From NCBI GenBank assembly GCA_003116975.1, contig BGKB01000018.1, positions 744,001-808,000 on the forward strand: 64,000 bases of DNA, read 5' to 3'. The notes under the pieces were generated by a model. It was not told where the DNA came from, made no database searches, and saw only the letters and a list, made by a program, of their open reading frames with translations. Positions 1-64,000 of the stretch are shown here, piece by piece (the first letter of the stretch is position 1; every line of letters begins with the position of its first letter). The translations under genes were made by a program, and so were the position numbers. This DNA is from Aurantiochytrium sp. KH105. Taxonomy: Eukaryota > Sar > Bigyra > Thraustochytrida > Thraustochytriidae.

Positions 1-375
1 GCTCCTGCTGCTGCTCGCAAATCAGTCGGTCGATCTCGGACTCGCAATCCGATCTGCGCGCGTGGTGCGGACGGAGGAGGAGATGGGTGCCTCGCGGACT
101 CACTGTCAGCCCCGAGGCCGACTGTCCCTGGACGGGGTCTGTGCTAGCGAGGGGAAGAGCCCGCTCGCGTCCGGACGAGCGGCAGCCATGGTCGAAGACA
201 ACGGGTGAAAAACCATACGTTAGTAAGGCTTTCCAGAGGCGTCGCCAAGTGCTCGCCGCTGTTTCGGCCCACCTGCGCAGGAAGGATCGTGCTATCAACA
301 ACAACAATAACAGCATCAGCAGCAACAACAAAGACAACAAAATAATGAATTTGGCTTGGTACACGAAGCAACTTG

Positions 376-409
<34 letters not shown>

Positions 410-490
410 ATAAGCGCGAATCGCGAAAACAGCAGCGGATACGAATCGCAAACAGAAGCGACGAAAAGACAGACGCATTGCTTTGCGGAT
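1..490. other. Window edge and 3' flank of lipase A; no supported gene
   Basis: This is the region downstream of the minus-strand lipase A stop codon. Open frames exist on both strands, but they run through a GCAA repeat and show no domain, so I do not call a gene. A gene entering from the left edge cannot be excluded. Confidence 0.5.
376..410. repeat. (GCAA)n microsatellite
   Basis: About 35 bp of near-perfect AAGC/GCAA tetranucleotide repeat, about 80 bp past the lipase A stop. The same unit recurs at 36132-36167. Confidence 0.95.
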
Positions 491-1765
491 CTAGAACCAC
501 GTCCCATACGAAAGGTGATGCACAAAGCCAGAGAGAGAAACAGCAAAATGAGGACGGTCGCGACCTTCGCTGTAGCCGCAAGAATTACACTTCATCGTTC
601 CGAAGTGCTTGTAGCCCATCCAGCCATACGGCACACTGGGAACAGGATCCTTCTTGTAGACAAGGCGAAGCTGAGTGAATTTGCCATGCACTTGATCAGA
701 GGCGGCATCGTTGAGAGTGCGCGGCGAACCAAAGCTGACGTAGACGAGCTTGTTGAGGGGCCAGAGGTTGTCCTTGTACACGATGTAAGCGAGCGCGTTG
801 AGAATGCCGGCGCCACGAGAGTATCCAGCAATAATGAGACGATCGTTCGAGTTACACTTGCTCTTGACGCGATTCCAGATGGCATAGCGCATCTTGTTGT
901 AAGGCTTGACGAAGCCATCAAAGCCTTTCTGAAACGTCTTGTACGTGTTGCACTGCTTGTACTTGGAGCACCACCACAGCGTCTTCTCTTGGCAGCCGCA
1001 GCGTTCGCTGCGAATGTAGTAGTTTTTGATGCTCTTGATGGGATCGCTGCCAAGGTCAAAGTTGCCCGTCCAGTCGCCGAGTTCAACTTTGCTTTCCTCG
1101 GCAATGACCCAGCAAATCTTTCCTGTCGTTCCGCCAGATGTGCCATAGATGTTATCGCTTGTACGGAAGACGGTGGCCTTGTCCGAGCCGGAAAGCACGG
1201 GATCCGGATAACTGGTCGTCGAGATACGCCTCCATGCCTCGTTTCCGAGCGATCTCTGCGACGAGGAGAGCGCGAGTTCACGCTGTGCCTCACGGCGCAG
1301 AGAGGGAATAGACAAGAGTTCACGGGATCCCTCCGTACTTCCGCCCTCGTCGTCATCGCGAAGGGTTTGAAGGGCGCGCATGATGTCGGCGGTCATGAAC
1401 TGATCTTGCCAGCCCTCCGGGTCTGCCTCGTACATGTCGAGAAGCTCGGTGATGTTGTCAGCCGTCATATTTCCGGTAAACGCGACGTTCGAATCATCAT
1501 AAAAGGCCGTGTGAAGCGTCTTTTGCGCTTCCGCCACAGCTGTCTGCGCTTGGGGGGGCGATTCGCCCGCGCTGTCGCCGCTGTTCTGGCCCACGACGAA
1601 GCCGACTCCCGCAGCAACGCCGACAACGCCCATGACGACGAAGACGCGTAGAATGGTTTGCTTCCAGCTGGTTCTCGCTTCTCCTTCGTTCATCTCGCCC
1701 TCGGGAATGACCACGGACTGGGCCACTTGGCCTTGAAAGGCCGGGTTCTTGCTGCTCACTTGCAT
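491..1765 (-). CDS. Membrane-anchored class-3 lipase-like protein (paralogue A)
   Basis: Predicted 424-residue alpha/beta-hydrolase of the fungal lipase (class 3) type. The nucleophile elbow reads GYSRGAG with Ser316. A candidate acid is Asp373 in DPVPSVPYG and a candidate His lies in the C-terminal HHLSYGTWF. One hydrophobic segment near residues 45-65 follows a Lys/Arg pair and no cleavable signal is seen, so I infer a type II membrane protein with the hydrolase in the lumen or outside the cell. I start at the Met of MQVSSKNPAFQG because paralogues B and C begin with the matching sequence; an upstream in-frame Met would add 34 unrelated residues. A Cys/Trp-rich patch (RCGCQEKTLWWCSKY) before the nucleophile is shared by all three copies. 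Substrate is unknown. The copy is inverted relative to B and C. Confidence 0.85.
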   Translation of the reverse strand: MQVSSKNPAFQGQVAQSVVIPEGEMNEGEARTSWKQTILRVFVVMGVVGVAAGVGFVVGQNSGDSAGESPPQAQTAVAEAQKTLHTAFYDDSNVAFTGNMTADNITELLDMYEADPEGWQDQFMTADIMRALQTLRDDDEGGSTEGSRELLSIPSLRREAQRELALSSSQRSLGNEAWRRISTTSYPDPVLSGSDKATVFRTSDNIYGTSGGTTGKICWVIAEESKVELGDWTGNFDLGSDPIKSIKNYYIRSERCGCQEKTLWWCSKYKQCNTYKTFQKGFDGFVKPYNKMRYAIWNRVKSKCNSNDRLIIAGYSRGAGILNALAYIVYKDNLWPLNKLVYVSFGSPRTLNDAASDQVHGKFTQLRLVYKKDPVPSVPYGWMGYKHFGTMKCNSCGYSEGRDRPHFAVSLSGFVHHLSYGTWF

Positions 1766-1890
1766 TTTCTTCACTTCTCTCCCTGCGAGATCAGAATTGC
1801 TCTTTTGCTCTCGAAGTCGATTGAATGGGTTTTGCTGGGGGGACAGACCAACGGGCCCGTCGACCAAGTCACAACGTTCTTGACAATTTC

Positions 1891-1938
1891 TGCTTTGCTT
1901 TGCTTTGCTTTGCTTTGCTTTGCTTTCCTTTGCTTTGA
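1891..1938. repeat. (TTTGC)n repeat in the lipase A leader
   Basis: About 48 bp of TTTGC/GCAAA pentanucleotide with two imperfect units, ending about 125 bp upstream of the lipase A start codon. Confidence 0.95.
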
Positions 1939-2528
1939 TTTAGATATTATCGAAACAAGAATCTGCGAACACTCCATCCCAAAAGTTACATTACAGCGAG
2001 TCCTACTCGGACTAGCCCCTTGCTAGACCGCGCTGCCTTCCTTCGATGGCAAGCCGAGGCGCCCTGAGCGCTGCTCCTCATGACTCTCTGTGTGGAAGCA
2101 ACAGTATCTCGAGATCTTGCAGGCCACCCGCCGGTGCTGCCCATCACGTCGTGCCAGGCGATCATCGCGCCAAGAGAGCAGCCTGACGCGGCCCCGCTCG
2201 GATGCACTTGTCTTGTTTCCGCGGCCAGCCCCGTCGCGCCAGGAGAGCAGCTTTCGCGTGAAGAAGGGCGCGCGCCCCGCCCAGCTCAGAGAAGGGCGGG
2301 TCCAAAAGGGAAAAGAAGGAACGAGAAGGAAAGAAAAAAAGTGCCAAGTCCAGGCTGCAAGATAAAAGGCAATGCAGGGCAACGGGCTCGAGCCGGCACG
2401 CTGCAGCGAGTCAGAGTACCGAGCGCGAGGCCGCCAGGCCATGCTGCTTCCTTCATGGATCGACCGATCGGAGAGGTTGATGGTGAGGGACCGGCCGTTT
2501 GGCCGTTTGGACGACCGGAAGTGAGATT

Positions 2529-2550
2529 GCCAGGCTGCGAGCAGCCTGGC
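2529..2550. other. Perfect 10-bp inverted repeat
   Basis: Arms GCCAGGCTGC (2529-2538) and GCAGCCTGGC (2541-2550) are separated by only GA. No gene is adjacent and the function is unknown. Confidence 0.8.
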
Positions 2551-3039
2551 GCCCTGGAAGCAGGGCAAAACTCGACATTGCTTCTACACACTGCTTGTCT
2601 TATTTGCCATCGATCATTGCCTTTGCTTGCTAGTATTGTACCGCTCAGGCTTCGGATCTTTACTCTTTTGCGAAGTAGACCGAAGCATGGAATAACTTCA
2701 AGCATGAGCTTGGAAACGGGCTTAGCGAAGCTTGAAATTTCTTGATGCAGCAAGTAGATAGAGCCCACCCCCCATCATCCCTGACTTCTCTCCTTGCGTC
2801 TCTTTCCCTTGGGTCCGGGGCCTTGTCTCTTGACTGCAAGCTCGGCGAATCGGGTCAAGTGGGGAAGGGGGGGGGGGGTCCTCACGAGGACACCATGGTT
2901 CCCCTTTGCTCTTTTGCGGACTGGGCCTAATTTGCAAGGCAAGTTCGTAAGAGGCAAGATCAAAGGGGGCGGAGCAGACAAAGAAAATGAACTCCCGTAT
3001 CAGCACTCGTCGCGCGAAAGCAACCAATGAGATGTTCAC

Positions 3040-4085
3040 TTCAGATGCCAAGAGATTTTCTGAAAGGTACAGCATTGTTTGACAACATTACAATTTTTCG
3101 GTCAGCATACGAAGGAGCAAGCTCAGTAAATGATGATTGATGAGAATGACAGACGAGTGCAATGGACATCAATGTCGAGAATAAGGCACGGAGAGATCAA
3201 GCAAATCATTTTCTTTAGGCCCAATCTCCATCTTCTTTTTCTTCAAAAAACCAAAATAAAGCTGAAAGGTTTTTGCATGCGGAAATCTGGGCTAGCGTAT
3301 GTGCTCATTTGAAAATGGTCTCGATAAGACCAGGCGGGCTTCGCATGTCCTTAAATGTACATTTTTCGGAACGACGCGACCGAAGTCGTAAATGACTACA
3401 AAGTCGAATTTTTAGGGGTCGCTGATGTGGCGAACAGGTTTAGGGTCCATGGGAGTCGTCATCGTCGCACAGTCGCACGACACCGAAACGATCGTCGACA
3501 GCTCGAATACGTCCGAGTACTATGACTGCTTGATTTAGGGTAGTACTGAGTGCCATTGATATAATCGGAAAGCAGCTTGACGAAATTGCAAAATTGAGCT
3601 CTCGGACAAAATCAAAGACTTACTTGAATCGAAGAGAAGATAAGGCTTGGAGCTATTCGATTTTACAATCAAGTCGAAGAGAGGACGGCTTCATCGTAGG
3701 GCCATTTTGAGAGTCTGAATAAAAGCTACGTCAACGTCAAAACATCTCAAATTTCAAACGATGCCCATTTTCAACAATTTACCTGCAAATATCTATTTCA
3801 CGAGCACGACAAATAAAACTCGGTTACAAGATCTTGCATCATCTGCGAAATGCGATTGCCTGGGTTTTATCGATCATACCTTCGTTGAAAGCCTCAAGTG
3901 AAAGATGGCTTCTGGCGCAAAATCTGTATGATTCCCTTCTGCAAAAACACCGTTGTCGAAAACCTCCCGAATATCATCACAACTTTGAACCAAATTGCCA
4001 AACGAAAGTTTCATGCTCGGAGAGAGAGCACTTCTTAAGCGGAAGGTCTTCTTTTTTAGAGTAAGCCCTTGTTTAACCATGAAGA
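3040..4085. other. Lower-GC island without a supported gene
   Basis: This kilobase is visibly AT-richer than its surroundings and has stops in all frames. The longest frames are about 70-76 codons and I recognise no domain in them. It could be an old insertion, a decayed gene or a spliced gene I cannot parse. Confidence 0.5.
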
Positions 4086-5918
4086 ATCGCGGCTAACGGC
4101 CAAGTTGTTTTCGGACACCGAGGCGGCCACGCCGACCGCCGCGGCCCCAGATTAAAGCAACAGGCCACTTTCGTGGCGGCCTATCTAAATCATTTGCGCC
4201 GGCGCCGGCGCCATCCCGGAGCCTGGCCGCTGCCGCCGCCGCCTCCGCCTCTGCATGATCTTCCTCTCTCCGCCCGTGCACGTGCTGCGCCTCGATGGTG
4301 CGGGTCCGGGCCCGGCGCGCATGAGCTCTCGCCCGCGAATTCCGCCCACAGGCTGTTCCCCTTCGTGCCTGGCGCAACAGCCTCCTCCAAGAGGAGATTT
4401 GGAGACCGGGCGAGCGCACGGAAGAAAGGCGCGGGCCCCAAATCGTTCTTTCGTTGCAACCTTGCTCCCAGCGGGAAGTATCCGCCGGTCCGGGCCTTGC
4501 AGTGCAGGCACAACGCCATGGTCGGCGGGCTACTACTAAACAGTGAGTTGAGAAGGTTGTCGTGGCCGATGAGTCGTGGCAAGACGCGACAAGACCAGTC
4601 GAGAGATGAGTCTCGGCAAGACGAGATTAGTCTGGTCGAGACGAGACGTGACGGGAGCCCGACGGCGCCGCTGCTCTGGCCGCACCCATGTTGTGTTGTC
4701 TCGTGGCGGCAGCCGCTGGGGATCATGATGATCATCAGCGACCCCAAGGCGGTTGGGGCCTTGACCCCAGGCTACGAGCGGTTGGTTGCAGAAAAGCCTG
4801 CGCATGAGCATGCGCAGCGAGCGCAGCATGGCAGTCCGCCTCGTCGCGGCAGCCGCCGTACCGCAGAGGGAGGGGCCGATAGAAGAACGGCGGATCGGAT
4901 GCGATGCGAGGGAAGTAGCGCAGCGGCCGGTCCCATTGTAAGGCAAGAAGGCACCCACCCACTCACCCACCCGCCGCATGTTAGTTTTGCCAACTTGCTT
5001 GCCGGCGGCGCACACCTCCCATTTTTCACTTCACTTCATTTCAAGTTCACTTTGCTATCTTTATCCGGCTGCTGCGCTGCTGGCTGCAGCTGCACTGCCG
5101 CCCTTTGCTTTGCTTGTTTCCTCCCGCCCTTCTGGCGCCAGGCAGGCAGGCCAGGCCAGGCCCAATCCCAGCGCAGCCGCAGCCGCAGCCGCAGCCTGCG
5201 GCGTCTGCACCGGCGTCGTGCCAGGCTTCCGCGTCCAGGGCAGCCCGTGCCAGCGATCTTGGGACCGCTGCTGCGGCTACTGCGGCTCGTGCCAGCGACC
5301 ACATCCACTGCGCGACCTTGGACCGACTCGCCGCTTCTGGTCCGACTGTGGGTCCGCGCTGGCGGCGGCGCCGCTTGTGCGATCTGGCGCGGCATGGCGA
5401 GGCGTGCTTGAGGCGTGCGTTGGGCTGGGTTGGCACGATATGGCTGGACTGAGGTGCTCGGTGTTTTCGTCATGAATTTCCTGGCCTGGCTTGGCTTGGC
5501 GAAGCATGGACTGGCGAGGCGCGCTTCCGTCATGCTGGCATGAAGGCAGACGCTGCATGATGTGAAATCTTCGAGCCGGCACGAAGATATTCGCGTGTGC
5601 ATCGCGAGATGGTTGCGTTGCGTCGAGGAGCGAGGTGCATATGGCAGCAAGGACCAAGAGAGTGCATCCTGGCGTTTTTCCGTTGATCAAAATCCTCGAA
5701 CGAATTGCATTGCATTGCGTGGCAAGGCGAGGCTTGCCATCGCATCGCATAGCACAGCATAGCACGACGTATCTAATGGCTAAGCATATCCTGCCATTGT
5801 ATGACATCATGAAAGATCGAGACTCAGACGGAGAACCAGACCCAAAACCGAAAGCACAGACGCCCGCCCTGCCAAATAAGAAAAGAAAAAAAGAAGAAGA
5901 GCATCAAGACCCACAACC
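4086..5918. other. GC-rich spacer upstream of lipase B; no supported gene
   Basis: Holds imperfect short repeats (AAGACGAGA-like units near 4570-4650, GCAGCC units near 5170-5200, GGCAAGGCG-like units near 5490-5750). Long frames on both strands, up to about 410 codons, are low-complexity Arg/Pro/Ala text with no domain. Confidence 0.5.
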
Positions 5919-7148
5919 ATGCAGGTCGCAACGTCGAACCCCTCGTTCCAAGGCAACGTGGTCTCCACCGTGGACCTTAACGAGTCAGAAGGCCGCAACT
6001 GGAAGCGCATCGCGCTCAAGTCCTTTGTAGCACTTGGCGTGGTGGGTGTTGCCGCCGGCGTTGGCTTCGTTGTTGGTCAGTCGAATTCCGGCACCAGCGA
6101 CGACGATGGCGCCTCTGCCTTGGGCGCTGTTGCGGAGGCCCAGGCCACCCTCAAGTCTGCCTACTTCGACGAGGAAAACCCGGTCTTCACCAACAACTTG
6201 ACCATCTCCGAGATCAACGATCTCATCGACATGTACGAGGCCGCAGACGACTGGGACGATCAATTCATGACCGTAGATATCATGAGCGCTCTCAAGACGC
6301 TTCGCGATGAGGAGCAGGGCCAGGTCCGCTCTCTTCGCGCGGCGGACGAGGACGAAGGAGAGTCCCTTCGCGCGCGGCGGCTTGCGCTGACCTCCAATCA
6401 GCAGACTATCGGCACCGTGGCCTGGGCCGAAGTCGAGGCTGCGGACTACTCGGGAGGACTCGTGCACGAGAATGACGCCGTCATCGTCTTTCGCAAGGCG
6501 GATGCCATCTACGGTTCCGCTGGCGGCACCACTGGCCAGGCGTGCTGGGTCATGGCGCAGGAGTCCGGCGACACTGCCGATTGGGTCGACAACTTCGACA
6601 CTGGCGATGAGACGGTCTGGAGTATCAAGAACTACTACCACCGCGCGGAAGCCTGCGGCTGCGAAAAGACAACATGGTGGTGGTGCTCGCAGTACTATGC
6701 ATGCTCGACATCTAAGGCGCATGGAGATGGCTTTGATGGCTTTGTCAAGCCGTACAACGCCCTGCGCTACCAGATTTACAGCAGGATCCAGTCGACCTGC
6801 AACTCGAACGATCGTCTCATCATTGCCGGGTACAGCCGCGGCGGTGGTGTTCTCAACGCCCTGGCCTACGCTATGTACAAGGACGGCCTCTGGTCTACAA
6901 GCAAGATGATGCTCGTCACCTTTGGTTCGCCTCGTGTTCTTTCTGACGGCCTTTCTGATGAGGTCCACGGCAAGTTTGAGCAGCTGCGCTTTGTCAACAA
7001 CGACGACGTTGTGCCCAGTGTTCCCTACGGCTGGATGGGCTACAAGCACTTTGGCACCAACAAGAACCGTAACGGCAACGAGGGCCGCGACTCCCCGGGC
7101 TTTTCCAGCTCCATTTCTGACCACACCAGCTACGGAGACTGGTTCTAA
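5919..7148 (+). CDS. Membrane-anchored class-3 lipase-like protein (paralogue B)
   Basis: Predicted 409-residue protein with the plan of paralogues A and C: a short cytosolic N-terminus with NPSF, a membrane anchor at about residues 32-54, an acidic/Ala-rich stalk, then a class-3 lipase-like domain. The nucleophile is Ser306 in GYSRGGG; candidate partners are Asp363 (DDVVPSVPYG) and His402 (DHTSYGDWF). The shared Cys/Trp patch ACGCEKTTWWWCSQYYAC comes before the nucleophile. The ATG at 5919 gives an N-terminus colinear with both paralogues. It is closer to paralogue C (10111-11346), with near-identical stretches at DNA level in the 3' third. Enzymatic activity and substrate are inferred from the fold only. 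Confidence 0.88.
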   Translation: MQVATSNPSFQGNVVSTVDLNESEGRNWKRIALKSFVALGVVGVAAGVGFVVGQSNSGTSDDDGASALGAVAEAQATLKSAYFDEENPVFTNNLTISEINDLIDMYEAADDWDDQFMTVDIMSALKTLRDEEQGQVRSLRAADEDEGESLRARRLALTSNQQTIGTVAWAEVEAADYSGGLVHENDAVIVFRKADAIYGSAGGTTGQACWVMAQESGDTADWVDNFDTGDETVWSIKNYYHRAEACGCEKTTWWWCSQYYACSTSKAHGDGFDGFVKPYNALRYQIYSRIQSTCNSNDRLIIAGYSRGGGVLNALAYAMYKDGLWSTSKMMLVTFGSPRVLSDGLSDEVHGKFEQLRFVNNDDVVPSVPYGWMGYKHFGTNKNRNGNEGRDSPGFSSSISDHTSYGDWF

Positions 7149-7179
7149 GTGCCACTGTCGCGCAAAAGCCTTGTTGACC

Positions 7180-7201
7180 TCGCCCTCGCCCTTGAGGGCG
7201 A
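7180..7201 (+). other. Stem-loop after the lipase B stop
   Basis: TCGCCCTC (7180-7187) pairs with GAGGGCGA (7194-7201) across a 6-nt loop, about 31 nt after the stop codon. It may mark the mRNA 3' end; the role is inferred. Confidence 0.6.
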
Positions 7202-7563
7202 CGTCCTTTTATCTTTATATAGCTTGCTTGTCTCCACGCAAGCGCTTCGTCCAACGTTATATATATAACAGCAGTCAATTCAATATGTTTGTGTTCTTCA
7301 ATAGACTTATACTCGTTGTTTCTTGTTCGTCGTCATTGTCGTTGTTGCGACGCGCTGTCGTCATCACCGGCCCTAATTTTGCTGTCGCGGCTGCCGTCGC
7401 TCTGCCGTCGCGGCTGCCGCTTCCTCGTCATTTCATGTCCCGCGCGCCAAAATTCGCGCTCGTAGTGGTCCCAAGGCGAGCCGAACGATGGCCATCGGAA
7501 GACGGGCGGGCATACCAAGCCGATCATCGCAGGGCAGCAAGCAAACCCTGGGCTTCGTCGCGA

Positions 7564-7596
7564 CGAGCGAGCGAGCGAGCGAGCAAGCGAGCAAGC
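7564..7596. repeat. (GCGA)n with GCAA variants
   Basis: About 33 bp of GAGC/GCGA tetranucleotide repeat with two GCAA units. Confidence 0.9.
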
Positions 7597-7954
7597 ACAC
7601 AGATTTCATCGCGATGGCAAGCTTCTTTCGCTCGTCCCAGCTCGGACGAACGGCCGGGCGAGCAGGTCAACTTGTTGAGCAGTTGTCCCCGCTTCGAAAA
7701 AGATCGCGCTCTCAGGTAAAAAACAGAACCGCTGTGACAGCGACAGCAGCCCGCACTCGAATGCAAGCACAGCCCGAGCCAACCACGCCAAGGCTCAAAG
7801 CGAGCGCACGCACAAATTCCGCCGCGCCACCTCGTCCCTGCCGACAGCGATCTCCAACGCCCAAGATCGTCCTCGCAACCTCGCAACCTCGCAGCCTCAC
7901 TCGCTCCAGGCCAACCAGTCACGCGGCTGGCCTCCTCGGTCATCCATGGGCGCT

Positions 7955-7990
7955 GCTTGGCTTGGCTTGGCTTGGCTTGGCTTGGCTTGG
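7955..7990. repeat. (CTTGG)n pentanucleotide repeat
   Basis: Seven consecutive CTTGG units. Confidence 0.95.
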
Positions 7991-8139
7991 CACGATCGAC
8001 CGAATCCAGTCCAATCGAACCGACCCGATCCGCGCGATATCTGCACCGCGTCTCCAGTCTCCGTCCGACTTTGCCAGTTGTTAGGTGCGGTTAGGTGAGC
8101 CTACGTTAGGTGAGGTACCCAGTGACTAACCACCTCCAT

Positions 8140-8169
8140 CTAGGCCCGCCTAGGCCCGCCCTAGGCCCA
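8140..8169. repeat. Triplicated CTAGGCCCGC-type motif
   Basis: Three close copies of CTAGGCCC, related to the TAGGCCT clusters at 11380, 19451, 38735 and 63157. Confidence 0.7.
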
Positions 8170-8478
8170 GCCCAACCGCTGCAGCTGCACGCGCCGCGCC
8201 CTGCACGTGCTGCGCCTCGCTTCGATATCTCTCTTGCCGCTGCCGCTGCACGCGCTGCGCCTCCTCCGCCGCGCCTCGGCGCCCGTGCCGACAGGCCCCG
8301 GCGCGGCGCGGTCTCTGCCGCTGCGCCTCGCCGGCCGGCCGGTAGCGGCAGCGCCGCGGGGCGCGGGGCCGGGACCGGGTCGAGACTCGGGCACGCCGGT
8401 CCAGGGCGCGGCGCAGCATGGAAGCCGCGGCCACGGCGGCCGGCCGCGGCAGCCAGCCCGCCAGCCCGCCAGCCCGAG

Positions 8479-8531
8479 AGCTTGCGAGCTTGCGAGCTTG
8501 CGAGCTAGCGAGCTAGCGAGCTAGCGAGCTG
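8479..8531. repeat. GCGAGCTT/GCGAGCTA 8-mer tandem repeat
   Basis: About six 8-bp units; the first units end in TT and the later ones in TA. Confidence 0.9.
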
Positions 8532-9211
8532 CGCTGCCCGCTGCCCAGGCGCGAGGCCCAGGCACGGGAGAACTGCGACGCGGCGTGGCTGCTTGGCTTT
8601 TCATCCTTTTTGGACAAAGCGCGCGCTTCGTTGAAAGTTGGGGCTTGACGTGGCCGGGCCTGGCGCTCGCAGACGCGGCAGCGGCGACGACGTAGGAGGC
8701 CGCGGAGTTCGCGCAGTGTGCTCTGGGTGTGAGATGGTCAGCTCGGCCGGGCTCCTTCGTGCGCTGGCACGATCGATCGCCCCGCGATTTCCGCTGCTTG
8801 TTTCGCTGCTTGCTTTGCTTGTGTTGTTTGCTTGCCATGGCAGAGCGCTCCCCTCCTTGACCTCATCTCATCTTGAGCTCGAGCTTGTGCGCGAGAAGAC
8901 GGACGGCTGGGAAGTATGGGACACGGCCGCCCGCCAGCTCTCTGCCGCGGCGCGGGGCGGGGCCGGGGCGGGACCGCGGCAGTTGCTTTGCTCTCCGGCG
9001 GCCGGATTCGCGCATCGCCGGTGTGGACTCGGCGTGGAAGGTGGAAAAAGTCGCAGCCACATCTAAGCGAAGCGAAGCGAAGCAAAGCACAGCACACCAA
9101 AGCACAGCACACCAAACTCTCTCTGGCTGCTGCAGCTGCTCTTCCAAACAACAGTAGCAAGAACAGGAAATCCAAGCCTCGTCGTGCCTGGCGAGCGAGG
9201 CCACCCATCGA

Positions 9212-9230
9212 CCGATCGATCGATCGATCG
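9212..9230. repeat. (GATC)n repeat
   Basis: Short GATC run; longer ones follow at 9415-9442 and 43006-43033. Confidence 0.9.
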
Positions 9231-9414
9231 CCGCGAGAACGAGCGCCAGGCCTTCTGCGCGTTTTTTCTTTTTCGCATTCACATCATTCATCTTCATCTT
9301 CCGCCGGTGTGCACCGCAGCCACCGCAGCGCGCCCCGTCCCAAAAGTGCGCCCGCCGGTGCAGCCAGCAGCAGCGAGAGAAAGAGAGCGGCGATTTGACG
9401 CTCGGTACGGCCGA

Positions 9415-9442
9415 GATCGATCGATCGATCGATCGATCGATC
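9415..9442. repeat. (GATC)7 repeat
   Basis: Seven perfect GATC units. The unit is self-complementary, so the run can fold on itself. Confidence 0.95.
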
Positions 9443-9563
9443 ACGACGCTCTCCTCGGCCGCGGCGGTGCGCGAGCAGGGAGAGAGAGTTGGCGGACGAG
9501 GCCGCCCCGCCGCGCGAGAGGTTGCGATGACCGCAGCCGCGCTCGAACACGAGAAGGGAGCGA

Positions 9564-9596
9564 GTGATTGATTGATCGAGCGAGCGAGCGAGCGAT
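9564..9596. repeat. Compound (GATT)/(GAGC) repeat
   Basis: GATT units pass directly into GAGC units. Confidence 0.9.
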
Positions 9597-10110
9597 CTCC
9601 TCGCGCGAGGTTTTGGCCCAGCAGCCCGAGGGGAGGGGTCGATCTATCTTGGGCCAGGCAGCCGCGCCAGCTAGCGGACGGGCGGGCGAGCGGGCGAGCT
9701 CTGTGCATGCAGACATCGCGTCCGGCTCGGCATGTCATGAGGCAACGCCATGCAGCAGCTGGCAGCTGGCAGGTCGTGCGTCCATCGATTGATCAATCGA
9801 TCGTCTTTATGATCAAATCAATCGTGCCAACTGAATTCCGTATACTGTCCGCTCTAACCTGCCTGGGCAGGTCCCATGGCTTTCTGTTATTTAGCCGCGA
9901 CGACGAGGCTGCAAGGCGCGATGGATGGCCACTTTTGGTAGTAGCGAGGCCGACCGACTGAGATGGGCAGCAAAAGGCAAGCGACTACAGGACAAGCAAA
10001 GCAAGCAAGCAGAGCGAAGCAAGCAAAGCAAGCGAAGACCAAGCAGAAACCCAAAGCAAAACCCAAACAGCGCAAAGAGATCAAGACATCAATCAGCGAG
10101 CACGCCGAAA

Positions 10111-11346
10111 ATGCAGATCTCCGCCTCAAACCCCTCGTACCGGGGCGATGCTGTCACCGCCGTGAATGTCGACGAGTCCAACCAGGGCCGCAACTGGAAG
10201 CGCATCGCGCTCAAGTCTTTTGTCGCCCTCGGCGTCGTGGGCGTCGCCGCCGGTGTTGGCTTTGTCGCCGGCCAGTCCTTCGGAGGCTCCGGCAGCGATG
10301 ACAGCTCAGGTGAGCAAGCCGCTGTGGCACAGGCCCAGGCCACTCTCAAGTCTGCCTACCTCGACGAGTCCAACCCCGTTTTCTCCAGCAACCTCACCAT
10401 CACCGAGATTAACGAGCTCATTGACATGTACGAGGGCGCGGACGAGTGGGACGACCAGTTCATGACCTCCGATATCATGAGCGCTCTCAAGACGCTTCGC
10501 GACGACGAGCAGGGTGAGGTCCGCTCGCTGCGAGCCTCCAGCAACAGGGAGGAGAACTTTGAGCGCTACCGCAAGCTTGCGCTCTCCTCGACCCAGCAGA
10601 CCATTGGCACCGCCGCTTGGGCTGAAATCGATGCTGCCGACTACTCCAGTGGCATCAAGTACGAGAACGACGCCGTCGTTGTCTACCGCAAGACCGATAC
10701 CATCTACGGTACCTCGGGTGGCACCACCGGCCAAGCGTGCTGGGTTCTCGCGGAGGAGAGTGGCCTCGATATTGCCGACTGGATTGACAACCTCGACCTC
10801 GGCGACGAAGACATTTGGAGCATCAAGAACTACTACCACCGCACGGAAGCCTGCGGTTGCGAAGATTGGACTTGGTGGTGGTGCTCCAAGTACAAGGCCT
10901 GCAGCAGGACCAAGTCCCATGGAGACGGCTTTGATGGCTTTGTCAAGCCGTACAACAACATGCGCTACTCGATCTGGAGCAGGATCCAGTCGACCTGCAG
11001 CACGAACGATCGCCTCATCATGGCTGGCTACAGCCGTGGTGGTGGCATTCTCAACAGCCTGGCCTACGTCATGTACAAGGACGGCCTCTGGTCGACCAGC
11101 AAGATGATGCTCGTCACCTTTGGCTCGCCGCGTGTTCTTTCTGACGGCCTTTCCGACGAGGTCCACGGCAAGTTTGAGCAGCTGCGATTTGTCAATGATG
11201 ATGACATTGTGCCCAGTGTCCCTTACGGCTGGATGGGCTACAAGCACTTTGGCACCAACAAGAACTCCAACGGCAACGAGGGACGCGACAAGCCTGGCTT
11301 CTCGTACAGCATTCCCGACCACCTCGGCTATGGCAGCTGGTTCTAA
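10111..11346 (+). CDS. Membrane-anchored class-3 lipase-like protein (paralogue C)
   Basis: Predicted 411-residue member of the local lipase family. The N-terminus MQISASNPSYRGD aligns with A and B, which fixes this start; the open frame runs 62 codons further upstream through AAGC-type repeats. A hydrophobic anchor lies at about residues 35-57. The nucleophile is Ser308 in GYSRGGG, candidate acid Asp365 (DDDIVPSVPYG) and candidate His404 (DHLGYGSWF). The Cys/Trp-rich patch is kept (ACGCEDWTWWWCSKYKAC). The copy lies about 3 kb downstream of B in the same orientation, as expected from tandem duplication. Likely a type II membrane hydrolase; substrate unknown. Confidence 0.88.
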   Translation: MQISASNPSYRGDAVTAVNVDESNQGRNWKRIALKSFVALGVVGVAAGVGFVAGQSFGGSGSDDSSGEQAAVAQAQATLKSAYLDESNPVFSSNLTITEINELIDMYEGADEWDDQFMTSDIMSALKTLRDDEQGEVRSLRASSNREENFERYRKLALSSTQQTIGTAAWAEIDAADYSSGIKYENDAVVVYRKTDTIYGTSGGTTGQACWVLAEESGLDIADWIDNLDLGDEDIWSIKNYYHRTEACGCEDWTWWWCSKYKACSRTKSHGDGFDGFVKPYNNMRYSIWSRIQSTCSTNDRLIMAGYSRGGGILNSLAYVMYKDGLWSTSKMMLVTFGSPRVLSDGLSDEVHGKFEQLRFVNDDDIVPSVPYGWMGYKHFGTNKNSNGNEGRDKPGFSYSIPDHLGYGSWF

Positions 11347-11669
11347 GCTCTTATAGGGCACGTCATGATCTATTCTTGCTAGGCCTTGCGCAGGCCTATA
11401 CTTTGTTGTGTTTAACTTTTTCCTATTTTTTATTATATTTTACGATCGATTTTACTCCATTTTTCTTTTTCGCTTTCTCGTTCATTGGAGGCTTGGAGAC
11501 CAAGCCGTGCTCGTGTCCCGCGCGCAAAGGTTCAAGCGAGTGAGCGAGCAAGCGAACAAGCGAGCAATCGAGCGAGTGAGCTTTTGCAGATACACAGCAC
11601 ATACTCGCTAAAAGTAGACACGGCGCGAGGCTCGTTTCAAGCACACGAGCACGCAAGCAAAGCTCCGCC
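11347..11669. promoter_or_regulatory. Lipase C 3' flank and SET gene 5' flank
   Basis: A T-rich stretch (11405-11475) follows the lipase C hairpin; GAGC/GCAA repeats (about 11535-11580) then lie 90-135 bp before the SET start codon. No TATA box is evident. Confidence 0.4.
11380..11398 (+). other. Stem-loop after the lipase C stop
   Basis: TAGGCCT and AGGCCTA pair across the 5-nt loop TGCGC, about 33 nt after the stop, close to the spacing seen after lipase B. Confidence 0.6.
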
Positions 11670-12548
11670 ATGGGCGATGCCCACTATGAGTTTGCAGACG
11701 CCTCCGCACACGAGCGCTTCTCGAGCTGTCGTCCTATTAGGCTCATTAACAGAGACCTTGGATACCCGATCGCTGTCGTGGACGACGATGGCTCATATCT
11801 TGTGCCGCCTGTTGAAGACTTTGAAGAAGAGACTTTTTTGGCGACACAGACGCGAGCATGGCTTGGTGCCATACACAAATGCCGCCGCGACGGCTGGCCC
11901 CGCGTGGAAAACAAGACTAGCCGCGTGCATGGGGTCGGCGTCTTTGCGGCACAAGATATCCCCGCGGGGGCAGCGATTGGCTTCTACAACGGGACCGTTT
12001 ACACGCAGGAAGCCTGGGATGAGCTTGAAAGGCTCGACGAGTCCCGCACTGACAACTTTCTTTTCAACCTCAATGATGGCGCACACGGTATTGTACTCGA
12101 CGGTAGTCTTGGCAAGGGTATCAATGCTCTCAAATTTCTCAACCATTCGTGCTCTCCCAATGTGCGCATGCAAGAGGTCTTTCTTCAGGGGTCCTGGGCC
12201 GTCTTGGTCGTCGCGCTACGTGACGTTGCGACGAACGAGGAATTATCGCACGATTTTGCACTGCATACAGAAGATGCCAACGAGGCTGAGACGCCGTGCA
12301 CTTGTGGTGCCGCTGAATGTCGTGGCAAGCTCTACGCTTATTTCCCCTGGGACGACGGTGATGACGATGACGGCGACCGCGATGACGTCGAGGAGAACGA
12401 CAATGACGATGACGACAATGCTGAGAGCGAAAGAAGAAATGGCAAAGGCGACAATCACAATGGAACATCAAGCAATGACGAGAGTCAAGGCAAAAGCAAT
12501 CATGACGCGCAAAGTGAAAGAATCGAAGAAAGCGATGCCACCAATTAG
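11670..12548 (+). CDS. SET-domain protein with post-SET cysteines
   Basis: Predicted 292-residue protein. The SET core runs from about residue 85 (RVHGVGVFAAQDIPAG) through NFLFNL (129-134), the cofactor-binding NHSCSPN (158-164) and ELSHDF (191-196). Post-SET-like Cys210, Cys212 and Cys217 follow in CTCGAAECRG. Proteins of this type transfer methyl groups from S-adenosylmethionine to lysine. Two substitutions matter: in the usual E-L-T-(F/Y)-D-Y motif the last, catalytic Tyr is Phe196, and the F/Y-switch position is His194. The C-terminal 60 residues are very acidic, then Ser/Asn/Glu-rich and probably disordered. The start lies in the context GCCATGG. Substrate is unknown and activity is doubtful. 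Confidence 0.85.
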   Translation: MGDAHYEFADASAHERFSSCRPIRLINRDLGYPIAVVDDDGSYLVPPVEDFEEETFLATQTRAWLGAIHKCRRDGWPRVENKTSRVHGVGVFAAQDIPAGAAIGFYNGTVYTQEAWDELERLDESRTDNFLFNLNDGAHGIVLDGSLGKGINALKFLNHSCSPNVRMQEVFLQGSWAVLVVALRDVATNEELSHDFALHTEDANEAETPCTCGAAECRGKLYAYFPWDDGDDDDGDRDDVEENDNDDDDNAESERRNGKGDNHNGTSSNDESQGKSNHDAQSERIEESDATN

Positions 12549-13083
12549 ACACCTCAACTCAGGCTCAACGCGCAATCATTGCACTTTTGTGAGCTTTATT
12601 TCTTTCGTATCACAGCCATTATCTTTTCCTCTTTTCCATTTCTTCTTCCCTCTCCTTCACATTCTCTCGCGCAACTGCGCGCTCAGCCTTGCTACATCTG
12701 ACTTTGCCTCGCGACGGACAAACAAATCCACCCCGAGACGACTCAAAACCTGTACTAGGAGCGCCGCCCCGCTCGAGTAGACCTCTCTCTCTCTCTCTCT
12801 CTCTCCACTCTTTGGCGGCACATTCATTGCGCCAAGCGCGAGCGCATCAGGTCGAGCCCCGAGGTCCCGATTCCGAGAGGCCTGCCGCGGACGGGCCTCG
12901 ACGAAGCTTCGCTGTCTCCCTCCGACTCGGGCTCGAACTCGGAGTTGAACTCGAGCGAGTCCTTCGTTCACTCACTAGCTGCGTTTCTTCGCTTCTCGCT
13001 GGTTCATCGCTGCAGCCATCGTCACGTCCAAAAGGCAAAACGCGAGGACGAAGCTGCTGCGGCGCGGCGGCGACGCGGGGAAG
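12549..13083. promoter_or_regulatory. SET 3' flank and ECM29 upstream region
   Basis: Contains a pyrimidine-rich stretch (12600-12665) and a CT dinucleotide run about 280 bp before the ECM29 start. No separate gene is supported. Confidence 0.4.
12783..12806. repeat. (CT)n dinucleotide repeat
   Basis: About 12 CT units upstream of ECM29. Confidence 0.95.
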
Positions 13084-16000
13084 ATGAGCGAGTCAAGCGA
13101 GGCAGACGAGCTCGCGGCGCTGGACCGCGTGCTGACGCGCTTGGCGCTCACCGACGACGAGGAGAGGCTGGAAAAGGTGCTCGACAAACTCTTGCCGAGA
13201 CTCCTGCCGAGACTCGGGGATGCGACTGCAGTGCGCAACAAGACGCTGCAGGTGCTGCAGCACATCAACAAACGCGTAAAGGATACTCCGAGCATCAAAT
13301 TGCCGTGCTTCGACCTCGTTGAGCTCACGCGCGCTCACGCAGGCAACGGCAACTTCACCGTCAACTTTGCTTTTGTGTATCTTGAGCTCGGCGCCGACCG
13401 CCTGACGCCAGGCGAAAAATCAAGGCTAGCCCCGCTGCTCTGCGAAGGGCTCGCCGACCTGCAGCGAGCACAGCGAACAATTGCGCTTCGCATTGTGCGG
13501 AATATTTTGCCCGCGCTGTCATTCACTGCAGATTCCGCATGGTTCACGCCAGCCACATCCGACGAGGACAAAGCCTGCTTGCTGAGTTACTTTCTCGACT
13601 GGTTCTTCTATGTGCCGCCCAGTCGATCCTCAACGGCGCGCGCCATTCCACCAGGTCTCACGCCCTCTCGCGTCGACGGCCTCAAAGACAAAGCAGGCGA
13701 GCTGCCAGATGCTGATGCACTCAGTGAGACGCAGCAGGCCATTCTTCGTCTTCTCTCTGTGCGAATCTTCTCTGCCGAAGAAAGTCTGCCTCTCTTGGTA
13801 GTGGCACGGAGCGCGCTGCGTCATCAAGTTGTTGACGCTGCCGAGATGACCATGGTACAGGTGATGCGTGTTGTCGACATGAATGACACCGTTCTCCTGG
13901 TCAACTTGATGGCCCTCGCGGCACCCTCTGTCAAAGAATTTGGCCAAACAGACGGGACACGCAAGGAGGCCTCGCCGCAAGTTCGCGAGCGCGCCCTCAG
14001 CGTCCTCCTCAAAGCCGGCCCGCGTGGCCTTGCTAGCGCGGTCGAACCGGCCACTGCGCTGGTCGAGGATGCGCTCGTCGGAACCGCCAGTGGGACATCG
14101 CTGCGCGTCCTCGCCCTCGAGTTCATGGAACTCTTGCTCAGTTCAGTCCCTGTCGAAATACTCGCCGAGGCGCAATGCGGCCCCAAACTTGCACTCATCA
14201 TTCGCAAGCAGCTCGAGCAAGTCAAGCAGTATTCTGCCAATCGGAGCCGTCTGCACGAGCGCGAGCGCACGTATACGGCACTTGGAAGGCTCGCGCAAAA
14301 GTTCCCTGCGCTGTTCAGTGACCGGGTCCTGCTCGTTTCCGATCTGATTGCCCTGCTCGAGGTCGATACCGAGATCCGCCTGTCGATTCAAGAAGCCCTC
14401 GGTAGCCTTTGTCTTGCGTTCTTACCCTCGGCGGGGGCATCGGACAACGCGCGCACCACTGTCAAACAGCTCATGCTTCCGTATGCCGCAAGCACCGAGC
14501 CACGCGCGCGCCTAGTCGCGGCAGACTGGTGCCGTCGTCTCTTTTCCTTTGATGATTGCGAGTCGCGACTCGTCTGCCTTCAGCTTGCCTGCGATGTGGA
14601 TCTCGCCACTCGTCAAGTGGCCATTCGAGGCCTCTTGCCCGAGCTCTGTGGGGCGCGTGGCGAGGCAGATGCTCAAGCACCGCGCACGCTTGACCCGAAC
14701 CGCGACAACGACGACAGCACCTCCCCAGAGGATAGCACGACGCGCCGGAAGCGTCGTCGCACCGAGCGTCGGATCGAAAAATTCAGTTCCTGGGCAGTCG
14801 AGACGCTCGCAGATGCTGCTGCCGTTGACCCTTCGCGCCTCGCGATGGCCTGGACAGATGCTGTTCACCTTTCGGAAGAGCACGCGATTCTCGTGCGCCA
14901 TTCGCGTGCCGCCGAATTTCCTTCGTTCAACCTCTGGATGACCTTTCTGCAGACTCGCTCAGATCAGCTCTGCGAAATGGCCGCCTCTCAGGACCGCGTC
15001 TTGCAAGCGCAGCTCGCATCCATCCTCGGCTTCACGTCGGCGGTTCTTGAGCAATCACAATCTCTGTCGAGAGAGCCAGCACCGCGTGAGCAACTCGACG
15101 CGTTTCGCAATCTTGTTGAAATGGGCATCGAGGCCAAGGACGTAACGCAGATTCGTGTCTTGCACCGTGTCGCTTCTCGCAGTCTTGTCATGCTCGTTGA
15201 GCAGCACGGCGAAATCTCGGACACAATCAAGACCGAGTGGCTTCTTGTCTGGCTTGCTGCCGATTCGCCCGTGGTGCGAGAAAACGTTGCTGATCTGGTG
15301 GCCTATTCCGAAGACGCGCGCAAAGACCCAAGCTTCATCACCGTTCTTCTCGAGCGCATGTCCAAACGCGTCATCTCAGCCACGGCTGCGCGTCACGGAG
15401 CAGTCTTGGCCGTGGGTCGCCTTCTCGGCGAGACCGAGCTCGCCGAGAAGGAAAAGGCAGACCTAAGCACAGCGCTCCTGCGCCTGCTACAGGAACGTTC
15501 CAAGTTCAGAATCGTCACCGTTGCCACCATTGAAGCCCTTGGCCGTGCCGCCGCGTATGACGCTCTCGCGCTTTCCGAGGAGGACAACGGTGCTGTCGTC
15601 GATGAGCTGCGCAAGATCACGAAGGTCGAGGCCCAGACGCAGGAGGCCGTCAATGCCGATGCGGAAACATCTAATTTCGCAGCCATCGCCGGGGCCCTTC
15701 GGACGCTGGGGAAAATCGCTCTCGTGTCCTCGGACACGGTACGTTTTGAAATCATGAGCGTCCTACTGGATGCGGGCGCGCAAAAGGAGGTCGAGGTCCA
15801 GCTTGTCATTGCCATCGCCTTTGCGGAATTGGCCCAGCGGAGCGACGATGATTTCAGCGCGGTCGTCGCGCTCCTCGTGCGCAAAGCCTCCATCTCCACA
15901 CGTAATCGGGTGCGAGCTGCGACTGCGTTTTGGCTTTTGCAGCTCGTGCGCGATCTCAAAGACGACAGCCGCCTTCAGACCTATTTGGAGGAAATTCACG

Positions 16001-18852
16001 CCACCTTTGCGCGGTTGCTGCGTGAACGCGGAGAGCTCACTCGCGAGTGCGCTGCGCGTGGCATGGCGTGGTGTTTCCACGCCGCAAACTCACGCGCAAT
16101 GCGCGACGAGCTTACGTCGAGCTTGCCGCGTCACCTCGCAGTGAAGAGCACGTTTATGTCAGATGTCAAACGCGACTACGAGAAACAAAAGCGCAGAGAA
16201 GCCGCAGAAGCGCAATCGGGCTCTCGAGGCGACGCGGCAAGTGACGATGGGCGAGACGAAGCCGACGAGGACGATGCGCGTCAAGACAATGATGGCGGAA
16301 ATGACGACGAGGCTGAAACGATGGTCGACCTTCATGCGCTCGCGGAGCAGCTCCGTCAGGGCGTCGCTCCAGATGGAACGGTCCGCACGTCTCCTGATGG
16401 CCGCACTACTGCAGCTGCCCGGGCCCCTGTTGTATTGCCGTTGCACGCAGCTTATAAAGAAATGTACGAGGTGGCTGTCCGCGTGAAGCGCCCTGACCTC
16501 GTGTACCGCCTCTTGTACCTGAGCGTCGGCGATGCCTTGTGGAAGACCGCGTCGACCCGGCATCTACGGTGTGCCGAGTTCGATGTTGATGAGGTCAACC
16601 TCGACGCTAGTCCTGACACCGACCAGCGAGCCGCGAACACAGATGGAGACGATGCGAACCATGACTTGGACACAAAGACGGTCAACGAGCTCATCCCGAT
16701 CTTGTTCCATTACCGGTACGACACGGACAAGGCAATGCGTTCTGCCATGACAAAGCTGTGGGACACGATCAGCTTTGAACTTGGGACCGATGCCGAAATT
16801 CTGGACGCTCGGCTCGAGGATATCGTTCACGAATTACTCCGGAATATTGGATCGAAAAAGGTGCGCGAGCGACAGGCCGGCGCCTTGGCCATGAGCCACG
16901 TGATTCGTGAGACGCCAGACGCCGAGTTACTTCCCTTTCTCGAAGACCTTTGGGTACTTTCACTGCGCCTTCTCGACGATTTGAGCGACGCCACCAAAGA
17001 GGCTGCTCTGCGTCTAGCCAAGGCTCTCAACAACCTCACGGTCCGTCTCTGCTCGGTCAAGGAAAAGCGAACGGAGCAGGCCCGAAAAGTTGCGCAGGAA
17101 GCTTTGGATGTTGTCCTTCCTTTTCTCGTCGAGCAGGGCCTCGGCAGGAATCAGAGCAAAGAAGGCCAGGCCGTCAGCGTACACACGCTCGCCCGCGTCG
17201 TCAAGGCTGCCCAAGAAAACATTCGTCCTCACCTTGCCGTTGTCATGGTGCGACTTCTCGAGAGCATGAGTAGTCTTGAAGACCAGGTTCTTCAATATGC
17301 AATGTTTCACACAAATGATCAGGGCGGCGACCTTCAAATGAGCCGCGAGCAACTCGAGACTATGCGCGTACAGGCCTCGAACGAGTCGCCCATGCAGGAG
17401 GCCGTAGAGGTCTGCATTGACCAAATTCCGACCGACAGTGATCTTGGCGAAACTTGTCCCGAGCTCGCCCGTCTTGCCCGCTCTGGGGTTGGTCTGCCAA
17501 CACTTGCTGCCACGGCGCGTGCCATTGCACGCATTGTGGCTCGACGAGAGCTCGAAGACTCTTTGCGGCCTTATGCGGGCGCTCTTCTTCGAGGACTTGC
17601 TGCATCGCTAAATGACCGCAGTGCGACAGTGCGGCGGACTTTCGCAGCAACCGCGGCTGCCGTGGCGCGTCTGGCCCCCGACGAGGAGGTTCATGCGTAC
17701 GCGCGGCTCCTCGTCAAGGTGTATGCGGACGGCAATGAAGCGCGGGGACGTTTAACATCCGGTGGCGCTGTGCGTGAGCTTCTGAGTCGCTCCCCGAATC
17801 TCTTCCAGGAGCATCGCGACGAGCTCCTGCCGCTCATTTTCCTCGCACGTTTTGATGACGAGGATGATATTGCCGATCTGTGGAAGGAGATTTGGACCGA
17901 GAACGCAGGAACAATCTCGCATGGCGTCAGCACGCATTTGGACCTCTTGCTGCCAGCGTGCGAGGAGGCTCTTAATAGTACTACATGGCTTCGCAAGCGT
18001 CAAGGCGCCGAGGCCTTGCGCAGCATCGCCTCCAGCGTTGACGCAGAGCGTCTCCGCCCACATGCAGACTTCATGCTCACCATGCTCGTGGCCGCTTTGC
18101 CTGGCCGGATCTGGAGCGGCAAGGAGGCCGTGCTTGCGGCCACTTGTGAAGTGTGGCGACGGACGCGCAGCCTCGAAACTGTCCCGGAGGAGTATCGCGC
18201 CCCGGAGAATTTTTGTCTCAATGTTCTCTTGCCCGAGGCGTCACGAACGGCAGCGAATGTCCCGAAAGCCTACACGCTTGCAGCGTTTGACGCGATGGCC
18301 AGTGTATGTGCGACTGGCAAGCCGCAGAGTCTCGAGCTCATTGAGGCACTCTTTGAGCGCGCGGAGCAGGATGACAAGGATATGCAGATTGCCGCCAAAT
18401 CTTTCGAAGCGATTGGTTCCGCGTGGTATACGGAGGTTCCCGAGGAGCAGCTCGAAAAGTTGCACGCGCTCGCGCAGACGGCCTTGCGCGGTTCGGGCTA
18501 TATTGTGGCTGTCGGTGTGATGCGGGCTCTCAAGCGCGTCTTTCGGGTGGTGCCAGTTTCCCAGGACTTTGTCAAGCCCCTCCATGACGTAGCTTGGCGC
18601 TGTATTGTGGAGAACAAGAACACATCTGCCATCATTGCTGCGCTCGCTGCGCTGCAAACCTTTTTTAAGGACAATGCTGACGGTTCAAGTGCGTCGGGCG
18701 CGCCCAAGGTCCGCACGCTGGCAGCGAGTGCAAAGACGCGCCTCGAGCCTCTTTTTCAACATCGCGAGTCCTCTGTCGTGCACGCGGCGACGTCTTTGTC
18801 CCACGCGCTGGCGCGGCATCTTTCGCGCGTTGAGACTGATACCGACGTGTAG
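13084..18852 (+). CDS. ECM29: Proteasome adaptor and scaffold protein ECM29
   Basis: Predicted 1922-residue all-helical HEAT-repeat protein. The N-terminus (KTLQVLQHINKRVKD, then SIKLPCFDL and FTVNFAFVYLELG) matches the conserved start of ECM29, and the length is near the roughly 1850 residues of yeast and human proteins. ECM29 binds the 26S proteasome, bridges core and regulatory particles and links proteasomes to membranes and motors. HEAT-like helix pairs run almost throughout. One acidic linker lies at about residues 1045-1080 (DEADEDDARQDNDGGNDDEA) and a second acidic stretch near 1170-1200. The start is MSESSEADEL, preceded by a CT-rich leader. It is one unbroken 5.8-kb frame with no intron. 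Confidence 0.92.
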   Translation: MSESSEADELAALDRVLTRLALTDDEERLEKVLDKLLPRLLPRLGDATAVRNKTLQVLQHINKRVKDTPSIKLPCFDLVELTRAHAGNGNFTVNFAFVYLELGADRLTPGEKSRLAPLLCEGLADLQRAQRTIALRIVRNILPALSFTADSAWFTPATSDEDKACLLSYFLDWFFYVPPSRSSTARAIPPGLTPSRVDGLKDKAGELPDADALSETQQAILRLLSVRIFSAEESLPLLVVARSALRHQVVDAAEMTMVQVMRVVDMNDTVLLVNLMALAAPSVKEFGQTDGTRKEASPQVRERALSVLLKAGPRGLASAVEPATALVEDALVGTASGTSLRVLALEFMELLLSSVPVEILAEAQCGPKLALIIRKQLEQVKQYSANRSRLHERERTYTALGRLAQKFPALFSDRVLLVSDLIALLEVDTEIRLSIQEALGSLCLAFLPSAGASDNARTTVKQLMLPYAASTEPRARLVAADWCRRLFSFDDCESRLVCLQLACDVDLATRQVAIRGLLPELCGARGEADAQAPRTLDPNRDNDDSTSPEDSTTRRKRRRTERRIEKFSSWAVETLADAAAVDPSRLAMAWTDAVHLSEEHAILVRHSRAAEFPSFNLWMTFLQTRSDQLCEMAASQDRVLQAQLASILGFTSAVLEQSQSLSREPAPREQLDAFRNLVEMGIEAKDVTQIRVLHRVASRSLVMLVEQHGEISDTIKTEWLLVWLAADSPVVRENVADLVAYSEDARKDPSFITVLLERMSKRVISATAARHGAVLAVGRLLGETELAEKEKADLSTALLRLLQERSKFRIVTVATIEALGRAAAYDALALSEEDNGAVVDELRKITKVEAQTQEAVNADAETSNFAAIAGALRTLGKIALVSSDTVRFEIMSVLLDAGAQKEVEVQLVIAIAFAELAQRSDDDFSAVVALLVRKASISTRNRVRAATAFWLLQLVRDLKDDSRLQTYLEEIHATFARLLRERGELTRECAARGMAWCFHAANSRAMRDELTSSLPRHLAVKSTFMSDVKRDYEKQKRREAAEAQSGSRGDAASDDGRDEADEDDARQDNDGGNDDEAETMVDLHALAEQLRQGVAPDGTVRTSPDGRTTAAARAPVVLPLHAAYKEMYEVAVRVKRPDLVYRLLYLSVGDALWKTASTRHLRCAEFDVDEVNLDASPDTDQRAANTDGDDANHDLDTKTVNELIPILFHYRYDTDKAMRSAMTKLWDTISFELGTDAEILDARLEDIVHELLRNIGSKKVRERQAGALAMSHVIRETPDAELLPFLEDLWVLSLRLLDDLSDATKEAALRLAKALNNLTVRLCSVKEKRTEQARKVAQEALDVVLPFLVEQGLGRNQSKEGQAVSVHTLARVVKAAQENIRPHLAVVMVRLLESMSSLEDQVLQYAMFHTNDQGGDLQMSREQLETMRVQASNESPMQEAVEVCIDQIPTDSDLGETCPELARLARSGVGLPTLAATARAIARIVARRELEDSLRPYAGALLRGLAASLNDRSATVRRTFAATAAAVARLAPDEEVHAYARLLVKVYADGNEARGRLTSGGAVRELLSRSPNLFQEHRDELLPLIFLARFDDEDDIADLWKEIWTENAGTISHGVSTHLDLLLPACEEALNSTTWLRKRQGAEALRSIASSVDAERLRPHADFMLTMLVAALPGRIWSGKEAVLAATCEVWRRTRSLETVPEEYRAPENFCLNVLLPEASRTAANVPKAYTLAAFDAMASVCATGKPQSLELIEALFERAEQDDKDMQIAAKSFEAIGSAWYTEVPEEQLEKLHALAQTALRGSGYIVAVGVMRALKRVFRVVPVSQDFVKPLHDVAWRCIVENKNTSAIIAALAALQTFFKDNADGSSASGAPKVRTLAASAKTRLEPLFQHRESSVVHAATSLSHALARHLSRVETDTDV

Positions 18853-18854
18853 GC

Positions 18855-18872
18855 TGGGCCTTGCTTGGCCCA
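18855..18872 (+). other. Stem-loop after the ECM29 stop
   Basis: TGGGCC and GGCCCA pair across TTGCTT, beginning 2 nt after the stop codon. Confidence 0.55.
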
Positions 18873-19450
18873 AGACAGTTCGCTAGTTTTATCTTCATCT
18901 ATCGTCAACCTATAGTAGCAAGTTAATTTTGACGTCATTGGTCGCTCTCGCAGAGACAATGTCTCCATTTGGTGGGTTCTCTTGCGTGAATATGCTCGCT
19001 TGTTTCATCTTTTGAGAAGTGAAGTTGTCCGTGATGAGAGATCGTCGATACTCCAGGAAATCTTCAAGGGATACCATTTTTGGGGTAGAGTGCGTCTTTC
19101 TTTGTAATTTTCAAGTGACATGCTATAGGCCCAAGGCTAGTTCCTTTGATAAAGGTCGTCTTGCTTGGAATTACCAAATGACTTGCATGCCTTTGACTAG
19201 GCCAGGCTAGTCTTGGGGAGTAGGTAGTCAGGTGCATTTTGGTCTCCATGGAAATAATGCTAAGCCATACACCAGAAGCCCGCCTTGCACTGGTGGGGTG
19301 GCGGGCGTTTCGGAGCGAGGCAAGCTCGCTCATGAAACCGACCTTTCTCTGGTCAGCATTCGTCTTCCACTAACCGTAAGCGTGAGGAACGTGCAGCTTC
19401 ATCGCCGCTGGCCAGCCAGCGTGCGTCCGGGCCGTGGGGCACGCGTACTA

Positions 19451-19471
19451 CCTAGGCATAGCTAGGCCTAG
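19451..19471. repeat. CCTAGGC / TAGGCCTAG motif cluster
   Basis: Two overlapping palindromic CTAG-core motifs, of the same type as those at 38735-38764 and 63157-63171. Confidence 0.6.
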
Positions 19472-19871
19472 CGTGCCACTGACATCATCACGACAGTTAG
19501 GAGACTTTTTCCCTCCAGCGTCAGGCTCCCTCTAACCACCGAGGCAAGAAGCCCTAGCGCCCTGCTAGGCAAAACGGCGCCGTGGCGGCCCAACCACCGT
19601 CCTAGGCGCGCAAGCAGGGAAGGGAAAAAATCGAGCGACGCCGCGCAGCGTACGGGTGCGCCGTGAGCGGCGGCAAACTGCAATCAATCGAGCTCTGCAA
19701 CGGAGTGGTGCAAGCGCAAGCAACGGAGAGCGCCCGCGAGCCTTGTCTTGCTTGCTTGCTACTTGCTCGCTTGCCTTGTCTTGCACGCGCGGTCAGCAGC
19801 AGTGGCAGCGCGAGCTTGATCGAAGGCGTCCAAGAGCAAGAGAGGAGCAAATAAGGAGAGCAAGAGAAAGC

Positions 19872-21044
19872 ATGGCGGAGATTTCATCGCCGGCGCAGCA
19901 AGCGCAGCGCCTCTTCAAGCAGCAGCACGAGGAGGACGAGCACATGGACCCAGCCGCGAGCTGCTCGCCGTCCAGGTCGCCCATGCAGACGCCGATTGGA
20001 CAACGCTTCGGCCGGCGCAAGATGATGCATCAGGTGCCTGCGCGGCCCTTGAAGAAGAAAAAGCTCAGATTCTTTAGTGCCGGCGCCATCATCCCTCATG
20101 CCAAGAAACACGGCGAGGGAGAAGATGCCATGTTCATCTCTCAAGAGGGATCCGCTATTGGCGTGAGCGACGGTGTCGGCGGCTGGATCGAGATGGGTGT
20201 CGACTCTGGCGAGTACTCGCGAGAGCTCATGGACAACGCCAAACGTTTCGTGCAGGACTCTGGGTCCACCGACCCGGTCGAAATTCTTACTGCAAGCTAC
20301 GATGCCTCGCAAAAGAAGGGGACAGCTACAGCGTGCGTGATGACCATCGAGGACGACGTCATGCGTTGCGTCAACCTCGGCGACAGTGGCTTCATTGTGC
20401 TCCGGCCCAGCGCTGAGGGCTACTTTATTGTCAGCGTATCAAAGGAGCAACAGCATTACTTCAATTGCCCAAAGCAGCTCGGAACAAACTCACTCGACTT
20501 GCCACACGACGCGGACCGCTACGAGGAAACCCTTCGTGAAGGCGATCTTGTCATTATGGGCACGGACGGCCTCTTTGACAACCTTGGCGTCGATGATATT
20601 ATCGACATTCTCGGCATGAGCGACCATGAGTTCTCTTGCGAGGACGCCGATCTGCGAAAATTTTCGCACATGCTTGCGCGTGGCGCCTACAAGGTTTCGC
20701 AAATCCCCACCTATGTGTCGCCTTTCGCCCGCGCCGCACAAGAGCACGGGATCGATCATGATGGTGGCAAGGAGGATGACATTACCGTCATTTTCGCTGT
20801 CGTCGGCCGGGATCCTTTCGACTCCGAGGAGCCAGAGCACTACCTGCCTCCGAGCGTGTTCCCGCAGGTGTCCAAGGACGGAGTCAGTTCGTCTCCAGCC
20901 TCTGTATATCACGACTATGAGTCGAACTCGGCTTCGCCGGCCTCGACCATCTCTTTTTCATCGCCCTCGAGGATGCAGACAGATGACGATGATGACGACG
21001 AAGAGACCTATAACTTTGGCGTTGCCTCCATGATGGAGGAATAG
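19872..21044 (+). CDS. PTC7-like PP2C family serine/threonine phosphatase
   Basis: Predicted 390-residue metal-dependent (PPM) phosphatase of the PTC7/PPTC7 group. Metal-site residues are visible in order: Glu84-Asp85 in GEGEDAMF, Asp100-Gly101 in DGVGGW (the form typical of PTC7), Asp171 in NLGDSGF, then GTDGLFDN and KEDDITVIFAVVG. The N-terminal 65 residues are charged and do not look like a clear mitochondrial presequence, although known PTC7 proteins are mitochondrial. An acidic, Ser-rich tail (DDDDDDEETY) follows the catalytic domain. I start at MAEISS; the frame stays open 72 codons upstream, but that stretch is encoded by CTTG-type leader repeats and looks non-coding. Confidence 0.9.
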   Translation: MAEISSPAQQAQRLFKQQHEEDEHMDPAASCSPSRSPMQTPIGQRFGRRKMMHQVPARPLKKKKLRFFSAGAIIPHAKKHGEGEDAMFISQEGSAIGVSDGVGGWIEMGVDSGEYSRELMDNAKRFVQDSGSTDPVEILTASYDASQKKGTATACVMTIEDDVMRCVNLGDSGFIVLRPSAEGYFIVSVSKEQQHYFNCPKQLGTNSLDLPHDADRYEETLREGDLVIMGTDGLFDNLGVDDIIDILGMSDHEFSCEDADLRKFSHMLARGAYKVSQIPTYVSPFARAAQEHGIDHDGGKEDDITVIFAVVGRDPFDSEEPEHYLPPSVFPQVSKDGVSSSPASVYHDYESNSASPASTISFSSPSRMQTDDDDDDEETYNFGVASMMEE

Positions 21045-21581
21045 AGAGAGTGACAGTAAATTACCTCGTGCGCCTCGGCAAGTCACTCCGGCTTCATGAA
21101 TAGACGAACGGACGGACGCCATTTATGAACGAACACTGCAACGAACACAACTCATCACAAACTTGATAAGTCTTGCGCGCGAGGCTCAGGATCTCGGAAA
21201 GACTAGGGATCCTTTCACAGCCATTCTCGCGCCGACAAGCAACGCAACCAACTACTGATTAGACAAACACATACTACACGCATAACTCCTGAAAAACAAA
21301 TACTTTGATAGATGCAATTAGATTGACTGCAAAAAGCAGAAAGTGAGCCCACCATTCATCCATTGATGACAGACGCATTCACAAGGAAGTTTGGCAAAGT
21401 AGCTAGCTAGCAGCCAGCGCCTGCCAACACACACACGCACTTTCAGAACGAACACCAACCCAGGAATTCATGTTATCAAATCAAGGCCTGCCACAGGGTC
21501 TCTCTATCACTAGCTATCAAATGCGCATCACTCACCGGCATGCAGCAACCGCAAGGAAATTGAGCATGCGCTCTTGTCAAA
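21045..21581. other. Convergent 3' flanks of the PTC7-like and ankyrin-BSD genes
   Basis: Both neighbours end here. A 7-bp inverted repeat GAGTGAC/GTCACTC (21048-21054 and 21082-21088) with a long loop follows the phosphatase stop. The region is AT-richer than the genes and holds no gene. Confidence 0.5.
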
Positions 21582-23876
21582 TCAAATGTCCAGCACAAAG
21601 TGCACTCGCTTGCTCGTAGAACCATCCGAGCCATCGTCTTGCGGGGAAGGTGCGGCAGTCTCGCTCTGCATCGTGGCACGATCATCTGCGGTGGTCGCGG
21701 AGAGCGATTCAAGTCGATTGATCATGTGATGCCGTAAAAGCGCGACTTGCGAGATCGGCGGCAGCGGAATGGGAATGAAGTAGGCGTTGGGAGGCGTCGG
21801 CGCGAGTGGCGCAAGACCTTTGGTCATCTCATCGAGCCTCTCCTGTGCAATGCCACTGTTCAGCATATGAATAAGGTCGAGCTTGACAAGCTCGACATGC
21901 CAAAAGTATGCGCGCCAAAAGGTCTCCTCCTGAATCTTGCCAGGGACAAGCGCAAGTCTTGCCTTGCTAAGGTTCGCGTCGAGCTCAAGAGCGCATTTGG
22001 CCTGATATTGAACAGCCGCAATACTCAGTTCGAAATCCTCCGGTGGTGGGTCCACGAGCTCGGTCCAGCGCGATTGCCATATGGTGCGATCGCGGCTCAA
22101 AGCAAAGATGCGCTCACGCAAGAGCAACTTGTATATGCTGCTCATGCGCGGATTCGGCAAATCATTCGTGTGCCATGGGGCGCCGTGCATGCACGTGTGC
22201 TCTTGTCTTATCAATTCCCATTCTTCCTCCATGTCCGGGATGCTGAGCTCGCTGTCTTCTTCGTCGTATTCATCACCATATTCATCAGAGTAATCGTCGT
22301 CGTCGTCGTCGTCGTCATCATCGGATTCATCAAGGCTGGACTCACCCAGTCCCACTTCTTCTTGGTGTCCCTCTCCATCTGAGTCCCCAACGTCGCCATC
22401 CGTGTGCTCGTCTTCATCTAGGGCCTCCGTCCCTGCTAATGATGATCCGGTGGCGACAATGTCGCTGCGATCTGAAGAGAGAACCTGACTGCTTTCTGAG
22501 ACGCCATGATCTGAGATCTCGGAGGAGGCGCTCTCTTTAGACGAAGCATCAGGTAGTGATGGTGGCGCGTTGGCATCGGACGCGCTTGCCGGCGGTTGTG
22601 TAGAGAAATCGCTTTCCTCATGGTACACTACGGGCACAGCCACACTTTCAGAGTTCTCGATTTTGGTATTTTCAGATCTTGAGGACTCCTTTCCGCGTTT
22701 TGATCTTGGGCTCCTTGTTGTCGATGCCTTGGACGCAGGCCTCTCTGGTCGGAAAAAGCTCTGGCGCTCAAAGGCGAAGCCAACATCGCCCTCAATGTGG
22801 AAGACGTCCGAGGCCGCGATGATTTTTTCGGGTGATTCAGACATTTCTCCACACACATAGACGATGCGAAAGCTATGGAATCCGGACAAGAGATCCTCCG
22901 CAGCAAATGAGGCAATTGCACGAGGAGCGCGAACGGGATCGAGAAGAAATCTACAATTCGCGATGCGTTTGAATCGCGTAAGCAAGGGGGCGAGGTTCCA
23001 AGGCTGCTGACGAACCGACATGATCTGGACAAAGTCAAGCTGGTCGAGAGCTTGGTCGAGCACGGCTTCGCTTGGAAAATGAACGATGCAGTCGATCCGC
23101 TCACGCGGCATCGCTGCGTCGCGAGCGATCTCGACGTGTATTTTTGAGGACCAGTTAGCAAAGGAGACCCTTGAAGAGAAGAGAGGCCGCGCTTCCTGAA
23201 AGAGAGCTCGTGGAAGTCGTAAGAGGTTCGTACGTGATTCGGTCCGTGCGTTTCCAGACGATTGCTTTTTCTTCGACGAGCGGCCAGCCCCCCCGGGTCC
23301 TTGACCTTGGCCGTTCAGATGCGTCTGCGAGTTTGGGCCGTCTGCGGCATTGGCATTAGTATTAGCACTGTGACCGACTTGGCTCGCGACGACATTGTCC
23401 TCCTCGTCGTCGTCATCGTCGTCATCATCATCATGTTCCGCGTCGTCATTGGCGGCGTCAAAGGTATTGATGGGCTCACGGCCTTGGACCTGGCTGGACA
23501 AGACCTGCAACGGGGTCAGACCCTGCGCATCTCGAGCAAGAGGGTCACCTCCGCGCTCGAGCAAGAGCGCGGCGGTCTCGACGGCGCCGATCGAGCAAGC
23601 ATGATGCAAGGCGGTCCACCCCCGAGCATCGGCGTGCTTCAGATCAGAGCCAAAGTCGACCAGGAGCTTGACGACCTTGTCTCTGCGCAGGGTGCCCACG
23701 TCTGCCTGCTTCGAGCCCGCGGCCACGAGCAGCGCCGTCCTGCCCTGCCCGTCGGTCTCCGCGAGCAGTTCGTCCCGGCGCGCCGACTTCTTCACCATCC
23801 TGCCCGCCTCCTTGAGCGCGCCTTCGAGGGCGGCCTTGTGCAGCTCGCGCGCCTCGGCGGACAGCCCGGACCCCAT
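21582..23876 (-). CDS. Ankyrin-repeat protein with a C-terminal BSD domain
   Basis: Predicted 764 residues. Ankyrin repeats occupy about residues 43-125 (GRTALLVAAG, GWTALHHACSIGAVETAALLLERGGDP, GLTPLQVL). A middle region of unknown type (about 245-370) follows, then a long acidic disordered stretch, then a BSD domain at about 610-675 with the typical aromatic core FWRAYFWHVELVKLD. BSD domains occur in TFIIH subunits, SYAP1-like and DOS2-like proteins. I prefer the start MGSGLSAEA over a Met 45 residues upstream because it fits an N-myristoylation signal (Gly2, Ser6) and the extra residues are Arg/Ala-rich leader-like text. A membrane-associated adaptor is plausible; function is unknown. Confidence 0.75.
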   Translation of the reverse strand: MGSGLSAEARELHKAALEGALKEAGRMVKKSARRDELLAETDGQGRTALLVAAGSKQADVGTLRRDKVVKLLVDFGSDLKHADARGWTALHHACSIGAVETAALLLERGGDPLARDAQGLTPLQVLSSQVQGREPINTFDAANDDAEHDDDDDDDDDEEDNVVASQVGHSANTNANAADGPNSQTHLNGQGQGPGGAGRSSKKKQSSGNARTESRTNLLRLPRALFQEARPLFSSRVSFANWSSKIHVEIARDAAMPRERIDCIVHFPSEAVLDQALDQLDFVQIMSVRQQPWNLAPLLTRFKRIANCRFLLDPVRAPRAIASFAAEDLLSGFHSFRIVYVCGEMSESPEKIIAASDVFHIEGDVGFAFERQSFFRPERPASKASTTRSPRSKRGKESSRSENTKIENSESVAVPVVYHEESDFSTQPPASASDANAPPSLPDASSKESASSEISDHGVSESSQVLSSDRSDIVATGSSLAGTEALDEDEHTDGDVGDSDGEGHQEEVGLGESSLDESDDDDDDDDDDYSDEYGDEYDEEDSELSIPDMEEEWELIRQEHTCMHGAPWHTNDLPNPRMSSIYKLLLRERIFALSRDRTIWQSRWTELVDPPPEDFELSIAAVQYQAKCALELDANLSKARLALVPGKIQEETFWRAYFWHVELVKLDLIHMLNSGIAQERLDEMTKGLAPLAPTPPNAYFIPIPLPPISQVALLRHHMINRLESLSATTADDRATMQSETAAPSPQDDGSDGSTSKRVHFVLDI

Positions 23877-24355
23877 CTCTGCGCCGCCCGCGCCGCCCGC
23901 GCCGCGCGCCCTCTGCAGGACCCGCGCCGCCGCGGAGTCGGCTCTACCTCGCGCTCGCTTGCTTCGCTTCTGCCGCCGCCTTACGAGGCTGCCCAGGGCT
24001 CCGCAGTACACACGCTTTCTTTGTGCACAATACTACCACTACCTAGACGCGAGTCGGCCCGCGATGGACAGTAATAAGGTAAGGCGGGAACACACGCACA
24101 ACGGACCCTCCCTTGCTCGCTGTCGCTTCTTTCCGTGCCAGCAAGGGCTCGCGAGAGGGCGCCAGGCGCGAGGAGAGTAAGCTCAAGACCGCGAGACACC
24201 GCGCCTCGAGACCTGCTTTCGTTGACACCAGGCTGGCTGGCTGGCTGGCTCGCTTGCTTGCTTGCTTGCTTGCTTGCCAGAGACTGAAGAGTAAACCTTG
24301 CGAGCAAAGTAAGCTAGCAAGCAACGCGAGCGAGCGAGCAAGCGACGAGGTGGAG
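23877..24355. promoter_or_regulatory. Divergent promoter region, ankyrin-BSD (-) and aquaporin (+)
   Basis: The two start codons face away from each other across 479 bp. A CTGG/CTTG tandem repeat lies about 80-125 bp before the aquaporin start. Confidence 0.5.
24231..24278. repeat. Compound (GGCT)/(GCTT) repeat
   Basis: Several GGCT units run into several CTTG units. Confidence 0.95.
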
Positions 24356-25036
24356 ATGGAGGTCAGCGCGAGCTCCTCCGTGGAGCTCACGGCATGCGTG
24401 GCGTCGTCGGTCCTCTCGGGTTTCGCCTTGTACGTGCCACCGGCTCTCGGCCTCGAAGGCGCGCTGCTCTGGCAGGCTGTACTGTTTTACATTTCGTTAC
24501 TCGCGCTCAGCAAACTCGGGCTGCAGGCGGTGACGAACCCGGCCATACACGCGCAAAATGTGCTGCGCAACCCAACATGGGCGCGCACGCAACGTGCGGC
24601 CTGGCTCTCGGTCGTGGATCTCGTTGGATTCGCCGCGGGAAATCTAATCACCTTGTGGACTGTAAGATTGATCGACCCAAACATCTCCTTCAACCCAATC
24701 CCGTCCAAGGCAGGCTTTGTACTCTCTACGTATGCCGAGACAGCCCTCTTCGAAGGCCTGATCGTCTTTTTGTTGCAGGTCTGGGCCATGTACGTGAGCG
24801 AATCGATTTATTGGGAGAGCGCCGTGTGCACAGTCCTGATTTTCATCTTTTTAGATATCACGGGCGGGTACTCAAACCCTTCTTCGTATTTCTCTCGAGT
24901 TGTCCTCGCCGGCGAAATGCTAGACGACGCCTCGGCATACTTGCTTGGCCCTATTCTTGGCGCTGCTGCGGCTGCGCTCGTATCGCAGGTCCGAGCTCAA
25001 GATGCTAGCATCAGCAAAAAGAGCAAGTCAGCGTAG
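24356..25036 (+). CDS. Unorthodox aquaporin-like (MIP family) channel
   Basis: Predicted 226 residues with six hydrophobic segments and two half-helix loops in aquaporin order: segments at about 10-30 and 36-55, loop B with NPA (61-63) in QAVTNPAIHAQNVLR, segments at about 82-104, 121-147 and 153-168, loop E with NPS (174-176) in ITGGYSNPSSYFSR, and a last segment at about 192-211 (AYLLGPILGAAAAA). Loop E lacks the usual Arg right after the second motif, as in the AQP11/12-type superaquaporins. Expected role is a channel for water or small solutes, probably on an internal membrane. The start at MEVSASS is chosen because the upstream extension is encoded by GGCT/GCTT repeats. Confidence 0.72.
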   Translation: MEVSASSSVELTACVASSVLSGFALYVPPALGLEGALLWQAVLFYISLLALSKLGLQAVTNPAIHAQNVLRNPTWARTQRAAWLSVVDLVGFAAGNLITLWTVRLIDPNISFNPIPSKAGFVLSTYAETALFEGLIVFLLQVWAMYVSESIYWESAVCTVLIFIFLDITGGYSNPSSYFSRVVLAGEMLDDASAYLLGPILGAAAAALVSQVRAQDASISKKSKSA

Positions 25037-25054
25037 TCAGCGTAGTCAGCGTAG
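25028..25054 (+). repeat. Triplicated 9-bp unit spanning the aquaporin stop codon
   Basis: TCAGCGTAG occurs three times head to tail in frame, so Ser-Ala-stop is encoded three times in a row. TCAGC (25046) can also pair with GCTGA (25056). Confidence 0.95.
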
Positions 25055-25240
25055 AGCTGATACGCGCCTTCCTTCCTTCATTGTCAATCAAGCTAGTATA
25101 CGCATGTGAAACCGGCGCAAGAAAAAATTGTGTGATGTTGATATCTCATAACTGTATAAAAGAAATTGCTGAGTTCATGTTATGGTATATAAAACGATTC
25201 CGCCGCTGCAATGAAGAATTGGGGAGGAGGAGTGAAGAGC

Positions 25241-27187
25241 TCAAAAGTCGACCGAGCCGTCGTGCTCATTCACGACAGCAAACGCAGGCACAACGGAGGG
25301 CCGTTTCGCTTGCTTGGCTGCTCGATCTGCAGCGAGTCGGTCTTGCTCCACCGAAATTTCATAGGGTGATACATACTTGCTCTCCGCGGCGGCAGCTGCG
25401 CCGCCACTGGTACTGTTGGCGTTAGCGTTCTTCTTGGCGGTACGCACAGCGACAGCCTCAGCCGCCTTTTGCTGCTGAAACGTAGAAAGAAGTTCAGGCG
25501 ATGACTGCGTTCCATAAGCTTTGGACTTGGCCTTGCGGCCCCGATTTCCGCCATGGTGTTGGGGGCCCACGGCGTCGGGATTGTCGAGAAGTTTCGTCGC
25601 CTCATCCCACTTTTTCCTTTGCCGAATCACATCCATGCGCTCTGCAATAAGGTCACGACGAATCTTTGCATCCTGAGCCGCCTTTTTGCGCTGCTGTACA
25701 ATCTGCTCTTTGCGCGAGAGCATTTTGTCGATTTTCTTTGTGCCTTGATCGATTTTATTCATGACCTGAAGTCTCTTGTACTCGTCGCGACGTCGCGCCA
25801 TTTCCACCTTCTTCCGCTTTGCCTCGATGCGCAAACGATTGCGCTCCTTTTGTACGGCGAGCTGTTGCTCTTTACTGAGACTGATTTCCTCCAAAGCTTT
25901 TTCGACCTCTTGCTGTTTGATAATAAGCTCTTGCGCGCGAACTTCCTCCTCACGGCGAGCCTCCTGAATAGCGCGCTTTCTCTTTTCCTCGTTTAGCTGC
26001 GCAAGCATGTTTTTGCGACGAAATTCCTCTTGTTTCTCTTCTTCGAGTCGCATGGCGCGCTCTCGTGCCATGAGCTCCTTCAAGTCCGCCTCCTCAGCGC
26101 GCTTTCGTTCGGCGTCTTCGAGCAGCTTACGGTTCATCTCCATGCGCTCTTGAGCCTTTTGCTGTTTTTCTTGTGCAATTTTAGTGCGTGCCTCCTGCTG
26201 GCGTGCTAGCTTTGCAAGACGGCGGCGCTCCTTTTCTTCTGCCTCGCGTTTGCGCTTGAGAATTGCCTGCTCTGCAACACGCATGCGACGTGCAGTTTCT
26301 TCCTTTAGGGCTTGGGCTTTGCGCTGTCGATCCTGCTCTGCCCGAATCGCCTCCTTGCGCCTTACTTCTTCCTCGTGCCGCTTTCGCTCTGCAATTTCTT
26401 TGTCCCTTCGGAATGCAGCCTCTGCAAGTCTCTTCTTTTGCTTTTCCTGAAACTCGAGTTGCGCCTCGCGCTGCAGTTGCTTCATGCGTGCTTCCTCCGC
26501 GGCCTTTTTCTTACGAAGTGCCACTTCTTTGTTGATCTTTCGTGCGCGCTCTTCCTCGGCTTTGGCTTTTGCGTCTGCAGCTTGCTGGAGCTCAACCTGG
26601 CGCATTTCAAAAGCAAGCATTTGTTCGATTTCTTGCTTTTTGCGAAGCTGGATCTTGCGCAAGCGTTCCTCTTCTTGTTCGACGAGCTTGGCGATGTCGT
26701 CCTCGGGCTCCATGCCGCCGAGTACGGGTGGCGGTTTTTTGCGTCCTTTTTCTGTGTCTTTGCTCGTCTCGCTTCGCTTGACGAGGACATCGCGCGTCTG
26801 CCGCGCCTCCTTCATGAGATCGCGCCGGCGAGTACTGTATTCTTCGTATCGCAACCTTTGGACCTGGGTGGTGATGCCTGGCTCGAAAAAAGAGTCGAGA
26901 TCGCGTACCCGAAGGTCTTCCGAGTCGATACCAGTGCTCAGCAGCGCCTCCGAAGATCGTGGTGTCAAGATCACCCGAGGGATGGGTGGGCACATGCCAT
27001 AGACCTTTTGATTGCTCACCGACTCGTAAACATCTTCGATTGTCAGCTTGCGCGACTTGCGTTTCGCTCTTGATCTTCCTTTTGACTTTGACTTGCTTTT
27101 GACGGCTGCCGACGCGGCTTCGATCTCGTCGAGCGCCGTCAGCGAGCCGAGCTCGTGGTCTTCGAGCGACTTGCTTTCGCAATCCAT
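25241..27187 (-). CDS. Long charged coiled-coil protein, family unknown
   Basis: Predicted 648 residues. The N-terminal 60 residues are Ser/Lys/Arg-rich; a more ordered segment at about 45-130 contains YGMCPPIPRVILTPR and SFFEPGITTQVQRLRYEEY. From about 165 to 560 there is nearly continuous Glu/Lys/Arg/Gln-rich helix of trichohyalin/plectin-homology style, typical of cytoskeletal and axonemal proteins. The tail is Ala/Ser-rich and ends at AVVNEHDGSVDF. I cannot name a family; a flagellar or cytoskeletal role would fit the ODAD3-like gene at 52.5 kb but is a guess. It converges with the aquaporin gene, 204 bp between stops. Confidence 0.8.
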   Translation of the reverse strand: MDCESKSLEDHELGSLTALDEIEAASAAVKSKSKSKGRSRAKRKSRKLTIEDVYESVSNQKVYGMCPPIPRVILTPRSSEALLSTGIDSEDLRVRDLDSFFEPGITTQVQRLRYEEYSTRRRDLMKEARQTRDVLVKRSETSKDTEKGRKKPPPVLGGMEPEDDIAKLVEQEEERLRKIQLRKKQEIEQMLAFEMRQVELQQAADAKAKAEEERARKINKEVALRKKKAAEEARMKQLQREAQLEFQEKQKKRLAEAAFRRDKEIAERKRHEEEVRRKEAIRAEQDRQRKAQALKEETARRMRVAEQAILKRKREAEEKERRRLAKLARQQEARTKIAQEKQQKAQERMEMNRKLLEDAERKRAEEADLKELMARERAMRLEEEKQEEFRRKNMLAQLNEEKRKRAIQEARREEEVRAQELIIKQQEVEKALEEISLSKEQQLAVQKERNRLRIEAKRKKVEMARRRDEYKRLQVMNKIDQGTKKIDKMLSRKEQIVQQRKKAAQDAKIRRDLIAERMDVIRQRKKWDEATKLLDNPDAVGPQHHGGNRGRKAKSKAYGTQSSPELLSTFQQQKAAEAVAVRTAKKNANANSTSGGAAAAAESKYVSPYEISVEQDRLAADRAAKQAKRPSVVPAFAVVNEHDGSVDF

Positions 27188-27873
27188 CTTATCGCCTACA
27201 GTGCGTGCGCGAGTACGGGGGTATGTATGCCTATTTACGTGCGCCTTTGTCTGCGAGCGTACGTGCGTGCTCGCAAGCGCCCTTGCGCTTGCACACCGAG
27301 ATGGTGTATCCTCTTTCCACCACGCGAACCTCGCCTGTGCCGACTACGTTATTCTGACCTTTCGTTCGAGGCACTGACCGCGTCCGTGCCCGCGCCCGCG
27401 CCCGCGCCCGCGCTCGCGCGCCAGCCAGAGGTTCTTGTTTGTCACCGGCGCGACGCTCACTGAGCCTTACCCCGATCAGCCAGCCAGCTAGCTAATGTTA
27501 CTTTCTCCGTCGTTGCCTAAAGGGAAGTTGAGCCAATCAAGCAAGAAGGGCCGAGGGAAGCGAAGAAGCCGCGCTAGTACACCAAGGCAAACGAAGCAAA
27601 ATTAGGCCAAAACAAGGCAAGGTATGATAAGGCAAGTCTTAGGGAGCTCTGTTGCTTTCGAGGCAAAGAGCACGACGCTATCGATTGTGTGTGTGTGTGT
27701 GCATATGAGGCATTAGTGCGTGCGTGAGTATTGGCCAGCCAGCTGCATGTGCACGCGGCTGCCGAGACCGCTCTCAAGAAAACGGATCTATCGAGGGGAA
27801 CAAGGGGAACGGAGACATACAGAAATAGAAAAGAAAAGAAAAGGAAATGAAAAAGAAGAGATCAAATTCACTG

Positions 27874-27932
<59 letters not shown>

Positions 27933-27976
27933 ATCGTGGGGGTCGCAAAGTCGGAGGACTCGAGCGCAGGACCGTC
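27188..27976. other. Spacer between Sec5-like 3' end and coiled-coil gene promoter
   Basis: Carries GCCCGC repeats (about 27380-27415), a GT run (27686-27702) and a long AATC repeat. No gene is supported. Confidence 0.5.
27874..27932. repeat. (AATC)n microsatellite
   Basis: About 14 perfect TCAA/AATC units, about 45 bp beyond the Sec5-like stop. Confidence 0.97.
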
Positions 27977-30900
27977 TTAGAGCGGAGGAGGCGTGGGCGG
28001 ATGCGGAGGACGTTCTGCGCTCGTGATGATCGAGACTGCGCCCATCGAGGGATCGGCCCCGAGGGCGCGCACCATGAGTGCAGCGCGGCGCGTTGCGTCC
28101 ATGACAAGTGGGACGATGACAGCGTCGTCGTTCTGGGTTGAGCCTTCTTCACGGAACTGCAAATGTAAGAGCGTGGATGCAAACGCGGCAGTGGCCTTCT
28201 CCGTCTCGAACGACGCAAGTACGGTGCGCAGAAACGCAATCTCGGCTCGAAGCTGAAGAGCGAAGCCTGGGCAGGCGGAGGCATCGAGGCCATTCGCGAC
28301 TGCGGCAGAGACAGCAAGCGAGAAGATGAGACCCAGACGGTGCGCGAGGCCACATATCAGACGACGCGTGCCAAGGGCCCCGACACGAAAGGAACACTCT
28401 GCCATGACATGAACGAGGTGGGCCAAGACATCAAGTGTATACTGCCGCACAGCCGAGGGCGGATTTGGCCAATCTTTGCGCTGAATGACGGCGACAGCTT
28501 CGTCAACCAGAGCCTTGAGTCCCTGGCCATTTTGCTGTACGTACTGGGCCATCAACTTGTCCTCGAGTCGCTGGAATTTGTCTTGCTGCTCCCTGACAAA
28601 AACGTCTGCTCCGCGGGGAGACGATGCCCCGTTGCCGTTGCCATTGCCATTGCCATTGCCATTGGCGTTGCCACCGCTCTGCGCACGTTGCTGCTGTGTT
28701 CGAAGACGAGGCTGAATGGCTTCGGCGAGGAGGGCTTGGATTTGGTCGAGAAAAGTATCACGCAAAAAGTAGCAGTCAGCGAAAAGGAGAGCCACGATAT
28801 CGGCAGTGGCACCTTTGGCACGCTTGTCAATCCAATTGCTCACGCTGTTTAGCAAGGTACTCAGCTGTCTGCTCACGTCATCCACTAATTCGTAAAGAAA
28901 AGCGTTACTCCAAAAGGAAAGTCCATCTGTACTACGCACGAGGGTCTGTACGTCTGTGAGGACGACGTGGAGACCCTCAATGGCCCGTACCAAAACGACG
29001 AGTTGAGGCACTTGACCTGGGCGCCCCGTCACACGTGGCAGAGGACTGAAATTATCCTTTTCGATGTCTCGCGCCGTGGCTGCGACCTGCTGTCCAAGTT
29101 TACGGTGCACGTATTCGGCGGTGAGACGTTCGAGCAGAGCAAAAGGTTCGGTGCGAGCAATGAAAGCGACCGCTTTAGCGTCGTGGGCGCGTTTCCGCTC
29201 AAGACGTTTGGCAGCGTGCGCCGCAGCATTGAAAGCTCCGCGTGCACGCATCGAGCGACAGTGCGACAAAAGGCTCTGAAGATTCTTCCTTGCAGCGGGC
29301 AAGTCGTCGTGAGCAAAATCGTCCTCTACCACGCGGCGGCCCACATCAATATAGGCGCTGATGATGCTCCAAGCCATCTCATCGCTCGATTTTCGACGCT
29401 CAGCAAGGTCCTCGAGCGTACAGTTTGCGGCAGAACGCTTTCGAATATCAAAGAGAAGATCAGTTGATCCCGCGCGACTTCGCGTGTCTCCATCCTGAGC
29501 ATTTGCACCCGATGCAGCACCCCCTCCACGAACATCGTCATCGCCGAGCGCGGCGCCTGCGCCACGTTGATTACCACGTGCGTTGCGAAGTCGAGCGAGC
29601 TCGTCCATGACCTCTGTGTCGGCGTCGAGATCGGGGTTCGCGTCGGGGACAATTTGCAGTCCTCCACTTCCACGACTCGTGACAATGGCCCCGGACTCGC
29701 CCTTGACGCGATTGAGAACGTCAAAAATATGTTCCTTGCCGGACGATGCGCTCGAAGGGTCGAGACAGACACGCGCGTCCTCCCAGATGCCCAAATAGGC
29801 CCGGGCTATCCTGGTGGCACGTCCGAGGGCACCGGAGTCCGTGGGATCAATGCCTTGCAGGGCAGCGGCGCCGTGCGCCTGTTGACTGACAGCGAGCATG
29901 AGAAAGGGGTCGTTCTCGTCATCAAGCATGCGGTGAAGCTTGCTTCCCTTTGGCACGTGATCGCGCAGCTCGAGCAAGAGACTGAGGGCTTCTGTGCAAA
30001 GGAGACTGTCAATCTGGTCTTTGCGCAACGCAAGGTCCGTGTCTTCGGTTAGGTTCCCGGGGTGTTCTGTGTCGCGGGCACCCGATTTTACAGACGCGGC
30101 TTGAACAGCCCCTCCATCTTTGGCTGCAAGCTTTGTTTTCAGAGCTACGCAAAGATCAATGCCGCAGGACTCGAGGTCACGAACAGCATCATGATAAAAG
30201 GTCCTCCGATCCTGCTTACCTGCCATGCCAGGGCTGCTCGACGAGTTGGAGCGCGGGCGGTCAAGAAGAGCGAGAAGCTGACCAACATTGGAAAACTCAA
30301 TGACAGCAACAATCCATTTGTGGCGTGCCATGAGATCACGGAGCCGCTGCGGGAGCTGCCAGAGATACTCGAGACGCTGTAGCATGTCCGCAGCGCGACG
30401 AAGCTTGCGAATGCGCTTGCGCTTCTGCAACAATGGGACAAAGCTCGTATTGGCCGTTTCCAGCGCTTGGTCCAAGGCTCCGTTGACGCGAATAGTACGC
30501 CCAGGGCCTTTGGAGGCGGGGCCATTCTGATTCTGTTGCTGCAGCTGTTGCAGCTGTTGCTGCTGCGACTGAGAGGCCTGGCCAGACTGTTTTGAGTTCT
30601 TCTTTGCAGCCGTCCGCGTCTTGCCGTTGCTTCCAGGCGCACGTGAAGAGATTTCCGCGCCGGCATCAGGGCCAGCGACGGCGGCGCCTGCAGCAGAGCT
30701 CGAAGACGCGGTCGCGTCGCGTAAAGAAGCCTCGCTCTCTTGTTTCATGAGAGCATCAATTTGGCCAATCGTGTAGCGACAATGGACGAATTCGTCAAAG
30801 TTCTCACGAACTAGATTGCGCATACGTCGATTTTGATCCTCATTGTCTTGCTCAAGATTATGAAGCCCTTTAACGAGATCGCCGAGCTCGGTGGTTCGAT

Positions 30901-32854
30901 GCACGCGCCAAAGCAATAGGCTTGGACTAAAATTTTCTGAACTTGGGAGAAGAGACAGCTTTACTTGTGCTGCGGCCTCTGCGCGTTTGGATGTAAAGGA
31001 GGCGCTGGCAATGGACTTGAAGGATCCCGAGTCAGGTCGGCGGCGATTCTTTGTTGCGTGCTCAAAGATTTCGGACATGACTTGACGATCGAGAAAGCGG
31101 TCACGATCTTCTTGTGAAATTTCTGGAGTGGGCCGCGCTGATGTGACATTTGCTGTGCTCATGGCAGTAGCAGCCGTGGCGCTTCGCAGAGGTGGCTTCG
31201 GTGGTTTTCCCGCGGCAGTTTGCGCCTTTCCCGAGGACATGGATGCGGCAGACTCTGTGGTTCTCTTGACGGTGGACTTGCGACGAAATGTGCGAAAACG
31301 TCGATGTCGGGTCGACTTTTCGGACGAAAGATCTGCATCAGGTGTCCACTCGGCACCTCCCCCGGCGCTACTGCCAGAGTAATGCGAGTCTGTCTCTAAG
31401 GCGCCAGGTGTGCCAGCAGTGGTACTTGCGCGGCGCGACTTGCGACCTCGGATGAGAGCTTTTAGCCGCGAAGTCTTGGACGCGCGACGGGTCGGAGGAC
31501 CTCCACTCGCGCGGCTCATGCTCGGGCTAATTGGCGGACTTGATGCAAGTGAATCATTGTCGCTGTCGTCCGTATTGGTGTCAACGAAGCCAGGACTCAT
31601 CGGGGTGGCATCTTCCGCAGCATTTGGGGTGTGTTCTGGATCGAATGAGCGAGGCGTGGCACTCTTTGCAGCTGCCGAGGCGGCCGCAGCAGCGGCCGTG
31701 GCAGCAGCGGTCATTTTCGACTTTCGTTTGTTCGATGCGGAGGCTGCATTGGGTGCAAAGGCGGAAAAATTGATCTGGGCCTCGAATACGCGAAGGTCGC
31801 CAGCGCGCACACGAAGAGGATCGTCAATACGGGTCGTATTGGCGCCAATGGACTTGAAGGAGTCGGTGAGGCGCTGCGCTGCGGTGGCCTGGGCCTCGAG
31901 CTTGGCCTCATCATCGCCCGCGCTTGATGTGCTTTGGGAGAGACCGCTCTTATTCTGAGGCGAGGCTGCGGCCTGCTCCTGCTGAATTGCGTCCTTGAGG
32001 ACAGAGGCAAGCAAGGTTTTTGCCGGGTTTACGTCGTCGATAAAGGTATCATGGTCGGGATCTCGTTCGGAACCGTCGAGATCAGTAGGGCGTTCTGCGT
32101 CAAGATGTACGCCCGTCCATGATCCGGGGTCTTGTTCGCGTGCTTTGGCTTCGCTGTTGGGGTCATCTTCGAGGTCGTCGTCGAATTCATCCTCCCACTC
32201 AATATAAAGATCGTGCGCGTCATCGTCCTTGAGAAGTTGCTCCAGCACGTGGTCGGCATGGGCATGCGGAGAGTTTGCGGACGGGTCGCGTCGGAGCGCG
32301 CGCTGGTGGCGAAGCACACTTTGTATGAGGCGAAAGGCTTGCTGGCGCGTCTGCTGATCGACGTGAAGGTCGAAATTGATTTTTTGCAGAAGCGAGAGCG
32401 GTAGCGATGTGAATGCCTCGTGAAAGATTGGCGCGGAAAGATGCGAAGGATGAAGATTGATGACTTTGTCGAGGAAGTCAATGGCCATGGTGGCGCTCTG
32501 TGTGAGCTGAACGCCGCCATGGTCTTTGCGTCGTTTGGGGAGACCTGCGAGATGCACGAGTCCCGTGCGCACGTGGGCCTTTGCGGGTGCGGGTGATTCG
32601 ACGCGCAGGGCATCACCGACCAGGACTGTCTCCACCTGGGCCGGGCTGAGCTGGGGCGGGTCTCCTGGGTCGAGAAACCATCTTGAGAACTTGGCGAGGG
32701 CCTTTTTCCGCTTCGAGCTCGCCGTGAAGCTCGACGACGGCTGGATGCCCTCCAGCAGCTCGTCCACGTGCGCCTGCACCAGGACGGCCAGGCCCTGCCC
32801 TCCGCGGCCGCCTCCCGCTCCTCCTCCGCCGCCGCCGCCGCCGCCGGACTCCAT
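27977..32854 (-). CDS. Sec5-like exocyst subunit with a long N-terminal extension
   Basis: Predicted 1625 residues. The Sec5-type core begins near residue 638 with NFSPSLLLWRVHRTTELGDL, then EQDNEDQNRRMRNLVRENFD and CRYTIGQIDALM, followed after a Gln-rich linker by NTSFVPLLQKRKRIRKLRRA and LWQLPQRLRDLM (about 800-845). These match the N-terminal coiled coil and first CorEx helices of EXOC2/Sec5, which tethers secretory vesicles to the plasma membrane. The helical C-terminal region continues to about 1600. Sec5 proteins are usually 900-1100 residues; about 570 residues here precede the core, including poly-Gly at 4-12, an ordered-looking 30-200 region and low-complexity acidic, Ala and Ser/Thr stretches. 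A hexanucleotide run encodes (Gly-Asn)n near 1400. No IPT/TIG domain is evident. Confidence 0.78.
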   Translation of the reverse strand: MESGGGGGGGGGAGGGRGGQGLAVLVQAHVDELLEGIQPSSSFTASSKRKKALAKFSRWFLDPGDPPQLSPAQVETVLVGDALRVESPAPAKAHVRTGLVHLAGLPKRRKDHGGVQLTQSATMAIDFLDKVINLHPSHLSAPIFHEAFTSLPLSLLQKINFDLHVDQQTRQQAFRLIQSVLRHQRALRRDPSANSPHAHADHVLEQLLKDDDAHDLYIEWEDEFDDDLEDDPNSEAKAREQDPGSWTGVHLDAERPTDLDGSERDPDHDTFIDDVNPAKTLLASVLKDAIQQEQAAASPQNKSGLSQSTSSAGDDEAKLEAQATAAQRLTDSFKSIGANTTRIDDPLRVRAGDLRVFEAQINFSAFAPNAASASNKRKSKMTAAATAAAAAASAAAKSATPRSFDPEHTPNAAEDATPMSPGFVDTNTDDSDNDSLASSPPISPSMSRASGGPPTRRASKTSRLKALIRGRKSRRASTTAGTPGALETDSHYSGSSAGGGAEWTPDADLSSEKSTRHRRFRTFRRKSTVKRTTESAASMSSGKAQTAAGKPPKPPLRSATAATAMSTANVTSARPTPEISQEDRDRFLDRQVMSEIFEHATKNRRRPDSGSFKSIASASFTSKRAEAAAQVKLSLLPSSENFSPSLLLWRVHRTTELGDLVKGLHNLEQDNEDQNRRMRNLVRENFDEFVHCRYTIGQIDALMKQESEASLRDATASSSSAAGAAVAGPDAGAEISSRAPGSNGKTRTAAKKNSKQSGQASQSQQQQLQQLQQQNQNGPASKGPGRTIRVNGALDQALETANTSFVPLLQKRKRIRKLRRAADMLQRLEYLWQLPQRLRDLMARHKWIVAVIEFSNVGQLLALLDRPRSNSSSSPGMAGKQDRRTFYHDAVRDLESCGIDLCVALKTKLAAKDGGAVQAASVKSGARDTEHPGNLTEDTDLALRKDQIDSLLCTEALSLLLELRDHVPKGSKLHRMLDDENDPFLMLAVSQQAHGAAALQGIDPTDSGALGRATRIARAYLGIWEDARVCLDPSSASSGKEHIFDVLNRVKGESGAIVTSRGSGGLQIVPDANPDLDADTEVMDELARLRNARGNQRGAGAALGDDDVRGGGAASGANAQDGDTRSRAGSTDLLFDIRKRSAANCTLEDLAERRKSSDEMAWSIISAYIDVGRRVVEDDFAHDDLPAARKNLQSLLSHCRSMRARGAFNAAAHAAKRLERKRAHDAKAVAFIARTEPFALLERLTAEYVHRKLGQQVAATARDIEKDNFSPLPRVTGRPGQVPQLVVLVRAIEGLHVVLTDVQTLVRSTDGLSFWSNAFLYELVDDVSRQLSTLLNSVSNWIDKRAKGATADIVALLFADCYFLRDTFLDQIQALLAEAIQPRLRTQQQRAQSGGNANGNGNGNGNGNGASSPRGADVFVREQQDKFQRLEDKLMAQYVQQNGQGLKALVDEAVAVIQRKDWPNPPSAVRQYTLDVLAHLVHVMAECSFRVGALGTRRLICGLAHRLGLIFSLAVSAAVANGLDASACPGFALQLRAEIAFLRTVLASFETEKATAAFASTLLHLQFREEGSTQNDDAVIVPLVMDATRRAALMVRALGADPSMGAVSIITSAERPPHPPTPPPL

Positions 32855-33250
32855 CGTATCCGGCCCGGTTTGCGAGCGTCTGACTGTCTGTCTCGACGAT
32901 CGTCATTCGACGATGATCAGCCAGAGAGAAGAGAAGGCGGCGATCGTAAACGGGCTATACGAAGCGGTCTATCTAGAGCGGTCCCAGAATTCGGAACGAG
33001 GTCCAACGTGGTACCTGTCCGCTGCGTGCAGGGAATCCCAAGCGGGCCGAGCAGAACAAGAGCAAGCAAACCTGAATAGAGTCCGCCAGACCGCCAGACC
33101 CCGAGCCGGAGCGCGAATCGAGCAGCGGCAGGAGGGGACAAGGACAGTCGCGTTGAGGCCACGTCGAGACAAGCGAGCGAGGACCGTCGCGGCGAGGAGT
33201 TCGTCGAAGAGGAGTCTGAGGTTGCGAGCTCGCACGTGCAGAAAGGCACC
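32855..33250. promoter_or_regulatory. Divergent promoter region, Sec5-like (-) and nitroreductase (+)
   Basis: Start codons face apart across 396 bp. No long microsatellite is present, unlike most leaders in this window, and no clear TATA box is seen. Confidence 0.45.
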
Positions 33251-34221
33251 ATGAACGTCTCGGAGGCCACGAAGCACCGCAAGTCGGTCCGTCAGTTCCT
33301 GGACAAGCCCGTCGCAGAGGACACGGTGCGAAAGCTGCTGGAGCTCGCAGCCAGGTCGCCGTCTGGCGGCAACACGCAGGTACGTATGGAATAATGACGA
33401 AGGCAGATCCTTGTCGTGCGACAAGAAAAGGGCTTTGCGTTTGAAGTTCAGGCATGATTGCATCAGGATGGGGACATGTTTGACTGACGAATCTTGACAT
33501 ATATGCGCGAACACAACGCAACACAACACACATGCATAGCCATGGCACGTGTACGTTGTGATGGGAGACGCCAAGGTGGAACTTTCGGCGAAGGCGATGG
33601 AAGCTGTGATGAAAGGCGGTTTCGACGCGCCGGAGTTCAACATCTACCCCTCGGCGGCGGAGTCGAAGGAGTTTTTAGATCGTCGGCGGCAGCTCGGGTT
33701 CAAGATGTACGAGCTTATGGGGATCGCGCGTGATGACAAGGCGGGTCGCGCAGAAGCCATGCTCAAGAACTACGATTTCTTTGGTGCTCCCGTGGGCCTC
33801 ATTGTCACTGTCGATCGCGTTTGCGATCGCAACGGTAGGTTATTTCTGATTGGGATTTTATGTTGCTGGGGCAAGAGCAGAACGGAGCTGTGAAGGAAAG
33901 GGTAGGTTTAGGATAGAATAGAAAGCGTCCTGACGCGCTTGGTCGATGAATTGCATGTGCAAACACACAGGTTGGGGCCACGTGGGCATGTTCTTGCAAA
34001 CCCTGTGCTTGCTGGCGTGCGAGTTTGGCCTGGAAACTTGCTTGCAGGAGGCGTGGTCGTCGATTCATCAGACGATTTACAAGCAACTCAACATTCCGGA
34101 CTCGGAAATGCTGTGGTGCGGCGTCGCGCTGGGCTATGCGGACTGGTCGGCCAAGGTAAATGACCTGGAGAGCGAGCGGGAACCCGTGGAGAAGTTCGCC
34201 ACCTTTATCAACAAGCTGTGA
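33251..34221 (+). CDS. Nitroreductase-family flavoprotein, three exons
   Basis: Three exons (33251-33379, 33540-33834, 33971-34221) give 224 residues. Exon 1 starts MNVSEATKHRKSVRQF and ends in SPSGGNTQ; exon 2 continues PWHVYVVMGD, so the FMN-contact motif SPSGGNTQPW is rebuilt across a phase-0 junction. Exon 2 holds FDAPEFNIYP and NYDFFGAPVGLIVTVDR. Exon 3 begins GWGHVGMFLQT across a phase-1 junction and carries the family's ALGYAD near the C-terminus. Such enzymes are NAD(P)H-dependent FMN reductases of nitro, quinone or flavin substrates; the substrate here is unknown. Both introns obey GT-AG. It is the only gene in the window where I can resolve splicing. Confidence 0.88.
33380..33539 (+). 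other. Intron 1 of the nitroreductase gene
   Basis: 160 nt, donor GTACGT, acceptor ATAG, phase 0. Supported by the continuous family motif SPSGGNTQ-PWHVYVV across the junction. Confidence 0.9.
33835..33970 (+). other. Intron 2 of the nitroreductase gene
   Basis: 136 nt, donor GTAGGT, acceptor CACACAG, phase 1; it joins VDRVCDRN to GWGHVGMF. Confidence 0.85.
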
Positions 34222-34385
34222 GCAAGCATTTTCGCAAAGCATGCGACCTTTTTCGCAGGCAAGCAAGCCGCCGGTGGAAAAGACCGAATCAATTTATAAG
34301 TTCAAGTATCTTTCAATCGTCACATCTTTTATTTTTCTAATTTTTTTTATATTGCAATGGTCATCATGATTGTTGGGGGTTAGTT

Positions 34386-34675
34386 GATGTGTGAAATCTC
34401 GAACGGTCTTTACCTGATATCAAGCGAGCGATGGCGACCTCCTATTGACGAATACCCACCCTTCGCTGAGACCTGCACTTATCCTTTTTTTCATCTCATG
34501 AATCGCAAGCCTAGGTCCTCAACGTTCATAGAATACCTTTTACTCTAATTGCCGATGTGAAATCTCGACTGGCGTATGGCGATCTCCTTCCGACGAATGT
34601 CCTTCGCTAAGACCTGCACTCATTCTTCTCCATGAACCGCAGGCCGGAGGTCCACTTTTATACCTTTTCCCTGGT
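34386..34675. repeat. Diverged tandem duplication, unit about 168 bp
   Basis: Copy 1 begins GATGTGTGAAATCTCGA at 34386, copy 2 GATGTGAAATCTCGA at 34553. Shared blocks in order include ATGGCGA, GACGAAT, CCTTCGCT, GACCTGCACT and a CATGAA-CGCA block. No coding frame is conserved. Confidence 0.75.
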
Positions 34676-35281
34676 ATAAAATTCATGGTCTCCAAAAAGT
34701 CCAGTCGCCCTCCACTCAAGCGCAGCCCTAGTTAGCTAGACATCGTGTCCTGGCGTCGTCGCGGGTCGTCGCGTGCCGCGTCCCCTCGCGCCAGCTTGCC
34801 ACGATCGCTCGCTCGCTCGATCGATCGCCGCCAGTGCTGCGTGCTCTGCTCTGCGCCCTCCTTCTTTGCCTTCCCGGCCGCAGCCGGTCGACGGCGCACC
34901 AAGGCCCGCATAAGGGTTCCTAGGCGCGCGCTAGCCCCACACGGCGCGGACGACCGACCCCCCCCCCTTTTGCTACTTCCAGCGCGCACACTTTATCCCC
35001 CGCAGCCAGCCGGCTGTGGCAGGCGCCGTCCAACCACCGGCACGACGCCCAAGGCCGCTCGGCCGGCAACCACGCATGCACGCAAGCCTTGCGGCGGCTG
35101 CCCCGAGGCCGCGCGCAGCTCGCCGCGACGCGACGGCAGCGGCGCGAGGTATGCGCGGGGCGAAGGCGAGGGACTCAGCGAGGTTTGCGGGCGAGTGGGA
35201 TTGATCCTCCTCACTCATCTTTCCCTTTTTTGTCTTGTGTTTTGCCGCGTGCACCCCCCGCCGGGATGGCGCGGGTGACGA

Positions 35282-35450
35282 GCATTGCATCGCCATTGCA
35301 TCGCATCGCATCGCATCGCATCGCATCGCATCGCGCACGGCATGGTATGGCATCGCATCGCGCACGGCATCGCGCACGGCATGGTATGGCATCGCTCGCA
35401 CGGCATCGCATCGCAAGGCATCGCGTTGCTCACGCACGGCGTCGCGCGGT
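35282..35450. repeat. (GCATC)n with higher-order GGCATGGTATGGCATCGC units
   Basis: Begins with about eight CATCG pentamers, then a complex array in which a roughly 22-bp unit (GCACGGCATGGTATGGCATC) occurs twice among GCGCACGGCATC units. Confidence 0.9.
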
Positions 35451-36131
35451 GGCGCGTGCGTGCGCGCGCCCGTAACGCCCTTTGTACCTTGTCGTGATGC
35501 CAAGAAGATCAATTTCGCGAGCAGTCGGCGGGTCATGCTGGGCCAGCCAGGCCAGACCAGGCTGGCCGCCAGCCCGAGCGACTTGCGATGTAGGCTTGCT
35601 TTTCTCTGCGGCCTCGTGCGCCTGGTTCGTGCGCTTGGCTCGTGTGTTTGGGTGCTGCGCTTGGCTGGTTGGCTGGCCCCTGGCCACTGGCCACTAACAG
35701 GTGAAAAATGTGAAAAATGCTATACTTTTCCTTGCTTTTCCTTTCTTGGCTCTCAAGGATCCACCCGCTCCGCGAGCGTGAAGCATCCGACCGCCAGTCA
35801 ATGCCGCGTCCGACCGCGTGGCCATGGCCATCAATCGCTCCCCGCGCCGAGCGTCCCCTCGCGCAGCCTTGCCGCCGGCGATGGGGTGCTCCCGATCACG
35901 ACCTGGCTGTCGATCGATTTTCAAGCTGTTTTCTCCTTTTTTTTTCCCTTTTTTTTTCTACTTTCCTGTCCTTCAGGTTCATTCTCTCTGAGTCAGGCAT
36001 CGTCGAGGCTCCCTCGCTCTACAGCCTCGCTTCGGCCCTGGCCGATGCAAAGGTGCATGAATGGACTACTTGCCGCGGTGCTGACAGAGGGAGAGGACCA
36101 ATCAAGACCGGATTCTCACTCTCCGACTCTG

Positions 36132-36133
36132 AC

Positions 36134-36167
<34 letters not shown>
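36132..36167. repeat. (AAGC)n microsatellite
   Basis: Nearly nine AAGC units, the same unit as at 376-410. Confidence 0.95.
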
Positions 36168-36309
36168 TCCGGCGAACAAGGCTTCCATTTCGTGAATTTT
36201 TATCATTTTTTATTTTCTTTCTGCTTTTTCCTTTTTCATTTTTTGCTTTCTGGCTGAGCGCATTCACATCAATTTGTCTGGCTGAGCGGCGGAATGCTGG
36301 GCCGCAATA

Positions 36310-36775
36310 ATCCTCGTGCTCTACCGTCAAACCGAACGCATTCACTCCAAGCTTGCTAAGAAGACCCTCCGTCGACCCTACCTGCGCAAACTCTGGCGCA
36401 TCAAGAAGAAGATCGCCGAGTGCCACCGCAAGCTGGCGCTCGAGCTCTGTGCTGCGTCCTCGAGACGCCACTCGCAAGATCAACAGAATCACTCGCAAGA
36501 TCAAGGGAAAATTGCGCCCACGTCAAATATGCCAAAGGGTGCATTGCAATTTACGAGCGATGCTCAAGTCCAACACGAGCAATTCGAATGGTATACATAC
36601 ACCATCGTTGTTTGCAACGAGGCTTACACCTCGAGGACGTATGACGAGTGCGGCCACATCAACAACTTCATCGGGGGCAGCCAGGTCTTCCGCTGCCCCC
36701 CATGCTATACCACCACGCCAACCGTGACATCCACGCTGCTCGTGGCTACGTAACCAACGAACTGCATCCCTGAGA
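36310..36775 (+). pseudogene. Decayed Fanzor/TnpB-like nuclease, C-terminal part
   Basis: Blocks typical of the Fanzor/TnpB C-terminus lie in order on the plus strand but in different frames. A basic helix IKKKIAECHRKLALELC (from about 36400) is followed by a helix with RITRKIKGK and LRAMLKS (about 36485-36575). Next comes VVCNEAYTSRT, a zinc-ribbon remnant YDECGHINNFIGGSQVFRCP (from about 36634), and finally NRDIHAARGYV (about 36720-36750), which corresponds to the last RuvC motif (D-R-D-x-N/H-x-A-R). The first ribbon Cys has become Tyr. At least two frame changes are needed and no N-terminal half is found, so this is a broken fragment. Fanzors are eukaryotic RNA-guided nucleases carried by transposons; no transposon ends or guide RNA are identified here. 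Confidence 0.75.
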
Positions 36776-37594
36776 GACCAGGTTTTTACACCCGGACACG
36801 AGTTTTAACTCCCCCGCGTTCCCCAATCAACGCGAATGGGCCTACTGACTGTGAGGTTAGAAATTTTGATAAAGGATGTCCGTGCTTCTCTTTTTTACGT
36901 AGTATACCTTCTCACGCCAATCAAGACACAGTCGCTTGTTCAGATACCAGCCAGCCACTCCGAACCGCCCGTCAAGGCGCAGCGCCCAGCACAGCACAGC
37001 ACAGTACAGCACAGCCCAGCCCTGCTGCCGCTCCGCTGCGGCTCCGCAGACCAAGCTATTCCCAGAGCTAACTAGAGCTGCCTGCGCAAAGAGCGCGCGC
37101 GCCACGGTCGCCGACCGGCACTGCACGGACGGGCCATTCGCCCCTTTCTTTATTGACTCACCCTTCACCCGGCTTCTTCCTGCTCCGCTCCCTCCTCCGT
37201 TCTCTGCTTCCGCGTCCCTGCTCCTCGACGCCGCCGCGCCGCGGAGCCCGCACCGGCCACGGCCAGCCGCGCGCCGCTCGCCGTGGCCGCTGTCTCGGCT
37301 GTCTCGGCTGTCTCGGTCTTCAAGTTGGCGTCTCGGCGTCTTGGCAGGCCGTCTTGGCGTCTGCACAAAGTTAGCTTGGCTTGGCTGGCCGGAGCGGCGG
37401 CCGGTGGCGGCTGCGGGCGGCTGCGGCGCACACGCACAACGTGTCTATCCTTTCTCGCTGTCTGTCTCTGTCTGTCTGGCTGTTGCCACGTCTGTTTGTG
37501 TGAGACAGCCACCAGTAGCGGATTGGCGGAGGAGACCGGGCAGGAGGCGTAGCTGCTGCTGCAGAAGCGGCAGGCCAGCGGGGCGAGCGAGCGT

Positions 37595-37626
37595 GGAGGG
37601 AGGGAGGGAGGGAGGGAGGGAGGGAG
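37595..37626. repeat. (GGGA)n repeat
   Basis: About eight GGGA units; the G-rich strand could form a quadruplex. Confidence 0.95.
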
Positions 37627-37655
37627 TCCAGTTCAGCCCGGCGGTGATTGATTGC

Positions 37656-37700
37656 TGGCCGGCTGGCTGGCTGCTCGGCTAGCTGGCTGGCTGGCTGGCT
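37656..37700. repeat. (GGCT)n repeat, interrupted
   Basis: Two GGCT blocks separated by CTGCTCGGCTAG. Confidence 0.9.
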
Positions 37701-37811
37701 ATCCATTAACATCCGTACCCGCACCCGCATCATTCACATGATCCGCATCCGCATTCGCATTCGCATTCGCCTTCGCGATCGCACGGGAGTTCGTTCGCGT
37801 TGGCGGCAGCC

Positions 37812-37813
37812 TT

Positions 37814-37846
<33 letters not shown>

Positions 37847-37847
37847 A
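37812..37847. repeat. (GGCT)n repeat
   Basis: About nine perfect units. Confidence 0.95.
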
Positions 37848-38013
37848 GCTGCTGGCCGCCTGCGACCGCATTCTCCCCCACCGGCAACGAACACGGCGGT
37901 AGGAAGAGTGTGGCAGGTGGCGCTCACATCAACCTATCTGCAATCAATCCTCGGCAACAATCGATCAATCGATCATCCTTGTGGTGACCCGCGAGCGCGG
38001 CGTCAGTGCCAGT

Positions 38014-38042
38014 GGCCAGCCAGCCAGCCAGCCAGCCAGCCA
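38014..38042. repeat. (CCAG)n repeat
   Basis: About seven units, the complement of the GGCT blocks a few hundred bases upstream, so the two can pair. Confidence 0.95.
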
Positions 38043-38195
38043 ACCGGCAGCTGCAGCTGCAGCGGCCAGCTGCAGCCAGCCAGTCAGGCGCGGACTTTGG
38101 GACAAAGAGAAGCTTGAAAACAGAAAGAACAAGCAATTGCCTTGAGCCTGGAAGCTCGGCTGCTCACGTCGATAAATTCATTCATTTCCTACCGG

Positions 38196-38287
38196 CATTC
38201 ATTCATTCATTCATTCATTCATTCATTCATTCATTCATTCATTCATTCATTCATTCATTCATTCATTCATTCATTCATTCATTCATT
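38196..38287. repeat. (ATTC)n microsatellite, about 92 bp
   Basis: The longest perfect repeat in the window, about 22 uninterrupted ATTC units ending in imperfect copies. Confidence 0.97.
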
Positions 38288-38734
38288 CGTTCATTCACTC
38301 GCTCCCGGTACTGCAGCAGCTAGCTGCTTGCCAGCGCTGCCTGTCAAGCCAGAGAGCGAGTCGGGGGGAGACCGGCAACCAGCCAGCCAGGCCGCTCGCT
38401 CGCTGTACAAGAAAAGGCTCGCCCACTATCCAGGTCCCGCACGTAGCAAGCAGCTCGGGACGCGACGCGAAGGCCAGCAGCGTTGGCGTCCAAGCAGGCA
38501 AAGCCAGCGCCAGCAGCAGCAGCTGCAGCAGCAGCAGCAGCCTCCGTAGCCGGAGCGAGCGAAGCGGTACAGAGAGCGACCGCGCGGACGGGCGATCACG
38601 AGCTCGCCTACTCTCCGATTTCTCGAGTTGGTTGGTTTCTATTTCTTCTTCATTCCTTCATCGATTCTTTCCTTCGTTCTTCCTTTCGTTCACTCATTCT
38701 TTCCCTCATTTATTCTTGAGAAAAAATTCCAAGG

Positions 38735-38764
38735 TAGGCCTGGGCCTAGGCCTAGCTAGGCCTA
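38735..38764. repeat. TAGGCCT palindrome cluster
   Basis: Four overlapping TAGGCC/GGCCTA motifs around a central CCTAGG and CTAGCTAG. Confidence 0.8.
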
Positions 38765-39589
38765 TTCATTCTTTTTATCGGCCAGCCAGCTAGCCTAGAC
38801 TCACTCGCCTGCCGGTTGCGCTTGGGTAGTAAGAAGCGGGGGGTCCGTCCGCCCGGCCGTGTGGTGGCCTGCCTGCCTGCCTGGCCGCCAGGACAAGTCC
38901 GCGCCGCCAGGTCGCCAGGCCAGCGAGCCGGTTCAAGCCAGGCGCGCCGGCAGGTAGGCAAGCGAGCGCTTCTGGCCGCGGTCGGGCGGCTGGTATTTGT
39001 CCGTCCGGCCGCCTAGCTGGAGCGCTGGCGGGTGGTTGGTTGGCTGGTTGGTCGGTAGGCTCGGTCTGCATGGCGCGTAGGCAGCTCAGCTTCCTTGTGT
39101 CGCTTCTGCCCCCTTGCCGCTACCAAGTATTCGCTACGGCCGGGTTACTACTCTCTACGTACATACTACTGTGATACACACGGGCCAAAAGGGGGGTTGG
39201 CAGGGTAACTCGGCGCGGCGGCGGGCCACGAGCTGCGGGCCACAGCCCAGCCTTGGACCCCACACATCAGCCTCTGTGGGCGTTGCGGACGAAGTGGATT
39301 CTTGTCTACGCACGGAGACACACGGCGTACGTCCTGGTCCCGCGCGCCGTCTAGGAGAACGGTGAACCCCGCAGATTCCAAGTGCGAGCGCGCTTATCCC
39401 GCAGCGCTCCCACCGCTGCGCGCTGCATCTTCCATAATGCTGCGCAATCCCTCCCCGCAGCATGGGATCGTGGTCTCTCGTGACGGCCGCGCCGCCCCGC
39501 AGCGCACCAGTGCCCGGGGGCCCCGCGCTTGCCAGAAAGAAACAAAGAAAGAAACAAAAATGAAACATCAAGAAAAGCAACAAAGAAAG

Positions 39590-39612
39590 AAACAAACAAA
39601 CAAACAAACAAA
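39590..39612. repeat. (AAAC)n repeat
   Basis: About five AAAC units inside an A-rich stretch that also carries GAAA units. Confidence 0.9.
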
Positions 39613-39934
39613 GAAAGACCGGCCACCAGCCAGGCTCAGCCGCTCCCATCCGCCAACGCGCCGGCGTGCCCATCCCGCGCGGAGGAAAGCTCGCGGGCCG
39701 GGCCACGAGGTCTTCGCGGCCGCGTGTGATTTCCATTGCGAGGGCGAGCAAGAGTAAGAGTAAGACTAAGAGGTGCTCTTGGCCGCTGGTCGCTGCACTC
39801 ACTCCTGCCTGCAACGCCGATGAGGCTGCGGCCGCCCGGACGACAAGAGAGAAGAAGAAGCAGACGCGGGTCGCCAAGCGAGCAGCAAGCCAGGCAGACG
39901 TGGGCGGCGGAGACGGCGAAAGCGGCCGCGGCGG

Positions 39935-40063
39935 AAACTGAAAAACAAGAAGGAGGAGGAGCAGGAGCAGAAGAAAGAAGAAGAAGAAGACGCAGAAAAA
40001 AAAAGAAAAGAAAAAAAGAAGAAAATGGAAAAAGAAGAAAGAAAAAAAAGAAGAAGCAGGAGC
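39935..40063. repeat. Polypurine tract
   Basis: About 130 bp almost entirely A and G on the plus strand (GAA, GGA and AAAAG units). Confidence 0.85.
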
Positions 40064-40765
40064 CGCTGAAGCACAAGCGCGTCTACATTTTGTCCTCCTC
40101 GCGCCGCGGCGCCGCGAGCGCGTGAAGGAGCGCGTTGCGCCCCCGCCGTCTGCGCTCCCGCCCTCGACCCGCCTCGGCCCGCGTCTCCCTCGCCTCACCG
40201 CCCCGGCGCTCGCCCGCCGCAGCCCGCTTCTCGCGGGTCTCCCGGGAGTCTCAACAGCCAGCCCTGGCCTCGGACTCACAGTCGCAAGGGTCAGTGACAG
40301 GCTCGGAGAGAAGAGGCGGCAGCCGTGCTTGCGCCCATACACAGCTCCCTCTCTCCCGCCCTCCCTCAGGCATCCACTGGAAGAGGAGGGGAGGGGAAAG
40401 CAGAGGAGACAAGGCGAGGAGAGCGCAGAGGGAAGAAGCAGGGCGGAGCAGGAGGGCCAGCGAACCCACCCAAGAGCGAATGCGAATGCGAATGCGAAAG
40501 CGACAGCGAAAGCAAAAACTGATCGGCCGAGGCAAGCACGGCGAGAGCGGCGCGGCCTCGCGGCAGGCAGACGCGAGAGAGCACGCGGGCGCGAGCAGGC
40601 TGCGAGCGAGAGAGCGGCAGCGGGCGGGTGCGAGCGAGCGAGCGAGCGAGCGAGAAGAGCGCGGGTGCGAGCGCGGAGGCGAGGCGAGAGCGGGTGAGAG
40701 AGAGGCCAGCGAGCTCTCTGTTGCTTGCATAGCGCGGCGAGGAGGTCGACGCGGAGGAGGACTCG

Positions 40766-41635
40766 ATGCAGCTCCGCGAGGCGGCCGCCGCGATGCTCGC
40801 GGTGAGCGAGGGCGCAGGCGGCGCGGCGCAGACGCAGCCGCAGCGGCAGCGGCAGCTGAAGCGGCAGCGCGAGGAGAGCGGCGAGGAGCAGGAAAACATG
40901 ATGATGCCGCTGGCGCGAGGCCGCCTTTTAGCAGGCGGCGGCGACAGGCGGCTCCACCACCTGCACAAGAAAGGCCGACGACGTGGCGTGACCTTTGCGG
41001 CGGACCCGAGGGTCGTGCGCTTCGAGCTCTCGTGCGAGGAGCGCAAGCTCAAGAAGGACGCGGTGCTGCGCATCCGCTTCCAGGCGCAGCTCCGGCGCAA
41101 CGAGGCGCGCGAGGAGAGGGCCGCCGCCGAGGCCGAGGCGCTCATCCGCCGCCGCCAGGACCAGGAGCGCGAGCGGCAGCAGCAAGAGCAGGAGCAGGAG
41201 CAGGAGCAGGAAGAGGAAGAGGAAGGCCAGCAGCAGGCGCACTGCTTGTGCGGCGGCAACAGCGGCTGCGGCAACCGCTCAAACAGAACTATCCGCGGCG
41301 GCAAGTGCGGCGGCGGCGCCTGCAACAGCGGCAAAGTCCACCGGAAAGTGCGCGACGCGTGCCATCTGCGGGAGCGACCCGGTCTCGCGGGCGCGACGAC
41401 TGCCGCGGCGGCGGCGGCGTCCGCGGCGGCGGCGGGCCCGGCCGCGCGGCTGGCCAAGTCCGTCGCCGGCGGCAGCGGCGCGCCCGGCGCGGCGGCGGCG
41501 GCGGCGGCCCTCGCGCAGCCGCCGCACGTGCCCACGCGGCGCCGCTCCATCCTGCCGGCGCACTGGACCCGCCGGCGTTTCCAACGTTTCCATCGGGACT
41601 TTCCGGTCTCCACCGTCGCTTCCTGCTCAGTGTGA
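40766..41635 (+). CDS. Predicted low-complexity protein, possibly PP1-binding
   Basis: Predicted 289 residues with no family I recognise. Codon use in the first 150 codons (CGC, CTC, GAG, AAG, GCG) resembles the confident genes, which favours this frame over competing plus and minus frames. Residues 68-110 form the most ordered part: a basic run then GVTFAADPRVVRFELS and a charged helix. RGVTF fits the RVxF docking motif for protein phosphatase 1, which is only suggestive. A Glu/Gln run follows (138-157), then a Cys/Gly-rich patch, Ala runs and a basic C-terminus. The upstream 600 bp are GCGA-repeat-rich. The gene is plausible, but the extent of its 3' half is uncertain. Confidence 0.45.
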   Translation: MQLREAAAAMLAVSEGAGGAAQTQPQRQRQLKRQREESGEEQENMMMPLARGRLLAGGGDRRLHHLHKKGRRRGVTFAADPRVVRFELSCEERKLKKDAVLRIRFQAQLRRNEAREERAAAEAEALIRRRQDQERERQQQEQEQEQEQEEEEEGQQQAHCLCGGNSGCGNRSNRTIRGGKCGGGACNSGKVHRKVRDACHLRERPGLAGATTAAAAAASAAAAGPAARLAKSVAGGSGAPGAAAAAAALAQPPHVPTRRRSILPAHWTRRRFQRFHRDFPVSTVASCSV

Positions 41636-41742
41636 GCGAGTGACCCTCGCTGGACTGCCCGCCCCTGTCTCCGTCTGGCCACTATTGCTTTTCCGCTTAT
41701 ACTCGACTTGGCGCCGGGTGGGCAAGTCGGGCAAATCCACTC

Positions 41743-41764
41743 TCACAGACAGACAGACAGACAT
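41743..41764. repeat. (ACAG)n repeat
   Basis: About five units. Confidence 0.9.
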
Positions 41765-41911
41765 ACGTACTGCATGCATTCTTACGCCGCTGTGCGAATG
41801 CACGGAAGGCTATCTAGTATCTGTATAGCTGTAGCGAGCGAGCTAGCTTTCCGGCAGGCCGCGAGACAGCGAGCGCGCATGATACGCGGCGACAGAGCAA
41901 GTTAGCTAGCT

Positions 41912-41931
41912 GGATGGATGGATGGATGGCG
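41912..41931. repeat. (GGAT)n repeat
   Basis: About five units. Confidence 0.9.
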
Positions 41932-42542
41932 TCGCAGAGCGGGCGGGCGGGCGGGAAAAAGGTCGAGGACCGGGCAGGCGGGAAAAAGGTCCAGGAGACG
42001 GGGCGTTTCCGCACGCGTGGCGCGGGCAAGAAGGCCGCTGCTCCAGGCCGGGCGGGCAGGTTTCCTTTCTTTCCCTTCTTCCTTTCCTTTTTTCCTTCTT
42101 TTGGGGAAAAAGGAAAAAGAAAAAAGAAGCGAAGATGACGAGCTACAGCTAGCAAGCAAGCAAGCACTCGCAACGAGCGTCATAATTCTCCCCCCCCCCC
42201 CTCCCCAACCACCCTCAACTCCCCTTCCCCGACCTCGCGCGAGCCGTCCAGCGCAGGCCGCAGACGCACGCTCGGGTCGCATCGGAGGCAGCCTGCGCCA
42301 GCCAGCCGCTGCCGGCAACCGCGCGCGGAAGCAGCAGCAAAGGAAGGACAGGGAAGAAAGCCGAGGACACGAGAGGAGGACTCGGAAGCAAGGAAGGAAA
42401 GAAGAAATACAGTCTCGCCCTCTCAGCTCTCTCTCACTCTCGCTCGCTCGCTTCACCGTCGTCTGTGTGTCCTGCCCGGCCCGGCCCGGCAAGTCGGCAA
42501 GGTTTCTTGCGTGCTGCCTTTCTCCAGCCGCGGCTGCGCGCG

Positions 42543-42577
42543 CGTGTGCGTGCGTGCGTGCGTGCGTGCGTGTGCGC
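42543..42577. repeat. (TGCG)n repeat
   Basis: About eight TGCG units, related to 63710-63754. Confidence 0.95.
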
Positions 42578-43005
42578 GGCAAAGTTTGCGTGCTCGCGTC
42601 GCGTCTAGGCGCAAGCGAGCGAGGAGCTTGAGGAGGACTCGGGGGGCATGTTTTTGGTCCATCCGCGGGCGTGATGATGATGTAGTAGTATGTGATGGAT
42701 GGATTTCAAGCGGCAAAGGCGAGCCGAGGCCAGCTGGCCGAGGACGACATCAAGCTCGGTGTGGCGGGCCAGGTGCGGCCGGGTGAATGCGGTGCAGAAG
42801 ACGCGGCATGAACAAGAACAAAAAGCCAAAAGCAAGCGAGGGAGAAATGGAAGAGGAGGAGCGTTGTTTAGGCGAGGGCGGAGCGGAGCGAGTGCACCCT
42901 TTCTTTTACCTTACCTTTTTACCGCCGCCGTGCGAATGTGTTGCCTTGCATTACATGCGTGGCCCACGTTGCGTGCGGCGAGGCGAACGACTGAGTGATT
43001 GATTC

Positions 43006-43033
43006 ATCGATCGATCGATCGATCGATCGATCG
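43006..43033. repeat. (GATC)n repeat
   Basis: Six to seven perfect GATC units. Confidence 0.95.
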
Positions 43034-43415
43034 ACTGACTGATTGTGTGACGATAGCAAAGAGCCAAAACTATTATTTTTATTGCTCATAGCCTGGCCCA
43101 TCTTCTTCTCCTTCTTCTTGTCCGCCAGCCGACCAACGAAGACCACCACGCCTCAGCGTCAGCTGGTAGCTGCAGCTGCAGCTGCTGCTGCAGCTTCACC
43201 TGGAGCTGACATGTCATGGCACGATAAACAAACACGCCCTGCTGAGGTGGCCTTGCGCCTAGGAACTTTTGGCTGAATCGGCAGCGAGATGGAAACTCTG
43301 CTCATGTTAACATTGCTGTTCACATCATCAGAACAGATTGTCTTTTTTCTTTTTTTCTTTTTTCTTTCGAAAAGCAAATCCTCACCGGCGGCGACGGCAA
43401 CGTTGGAAAAGAAAC

Positions 43416-45023
43416 ATGCGACGCGCGCGCGCAGACAGCGCGGGCGAGCGCCGAGGCCTCCTCGGCGGCCCCCGCGGCGGCGAACAAGACCCCGCGAACT
43501 CGACCGTCAGGACCTCGTCCAGAACCAAACTCTGCAGCTGGCTTCTCGCACCCGTGGTCATCCTGGTCCTCTTTGTGGGCCTCGCGCCAACGTCCCGTCT
43601 CCAGGGACAGTCCCACGACGTAGATACTCTCGCAAAAGACACGCCATTCGCCACCATCAGAGCAACGAGCGTTCCAAGCAACGCGCGCCAACCTGCTGCT
43701 CAAGTCTCCAGCGCGTGGTCGCACGAAGAGGCTTATGCAGAGGTCCAACTGCAAAATCTGGGCAACGCCTTGCTCAAGGCCGTCAACGCCTCCTACGAAA
43801 GCTCGCCAGAACCTTCTTGCGATGATTGTGACCCAACACCATTCTACATCAACCCCCAATGCGCACAAGTCTGCCGTGCAGCCAATAAGAGTCAGGCCAC
43901 TGCCCGCGACTGCTGGCAGTGTCGCCACTGGGCCGTCAATCTCGCCAGCGAACTCGGTGCCCCAGCCCCGCGCTTTGCGAAAACTATTCTTCACCTTCCT
44001 GTCCTCACCCATGTCACCTCCATGGCCACGGACGTACTTGCCGGACGCGCCAATGCTCTTTCGCAAAGATACGATGAACACAATTCTGACTTTGCTCTTC
44101 AGGGCCAAGCCGTTGTTGCCGCGGTCGCCGGACGCCTCGCAAACATGCATGCTGCCCTCGATAGCGTCAACTCCACAGGAAGCGGGGGCGGCATGGGCCT
44201 TCAAATCTACTGCAACGGCTCACTCCTTCTCTCCATGGGCGGCGGCGGCGGCAACGGCTTCTCCTCAGAGACGTCCTCTCCAAAGACATCAGACTCGCTT
44301 CCTGCAACATCATTCGGCGGCGGCGAAGGAGCAGGCTTCCAGATTTACAACAACAACAACAGCAACAAGTCTTCCTCTGATGTCCCGCCAAAACCCACGG
44401 TTTCTTTTGGTGGCGGAGCCGGCGGAGGACTCCGTCTTGAGCGAGGTGCAAACAGTACGCACGTGGCTTCTTCTGCAGGGTCTTCACCCGACGCGACGAA
44501 TAAAATAGTGCCGCAAGAGGAGCTTGACCGTCTGCGCGACCAAATGCGCCAATGCTGGGCACAGGGAAATCTCACCGTTGTCGGGGGCGGCGGTCTTGGC
44601 GGCGGCGCGCAAGGAGACACCTTTTCTGCGCATGGCGACATTGCCTTTCGCTTCAAAGCATTTCAAAAACCCTGCCCCGTCCACTGTTCGCTTAATCACC
44701 TTCCGTCCTCTCCAATTCTACCCCAGACGTCACCGTCAGATGCTACTCAATCAGCAACAGCAGCAACAACATCATCCTCGACAACAACGATGACGACTCC
44801 AACGCCCTGCGACATTGGAAAAATTGCCAATCTCACACTCGCTTGTGCGCAAGGGTGTGATGGCCAGCCCTACCAATCCTGCATGTGCCCCTGCTTTCGC
44901 AGCGCCTATCTCGATGGCGTCGAGTGTTCCTGGGCCAAAAACATTCATTGCAACAATGCATCGTCTCCAAACTCCTTTTCCGCCAATTTCACTCTCCCTG
45001 ACAAGAAAGTCGACGAATCATGA
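43416..45023 (+). CDS. Type II membrane protein with Gly-rich repeats and Cys-rich ectodomain
   Basis: Predicted 535 residues, family unknown. A basic N-terminus is followed by one hydrophobic segment at about residues 38-58 (LCSWLLAPVVILVLFVGLAP), so the rest should be luminal or extracellular. The ectodomain has a Cys cluster (CDDCDPTPFYINPQCAQVCR and CWQCRHW, about 137-175) and several N-x-S/T sequons. Four Gly-rich repeats of similar form follow (GGGMGLQIYCNGS, FGGGEGAGFQIYNNN, FGGGAGGGLRLERGANST, GGGGLGGGAQGDTF). The C-terminal part is Thr/Ser-rich, then a second Cys cluster (CAQGCDGQPYQSCMCPCF). This looks like a cell-surface or scale/wall protein. I start at MRRARADS; an earlier in-frame Met would be encoded by a T-rich leader tract. 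Confidence 0.7.
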   Translation: MRRARADSAGERRGLLGGPRGGEQDPANSTVRTSSRTKLCSWLLAPVVILVLFVGLAPTSRLQGQSHDVDTLAKDTPFATIRATSVPSNARQPAAQVSSAWSHEEAYAEVQLQNLGNALLKAVNASYESSPEPSCDDCDPTPFYINPQCAQVCRAANKSQATARDCWQCRHWAVNLASELGAPAPRFAKTILHLPVLTHVTSMATDVLAGRANALSQRYDEHNSDFALQGQAVVAAVAGRLANMHAALDSVNSTGSGGGMGLQIYCNGSLLLSMGGGGGNGFSSETSSPKTSDSLPATSFGGGEGAGFQIYNNNNSNKSSSDVPPKPTVSFGGGAGGGLRLERGANSTHVASSAGSSPDATNKIVPQEELDRLRDQMRQCWAQGNLTVVGGGGLGGGAQGDTFSAHGDIAFRFKAFQKPCPVHCSLNHLPSSPILPQTSPSDATQSATAATTSSSTTTMTTPTPCDIGKIANLTLACAQGCDGQPYQSCMCPCFRSAYLDGVECSWAKNIHCNNASSPNSFSANFTLPDKKVDES

Positions 45024-45119
45024 ATGCCTTTTACGTAATTTATTCTTCTTTTCTTCCTCTACTCGAGTGCTCGTGTGTCTGCTTTTTCTGCTTCAACAAA
45101 AACCGTGACTAAATTATAC

Positions 45120-45159
45120 CTGCCTGCAACGGTTGACCCATAAGTTCAACTGCAGGCAG
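45120..45159 (+). other. Strong hairpin followed by a T run in a 159-bp intergenic gap
   Basis: CTGCCTGCA (45120-45128) pairs with TGCAGGCAG (45151-45159); inside, GTTGA (45132-45136) pairs with TCAAC (45146-45150). TTTTTT follows at 45165-45170. It lies 96 nt after one stop and 23 nt before the next start. Confidence 0.7.
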
Positions 45160-45182
45160 AGCTCTTTTTTAGAAATATAAGC

Positions 45183-47363
45183 ATGCCCAAGCAGTCGGCT
45201 GGGCAACCAAGGATGAGCGACGTGCCGTCAGCGGCGCTCGCGGCGCTGCATGGGGACTCGGTGTCTCCGCTCCGCACGCAGGCGCCCCTCTCTGGAACGC
45301 CTCTGTCACCAACCGCGACCATCGCGGCGACCGGACCCGAGGACCCTGAACCGGCGCAGCAAAACGTGCTTGGCAGCGACCCACGTGTCGAGACAGTCGG
45401 CGCGGGAAACGCCGACAAATTAGCTTCTTCACGCAACCTACAGAGCGCGCCCTCTTGGCTCGGCCGCAAGCGGCCTGCACAGACGAAACCCCTGCAACAG
45501 GCCCTTCAGGACCCTGAACAAGATCGCCAACAGGAACACGCTGCAGCGGAGACTTCTTCGGCTGACCACGCCCCTCAAATATCTGCCAAAGATGGCGACA
45601 ACGACAACACCAGTGCGCAGGCTACTCACCAGAATTCGTGGATGACAAGCGGAGAACTCTTGTACCGAGCAAACTTTCAAGGCAGCCCCTTTGCGGATGA
45701 GTGGCGCAAGACCTTTGCCGACGCCAGCTTTCAGGATTTTTTAAGCGACGGTCTTGCTGCTGTAGATGCCACACGCCGCCACGATACCGCCGAACAAGAC
45801 CTTGTCACTGTCCAAGATAGTATTAAACGTCTTCATGAGCAGCGTGTGCGCAAATTTGCCACGCGACGCCGCGGCACAGAGTCCACCATCGACGCTGCGC
45901 TCGAGCGTCTAGAGATCGACCACCAAGACGCTTCTGCGCTAGATCAAGATACCCTCGCCCACTTCGATCGCACGCTTCTTTCGCTCTGCGCGCTCTATGC
46001 TGCCAATATTGAAAAGGAATGCGCGCTTCTGTCCTCTGACGCCGCAACTGCAGACCGCGAACACCGCAAGCTCCGCGCGGAACGGGAACATGCCTTCGCG
46101 CTCGAAGAGTTTGGTCTTCACCTTGCTCACGAGACGGAGGGGCGCATCAATCTCCGCCGTCTCACGCCAGATAATCCTCAATACTCGCGATGCAAGCGCG
46201 CCACCGCGGAGAATGTGAAACCCGACTTTTTCGGTAAGGACGCAAACTATTCTGGCATCAAGGTGCTCGATGTCTTCAAAATCGAAAATCGGCCTCTTCT
46301 TCGCGACTTTCAACGCCGCGCAGCCGCCTTAAAGCCTGGTTCTGTCAAGGGCCTCTTTTGCGCTGTCCCTGAGGAATCGCTTTTCCGCATCATCGTCGAG
46401 GGAATGGGAAGGAAAACGCAGGATGCAGAAGACACCGACGAAGCCGCGGCCCGGCAAGACTCTTCGGCACCTTCCTCAGCGGCAGCGGCGGCCACCTTTC
46501 TTCGAACGCACCTTGTCGCACTCGAACCTGAGGCCGGGAGTTCTCCCGGCTACGCAGAGGCGCGCTTTCTCGAATCGAACCCCGTCGCCTTTCCCAAACA
46601 ATTTTCGAGATTTTCGACGCTTGAAGAGTTCCGCGAGGCTGTCAAAGCCCCCGTCATGGGGACCAACACTGATTCTCGTGACCAGCACAATGGCCAGGCA
46701 TCGGCAGTATCATCATCATCCCCGTCGACATCTCAGACGGCGCCGCGCTACCTCGCCCTCTGTCGAGTCATCATAGGATCCTCATTTGTGACCAGTGCCG
46801 AGTACCCAGGGTTCCCCAATGTCGATAGCGCCACCTCGTCCAAATTTGACTCCATCTTTAGCTCCTCTCTCGATGAGTATCTCGTGCTGCATGGTCATCA
46901 CGTTCTGCCCGAATTTCTCATTCGCTATGAGTATAAGCCACGCTTCAACCCCACTTCTTCGCAGCTTCAAGCGCGAGTGCTTGCACCGCTTGAGCCAGAC
47001 TTTGCATCGCCAGAAGCTCCTGATGCTTTACGAGAAGTCATGCAAGATTTCCGCACCGTTGCTGCTCGTACGCAGCCAAGTTTGGTGCCTCATGCAGTTG
47101 CTCTGCCATCATCCCGAGGCCCGATAACGGACGAAACAACATCAGCTGCACAGCGCGCCAAGGCCTCTCGTTTCATGCGCGCTGCAGAAATACAAGCAGG
47201 CCGCGACACGCTGCGACTCAACGCTGCGCGACAGCGTGACGAAATTTGGGCCGCTCTCACCCAGGTCCTTCACGAATCCGACGACACGGACGACAGCGAC
47301 ACTGAAACAAATGTAGACGGTCTCGGTGTAGCAAGTCCGCAGCGAGCAGGGCGACGCTCGTGA
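45183..47363 (+). CDS. PARP-like protein with a degenerate catalytic motif
   Basis: Predicted 726 residues. The N-terminal 140 are low complexity, residues about 150-330 are helical, and the C-terminal part resembles an ADP-ribosyltransferase (PARP) domain: GIKVLDVFKIENRPLLRDFQ (about 355-375), KGLFCAVPEESLFRIIVEGM (389-408), LALCRVIIGSSFV, and DEYLVLHGHHVLPEFLIRY (564-582) with Glu565 at the catalytic Glu position. In active PARPs the first block reads L-(F/W)-H-G; here the NAD-binding His is Cys393. The Tyr element cannot be found, and about 110 residues of low complexity separate the blocks. It is therefore either a pseudo-enzyme or a strongly divergent transferase. The start lies 159 bp after the previous stop, close behind a strong hairpin. 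Confidence 0.65.
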   Translation: MPKQSAGQPRMSDVPSAALAALHGDSVSPLRTQAPLSGTPLSPTATIAATGPEDPEPAQQNVLGSDPRVETVGAGNADKLASSRNLQSAPSWLGRKRPAQTKPLQQALQDPEQDRQQEHAAAETSSADHAPQISAKDGDNDNTSAQATHQNSWMTSGELLYRANFQGSPFADEWRKTFADASFQDFLSDGLAAVDATRRHDTAEQDLVTVQDSIKRLHEQRVRKFATRRRGTESTIDAALERLEIDHQDASALDQDTLAHFDRTLLSLCALYAANIEKECALLSSDAATADREHRKLRAEREHAFALEEFGLHLAHETEGRINLRRLTPDNPQYSRCKRATAENVKPDFFGKDANYSGIKVLDVFKIENRPLLRDFQRRAAALKPGSVKGLFCAVPEESLFRIIVEGMGRKTQDAEDTDEAAARQDSSAPSSAAAAATFLRTHLVALEPEAGSSPGYAEARFLESNPVAFPKQFSRFSTLEEFREAVKAPVMGTNTDSRDQHNGQASAVSSSSPSTSQTAPRYLALCRVIIGSSFVTSAEYPGFPNVDSATSSKFDSIFSSSLDEYLVLHGHHVLPEFLIRYEYKPRFNPTSSQLQARVLAPLEPDFASPEAPDALREVMQDFRTVAARTQPSLVPHAVALPSSRGPITDETTSAAQRAKASRFMRAAEIQAGRDTLRLNAARQRDEIWAALTQVLHESDDTDDSDTETNVDGLGVASPQRAGRRS

Positions 47364-47749
47364 TAAATGTATGAACAAAGAAGTCCGGAAGGCTTGGTAA
47401 TCTGGTCAAGTGAAGACTCGTAAATCTAGTCATAGCAAGACTCGTTGATTCGAGCTTGGAACCTAAATCTTAAGATTGTCTCTGTCAAATGATTCTATGT
47501 ATATACATTCAAACCATCTCATCAAAAAAGTGCATTTCAGGAGTCTCGCGGTTTGCAAAAAAGAGAGAGCGTAACGCCGCTCGACATTTGCATGGTCTGT
47601 TGGCTTCAAGGCGATTTTCCCTTTGTCCTCGGCACCTTATTTTTGCTCTATGCTCTTCGTTTGCTCGTTTTGCCTTTTGCTGCTTATTGTTCTCGTCTTG
47701 ATTCTTCTTGCGTCCCCCACGCGAAAAGGTTTTCGCGAGGTGCGACACA
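47364..47749. other. Convergent 3' flanks of the PARP-like and Spc25 genes
   Basis: The plus-strand PARP-like gene and the minus-strand Spc25 gene end toward each other. The region is AT-richer than the genes. It contains the Spc25 stem-loop; no gene is supported. Confidence 0.5.
47720..47737 (-). other. Stem-loop after the Spc25 stop
   Basis: CGCGAAAA and TTTTCGCG form a perfect 8-bp inverted repeat around two bases, 12 nt past the stop codon of the minus-strand gene. Confidence 0.65.
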
Positions 47750-48472
47750 TCAAGACGTCGCGCAAAGAGCCTGGAATTTCGTTCGCATACTTCGCACAAA
47801 ACTGGAAAAGTCATTCGTGGCATTGACACGACGAATGAGGTCTGATATGCTCCCAACAGCAGGTTCGACCTGCTCCACGTGATAACAGTCATCTTTGTCA
47901 ACAAAAATAACAAAGAAGAATTCGCGGTCGGGATCGCGCGGGTCGATCTGCGTGAATGAGAGCCGCAATCGGGTGTTGTCATCACGTTGAAACTCGAGCC
48001 CCAACTTCTTGTACAAGGTGGCGCCTCGCGTCAATTGCGCGACACGGTGCTGCTGCGTCTCACGTTCTGCTTCAATATCAGCCTCCTTGGCCCCGAGCGT
48101 ACCGAGCAATTCTGTACGCCGATTGTTCGCATTTTGCATGGCGTTTTCAACGTCGGCGTAGTTCGTACGGAGACCGTCCAGCTCGTCGTGCAGCGCAGCC
48201 ACCTTTTTCTGCTGCGCCGCAAGACGCTGCTCGTTCGCCCACCCCATGGAGGCCAGTTCCTCGCGTTCCTTCGCAAGCGCCTCGATGCGCGCGCGCAAGT
48301 CTTCGAGCTTCGACTCCGCGTCGCCGGCGTGAGCGGCCGTCTCCTCGGCCATCTCGGAGCAGAACCCACGCACCTGGGCCTCGCGGGCTTCGAGCTTGGC
48401 GCGAAGTCCGCCGACCGCGTCTGCCAGCATCGACCTCGGGCCCGCGCCCCCCGCGGCGCCGTCGCCCGCCAT
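47750..48472 (-). CDS. SPC25: Kinetochore protein Spc25
   Basis: Predicted 240 residues with the Spc25 plan: an N-terminal coiled coil (about 15-140, ending near LGAKEADIEAERETQQHRVA) and a C-terminal globular RWD-like domain (about 150-240). Family marks are LYKKLGLEFQ, LRLSFTQIDPRDPDREFFF and NDFSSFVRSMRTKFQ. Spc25 pairs with Spc24 in the NDC80 complex, which ties kinetochores to spindle microtubules. I start at MAGDGAAGG; the frame stays open 85 codons upstream, but that text (poly-Cys from CAA/CAG repeats) is leader-like. Its promoter is shared head to head with the kelch gene at 49060. Confidence 0.88.
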   Translation of the reverse strand: MAGDGAAGGAGPRSMLADAVGGLRAKLEAREAQVRGFCSEMAEETAAHAGDAESKLEDLRARIEALAKEREELASMGWANEQRLAAQQKKVAALHDELDGLRTNYADVENAMQNANNRRTELLGTLGAKEADIEAERETQQHRVAQLTRGATLYKKLGLEFQRDDNTRLRLSFTQIDPRDPDREFFFVIFVDKDDCYHVEQVEPAVGSISDLIRRVNATNDFSSFVRSMRTKFQALCATS

Positions 48473-49059
48473 CGCAAGCTCCGTTCGCTCGCTCGCACGC
48501 GCGCACGCACGCAGAGTCGCAGCAATCGGCGAGAGCCTTTCTCGTTTTGGTGCTCCCAAAGAAAGGCTCGCCGCGTCTAACCGCCGCCACCTCGCTCGGC
48601 CCGGACGAACGGGACCCTCGTCCCGTATTTCCGGGTCCCGGCAATGGGACAAGCGAGCCTTGTCCGTCCGAGACAAGGAGGAGAAGAGGCCCAAGAAGCA
48701 GCAACAACAAGAACAACAACAACACACGAGGCGCGCGCGTGAGTGCAGACGCGTGACAGGACGTTTATCGTTGGCCCAAAGTCTGGCACTCTGGTTGCAG
48801 TGGCGGTCGAAAGCGAAGCGTGCGTCTCGCGCGAGAGGAGGCTAACTGGAAAGAAGAAGAAGAAGAAGAAGAAGAAGGCGCTTGGCTCTCTTCACCTTTT
48901 CTTGCTCGCCCGGCAGTTCACTCGCGCCCTCAGGCGCGCGAACACGCAGAAAGCGCTGGAAGCTGACGTTACGTGTCAGCTTCCTTGGTCTTCGCTGCCT
49001 GCCTGCTTTCTGTTCTTTGTGCACGTGGTCAGGCCCCGAACGTGCGATTCTTTGGCCAC
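48473..49059. promoter_or_regulatory. Divergent promoter region, Spc25 (-) and kelch (+)
   Basis: Contains CAA-type repeats (48695-48725) and a GAA run (48850-48878). An open stretch in the kelch frame before its first ATG (48967-49059) encodes signal-peptide-like residues and may belong to the kelch gene. Confidence 0.45.
48850..48878. repeat. (GAA)n trinucleotide repeat
   Basis: About nine GAA units. Confidence 0.95.
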
Positions 49060-51807
49060 ATGGCTTGGATCCAACCTGCTTTTCAGGACAACGAAGACAC
49101 CAAGACATCTCTCTCGAATCCACCTCCCTTGGCTCGCGCACACCATACATTGACCTGGCTGCCAGGCTCGCTCAATGATCTCGAGTCCAAAGATTCCCAT
49201 AGAAAGTGCGCTGTTCTTATTGGTGGTGCCAACCGAGAGACCCTCCTTGCCGACACTCATGTGCTCTTGCATCAGGATGGGCAATGGAAGTGGGAGGAGC
49301 TGCGCGTTACACCAAGCGGCTCGCGCAATGCTCTGACGCCACGAGCACGCCACTCTGCAGTGGCTATTCAGGGCAAACTTTTCGTTTTCGGAGGCATTGG
49401 TGGCGGAGAAGCCGTCTTCTCGCTCGATGTCGAAGCAAAGCGATGGCTGCGCCTGAAAACGACCGGTCGCGGCCCTTGTGCGCGCTTTGCGCACGCAGCA
49501 ACATCAGTTCAAAACATTATGTACATTATTGGAGGCCACACTGGCACGTGGTTTGTCAATGACGTTTTCTGTCTCGACACGCTCACGAGGCGCTGGTCGC
49601 AAATTCACATTCAATCATCGGTGCACCTCCCGCCATCTCTTAATTGGACAGCCTGCACTGTGATGGGCAGCAAAATTCTGGTCTTTGGGGGCGCTCTCGG
49701 CACGCCTCTCGAGGATGCCTACGTGTTGCGACAACCCGACAGAGCATCGGCCGAATCAAATAAACGCTCTTTGGAGAACATGAGCCTCTCCGGCCAATCG
49801 AGCCGATCCTCTTTTGCGCTAGCCATGGAAGCAGCATCACAGCGCAATCTTCATAGAGGTCTCAAGGATGACCGAGCATGCCGATGGGTTCGCCTCCCAC
49901 TTGCCTGCAAACAAACGGAAAGGCCTTGCATAGGATGTGATCACTCGGTTTTTAGCCGAGAAACACCCACAGGCCAGCAGATTGTCTATTTTGCAGGCAC
50001 AACGCCACGCGTTGCCCACAATGAAGCCGCCGCACCGGGAGCACGTTTGCGCGACGCCGATCATCCCGTCGAAAAGGCAATGTCAGTTATGTGGACCATT
50101 GATCTGCCAATCGATGCAAATGATGAACAGACGTTGCTTTGGGAGATGCATTACCTGGCCGGAGAACAACCACCTGCTCGCGTGGGTACCCGCTGCGTGC
50201 TCATCTCAGAACATATTTCCTCCGAGCCAGCTCTTCTCTTTTTTGGCGGTACCCGGACAAAATTGCCGTTCGATATTTCATCCAGAGTCCCGCGCTCGTC
50301 CTTGTCTTCGTCATCGCGCCAAGATCTCCTTACCAATCTCACGCACATTTGTGATCTAGCTGCTTTTGTACCATGCAAGCAGCTTCATGCTGCATCAAAG
50401 CCTCCAACCGCACGAAGCGGCCATTCGTTAACTTGGGTCGGGCCCGACCCGAACAACCCGCACTTGGAATGCGCACTTCTCCTGGGTGGGGATTCCTGCG
50501 CATCAGGGAATAATACCGTGTACTGGGACGCTCATTTGCTTGCTTTCAATCACAAGACGCAATCGTGGACCTGGCAATTTCCCCTCATTGACTTTTCACG
50601 AGGAAAAATCCCGCAAGCAAAGCACCCCACACCACGCCACACCCCGTCGCTCATCATGCAGCAGCAAGAACATATCGCATCAACGCGAGCAAGGAGCGCG
50701 AGAGACGATGAATTTGGTACATCGAGAGAGATTCCACCACCATTTACTGCGCACTCTGCGACTCTTTTTGCAACACCATTTCCAAAACTGTTTGTCTTTG
50801 GCGGTGGTGATCTTTTGACGACAAGTAGTGAACTATGGATCTTGCACATGAATGCCCAATATTGGTCATGGGAGAAGGGCACGCCGTGCCTTGAAAAGAA
50901 ACCTCGAGCATTGGACGATTCATTGGCAACCTTGGACTGGCCTGGGGCCAGGGCAGGGCATGCAGCATGCCGACATCATGGGAGCCTTTATGTGATTGGC
51001 GGCGCATGCCCCAATGCAGACAAATCGCGCTCGAACAGTGGGTTCATGGGACAAAGCGACAACCAGCTATTGCTGAATGATATTTGGACGCTCGATGTCG
51101 ATGCGCGCCTCGCAACTGCAACATCGGGCGATCGGCACCTGTTTCAGCAACTCCAATGGACGAGAATTCCTCATGCAGCAAAAGACGGTGTCTTTTTTCG
51201 GCCTCGCTTTGGCCACTCGTGTACATCTGTGCCCCTCATTGACAGCCTCGTCGTCTTTGGAGGTTGTGTCAAAGCTCATCATTCTAACTCTCCCATGTTG
51301 CTCGTTAACGACCTCGTTGCCTTTCACACCGGACAACAAAAATGGGTTCGCTTAGGTGCCAACGAGCCGGCGGGCAGGCCTCCGTCGCCGCGCTATCAGC
51401 ACTCCTGCACACTTACGTTTGACGCGAATGCGGCCAGTGCCTCTAGAGTCCGACTCTGTATCATGGGAGGCTTTGGATACACTCCACAATCCTCTTTCGA
51501 TAACGCACCTGCAGTTGAGGAAGCCCGCATGCGTGTTCCTGGCCCACTCAAGGACGTTTTCATCTTTGACGTTCGACTGCGCACATGGAGCGAGGCCAAG
51601 ATTGCCGGTGAGGCCCTTCCGCCTCTTTGGCGTCATGCTGTCTTTTCACGTGCGTCGCAGCCCAGCGAACTGATTATCTTTGGTGGTACTCGACGCAAGA
51701 GGGATCATAATGAGAATGAGTTTCCACCGACATTTGAGGACTGCAACGAGATTTGGCGCCTCGACTCCACCTGGGAGTCTCCAACTCAAGCGTTGCTTTC
51801 GATGTGA
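49060..51807 (+). CDS. Kelch-repeat protein, 5' end uncertain
   Basis: From the first ATG the protein has 915 residues. At least ten kelch-type strands with a Gly-Gly pair after hydrophobic residues are spread along it: LFVFGGIGG, MYIIGGHTG, ILVFGGALG, LLFFGGTRT, ALLLGGDSC, LFVFGGGDL, LYVIGGACP, LVVFGGCVK, LCIMGGFGY and LIIFGGTRR. This suggests two beta-propellers; RW/WxxL pairs such as KRWLRLKTTGRGPCARFAHA support the repeat. No other domain is seen. The frame is open for about 31 codons before this ATG and reads SLVFAACLLSVLCARGQAP, a good signal peptide without its own Met, so an upstream spliced exon is likely. Function unknown; possibly secretory pathway if the leader is real. Confidence 0.8.
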   Translation: MAWIQPAFQDNEDTKTSLSNPPPLARAHHTLTWLPGSLNDLESKDSHRKCAVLIGGANRETLLADTHVLLHQDGQWKWEELRVTPSGSRNALTPRARHSAVAIQGKLFVFGGIGGGEAVFSLDVEAKRWLRLKTTGRGPCARFAHAATSVQNIMYIIGGHTGTWFVNDVFCLDTLTRRWSQIHIQSSVHLPPSLNWTACTVMGSKILVFGGALGTPLEDAYVLRQPDRASAESNKRSLENMSLSGQSSRSSFALAMEAASQRNLHRGLKDDRACRWVRLPLACKQTERPCIGCDHSVFSRETPTGQQIVYFAGTTPRVAHNEAAAPGARLRDADHPVEKAMSVMWTIDLPIDANDEQTLLWEMHYLAGEQPPARVGTRCVLISEHISSEPALLFFGGTRTKLPFDISSRVPRSSLSSSSRQDLLTNLTHICDLAAFVPCKQLHAASKPPTARSGHSLTWVGPDPNNPHLECALLLGGDSCASGNNTVYWDAHLLAFNHKTQSWTWQFPLIDFSRGKIPQAKHPTPRHTPSLIMQQQEHIASTRARSARDDEFGTSREIPPPFTAHSATLFATPFPKLFVFGGGDLLTTSSELWILHMNAQYWSWEKGTPCLEKKPRALDDSLATLDWPGARAGHAACRHHGSLYVIGGACPNADKSRSNSGFMGQSDNQLLLNDIWTLDVDARLATATSGDRHLFQQLQWTRIPHAAKDGVFFRPRFGHSCTSVPLIDSLVVFGGCVKAHHSNSPMLLVNDLVAFHTGQQKWVRLGANEPAGRPPSPRYQHSCTLTFDANAASASRVRLCIMGGFGYTPQSSFDNAPAVEEARMRVPGPLKDVFIFDVRLRTWSEAKIAGEALPPLWRHAVFSRASQPSELIIFGGTRRKRDHNENEFPPTFEDCNEIWRLDSTWESPTQALLSM

Positions 51808-52477
51808 AATCTTCACAATAACAAAGCTGTAACTGGGACGGAGACATGGTCCCCATGTCTCTCTTTTCGAACTCTGGCTCCTTGGGTTCCAGGCCCATTC
51901 CATTCCATTCAAATTCCAAGTTTTCCAGGTTCTACTGGCTTGCCTTGCTCGGCAAGAAGTACACACTTTTTTTCTTTTCCCTTTTTTGGCCAGTGGCCGT
52001 GGCTCTCTCCTCTTATCTCCTTAAATGAAATTGCGTTGCGCAAGTGTACCCACAGTGAGCGAGTGCGGCTTGCGGGTCCGCGCCGCAGGTCCGCGCCGGA
52101 CCCCGCGCCGAGAGCGCCGGGAGCGCCGGCCGCGCACGGAGGGATGTGGCGGTGATGCGTTTTCGCGCGAGACGGGAACGTCGCAACGGCGGCAGGCCGA
52201 GAATCTCAAAGATCGATCGAGGGCGAGCATGAGAGCAGCATAATCGTGATTGATTGATTGCTTGCAGTTAATTGGGCAGAGGACATCAAATTCGCGCGCG
52301 CGTGCGCGAACCGGGCTCGATCTTGCTTGTCGTCGTTGTGGCGTCCTGGCGCGAGCACCAGCAAGGCAATACGCGGTGTCAGTATCGAGCTAAATTCGCT
52401 CGCTCGCTTGCTCGCTCGCTCGCCCGCGCGACCGGCCGCCCGACCGACCGATCAACTAACCGAGCGGCTGGCTGACC
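51808..52477. promoter_or_regulatory. Kelch 3' flank and ODAD3-like 5' flank
   Basis: The kelch stem-loop and a CCATTCCATTC segment (51895-51908) lie on the left. CTCG/CTTG repeats (about 52396-52427) and GACCGACC-type units lie within 80 bp of the next start codon. Confidence 0.45.
51841..51861 (+). other. Stem-loop after the kelch gene stop
   Basis: GAGACATGG and CCATGTCTC pair over 9 bp around TCC, 33 nt past the stop, followed by CTCTTTTC. Confidence 0.65.
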
Positions 52478-54376
52478 ATGTCGAGGCTCATGGGCCCTAC
52501 ATGCAATGACAGTGTAACGGAGGCGGAGCTCTGCGAGCTCCGCGACAAGTTCGCTGCCATGGAGGCTGATCGAAGAGTGTACTACGAAAACTCCATGAAG
52601 ACGATGAAGGAGAACAAGCGAATCATTGCAAGCCTCCGCGAGGCAAACAAACAACGACGCTGCGATTTGAAGGAAATGCGAAAGATTGGCGCACAGACGA
52701 AGCGCGCTCGGGAGATCCCTCACGCCGAGGAGCATGCCGATCGGCTCGAACAACACGTGACGACGATTCGAAAGAACCTTGATTCCATCACGGCCAATGT
52801 AGAGGCGCGTCGTGCGGAGTTGAAAACGCTGCGCGACGAGGCAGCCGAAATCGAAGCCAACACGACAGCACCCTGCGCGTCGGCGGCGACGCCCGAGCAG
52901 GCAAAACACATTCGATCACTCGAGAATCGTCTGGATAGATCGATTATCAAGTTCAATGAAGCAAATAGTATTCGCACCACGTACGAGCAAATTGTGGCTC
53001 GTTTGAAGGAGGAGCGCGACAACTTTGATGCTCATTTTGCAGCCATGGAAAAAACCATCAAGGTCAAAGAGAAGGATCTTGTCGACCTCGAGACGCTCGG
53101 CGGTGATGCGCAGCAAGCGCGCGAGGTGGCCGAGCGCGAATTGAAGCGCGCAAGCGAACGCCTTGACACGGACCGCAAGCAGCGCGAACGCGAGCTCCGC
53201 ATCAAGAGACAAACAGCAGAAGCCGCGGCTGACATGGTCGCAGGTGTGCTGCCGGGCCGACACAGCGTTTTGCAGCAGCGCGAAGGAAATGTTGATCGCA
53301 GCGAGAGCGCTGGAGTCGAGACTCGCATGCTTCAGGCCAATGTCATTGCCTCCATGCAATCGCGATCGGCATCGACTCAGCGAGAGCGTGCCTCCGAGGC
53401 TCTCGAGCATCACGAGGAAGCCATTTTTCGTATCATGAAAATCACTGGCGTCAGCGATGTAAATGAAATTGTATCCAAGATTGTGAACCAAGACCAAGCG
53501 CGCGCAAACCTTGAGGCGTTGCGGATGGACAATGCAGACAAGATCGAGGAACACCAAGCGACGTTGCAAGCAATGCAAGGCGAGCTTGATCGAGCCCGTT
53601 TTACGGGGACCAAGCGTGTCGTCAATGCGTCGCGCAAACGTCTCGACGTGCTCGAGGACCAGCTCGAGGAGGCGAGAACGCAAATGGATTCGTGGCGAGA
53701 AAAAATGCAAGCAGGAGCTACAGTCCTTGCGGATGTTCAAGCGGGTATTGGCCACTTGCTCAATAAGATCGCGCCAATGCAAACGACGGAACGCTTCACA
53801 TTCACTTTGAACGAGGGCACCGTGATGCTTGCTGTCGAGCACTGCGACCGCGTTCTCACTACGGTGCTCTCCCAGCTCGCGGCAGACAGTAATACGAGTG
53901 ACGCGCTTTCTCTGCAGCGCTCGAACTCCGAGTCGCTCGTTGCCATGGACTCTATGCATGCTGCGCGTCCATATAACCAGCGCGTTCGCGTTGACGAGAG
54001 CCGTGGAGGCCCTCTCGCCTGGCAAAAGTCGCTCTCTTCATTGTGCCTCACCACCTCGCGCAAGAGCGAGGGTGGATCCGACGCGGAGAGTGGAAGCGAA
54101 TCCGACGGCGATGGCGGTGAAGATGACGTCAACAAGGTCGGCGCCAGGGTTTCTCGGCGGCGCAATCAAGGCGCGAAGACGAAGCAAGCGTCGAAAACGT
54201 CCAAGAGCTCAAAGAGCGTCAAGCGCGGGACACTTCCCGAGGAGGCAGGGGATCCGCTCTCGCGCTCGCACATCAAGCAGGCTTCGCGCATCATCGTCCG
54301 GCAAAAGTCCTCTCCGGCCCGGGCCTCGCAGCCCCGCAAGGCGGCCACATCGTCGTCGCGCCTTCCTGCACGGTAG
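52478..54376 (+). CDS. Outer dynein arm docking complex protein, ODAD3/CCDC151-like
   Basis: Predicted 632 residues, mostly coiled coil from about 15 to 440. Blocks resembling ODAD3/CCDC151 are visible: LRDKFAAMEADRRVYYENSM (about 22-41) with KENKRIIASLREANK, and SLENRLDRSIIKFNEANSIR (about 148-167). These correspond to the start and middle of the human protein (595 residues). ODAD3 anchors outer dynein arms to axonemal doublets and is found in motile flagella. The C-terminal 130 residues are Ser/Lys-rich and unrelated. It could also be a neighbouring paralogue of the same docking family (ODAD1/CCDC63-type), since assignment rests on weak coiled-coil similarity. The start MSRLMGPT follows a CTCG-repeat leader. 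Confidence 0.68.
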   Translation: MSRLMGPTCNDSVTEAELCELRDKFAAMEADRRVYYENSMKTMKENKRIIASLREANKQRRCDLKEMRKIGAQTKRAREIPHAEEHADRLEQHVTTIRKNLDSITANVEARRAELKTLRDEAAEIEANTTAPCASAATPEQAKHIRSLENRLDRSIIKFNEANSIRTTYEQIVARLKEERDNFDAHFAAMEKTIKVKEKDLVDLETLGGDAQQAREVAERELKRASERLDTDRKQRERELRIKRQTAEAAADMVAGVLPGRHSVLQQREGNVDRSESAGVETRMLQANVIASMQSRSASTQRERASEALEHHEEAIFRIMKITGVSDVNEIVSKIVNQDQARANLEALRMDNADKIEEHQATLQAMQGELDRARFTGTKRVVNASRKRLDVLEDQLEEARTQMDSWREKMQAGATVLADVQAGIGHLLNKIAPMQTTERFTFTLNEGTVMLAVEHCDRVLTTVLSQLAADSNTSDALSLQRSNSESLVAMDSMHAARPYNQRVRVDESRGGPLAWQKSLSSLCLTTSRKSEGGSDAESGSESDGDGGEDDVNKVGARVSRRRNQGAKTKQASKTSKSSKSVKRGTLPEEAGDPLSRSHIKQASRIIVRQKSSPARASQPRKAATSSSRLPAR

Positions 54377-54383
54377 GCCTGAC

Positions 54384-54409
54384 GCGCTTGCTCCAAGGAT
54401 CGAAAGCGC
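54384..54409 (+). other. Stem-loop after the ODAD3-like stop
   Basis: GCGCTT pairs with AAGCGC across 14 nt, starting 7 nt after the stop; weaker than the other examples. Confidence 0.35.
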
Positions 54410-54624
54410 CACGTAAATTAGAGTTTTCCAGCGCGAGCTTTCCGTGGCCCCCGCGACCTCCAGGCCTGCGAGGAGCGCGTGCGTCTGGCCGCGAGTCTTG
54501 CACGACGGACGGCCTTCTCCTCCGCTACGTGTGGGAGGCCGTCGCCGTGCACACCCTTTCGGCCTACCTTTTATCCTAGGCAGTACGTAGGCGGCACGGC
54601 AGCGGCGGCGGCCCAGGCTGGCCC

Positions 54625-54648
54625 CATCCATCCATCCATCCATCCATA
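54625..54648. repeat. (CATC)n repeat
   Basis: About six units. Confidence 0.95.
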
Positions 54649-55794
54649 CATACCATACATGCCTAATACTATACACCGACGCTCGCTGCCTCCGTGATCG
54701 TATAACCTTATCTTTTGTGTTGTGTGCGAATAGAACAGCCAGGTCTTGCGCAGCCAGTGTGAAGCATGGTCCTTGGTTGGTGGTTTCTTGTCTTTTTCAA
54801 TCCGGCTGGGCTTGTGCTTTCGCGCGCTTGCTCCCACGCTTGCTCCTGATAATAAATGAAAAAGCTCATCGACGAGCAAAAGGTGTGTGCCCATTCACTC
54901 GCTCGCTCGCCCCCGAGATACTACTCGCGCACTCGCTCGCGCACGCGCTCGCTCGAAAGCTCGCTCGCACGCTGGGTGGCTCGAAAGCTCCCTGGCGCGG
55001 CGCGGCGCGGCGACCCTCTTGGTTGCTGTCGCCAGGCGCGGCTGGCCCCGAGCTCGAGCGCCCCTCGCGTCGCAGCGCGCGTCGGCCGAGCTCTTCAGCG
55101 GCAGCCAAAATGGAGCGAGCGAGCAAAAAGCACGAGCTTCTCAGAAAAGCTCGAGTCCATTGCCCTGCGCGGGACACACCGAGGCTCCGCCAGGCCGGGC
55201 CAGGCCAGGCCAGGCCGGCCTGCGCAGAGTTGCAGCTCGGCTAGCTCAGCTGTAGGCTACAGCGAGGGCTCGCCGGAGTCCGCAGAGAGAGAGAGAGCTG
55301 CGCGGCCTTTCGCGGGGCGCGCCTGCAGCGAGCGTTCTACCCCGCTTCACGCGCGCATGCGGCGCTTTTACATTCGTCCAGCCACGAGTGAGTGCGCGCG
55401 TGCACAACTTGAGCCACGCACCCGAGACGACCACGAGCCGAGACGAACAGCCAGCCGGCCGGCCGGCCAGCCAGCAAGCAAGCAAGCAAGCAAACGCACG
55501 TGCCAGGCCTCGCGTCGCGCCTCCCACCTGGTCGCGGCGCGCTGGCTCGCCCCGCGCGGGCAGAGGTCGCTCGGAGGGCCGCGGCGTCGGCACGGAGCGC
55601 GCACGTGCCGCACGCGCGGCGCTGTCAGGCAGGCACAGTCAGTACCTTATCGCCGCACGCACAGCATCGGTCGGCGCAGGCTGCGCGTCTAGGGCGCGCG
55701 CACGCTCGCTCGCGGGCACGCGCAGACGCGCAGACGCGCGGCGAGGGCGAGCGCGGCGAGGGGCGGAGCGCGAGGCCGGCCGGCCGGCGCGGAG

Positions 55795-55818
55795 CTGATC
55801 TGATCTGATCTGATCTGA
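55795..55818. repeat. (TGATC)n pentanucleotide repeat
   Basis: About four to five units in the myosin leader, passing into CTCTG/GGTGCTCT units. Confidence 0.9.
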
Positions 55819-55920
55819 ACTGCTCTGCTCCGCTCTGGGTGCTCTGGGTTGACCACTTCGTGCCTGGGGCGGCCGGGAAGCAGGAGCGCGCGCTCGCAGG
55901 CAGACAGGCGGAGAGGCGCG

Positions 55921-58900
55921 ATGGACACGCTGCGGAGAGGCACGCTGCTGTGGCTGCCGGGCAAGCAGGGGAGCTATGAGCTGGGTGAAGTCTCGCAGCG
56001 CGAGGGGTCCATGCTGGGCGTCGACGTCCTCTCGACGCAGCAGAGCTTTACCCTCGATCTCGGGAGTCTCGATGTCAAAGTCTTCAAGGCCAACAAAGAT
56101 GTGGTCGAGGACATGACGGCGCTCCGAAACCTGCACCTTCCGGGCATCCTTTACAATATTCGCGAGAGAGCCCTCGCGGACGAGCCGTACACCTTCATGG
56201 GCAATACCGTCCTGGTGGCCGTCAACCCGCTCAAACACATCGAGGCTCCAGAGGGTATCCTGGGCACTCGCAAGGCGCTCAATGCGCCCCACCCCTACGC
56301 CATCGCAGAGGTCGCCTTTCAGCAAATGAGCTTCGGCGCGGGACGAAGGCAAGACCGTAGAGACTCCCCCGTGAACCAGAGCATCCTCGTGAGCGGCGAG
56401 TCTGGCGCCGGTAAGACGGAGTCGTCCAAAATGGTGCTCGAACATCTTGTGCACCGGTGCGTCAACGACGCGGATGGCGACGCGGGCGCCATAAGCCACC
56501 TGGACCGGCGGCTGTTGGACAGCAACCCAATCCTGGAGGCCTTTGGCAACGCGTCAACAAAAAGGAACCACAACTCTTCTCGTTTTGGTAAATTTCTCAA
56601 ACTTCACTTTGAAAAAGGAGTGGGCGGACGCAGGATGGCGAACCCCCTCCAGCCGCTGCACATCTGTGGCGCCAGCATTGAAACTTATTTGCTCGAACGC
56701 TCGCGCGTCACCCTGCACGGCGAGGGTGAGCGCTCGTACCACATCTTTTACATGTTGCTTGCCGGCGCCTCGGGCGAACAGCGACTTGCCTACGATCTCG
56801 ATCACGAGTTTGTCTTGACTCGCCCTAAAAAGCGACCAGCAGACCGCCCATTGCCCCGCAAAAGCGCGCACGGAATGCGCATCAGCCTCGAGCGTCTCGA
56901 AGCGCGGGACCTCGAAGGGTTCACGGAACTTTGCGAGAGTCTCAGCACCTTTGACATCCCGCCCTCGAGCAGCGATCCAGGAGCTATTTCGCAAGAGCGC
57001 CTCTTTGGGATCGTTGCTGCCATGCTGCACCTTGGCAATGTTAGCTTCGAAAACGACGAGAACACGAGCGAAGGCTATGTAGCGCTCGTACAGGACGAGG
57101 TCCCTCTGCAGACGGCAAGCGAGCTTTTGGGAGTCGACTATGGAGACCTGCGTAACTCCATCATGGTCCGCAAGGTGAAAACCGTGCACGAGCAAATCAT
57201 TGTCAAGCGTGACGCGCGTGGCGCCAAGGATGCCGCAGACGCCATGGTCAAGTCTCTCTATGTGCAGCTCTTTGACTGGCTTGTGCGCCATATCACCAGT
57301 AGCTTTGGGAGTCCGACTGACCAGTCTGCGCAGGCGGATGCAAGCTCAAAGAAGGAGGCTCCCGAGTCATTTTTTATTGGCGTTCTCGATATTTTCGGTT
57401 TCGAAGTGTTCTCGGTCAATGACTTCGAACAGCTTCTCATCAACTTTGCCAACGAAGCACTGCAAAGCTCCTTCAAGAAGCAAGTGCTAGAAGCAGAGCT
57501 CAAGCTGTACGCGTCCGAGGGCTTGCAGGTCCCGGACACTGATTTCGATTTCACGCCGGACGACATGTCGTGCATGAACCTTTTGCGCGGTATTAACAAG
57601 CGGGATCCAGGCGTTCTCGGCACAATTGATGCAGAGGGCCGTCAGCCGCAGCCCCTCGATGAGAAAATGTGCGCTCATCTGCACCGCGCCTTCAAAGGGC
57701 ATCCCAAATTTCCCACGCCGCACCCGCGCGATCAGCGCACGACCTTTAAGATTCTGCACTTTGCTGGCGAAGTCAAGTATACCGTAGGCAGTTTCATCGA
57801 AAAGAACTCGGACAAAATGCCTGCCGAGGTGAACGATCTCTTTGAGCAAAGCGCCAACGTGCTCGTCAAGGAAATGTTCCCCCGCATCGAGGATGATCGG
57901 CGACGCAACTCCACGGACCGCGCCGCGGCGCGCGCTGGACGCGCTGTGCGCAACATTTCCACCACAATCATTTCGGGCTTTCGCGAGCAAATGGACGAGC
58001 TCCTGGACACCCTTGGCGGCACGCGGTGCTCGTACATTCGCTGCATCAAACCTAACCCGACCATGCGGCGTAGGGGAGGCGATGCATTTGAGGAGGTCCT
58101 CTTTGATCAAGAGGATGATGAGCTGGATGGCGAGGAGAATGACGACGACGACGACGACGCCAACGACGATGCATCTGCGCGAGCAGCAAAAGCCGCGCGC
58201 TGGTTTGACAATCCCTTTGTCTCCTCGCAGCTCGAAAACCTAGGCATTCCACAAACGACCAAGGTGATGCAGCTCGGATTTCCCACTCGCGTTCCCTTTG
58301 ACTTTCTCTTGAGCAGCTACAAGAGCATGCTCCCTGCCGAGGTTTTGCGCGTATGGGAGACCATTGGCGAAGGCAATGACCGCGCGTTTATCAAAGCACT
58401 GTTCTTTGCCTTTCACATTGAGCCTTCCACCTACAAGCTAGGATTGACCAAGGTTTTTTTCCGCTCGGGCATGCTCGACCAGCTCACGCAAGTGCTCGAT
58501 GCAGCAACGTCAAAATCGCTCGACGAAGAGGTCGTCCAGCGATTTCGAGGATCATTTGCGCGCCAGCTGTGGCGCAGAACTCTGGCCAAGGTTCGGGCCG
58601 TCAAGGAGTTCGAAGACCTCCTCGCGTTTTGCCGCAAGCGCAACAGCGCCTCCACCATCATCCAGCGTCTTGCCCGACGCAAAGTGGCCGAGATGGAGGC
58701 CAAGGCCGAACTTGCGCGCCAACGCGAACTCAAGCAAAAGCGCGAGCAGGAAGAGAAAAAGGAACAAGCTCGTCTCGCGGCGAAGCGCGAGGCCGCTGCG
58801 CAAAAGGCCGCGGCAGAAGCCGAGCAGCAAAGACTCCGTGAAGCCGCGGATCTCAAGGCTCGCGCCGAGCTCGAGTCGGAAATGAGACGCGCAGCCGAGG

Positions 58901-61449
58901 AGGCCGCACGGATCGCTGCCGAGACGCAAGCCAAGGCCAAAGAGTATCGTCTCAAGGCGGAAAAGGAAGAACGCGAGGCGCGCAAACTCGAGCAGGAAGA
59001 AACGAAGCGAACCATTGAGGAACTTGGCGGAGAGGAAGCGTATCTGGAACAAGTTGAGCACGAACGCAATGTCACGTTTTCGCGAGCCGTGACTGTACGC
59101 GAGTTTCCAAAGTACTTTTCGAATGAGCACGCCATGGCCATTGATCTTCGGGCCGCGCGAAAGCGTGGCAAGGAAAAGCAGGTTGTCGGCGATGACCTCG
59201 AGGCCATTGCGAGGACGGTACGCGTGGTCTTGGACCCCGCGTCTGAGGCGCCTTTGCCGTCTGTAGAGGAGGAACTCGTGCACCGCGATCCCAAGGCTGC
59301 CGCAGCTGCGAGAAAGAGCAAGCGTACGGGGAAGCGTCCCTCCCTTTCTGCAACGCTCAAACGAATGCATTCCTCGTTGAAACGCCGCTCGTATGCGCCG
59401 ACCATGGCCGGTGCCAAGGACGAGGACGAGGCAGCTCGTGCAAAGTTCGCGCTCATGCGGCAAGGTATCCCCGAAGCTGCGCTCTCTGCGACGGGTGCAA
59501 CACTCAATCTTGGCATCATCTCGTGCCCAGCGGTTGAATATTGCGTGGATACGGGTGCTGGGAAGGGCGATCAAGACGAGGTGGCCTCTGCCGTATCAGT
59601 CTCGTCATCAGTTCCACAAGGCGCCAAAAGCCTGATGTGTCTTTTTAGTGGTGGCGGCGGCAAATCAGCCCAGCAAAAGGCGAGCAAGCGCAAGTCGCAA
59701 AAGAGCAGATCGTCCAAGCGCCAATCGCGAAAGTCGCAGCGCCGGCGATCAGCATACTATGAAGAAGATGACGACGACGACGACGAGGACGAGGACGCGG
59801 ACAGCGTTGTCCGTCTTGATGTCAAAACCGAGCCGGTCTCGTTGGGCGACGAGTACCCGGATGCACGACCAGGCACGGTGATAATGACGAGAAACGGACC
59901 CCGATACAACTGGGCGCCGTGCTTTTGCCGGGTCGAGGGCTTTGAGCTGAACTATTTTGAGAGTGCAGAGCCTGACGGGACTGGCGAAATGCGAGGCGTG
60001 ACGAAAATCGGCACAGTGCATATCGGCAGCGTGGCAGCCGTCGAACAGTTTTCAACCGATTCGCTCGATGAAAAATTGGCGGGCACACTCAGGACGAACT
60101 GCGTCTTGCGGTTGCGCGTGCGGAGCCGCGTCGGCTACCACTTGGTGCTGGCTTTTCCCGATGAGGACATGAAGGACCGCGTGGCGGACCACATCGAGCG
60201 GGCACTTTCCATGTGGAAGGCTGAGACAGCGGCGCTCAAGCAAATGGCTCGCGGAGAATTCCGCGATTCAGAACGTGTCGAGGAGGCCAAAAAGATGCTT
60301 GAAGACGGCAGAATGTCGCGCAAGTCATTCAAGCAGGCCATGCTCCAGCAGCTGAGCTCCGAGTCCGAGTATGCGCAGCTTCATGTTGCCATGTACGGCG
60401 AAGATGATTACGATAAGCGCGTGAAATGCGCCACGTGTGGAGCCATCAACTTCCTCGTGGGCGCACCGCCCGAGCCAGACGGCTACATTTGCCACACGTG
60501 CAAGGAACCGCTTGAGCTTCCCGACGAAATGGACGATGAGCCGATTGTTGAGAGTGGAGGCACGCTCGGTGCATCGAGCTTCAGCGGGCGAAGTAGCGGT
60601 ATGCTGACCCCGCGAGCGAGCCGCATCAACTCGACCGTCTTTGATGAGCTAGATGCGGAGGACCTCGAGTCGCTTCCGCCGCCGCCCAGTTTTCCTATTA
60701 CCATCTCGCTCAAGGACAAGTCGTCCCTGACGGTTTTTGAGGTGGACCTTTTGCCGCATCCGCGCAAGTACGAGCCGACCCAGTCCCGCATGTACTTTTA
60801 CACTTTTCGCTGTCAGTATGTGGAACCGGTGAAGCCCTCGAAAAAGAGGAGAAGCAAGGCGAAGCCGGAGGTGCATCACTGGATCGTGGATCAGCCTTTC
60901 GAAGCTTTCCATAATTTGCACCGCAGCCTCGGCCAGTTTGCAGAGGAGTGGAACAAAACGGTCGATCTTCCGGAGTGGGTAGATGTTGAGCCGGCCAGGA
61001 CCGAACGCGAGACGGCCGAACTGCGCCTCAACTGCCTCAACGACTACATGGAAGCCTTTCTCGAGCTTGCACAGGTGGATGAATTCATCTTCCAAGCTCC
61101 TCCTGTGCGCATCTTTTTCAATCTTCGAGCCCTCAAGGTGGCGCCGTTATCTCCTGAAGAGCTCGAGGACTTGCGTCCCGCCTTTGAGACGCTCGAGACC
61201 TTTCATAAGGAAAAGAAAAAGTGGTCGGCGGATATTTACGATCTCTTTGTTCAGATTGTGGAGATCGAGCCTCGTTTGGACGCTACAGCCAGCGCCGACG
61301 CGGTCTTTAACAGCATCGAGTATGCCATTGCTCGCCTCTCGTATCAGGAGAAGAGCGACGTCTTTCACACGGGCCAGCGGTACATGCAGACCCTCGAATC
61401 GGTCAATGCATACCTTGACGAGCTCGTACATGCTCTTGATTTGAATTGA
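55921..61449 (+). CDS. Myosin heavy chain with IQ, PH, zinc-ribbon-like and PX modules
   Basis: Predicted 1842 residues. An SH3-like N-terminal piece (about 5-50) leads into the motor: P-loop GESGAGKT (159-166), switch 1 NHNSSRFGKF (about 216-225), switch 2 DIFGFEVF (about 490-497), and SYIRCIKPN (about 704-712) before the converter. An acidic insertion (about 725-755, DDELDGEENDDDDDDANDDA) splits the segment between IKPN and the SH1 helix. One IQ motif (about 908-925), a charged helix to about 1050, and a Ser/Lys/Arg linker follow. A PH-like fold (about 1315-1430), two CxxC pairs (CATC, CHTC, about 1502-1525) and a PX domain (about 1590-1740) complete the tail. It is likely an actin motor for phosphoinositide membranes. 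The start is MDTLRRGT; the frame is open 24 codons upstream. Confidence 0.92.
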   Translation: MDTLRRGTLLWLPGKQGSYELGEVSQREGSMLGVDVLSTQQSFTLDLGSLDVKVFKANKDVVEDMTALRNLHLPGILYNIRERALADEPYTFMGNTVLVAVNPLKHIEAPEGILGTRKALNAPHPYAIAEVAFQQMSFGAGRRQDRRDSPVNQSILVSGESGAGKTESSKMVLEHLVHRCVNDADGDAGAISHLDRRLLDSNPILEAFGNASTKRNHNSSRFGKFLKLHFEKGVGGRRMANPLQPLHICGASIETYLLERSRVTLHGEGERSYHIFYMLLAGASGEQRLAYDLDHEFVLTRPKKRPADRPLPRKSAHGMRISLERLEARDLEGFTELCESLSTFDIPPSSSDPGAISQERLFGIVAAMLHLGNVSFENDENTSEGYVALVQDEVPLQTASELLGVDYGDLRNSIMVRKVKTVHEQIIVKRDARGAKDAADAMVKSLYVQLFDWLVRHITSSFGSPTDQSAQADASSKKEAPESFFIGVLDIFGFEVFSVNDFEQLLINFANEALQSSFKKQVLEAELKLYASEGLQVPDTDFDFTPDDMSCMNLLRGINKRDPGVLGTIDAEGRQPQPLDEKMCAHLHRAFKGHPKFPTPHPRDQRTTFKILHFAGEVKYTVGSFIEKNSDKMPAEVNDLFEQSANVLVKEMFPRIEDDRRRNSTDRAAARAGRAVRNISTTIISGFREQMDELLDTLGGTRCSYIRCIKPNPTMRRRGGDAFEEVLFDQEDDELDGEENDDDDDDANDDASARAAKAARWFDNPFVSSQLENLGIPQTTKVMQLGFPTRVPFDFLLSSYKSMLPAEVLRVWETIGEGNDRAFIKALFFAFHIEPSTYKLGLTKVFFRSGMLDQLTQVLDAATSKSLDEEVVQRFRGSFARQLWRRTLAKVRAVKEFEDLLAFCRKRNSASTIIQRLARRKVAEMEAKAELARQRELKQKREQEEKKEQARLAAKREAAAQKAAAEAEQQRLREAADLKARAELESEMRRAAEEAARIAAETQAKAKEYRLKAEKEEREARKLEQEETKRTIEELGGEEAYLEQVEHERNVTFSRAVTVREFPKYFSNEHAMAIDLRAARKRGKEKQVVGDDLEAIARTVRVVLDPASEAPLPSVEEELVHRDPKAAAAARKSKRTGKRPSLSATLKRMHSSLKRRSYAPTMAGAKDEDEAARAKFALMRQGIPEAALSATGATLNLGIISCPAVEYCVDTGAGKGDQDEVASAVSVSSSVPQGAKSLMCLFSGGGGKSAQQKASKRKSQKSRSSKRQSRKSQRRRSAYYEEDDDDDDEDEDADSVVRLDVKTEPVSLGDEYPDARPGTVIMTRNGPRYNWAPCFCRVEGFELNYFESAEPDGTGEMRGVTKIGTVHIGSVAAVEQFSTDSLDEKLAGTLRTNCVLRLRVRSRVGYHLVLAFPDEDMKDRVADHIERALSMWKAETAALKQMARGEFRDSERVEEAKKMLEDGRMSRKSFKQAMLQQLSSESEYAQLHVAMYGEDDYDKRVKCATCGAINFLVGAPPEPDGYICHTCKEPLELPDEMDDEPIVESGGTLGASSFSGRSSGMLTPRASRINSTVFDELDAEDLESLPPPPSFPITISLKDKSSLTVFEVDLLPHPRKYEPTQSRMYFYTFRCQYVEPVKPSKKRRSKAKPEVHHWIVDQPFEAFHNLHRSLGQFAEEWNKTVDLPEWVDVEPARTERETAELRLNCLNDYMEAFLELAQVDEFIFQAPPVRIFFNLRALKVAPLSPEELEDLRPAFETLETFHKEKKKWSADIYDLFVQIVEIEPRLDATASADAVFNSIEYAIARLSYQEKSDVFHTGQRYMQTLESVNAYLDELVHALDLN

Positions 61450-61853
61450 GAAATTTTTATTTGTCTGTCTCGTAAATGTGTCTGTATGTTGCGCTCATTT
61501 GCGCAGGTGTAACCAAAGAAACAAAACGTAGAGTGAACGTTGTACACTATTTTGATCTTTTGGCACCAAGTCCAACCGGATTATGCCCATACGGGATGGG
61601 CCAGTTGCCGAGAAAGAAAACATTCTTGCTAGGATTTACTCATGAGTTTCATTCTTCTTCTTCTTCGTCGTCGTCGTCGTCGTTGTTGTTACTGTCGTTT
61701 TCGTCACCGTCGTCGTCCACAAATGAGTCATCCATTCCGACATCGCTTGCCAAGGCATTTGCAGCTGAAGCACCCTGCGCCGACGATCCCCCTGGAGCAG
61801 GAGATGGTAACTCTTGTCCCTCTTGAAGAATCTCCTGGGCATTTTCTGGATTC
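61450..61853. other. Convergent 3' flanks of the myosin and RCHY1-like genes
   Basis: The myosin 3' flank has a 5-bp stem TGCGC/GCGCA at 61490-61505. On the minus strand, 61649-61853 stays open in a frame shifted from RCHY1 and encodes an acidic tail (MDDSFVDDDGDEND, then Asp/Glu runs) that may belong to that gene. Confidence 0.4.
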
Positions 61854-62936
61854 TCATCTCGAGGAGGCCTTGCGCTTTCGGGAAAGTACGACAGTGTTGT
61901 AAGACTTGCATGATGGGCAAATATGGGCCAAAAAGTGAAAGGGCACAGCAGCGCTCTTTTGACAGTCGTCGCAGTGAATATGAGCCACCCAGTTTTTATA
62001 CTCGTCTGGCATGGGTTGTGCAGCAATGGCTTCTTCGATTATCTGTGAGATCCTGGCCTGGCTGTCCTGGTCAAGATACGAGACGCGACAAATTGGACAC
62101 GTTCGTGCGCCTGCCGAAGATGCCTGTTTCTGGCATTCCTCGTGCATCGCGTGACCACAGCGTAGCAAGGCGACCTGTCGCGTTGAATCCTGCATCCGTT
62201 CGAAGCAGGCCACACACTTGTTCGAAGAGTCAACGCAAGTATGCTTGGAATAGAGACCTGGTGGGAGGCACAGTCTGCATTTGTCACAATGATGAAAATC
62301 TTCTCGCTTGCCAATACGACAGATCCCACACCCATCGCAATGAAAGATCTCCTTGCTTTTGTCGTCCGACCATAGCCTGCACGGCTCGCAGTAATAGTGC
62401 GTCTCACGCCACGAGCACGAAGTGTTTGAGCAGGCTCGGCCAAGTGGCTGCAGCGTTTTGCAGGCGCGACACATGATAGTCTTGGTTGCAAAGCGATTAA
62501 TTTCGTGATCGTCGACCACGTCGTTGTGACACAAACGACAAGGGTAGATTTTACCGCAGCAGTTGGAAAGGATCGAGCATTGCCGCTTGTAGTGCTTGCA
62601 CGCCTCGAGGCCCAACGAAGTGCCCATCGTCACGGCGACGTTTGCATCATCGGCGGATTTTGAAGAAGCGTCCCCGTTGCCGCCCTCTTCGTCTGTGGCA
62701 GATGTGCCGGCAAGCACCGTCGCGTTCGCTGCTGTGACGCTTGTTGCTGTCGCCGTCGGCGCCACTGCCGCGGCCATCGAGTAGAGCTCTTGGATCTTCT
62801 TGGTGCGTTCCTCGACACCCAGCGAAAGATCGAGCGCGATGGCGCGAATACGCTCTTTCAGGGTCGCTGCCGTCGGCGGCTCTTGCGCTTGGCGAAGCGG
62901 CGCTCCGCCCGCCGCGCTGTCGCTGTTGTTGCCCAT
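61854..62936 (-). CDS. RCHY1/Pirh2-like RING and CHY zinc-finger E3 ubiquitin ligase
   Basis: Predicted 360 residues. A CHY-type zinc finger spans about 113-185 (ACKHYKRQCSILSNCC, YPCRLCHND, CRACKTLQP, YYCEPCRLW). It is followed by a CTCHY module (FHCDGCGICRIG, HHCDKCRLCLPPGLYSKHTC, about 198-234), a RING-H2 finger (CVACFERM at 241-248, CGHAMHEEC, CPICR at 280-284) and a C-terminal zinc ribbon (HCDDC and CPSC, 321-343). This order matches RCHY1 and plant homologues, which transfer ubiquitin to regulatory proteins. The N-terminal 110 residues are Ala/Thr-rich and family-specific. The frame stops soon after CPSCKSYNTVVL, where homologues also end, but an acidic reading frame continues downstream. 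Confidence 0.9.
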   Translation of the reverse strand: MGNNSDSAAGGAPLRQAQEPPTAATLKERIRAIALDLSLGVEERTKKIQELYSMAAAVAPTATATSVTAANATVLAGTSATDEEGGNGDASSKSADDANVAVTMGTSLGLEACKHYKRQCSILSNCCGKIYPCRLCHNDVVDDHEINRFATKTIMCRACKTLQPLGRACSNTSCSWRETHYYCEPCRLWSDDKSKEIFHCDGCGICRIGKREDFHHCDKCRLCLPPGLYSKHTCVDSSNKCVACFERMQDSTRQVALLRCGHAMHEECQKQASSAGARTCPICRVSYLDQDSQARISQIIEEAIAAQPMPDEYKNWVAHIHCDDCQKSAAVPFHFLAHICPSCKSYNTVVLSRKRKASSR

Positions 62937-63156
62937 TCTCGCGCGTCACGCGTCGAGAGTGACTTCGTCCCGTGTGCGGCTTGAAGTTTTGCCGCACCTC
63001 TTATTATCAAAGTAGTTTATAGCGCGACGCAGAACGTCAAGATGCCCATGGAAAATAGGAAAAGCCCTTGAAAGCCCACGGGTATCAGAGAGCATCAAGA
63101 AGGACTTCTCGAGAAGGACCTTCCTCCCCCAAGTAAGCCCTGCGGAAAGTTTCATT

Positions 63157-63171
63157 TAGGCCTAGGCCTAG
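63157..63171. repeat. TAGGCCTAGGCCTAG motif
   Basis: Perfect double TAGGCC motif about 220 bp upstream of the RCHY1-like start. Confidence 0.7.
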
Positions 63172-63709
63172 TGATTGTGTGAAGCGCTCTTTCCTGCAAT
63201 ACAGTCATCGAGGGTCTCATTTCGATTCATTCCTTTCGTTTTGGCTCTCAAAGCACCATCAAACCAACCTCTCTTACCTCTGCACCGCCTGACCGCCGCA
63301 TCGCACCTCTGCAGCTCTCCAGCATAGCGTCCGTCGGCCCGGTCAACAAGGCGACTCGTGGCCGTGTGGGGCCAGGAATTCATCCTGCCGTGCACACACG
63401 CCGTGCCAGGTTTCCCCGGAATCCCGCGCTTTCAAGCTGCTGCTGCAGCCAGCAGCTGCAGTTATTTAGCAGCTACGGACTGACGCGGGTGCTCTTCTAC
63501 ACCTCGCAGTCGCTCGCCCTCGCCGCCACGCGCAGCTGTGCTGCAGCGGCAGGTGCAAGCCCCTCCCCCTCTCGCGCGACGCCCTCCAAGTCACCAAGAA
63601 CTACAAGTACTACCCTACATCCATCCATCCGGCATGCCTGGCCGCGTCGACCCAGTCGCGAGGCGACCTAACGCCTCGCCTACCCCCGCGCGTCTTTCGC
63701 TTCGCTGTC

Positions 63710-63748
<39 letters not shown>

Positions 63749-63754
63749 TGTGCA
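63710..63754. repeat. (GCGT)n microsatellite
   Basis: About ten GCGT/GTGC units. Confidence 0.95.
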
Positions 63755-64000
63755 GGCCTCTCTGCGCTTCCGGCCCTGTCTGCCGCGCTCGGCTCTCCGT
63801 CCTCGCAGGCGTTCTCGTGCTCCCTGCCAGCGACCACCGTCAACGGCAGAAAGAAAGACTCGGAAAGAGAGAAGAAAGACCTTTCGGGGCCCCCGGGGCC
63901 CCCATTCGCCCTCCCGCCGCTGCCGCGAGAAGCGACCTCGTCTCTGACCTGTCTCTGGCGAGCCTCGGTCGAGGCCGAGCCCGCCTCGAAAGGGCCCGGC

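Follow-up and report, generated by a model that had tools for sequence, protein, structure and literature searches.

Remnant of a Fanzor-type nuclease gene in an Aurantiochytrium genome that also carries IS607-type Fanzor2 elements

Fanzor2 nucleases encoded within IS607-type elements are known from eukaryotes and large viruses (Bao and Jurka 2013, PMC3627910; Yoon et al. 2023, PMC10711439). The IS607 TnpA protein performs serine recombination at matching dinucleotides (PMC6188088, PMC10711439), and the genes of these elements "often overlap" (PMC6188088). Our literature search, which left most subscription papers outside, returned no work linking Fanzor with Labyrinthulomycetes or with Aurantiochytrium. 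We analyzed a stretch of 64,000 nucleotides (the window), located at C18:744001-808000 of a 76 Mb assembly, and found that a TnpB/Fanzor nuclease gene is represented at positions 36319-36752 of its forward strand by its C-terminal part. With a probability of roughly 0.88, we regard this stretch as a 5'-truncated and decayed copy of a Fanzor gene, most likely Fanzor2, from an IS607-type transposon.

The PF07282 model matches the remnant with 28.9 bits, above its cut-off of 26.3, in agreement with the initial annotation, which had proposed a relic of a Fanzor/TnpB nuclease with three hallmark motifs in the right order; all three are present. A profile was also constructed from three Fanzor2-type proteins of the same genome and eight bacterial relatives. 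The first motif, a basic helical stretch at 36319..36453 (+, frame 0), scored 11.9 bits with this profile (E 0.0074). It had been described as preceding the nuclease lobe; its alignment with intact genes places it between RuvC-I and the zinc ribbon and therefore inside the RuvC lobe. The second, at 36586..36717 (+) and in the frame of the helix, comprises the displaced glutamate (NEAYTSRT) and the zinc ribbon, reads EAYTSRT...GGSQVFRCPPC, and scored 43.3 bits (E 2.3e-12). Its first ribbon cysteine is a tyrosine, as expected from the reported loss of one ribbon cysteine. The third is the RuvC-III motif NRDIHAARGYV, including its RD, at 36720..36752 (+), which was recovered by three-frame translation in a frame different from that of the ribbon. 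The claim that the motifs occupy different frames thus applies to NRDIHAAR only, since helix and ribbon share a single open frame of 155 codons. Taken alone, the NRDIHAARGYV piece, too short for a profile match, matched no family. Upstream of 36319, no profile or tblastn match fitted the RuvC-I aspartate or the N-terminal half, and tblastn with the TnpA proteins of the three related families of this genome (A, B and C, below) found no match near the remnant. A possible trace of the right end of the element, CTGAG..AGGTTTT, lies at 36770..36786 (+) and recurs at the right end of family B; this pattern, picked post hoc, occurs once in the window, at 36770, where 0.07 occurrences are expected, and at least once in 7 of 100 shuffles.

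Because neither RuvC-I nor TnpA is left, the type of the remnant was deduced from its nearest relatives, and because TnpA is absent next to it, we file it as a Fanzor remnant for which Fanzor2 is just the most likely type. We ranked 119 of 120 proteins (one shorter than 150 amino acids was omitted), including those of 37 of 45 viral loci, against the window copy and against a second copy on contig C11; 108 matched the former and 109 the latter. Family A ranked first of 108 for the window copy, with 60.8 bits, and tenth of 109 for the C11 copy, with 58.2 bits, where cyanobacterial proteins lead with 59.7; families B and C ranked far lower than A. By protein search, the closest match within this genome, apart from the remnant pair itself, is the family A gene on C201 (E 1.5e-11, 35% identity). 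These rankings place the remnant near Fanzor2 and pro-Fanzor proteins, yet not clearly as a decayed A, B or C. Direct descent from family A was considered and is unsupported, its rank differing between the two copies. An alternative is that the remnant is the relic of a Fanzor1 gene borne by another DNA transposon. The surviving parts (displaced glutamate, ribbon and RuvC-III) would permit this, as they are common to Fanzor1 and Fanzor2 (PMC10711439, PMC3627910), but the nearest proteins found, in a comparison set without Fanzor1 proteins, were those of family A, which is of the Fanzor2 type, and IS607 relatives from cyanobacteria. We therefore consider a Fanzor1 origin improbable and, within the limits of that set, a Fanzor2 origin likely; an IS607-type original element may be deduced from the same sequence relatives.

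The counterpart region on contig C11 (C11:178000-185000, L031) contains the same remnant, in which the first ribbon cysteine is kept and the reading frame is interrupted by three stops (two TGA and one TAG) as well as by frame shifts. These lesions and the truncation of the window copy bear out the description of the locus as a fossil. Compared over 7 kb, the window and C11 show 7.0% substitutions and 6.8% gaps, and the ECM29 gene beside the remnant is paired between C18 and C11 at 98% amino acid identity and at nearly equal distance. Since the same remnant occupies the matching region of C11, its insertion probably predates the divergence of the genome copies to which C18 and C11 belong. The 155 codons still open in the window copy could be taken to indicate a domesticated fragment that is still expressed and under selection. 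Against this stand the stops and frame shifts of the C11 copy, the missing ribbon cysteine of the window copy, and the lack of either a codon-position pattern (substitutions between the two remnants at 14/129, 8/128 and 15/129 positions) or special conservation, with the ribbon at the 20th percentile of the local difference between the window and C11. Continued selection is thus very unlikely. The remnant is dead in both copies and has decayed without visible constraint, and most likely does nothing today.

A resemblance by chance, or to an unrelated zinc-ribbon gene, is suggested only by searches with isolated pieces. The 36-residue ribbon piece alone scored 25.4 bits against PF07282, just under the cut-off, and the 154-residue frame alone had no significant match in the PDB (mimivirus L79 at E 0.38, below a chance match at 0.18) or in NCBIfam; among the matches listed from phage records, one weak match, to a Microcoleus phage, fell below 0.001 (E 4e-4). 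However, the pieces are colinear with intact genes, tblastn with the family A nuclease gives E 1.5e-12 in an alignment that spans the basic helical stretch, and when a 3-kb stretch was shuffled 100 times under a first-order Markov model, the top domain scored 6.0 bits, compared with 43.3 for the remnant. At such significance this explanation is refuted, and with it the possibility, raised at the outset, of no profile match or of an unrelated ribbon gene. A bacterial TnpB on a contaminant contig, as the many cyanobacterial proteins among the nearest relatives might suggest, is equally remote, being refuted by the eukaryotic neighbours of the remnant in the window (genes for ECM29, Sec5, Spc25, a myosin head and an ODAD1-type protein) and by its presence on two contigs with the same neighbours. 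The window also contains two Lipase_3 genes close together, at 5919-7148 and 9925-11346.

Duplication is not confined to the region of the remnant, as matches to a PUFA-synthase model occur on five contig pairs (C72/C155, C290/C61, C27/C56, C98/C89 and C137/C124); none of the 24 matches listed exceeds the model cut-off, the best reaching 930.4 of 1010.1 bits. Large parts of the genome therefore seem to be present twice, as two haplotypes or a hybrid. In combination with the Lipase_3 genes, which PMC6841712 links to this group, a split PUFA synthase is suggestive of a thraustochytrid host. The genome searches, across the 76 Mb assembly, scored the best candidates only, so that the counts for PUFA synthase, PF07282 and PF00239 are lower bounds.

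Intact relatives had been anticipated elsewhere in the genome, and they were found. At least 25 PF07282 matches are present, consisting of the remnant pair and 23 matches in three families, and nine of them lie in long open nuclease frames of 513-679 amino acids. By DNA comparison, family A has two copies that are 98% alike (on C200 and C201) and family C accounts for 17 matches; family B has four copies, on C165, C242 and C266 and, interrupted by N, on C27. The DNA of families A and B is about 69-75% alike. In all three families a serine-recombinase TnpA (PF00239) lies upstream of the nuclease and overlaps it in another frame, and all 17 PF00239 matches listed for the genome sit at loci of these families. 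Five elements (on C21, C165, C201, C242 and C266) combine a long open nuclease frame with a stop-free TnpA match. Three loci (L015, L016 and L032) contain runs of N that break their sequence and another (L018) starts at a contig end, and their truncation may therefore be a matter of assembly. The aligned representatives of A, B and C (3/3) have DPG in RuvC-I, lack the canonical glutamate and have the displaced glutamate. These residues are the Fanzor2/pro-Fanzor signature given by Yoon et al. 2023 (PMC10711439). Between subgroups of family C, dN/dS was 0.37-0.39 in all four pairs, which points to purifying selection; six young pairs ranged from 0 to 1.69, with few changes, and are uninformative, and the six pairs of A with B were saturated. 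Three family C copies (L013 on C73, L030 on C9 and L018 on C356) adjoin a tandem satellite of about 306 bases, recognized from the offsets of repeated matches, that is common to their contigs.

For the family B insertion on C242, the corresponding site on C48 is uninterrupted, with 92% identity over the whole query of joined flanks. Given this empty site, the C242 copy probably transposed when the two genome copies were already separate, and the window remnant is probably older. Neither a target duplication nor inverted repeats were seen at this insertion, and its junction could be placed only to within one or two bases, too coarse for a GG core. No clean empty site was obtained for one family A and one family C insertion, whose flanks match their counterpart contigs only piecewise and in opposite orientations. 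The left flank of the family A insertion recurs, inverted and 100% identical, at a distance of about 7.5 kb (C200:90475-90672 and C200:98202-98388). A foldable segment ending AGGTTTTAA..TAGCG is common to the right ends of families A and B; of its 35 consensus pairs, five change on both sides, and the covariation term is 0.08 from two lineages only. A structured guide RNA at these ends is thus suggestive only.

By analogy with known elements, TnpA would have moved the DNA of the original element by serine recombination, and the nuclease, with a right-end RNA as its guide, would have cut the empty site so that the element could be copied back. Such an IS607-type element would have entered the lineage, probably before the C18 and C11 copies parted; about two thirds of its nuclease gene, from the 5' end, and any TnpA would then have disappeared, and the remnant decayed.

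To place these elements among relatives, we used an alignment of A, B and C to query prokaryotic genomes, where 244 of 296 candidate stretches encode relatives, of which 80 were kept. The best 40 of these are all cyanobacterial, the first seven being 36-37% identical in their best segments. Two scans of viral contigs returned no relatives, and a third with a broader alignment returned 45. The phylogenetic tree was constructed from 87 proteins after near-copies and short sequences had been thinned out. Families A and B joined a viral contig sequence (L126) on a long branch with support of 100/94, and this group was sister to a cyanobacterial clade (95/97), whereas family C formed a very long branch that cannot be placed; because of these long branches, the exact positions of L126 and of C are unsure. 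The L126 gene is of the Fanzor2 type, keeps the N-terminal motif described below, has no TnpA match, and groups with A and B. The best solved relative of both A and C is mimivirus L79 (PDB 9b0l; E 8e-22 for A and 9e-27 for C).

The overlap between tnpA and tnpB was surveyed in 100 of 125 relatives (64 of the 80 genome loci and 36 of the 45 viral loci, among L037-L116 and L118-L154). TnpA matched upstream of the nuclease in 93, with the nuclease in the +1 frame relative to TnpA in 90 of these and a median open overlap of 565 bases (350-700 in 86 of 93). The nuclease frame contains a P[YF]W...SWF[ST]-like motif in 71 of the 100 relatives; among the seven without a TnpA match, two (L126 and L142) keep it and five do not show it. 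Within the present genome, the motif is found in all five A and B copies examined (L009, L010, L020, L021 and L022), and the three family C copies examined show the PFW part only. The Pfam and NCBIfam TnpB models begin after this N-terminal extension, as does the alignment to L79. We then compared TnpA codons in bacterial and viral-contig relatives only, with 17 disjoint pairs among 59 TnpAs that show the motif; four of these pairs had no codons outside the overlap, and the other 13 were used. Differences at the wobble position numbered 244/757 outside and 214/1343 inside the overlap, being lower inside in 12 of 13 pairs; second positions gave 73/757 and 71/1343, and first positions 102/757 and 198/1343, respectively. 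The wobble position of the nuclease frame coincides with the first codon position of TnpA, so that constraint on both frames would be expected to produce this distribution. The overlap in these bacterial and viral-contig relatives therefore behaves as if under dual-coding constraint, judging from codon differences. Neither of two papers listed by a literature search on dual coding contained the term "dual-coding".

One tentative reading, to which we give somewhat less than an even chance, is that IS607-Fanzor2 elements invaded this lineage repeatedly, leaving the old and extinct lineage of the remnant, the ageing multi-copy family C, and the young families A and B, which may still be moving. 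In the same reading, the nuclease of A and B has an N-terminal extension in a second frame of tnpA, and selection on the overlap ties both genes together.

Taken alone, the remnant is a commonplace fossil of a transposon, and its worth is as a pointer to other elements. It led to a protist genome in which a transposase and an RNA-guided nuclease, both unbroken in appearance, occur in the same elements, and which also offers one insertion with its empty counterpart present. Should this protist prove to be a thraustochytrid that can be cultured, it would allow a direct test of whether a eukaryotic Fanzor2 aids the persistence and spread of its transposon.

Compared with described systems, the IS607-Fanzor2 elements of this genome are further members of an already known kind. 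They share with Fanzor2/IS607 elements the DPG motif, displaced glutamate, C4 ribbon, RD motif and overlapping serine-recombinase TnpA, and likewise, at the one family B insertion, show no inverted repeats or target duplication; the window copy differs as a dead fragment, and the elements here are multi-copy, their three families accounting for at least 23 matches in addition to the remnant pair. The cyanobacterial IS607 TnpBs, called "pro-Fanzors" in PMC10711439, have the same tnpA/tnpB overlap, whereas the families described here sit in a eukaryotic nuclear genome. Fanzor1 has the displaced glutamate, ribbon and RD motif in common with them (PMC3627910, PMC10711439) but rides other kinds of transposon.
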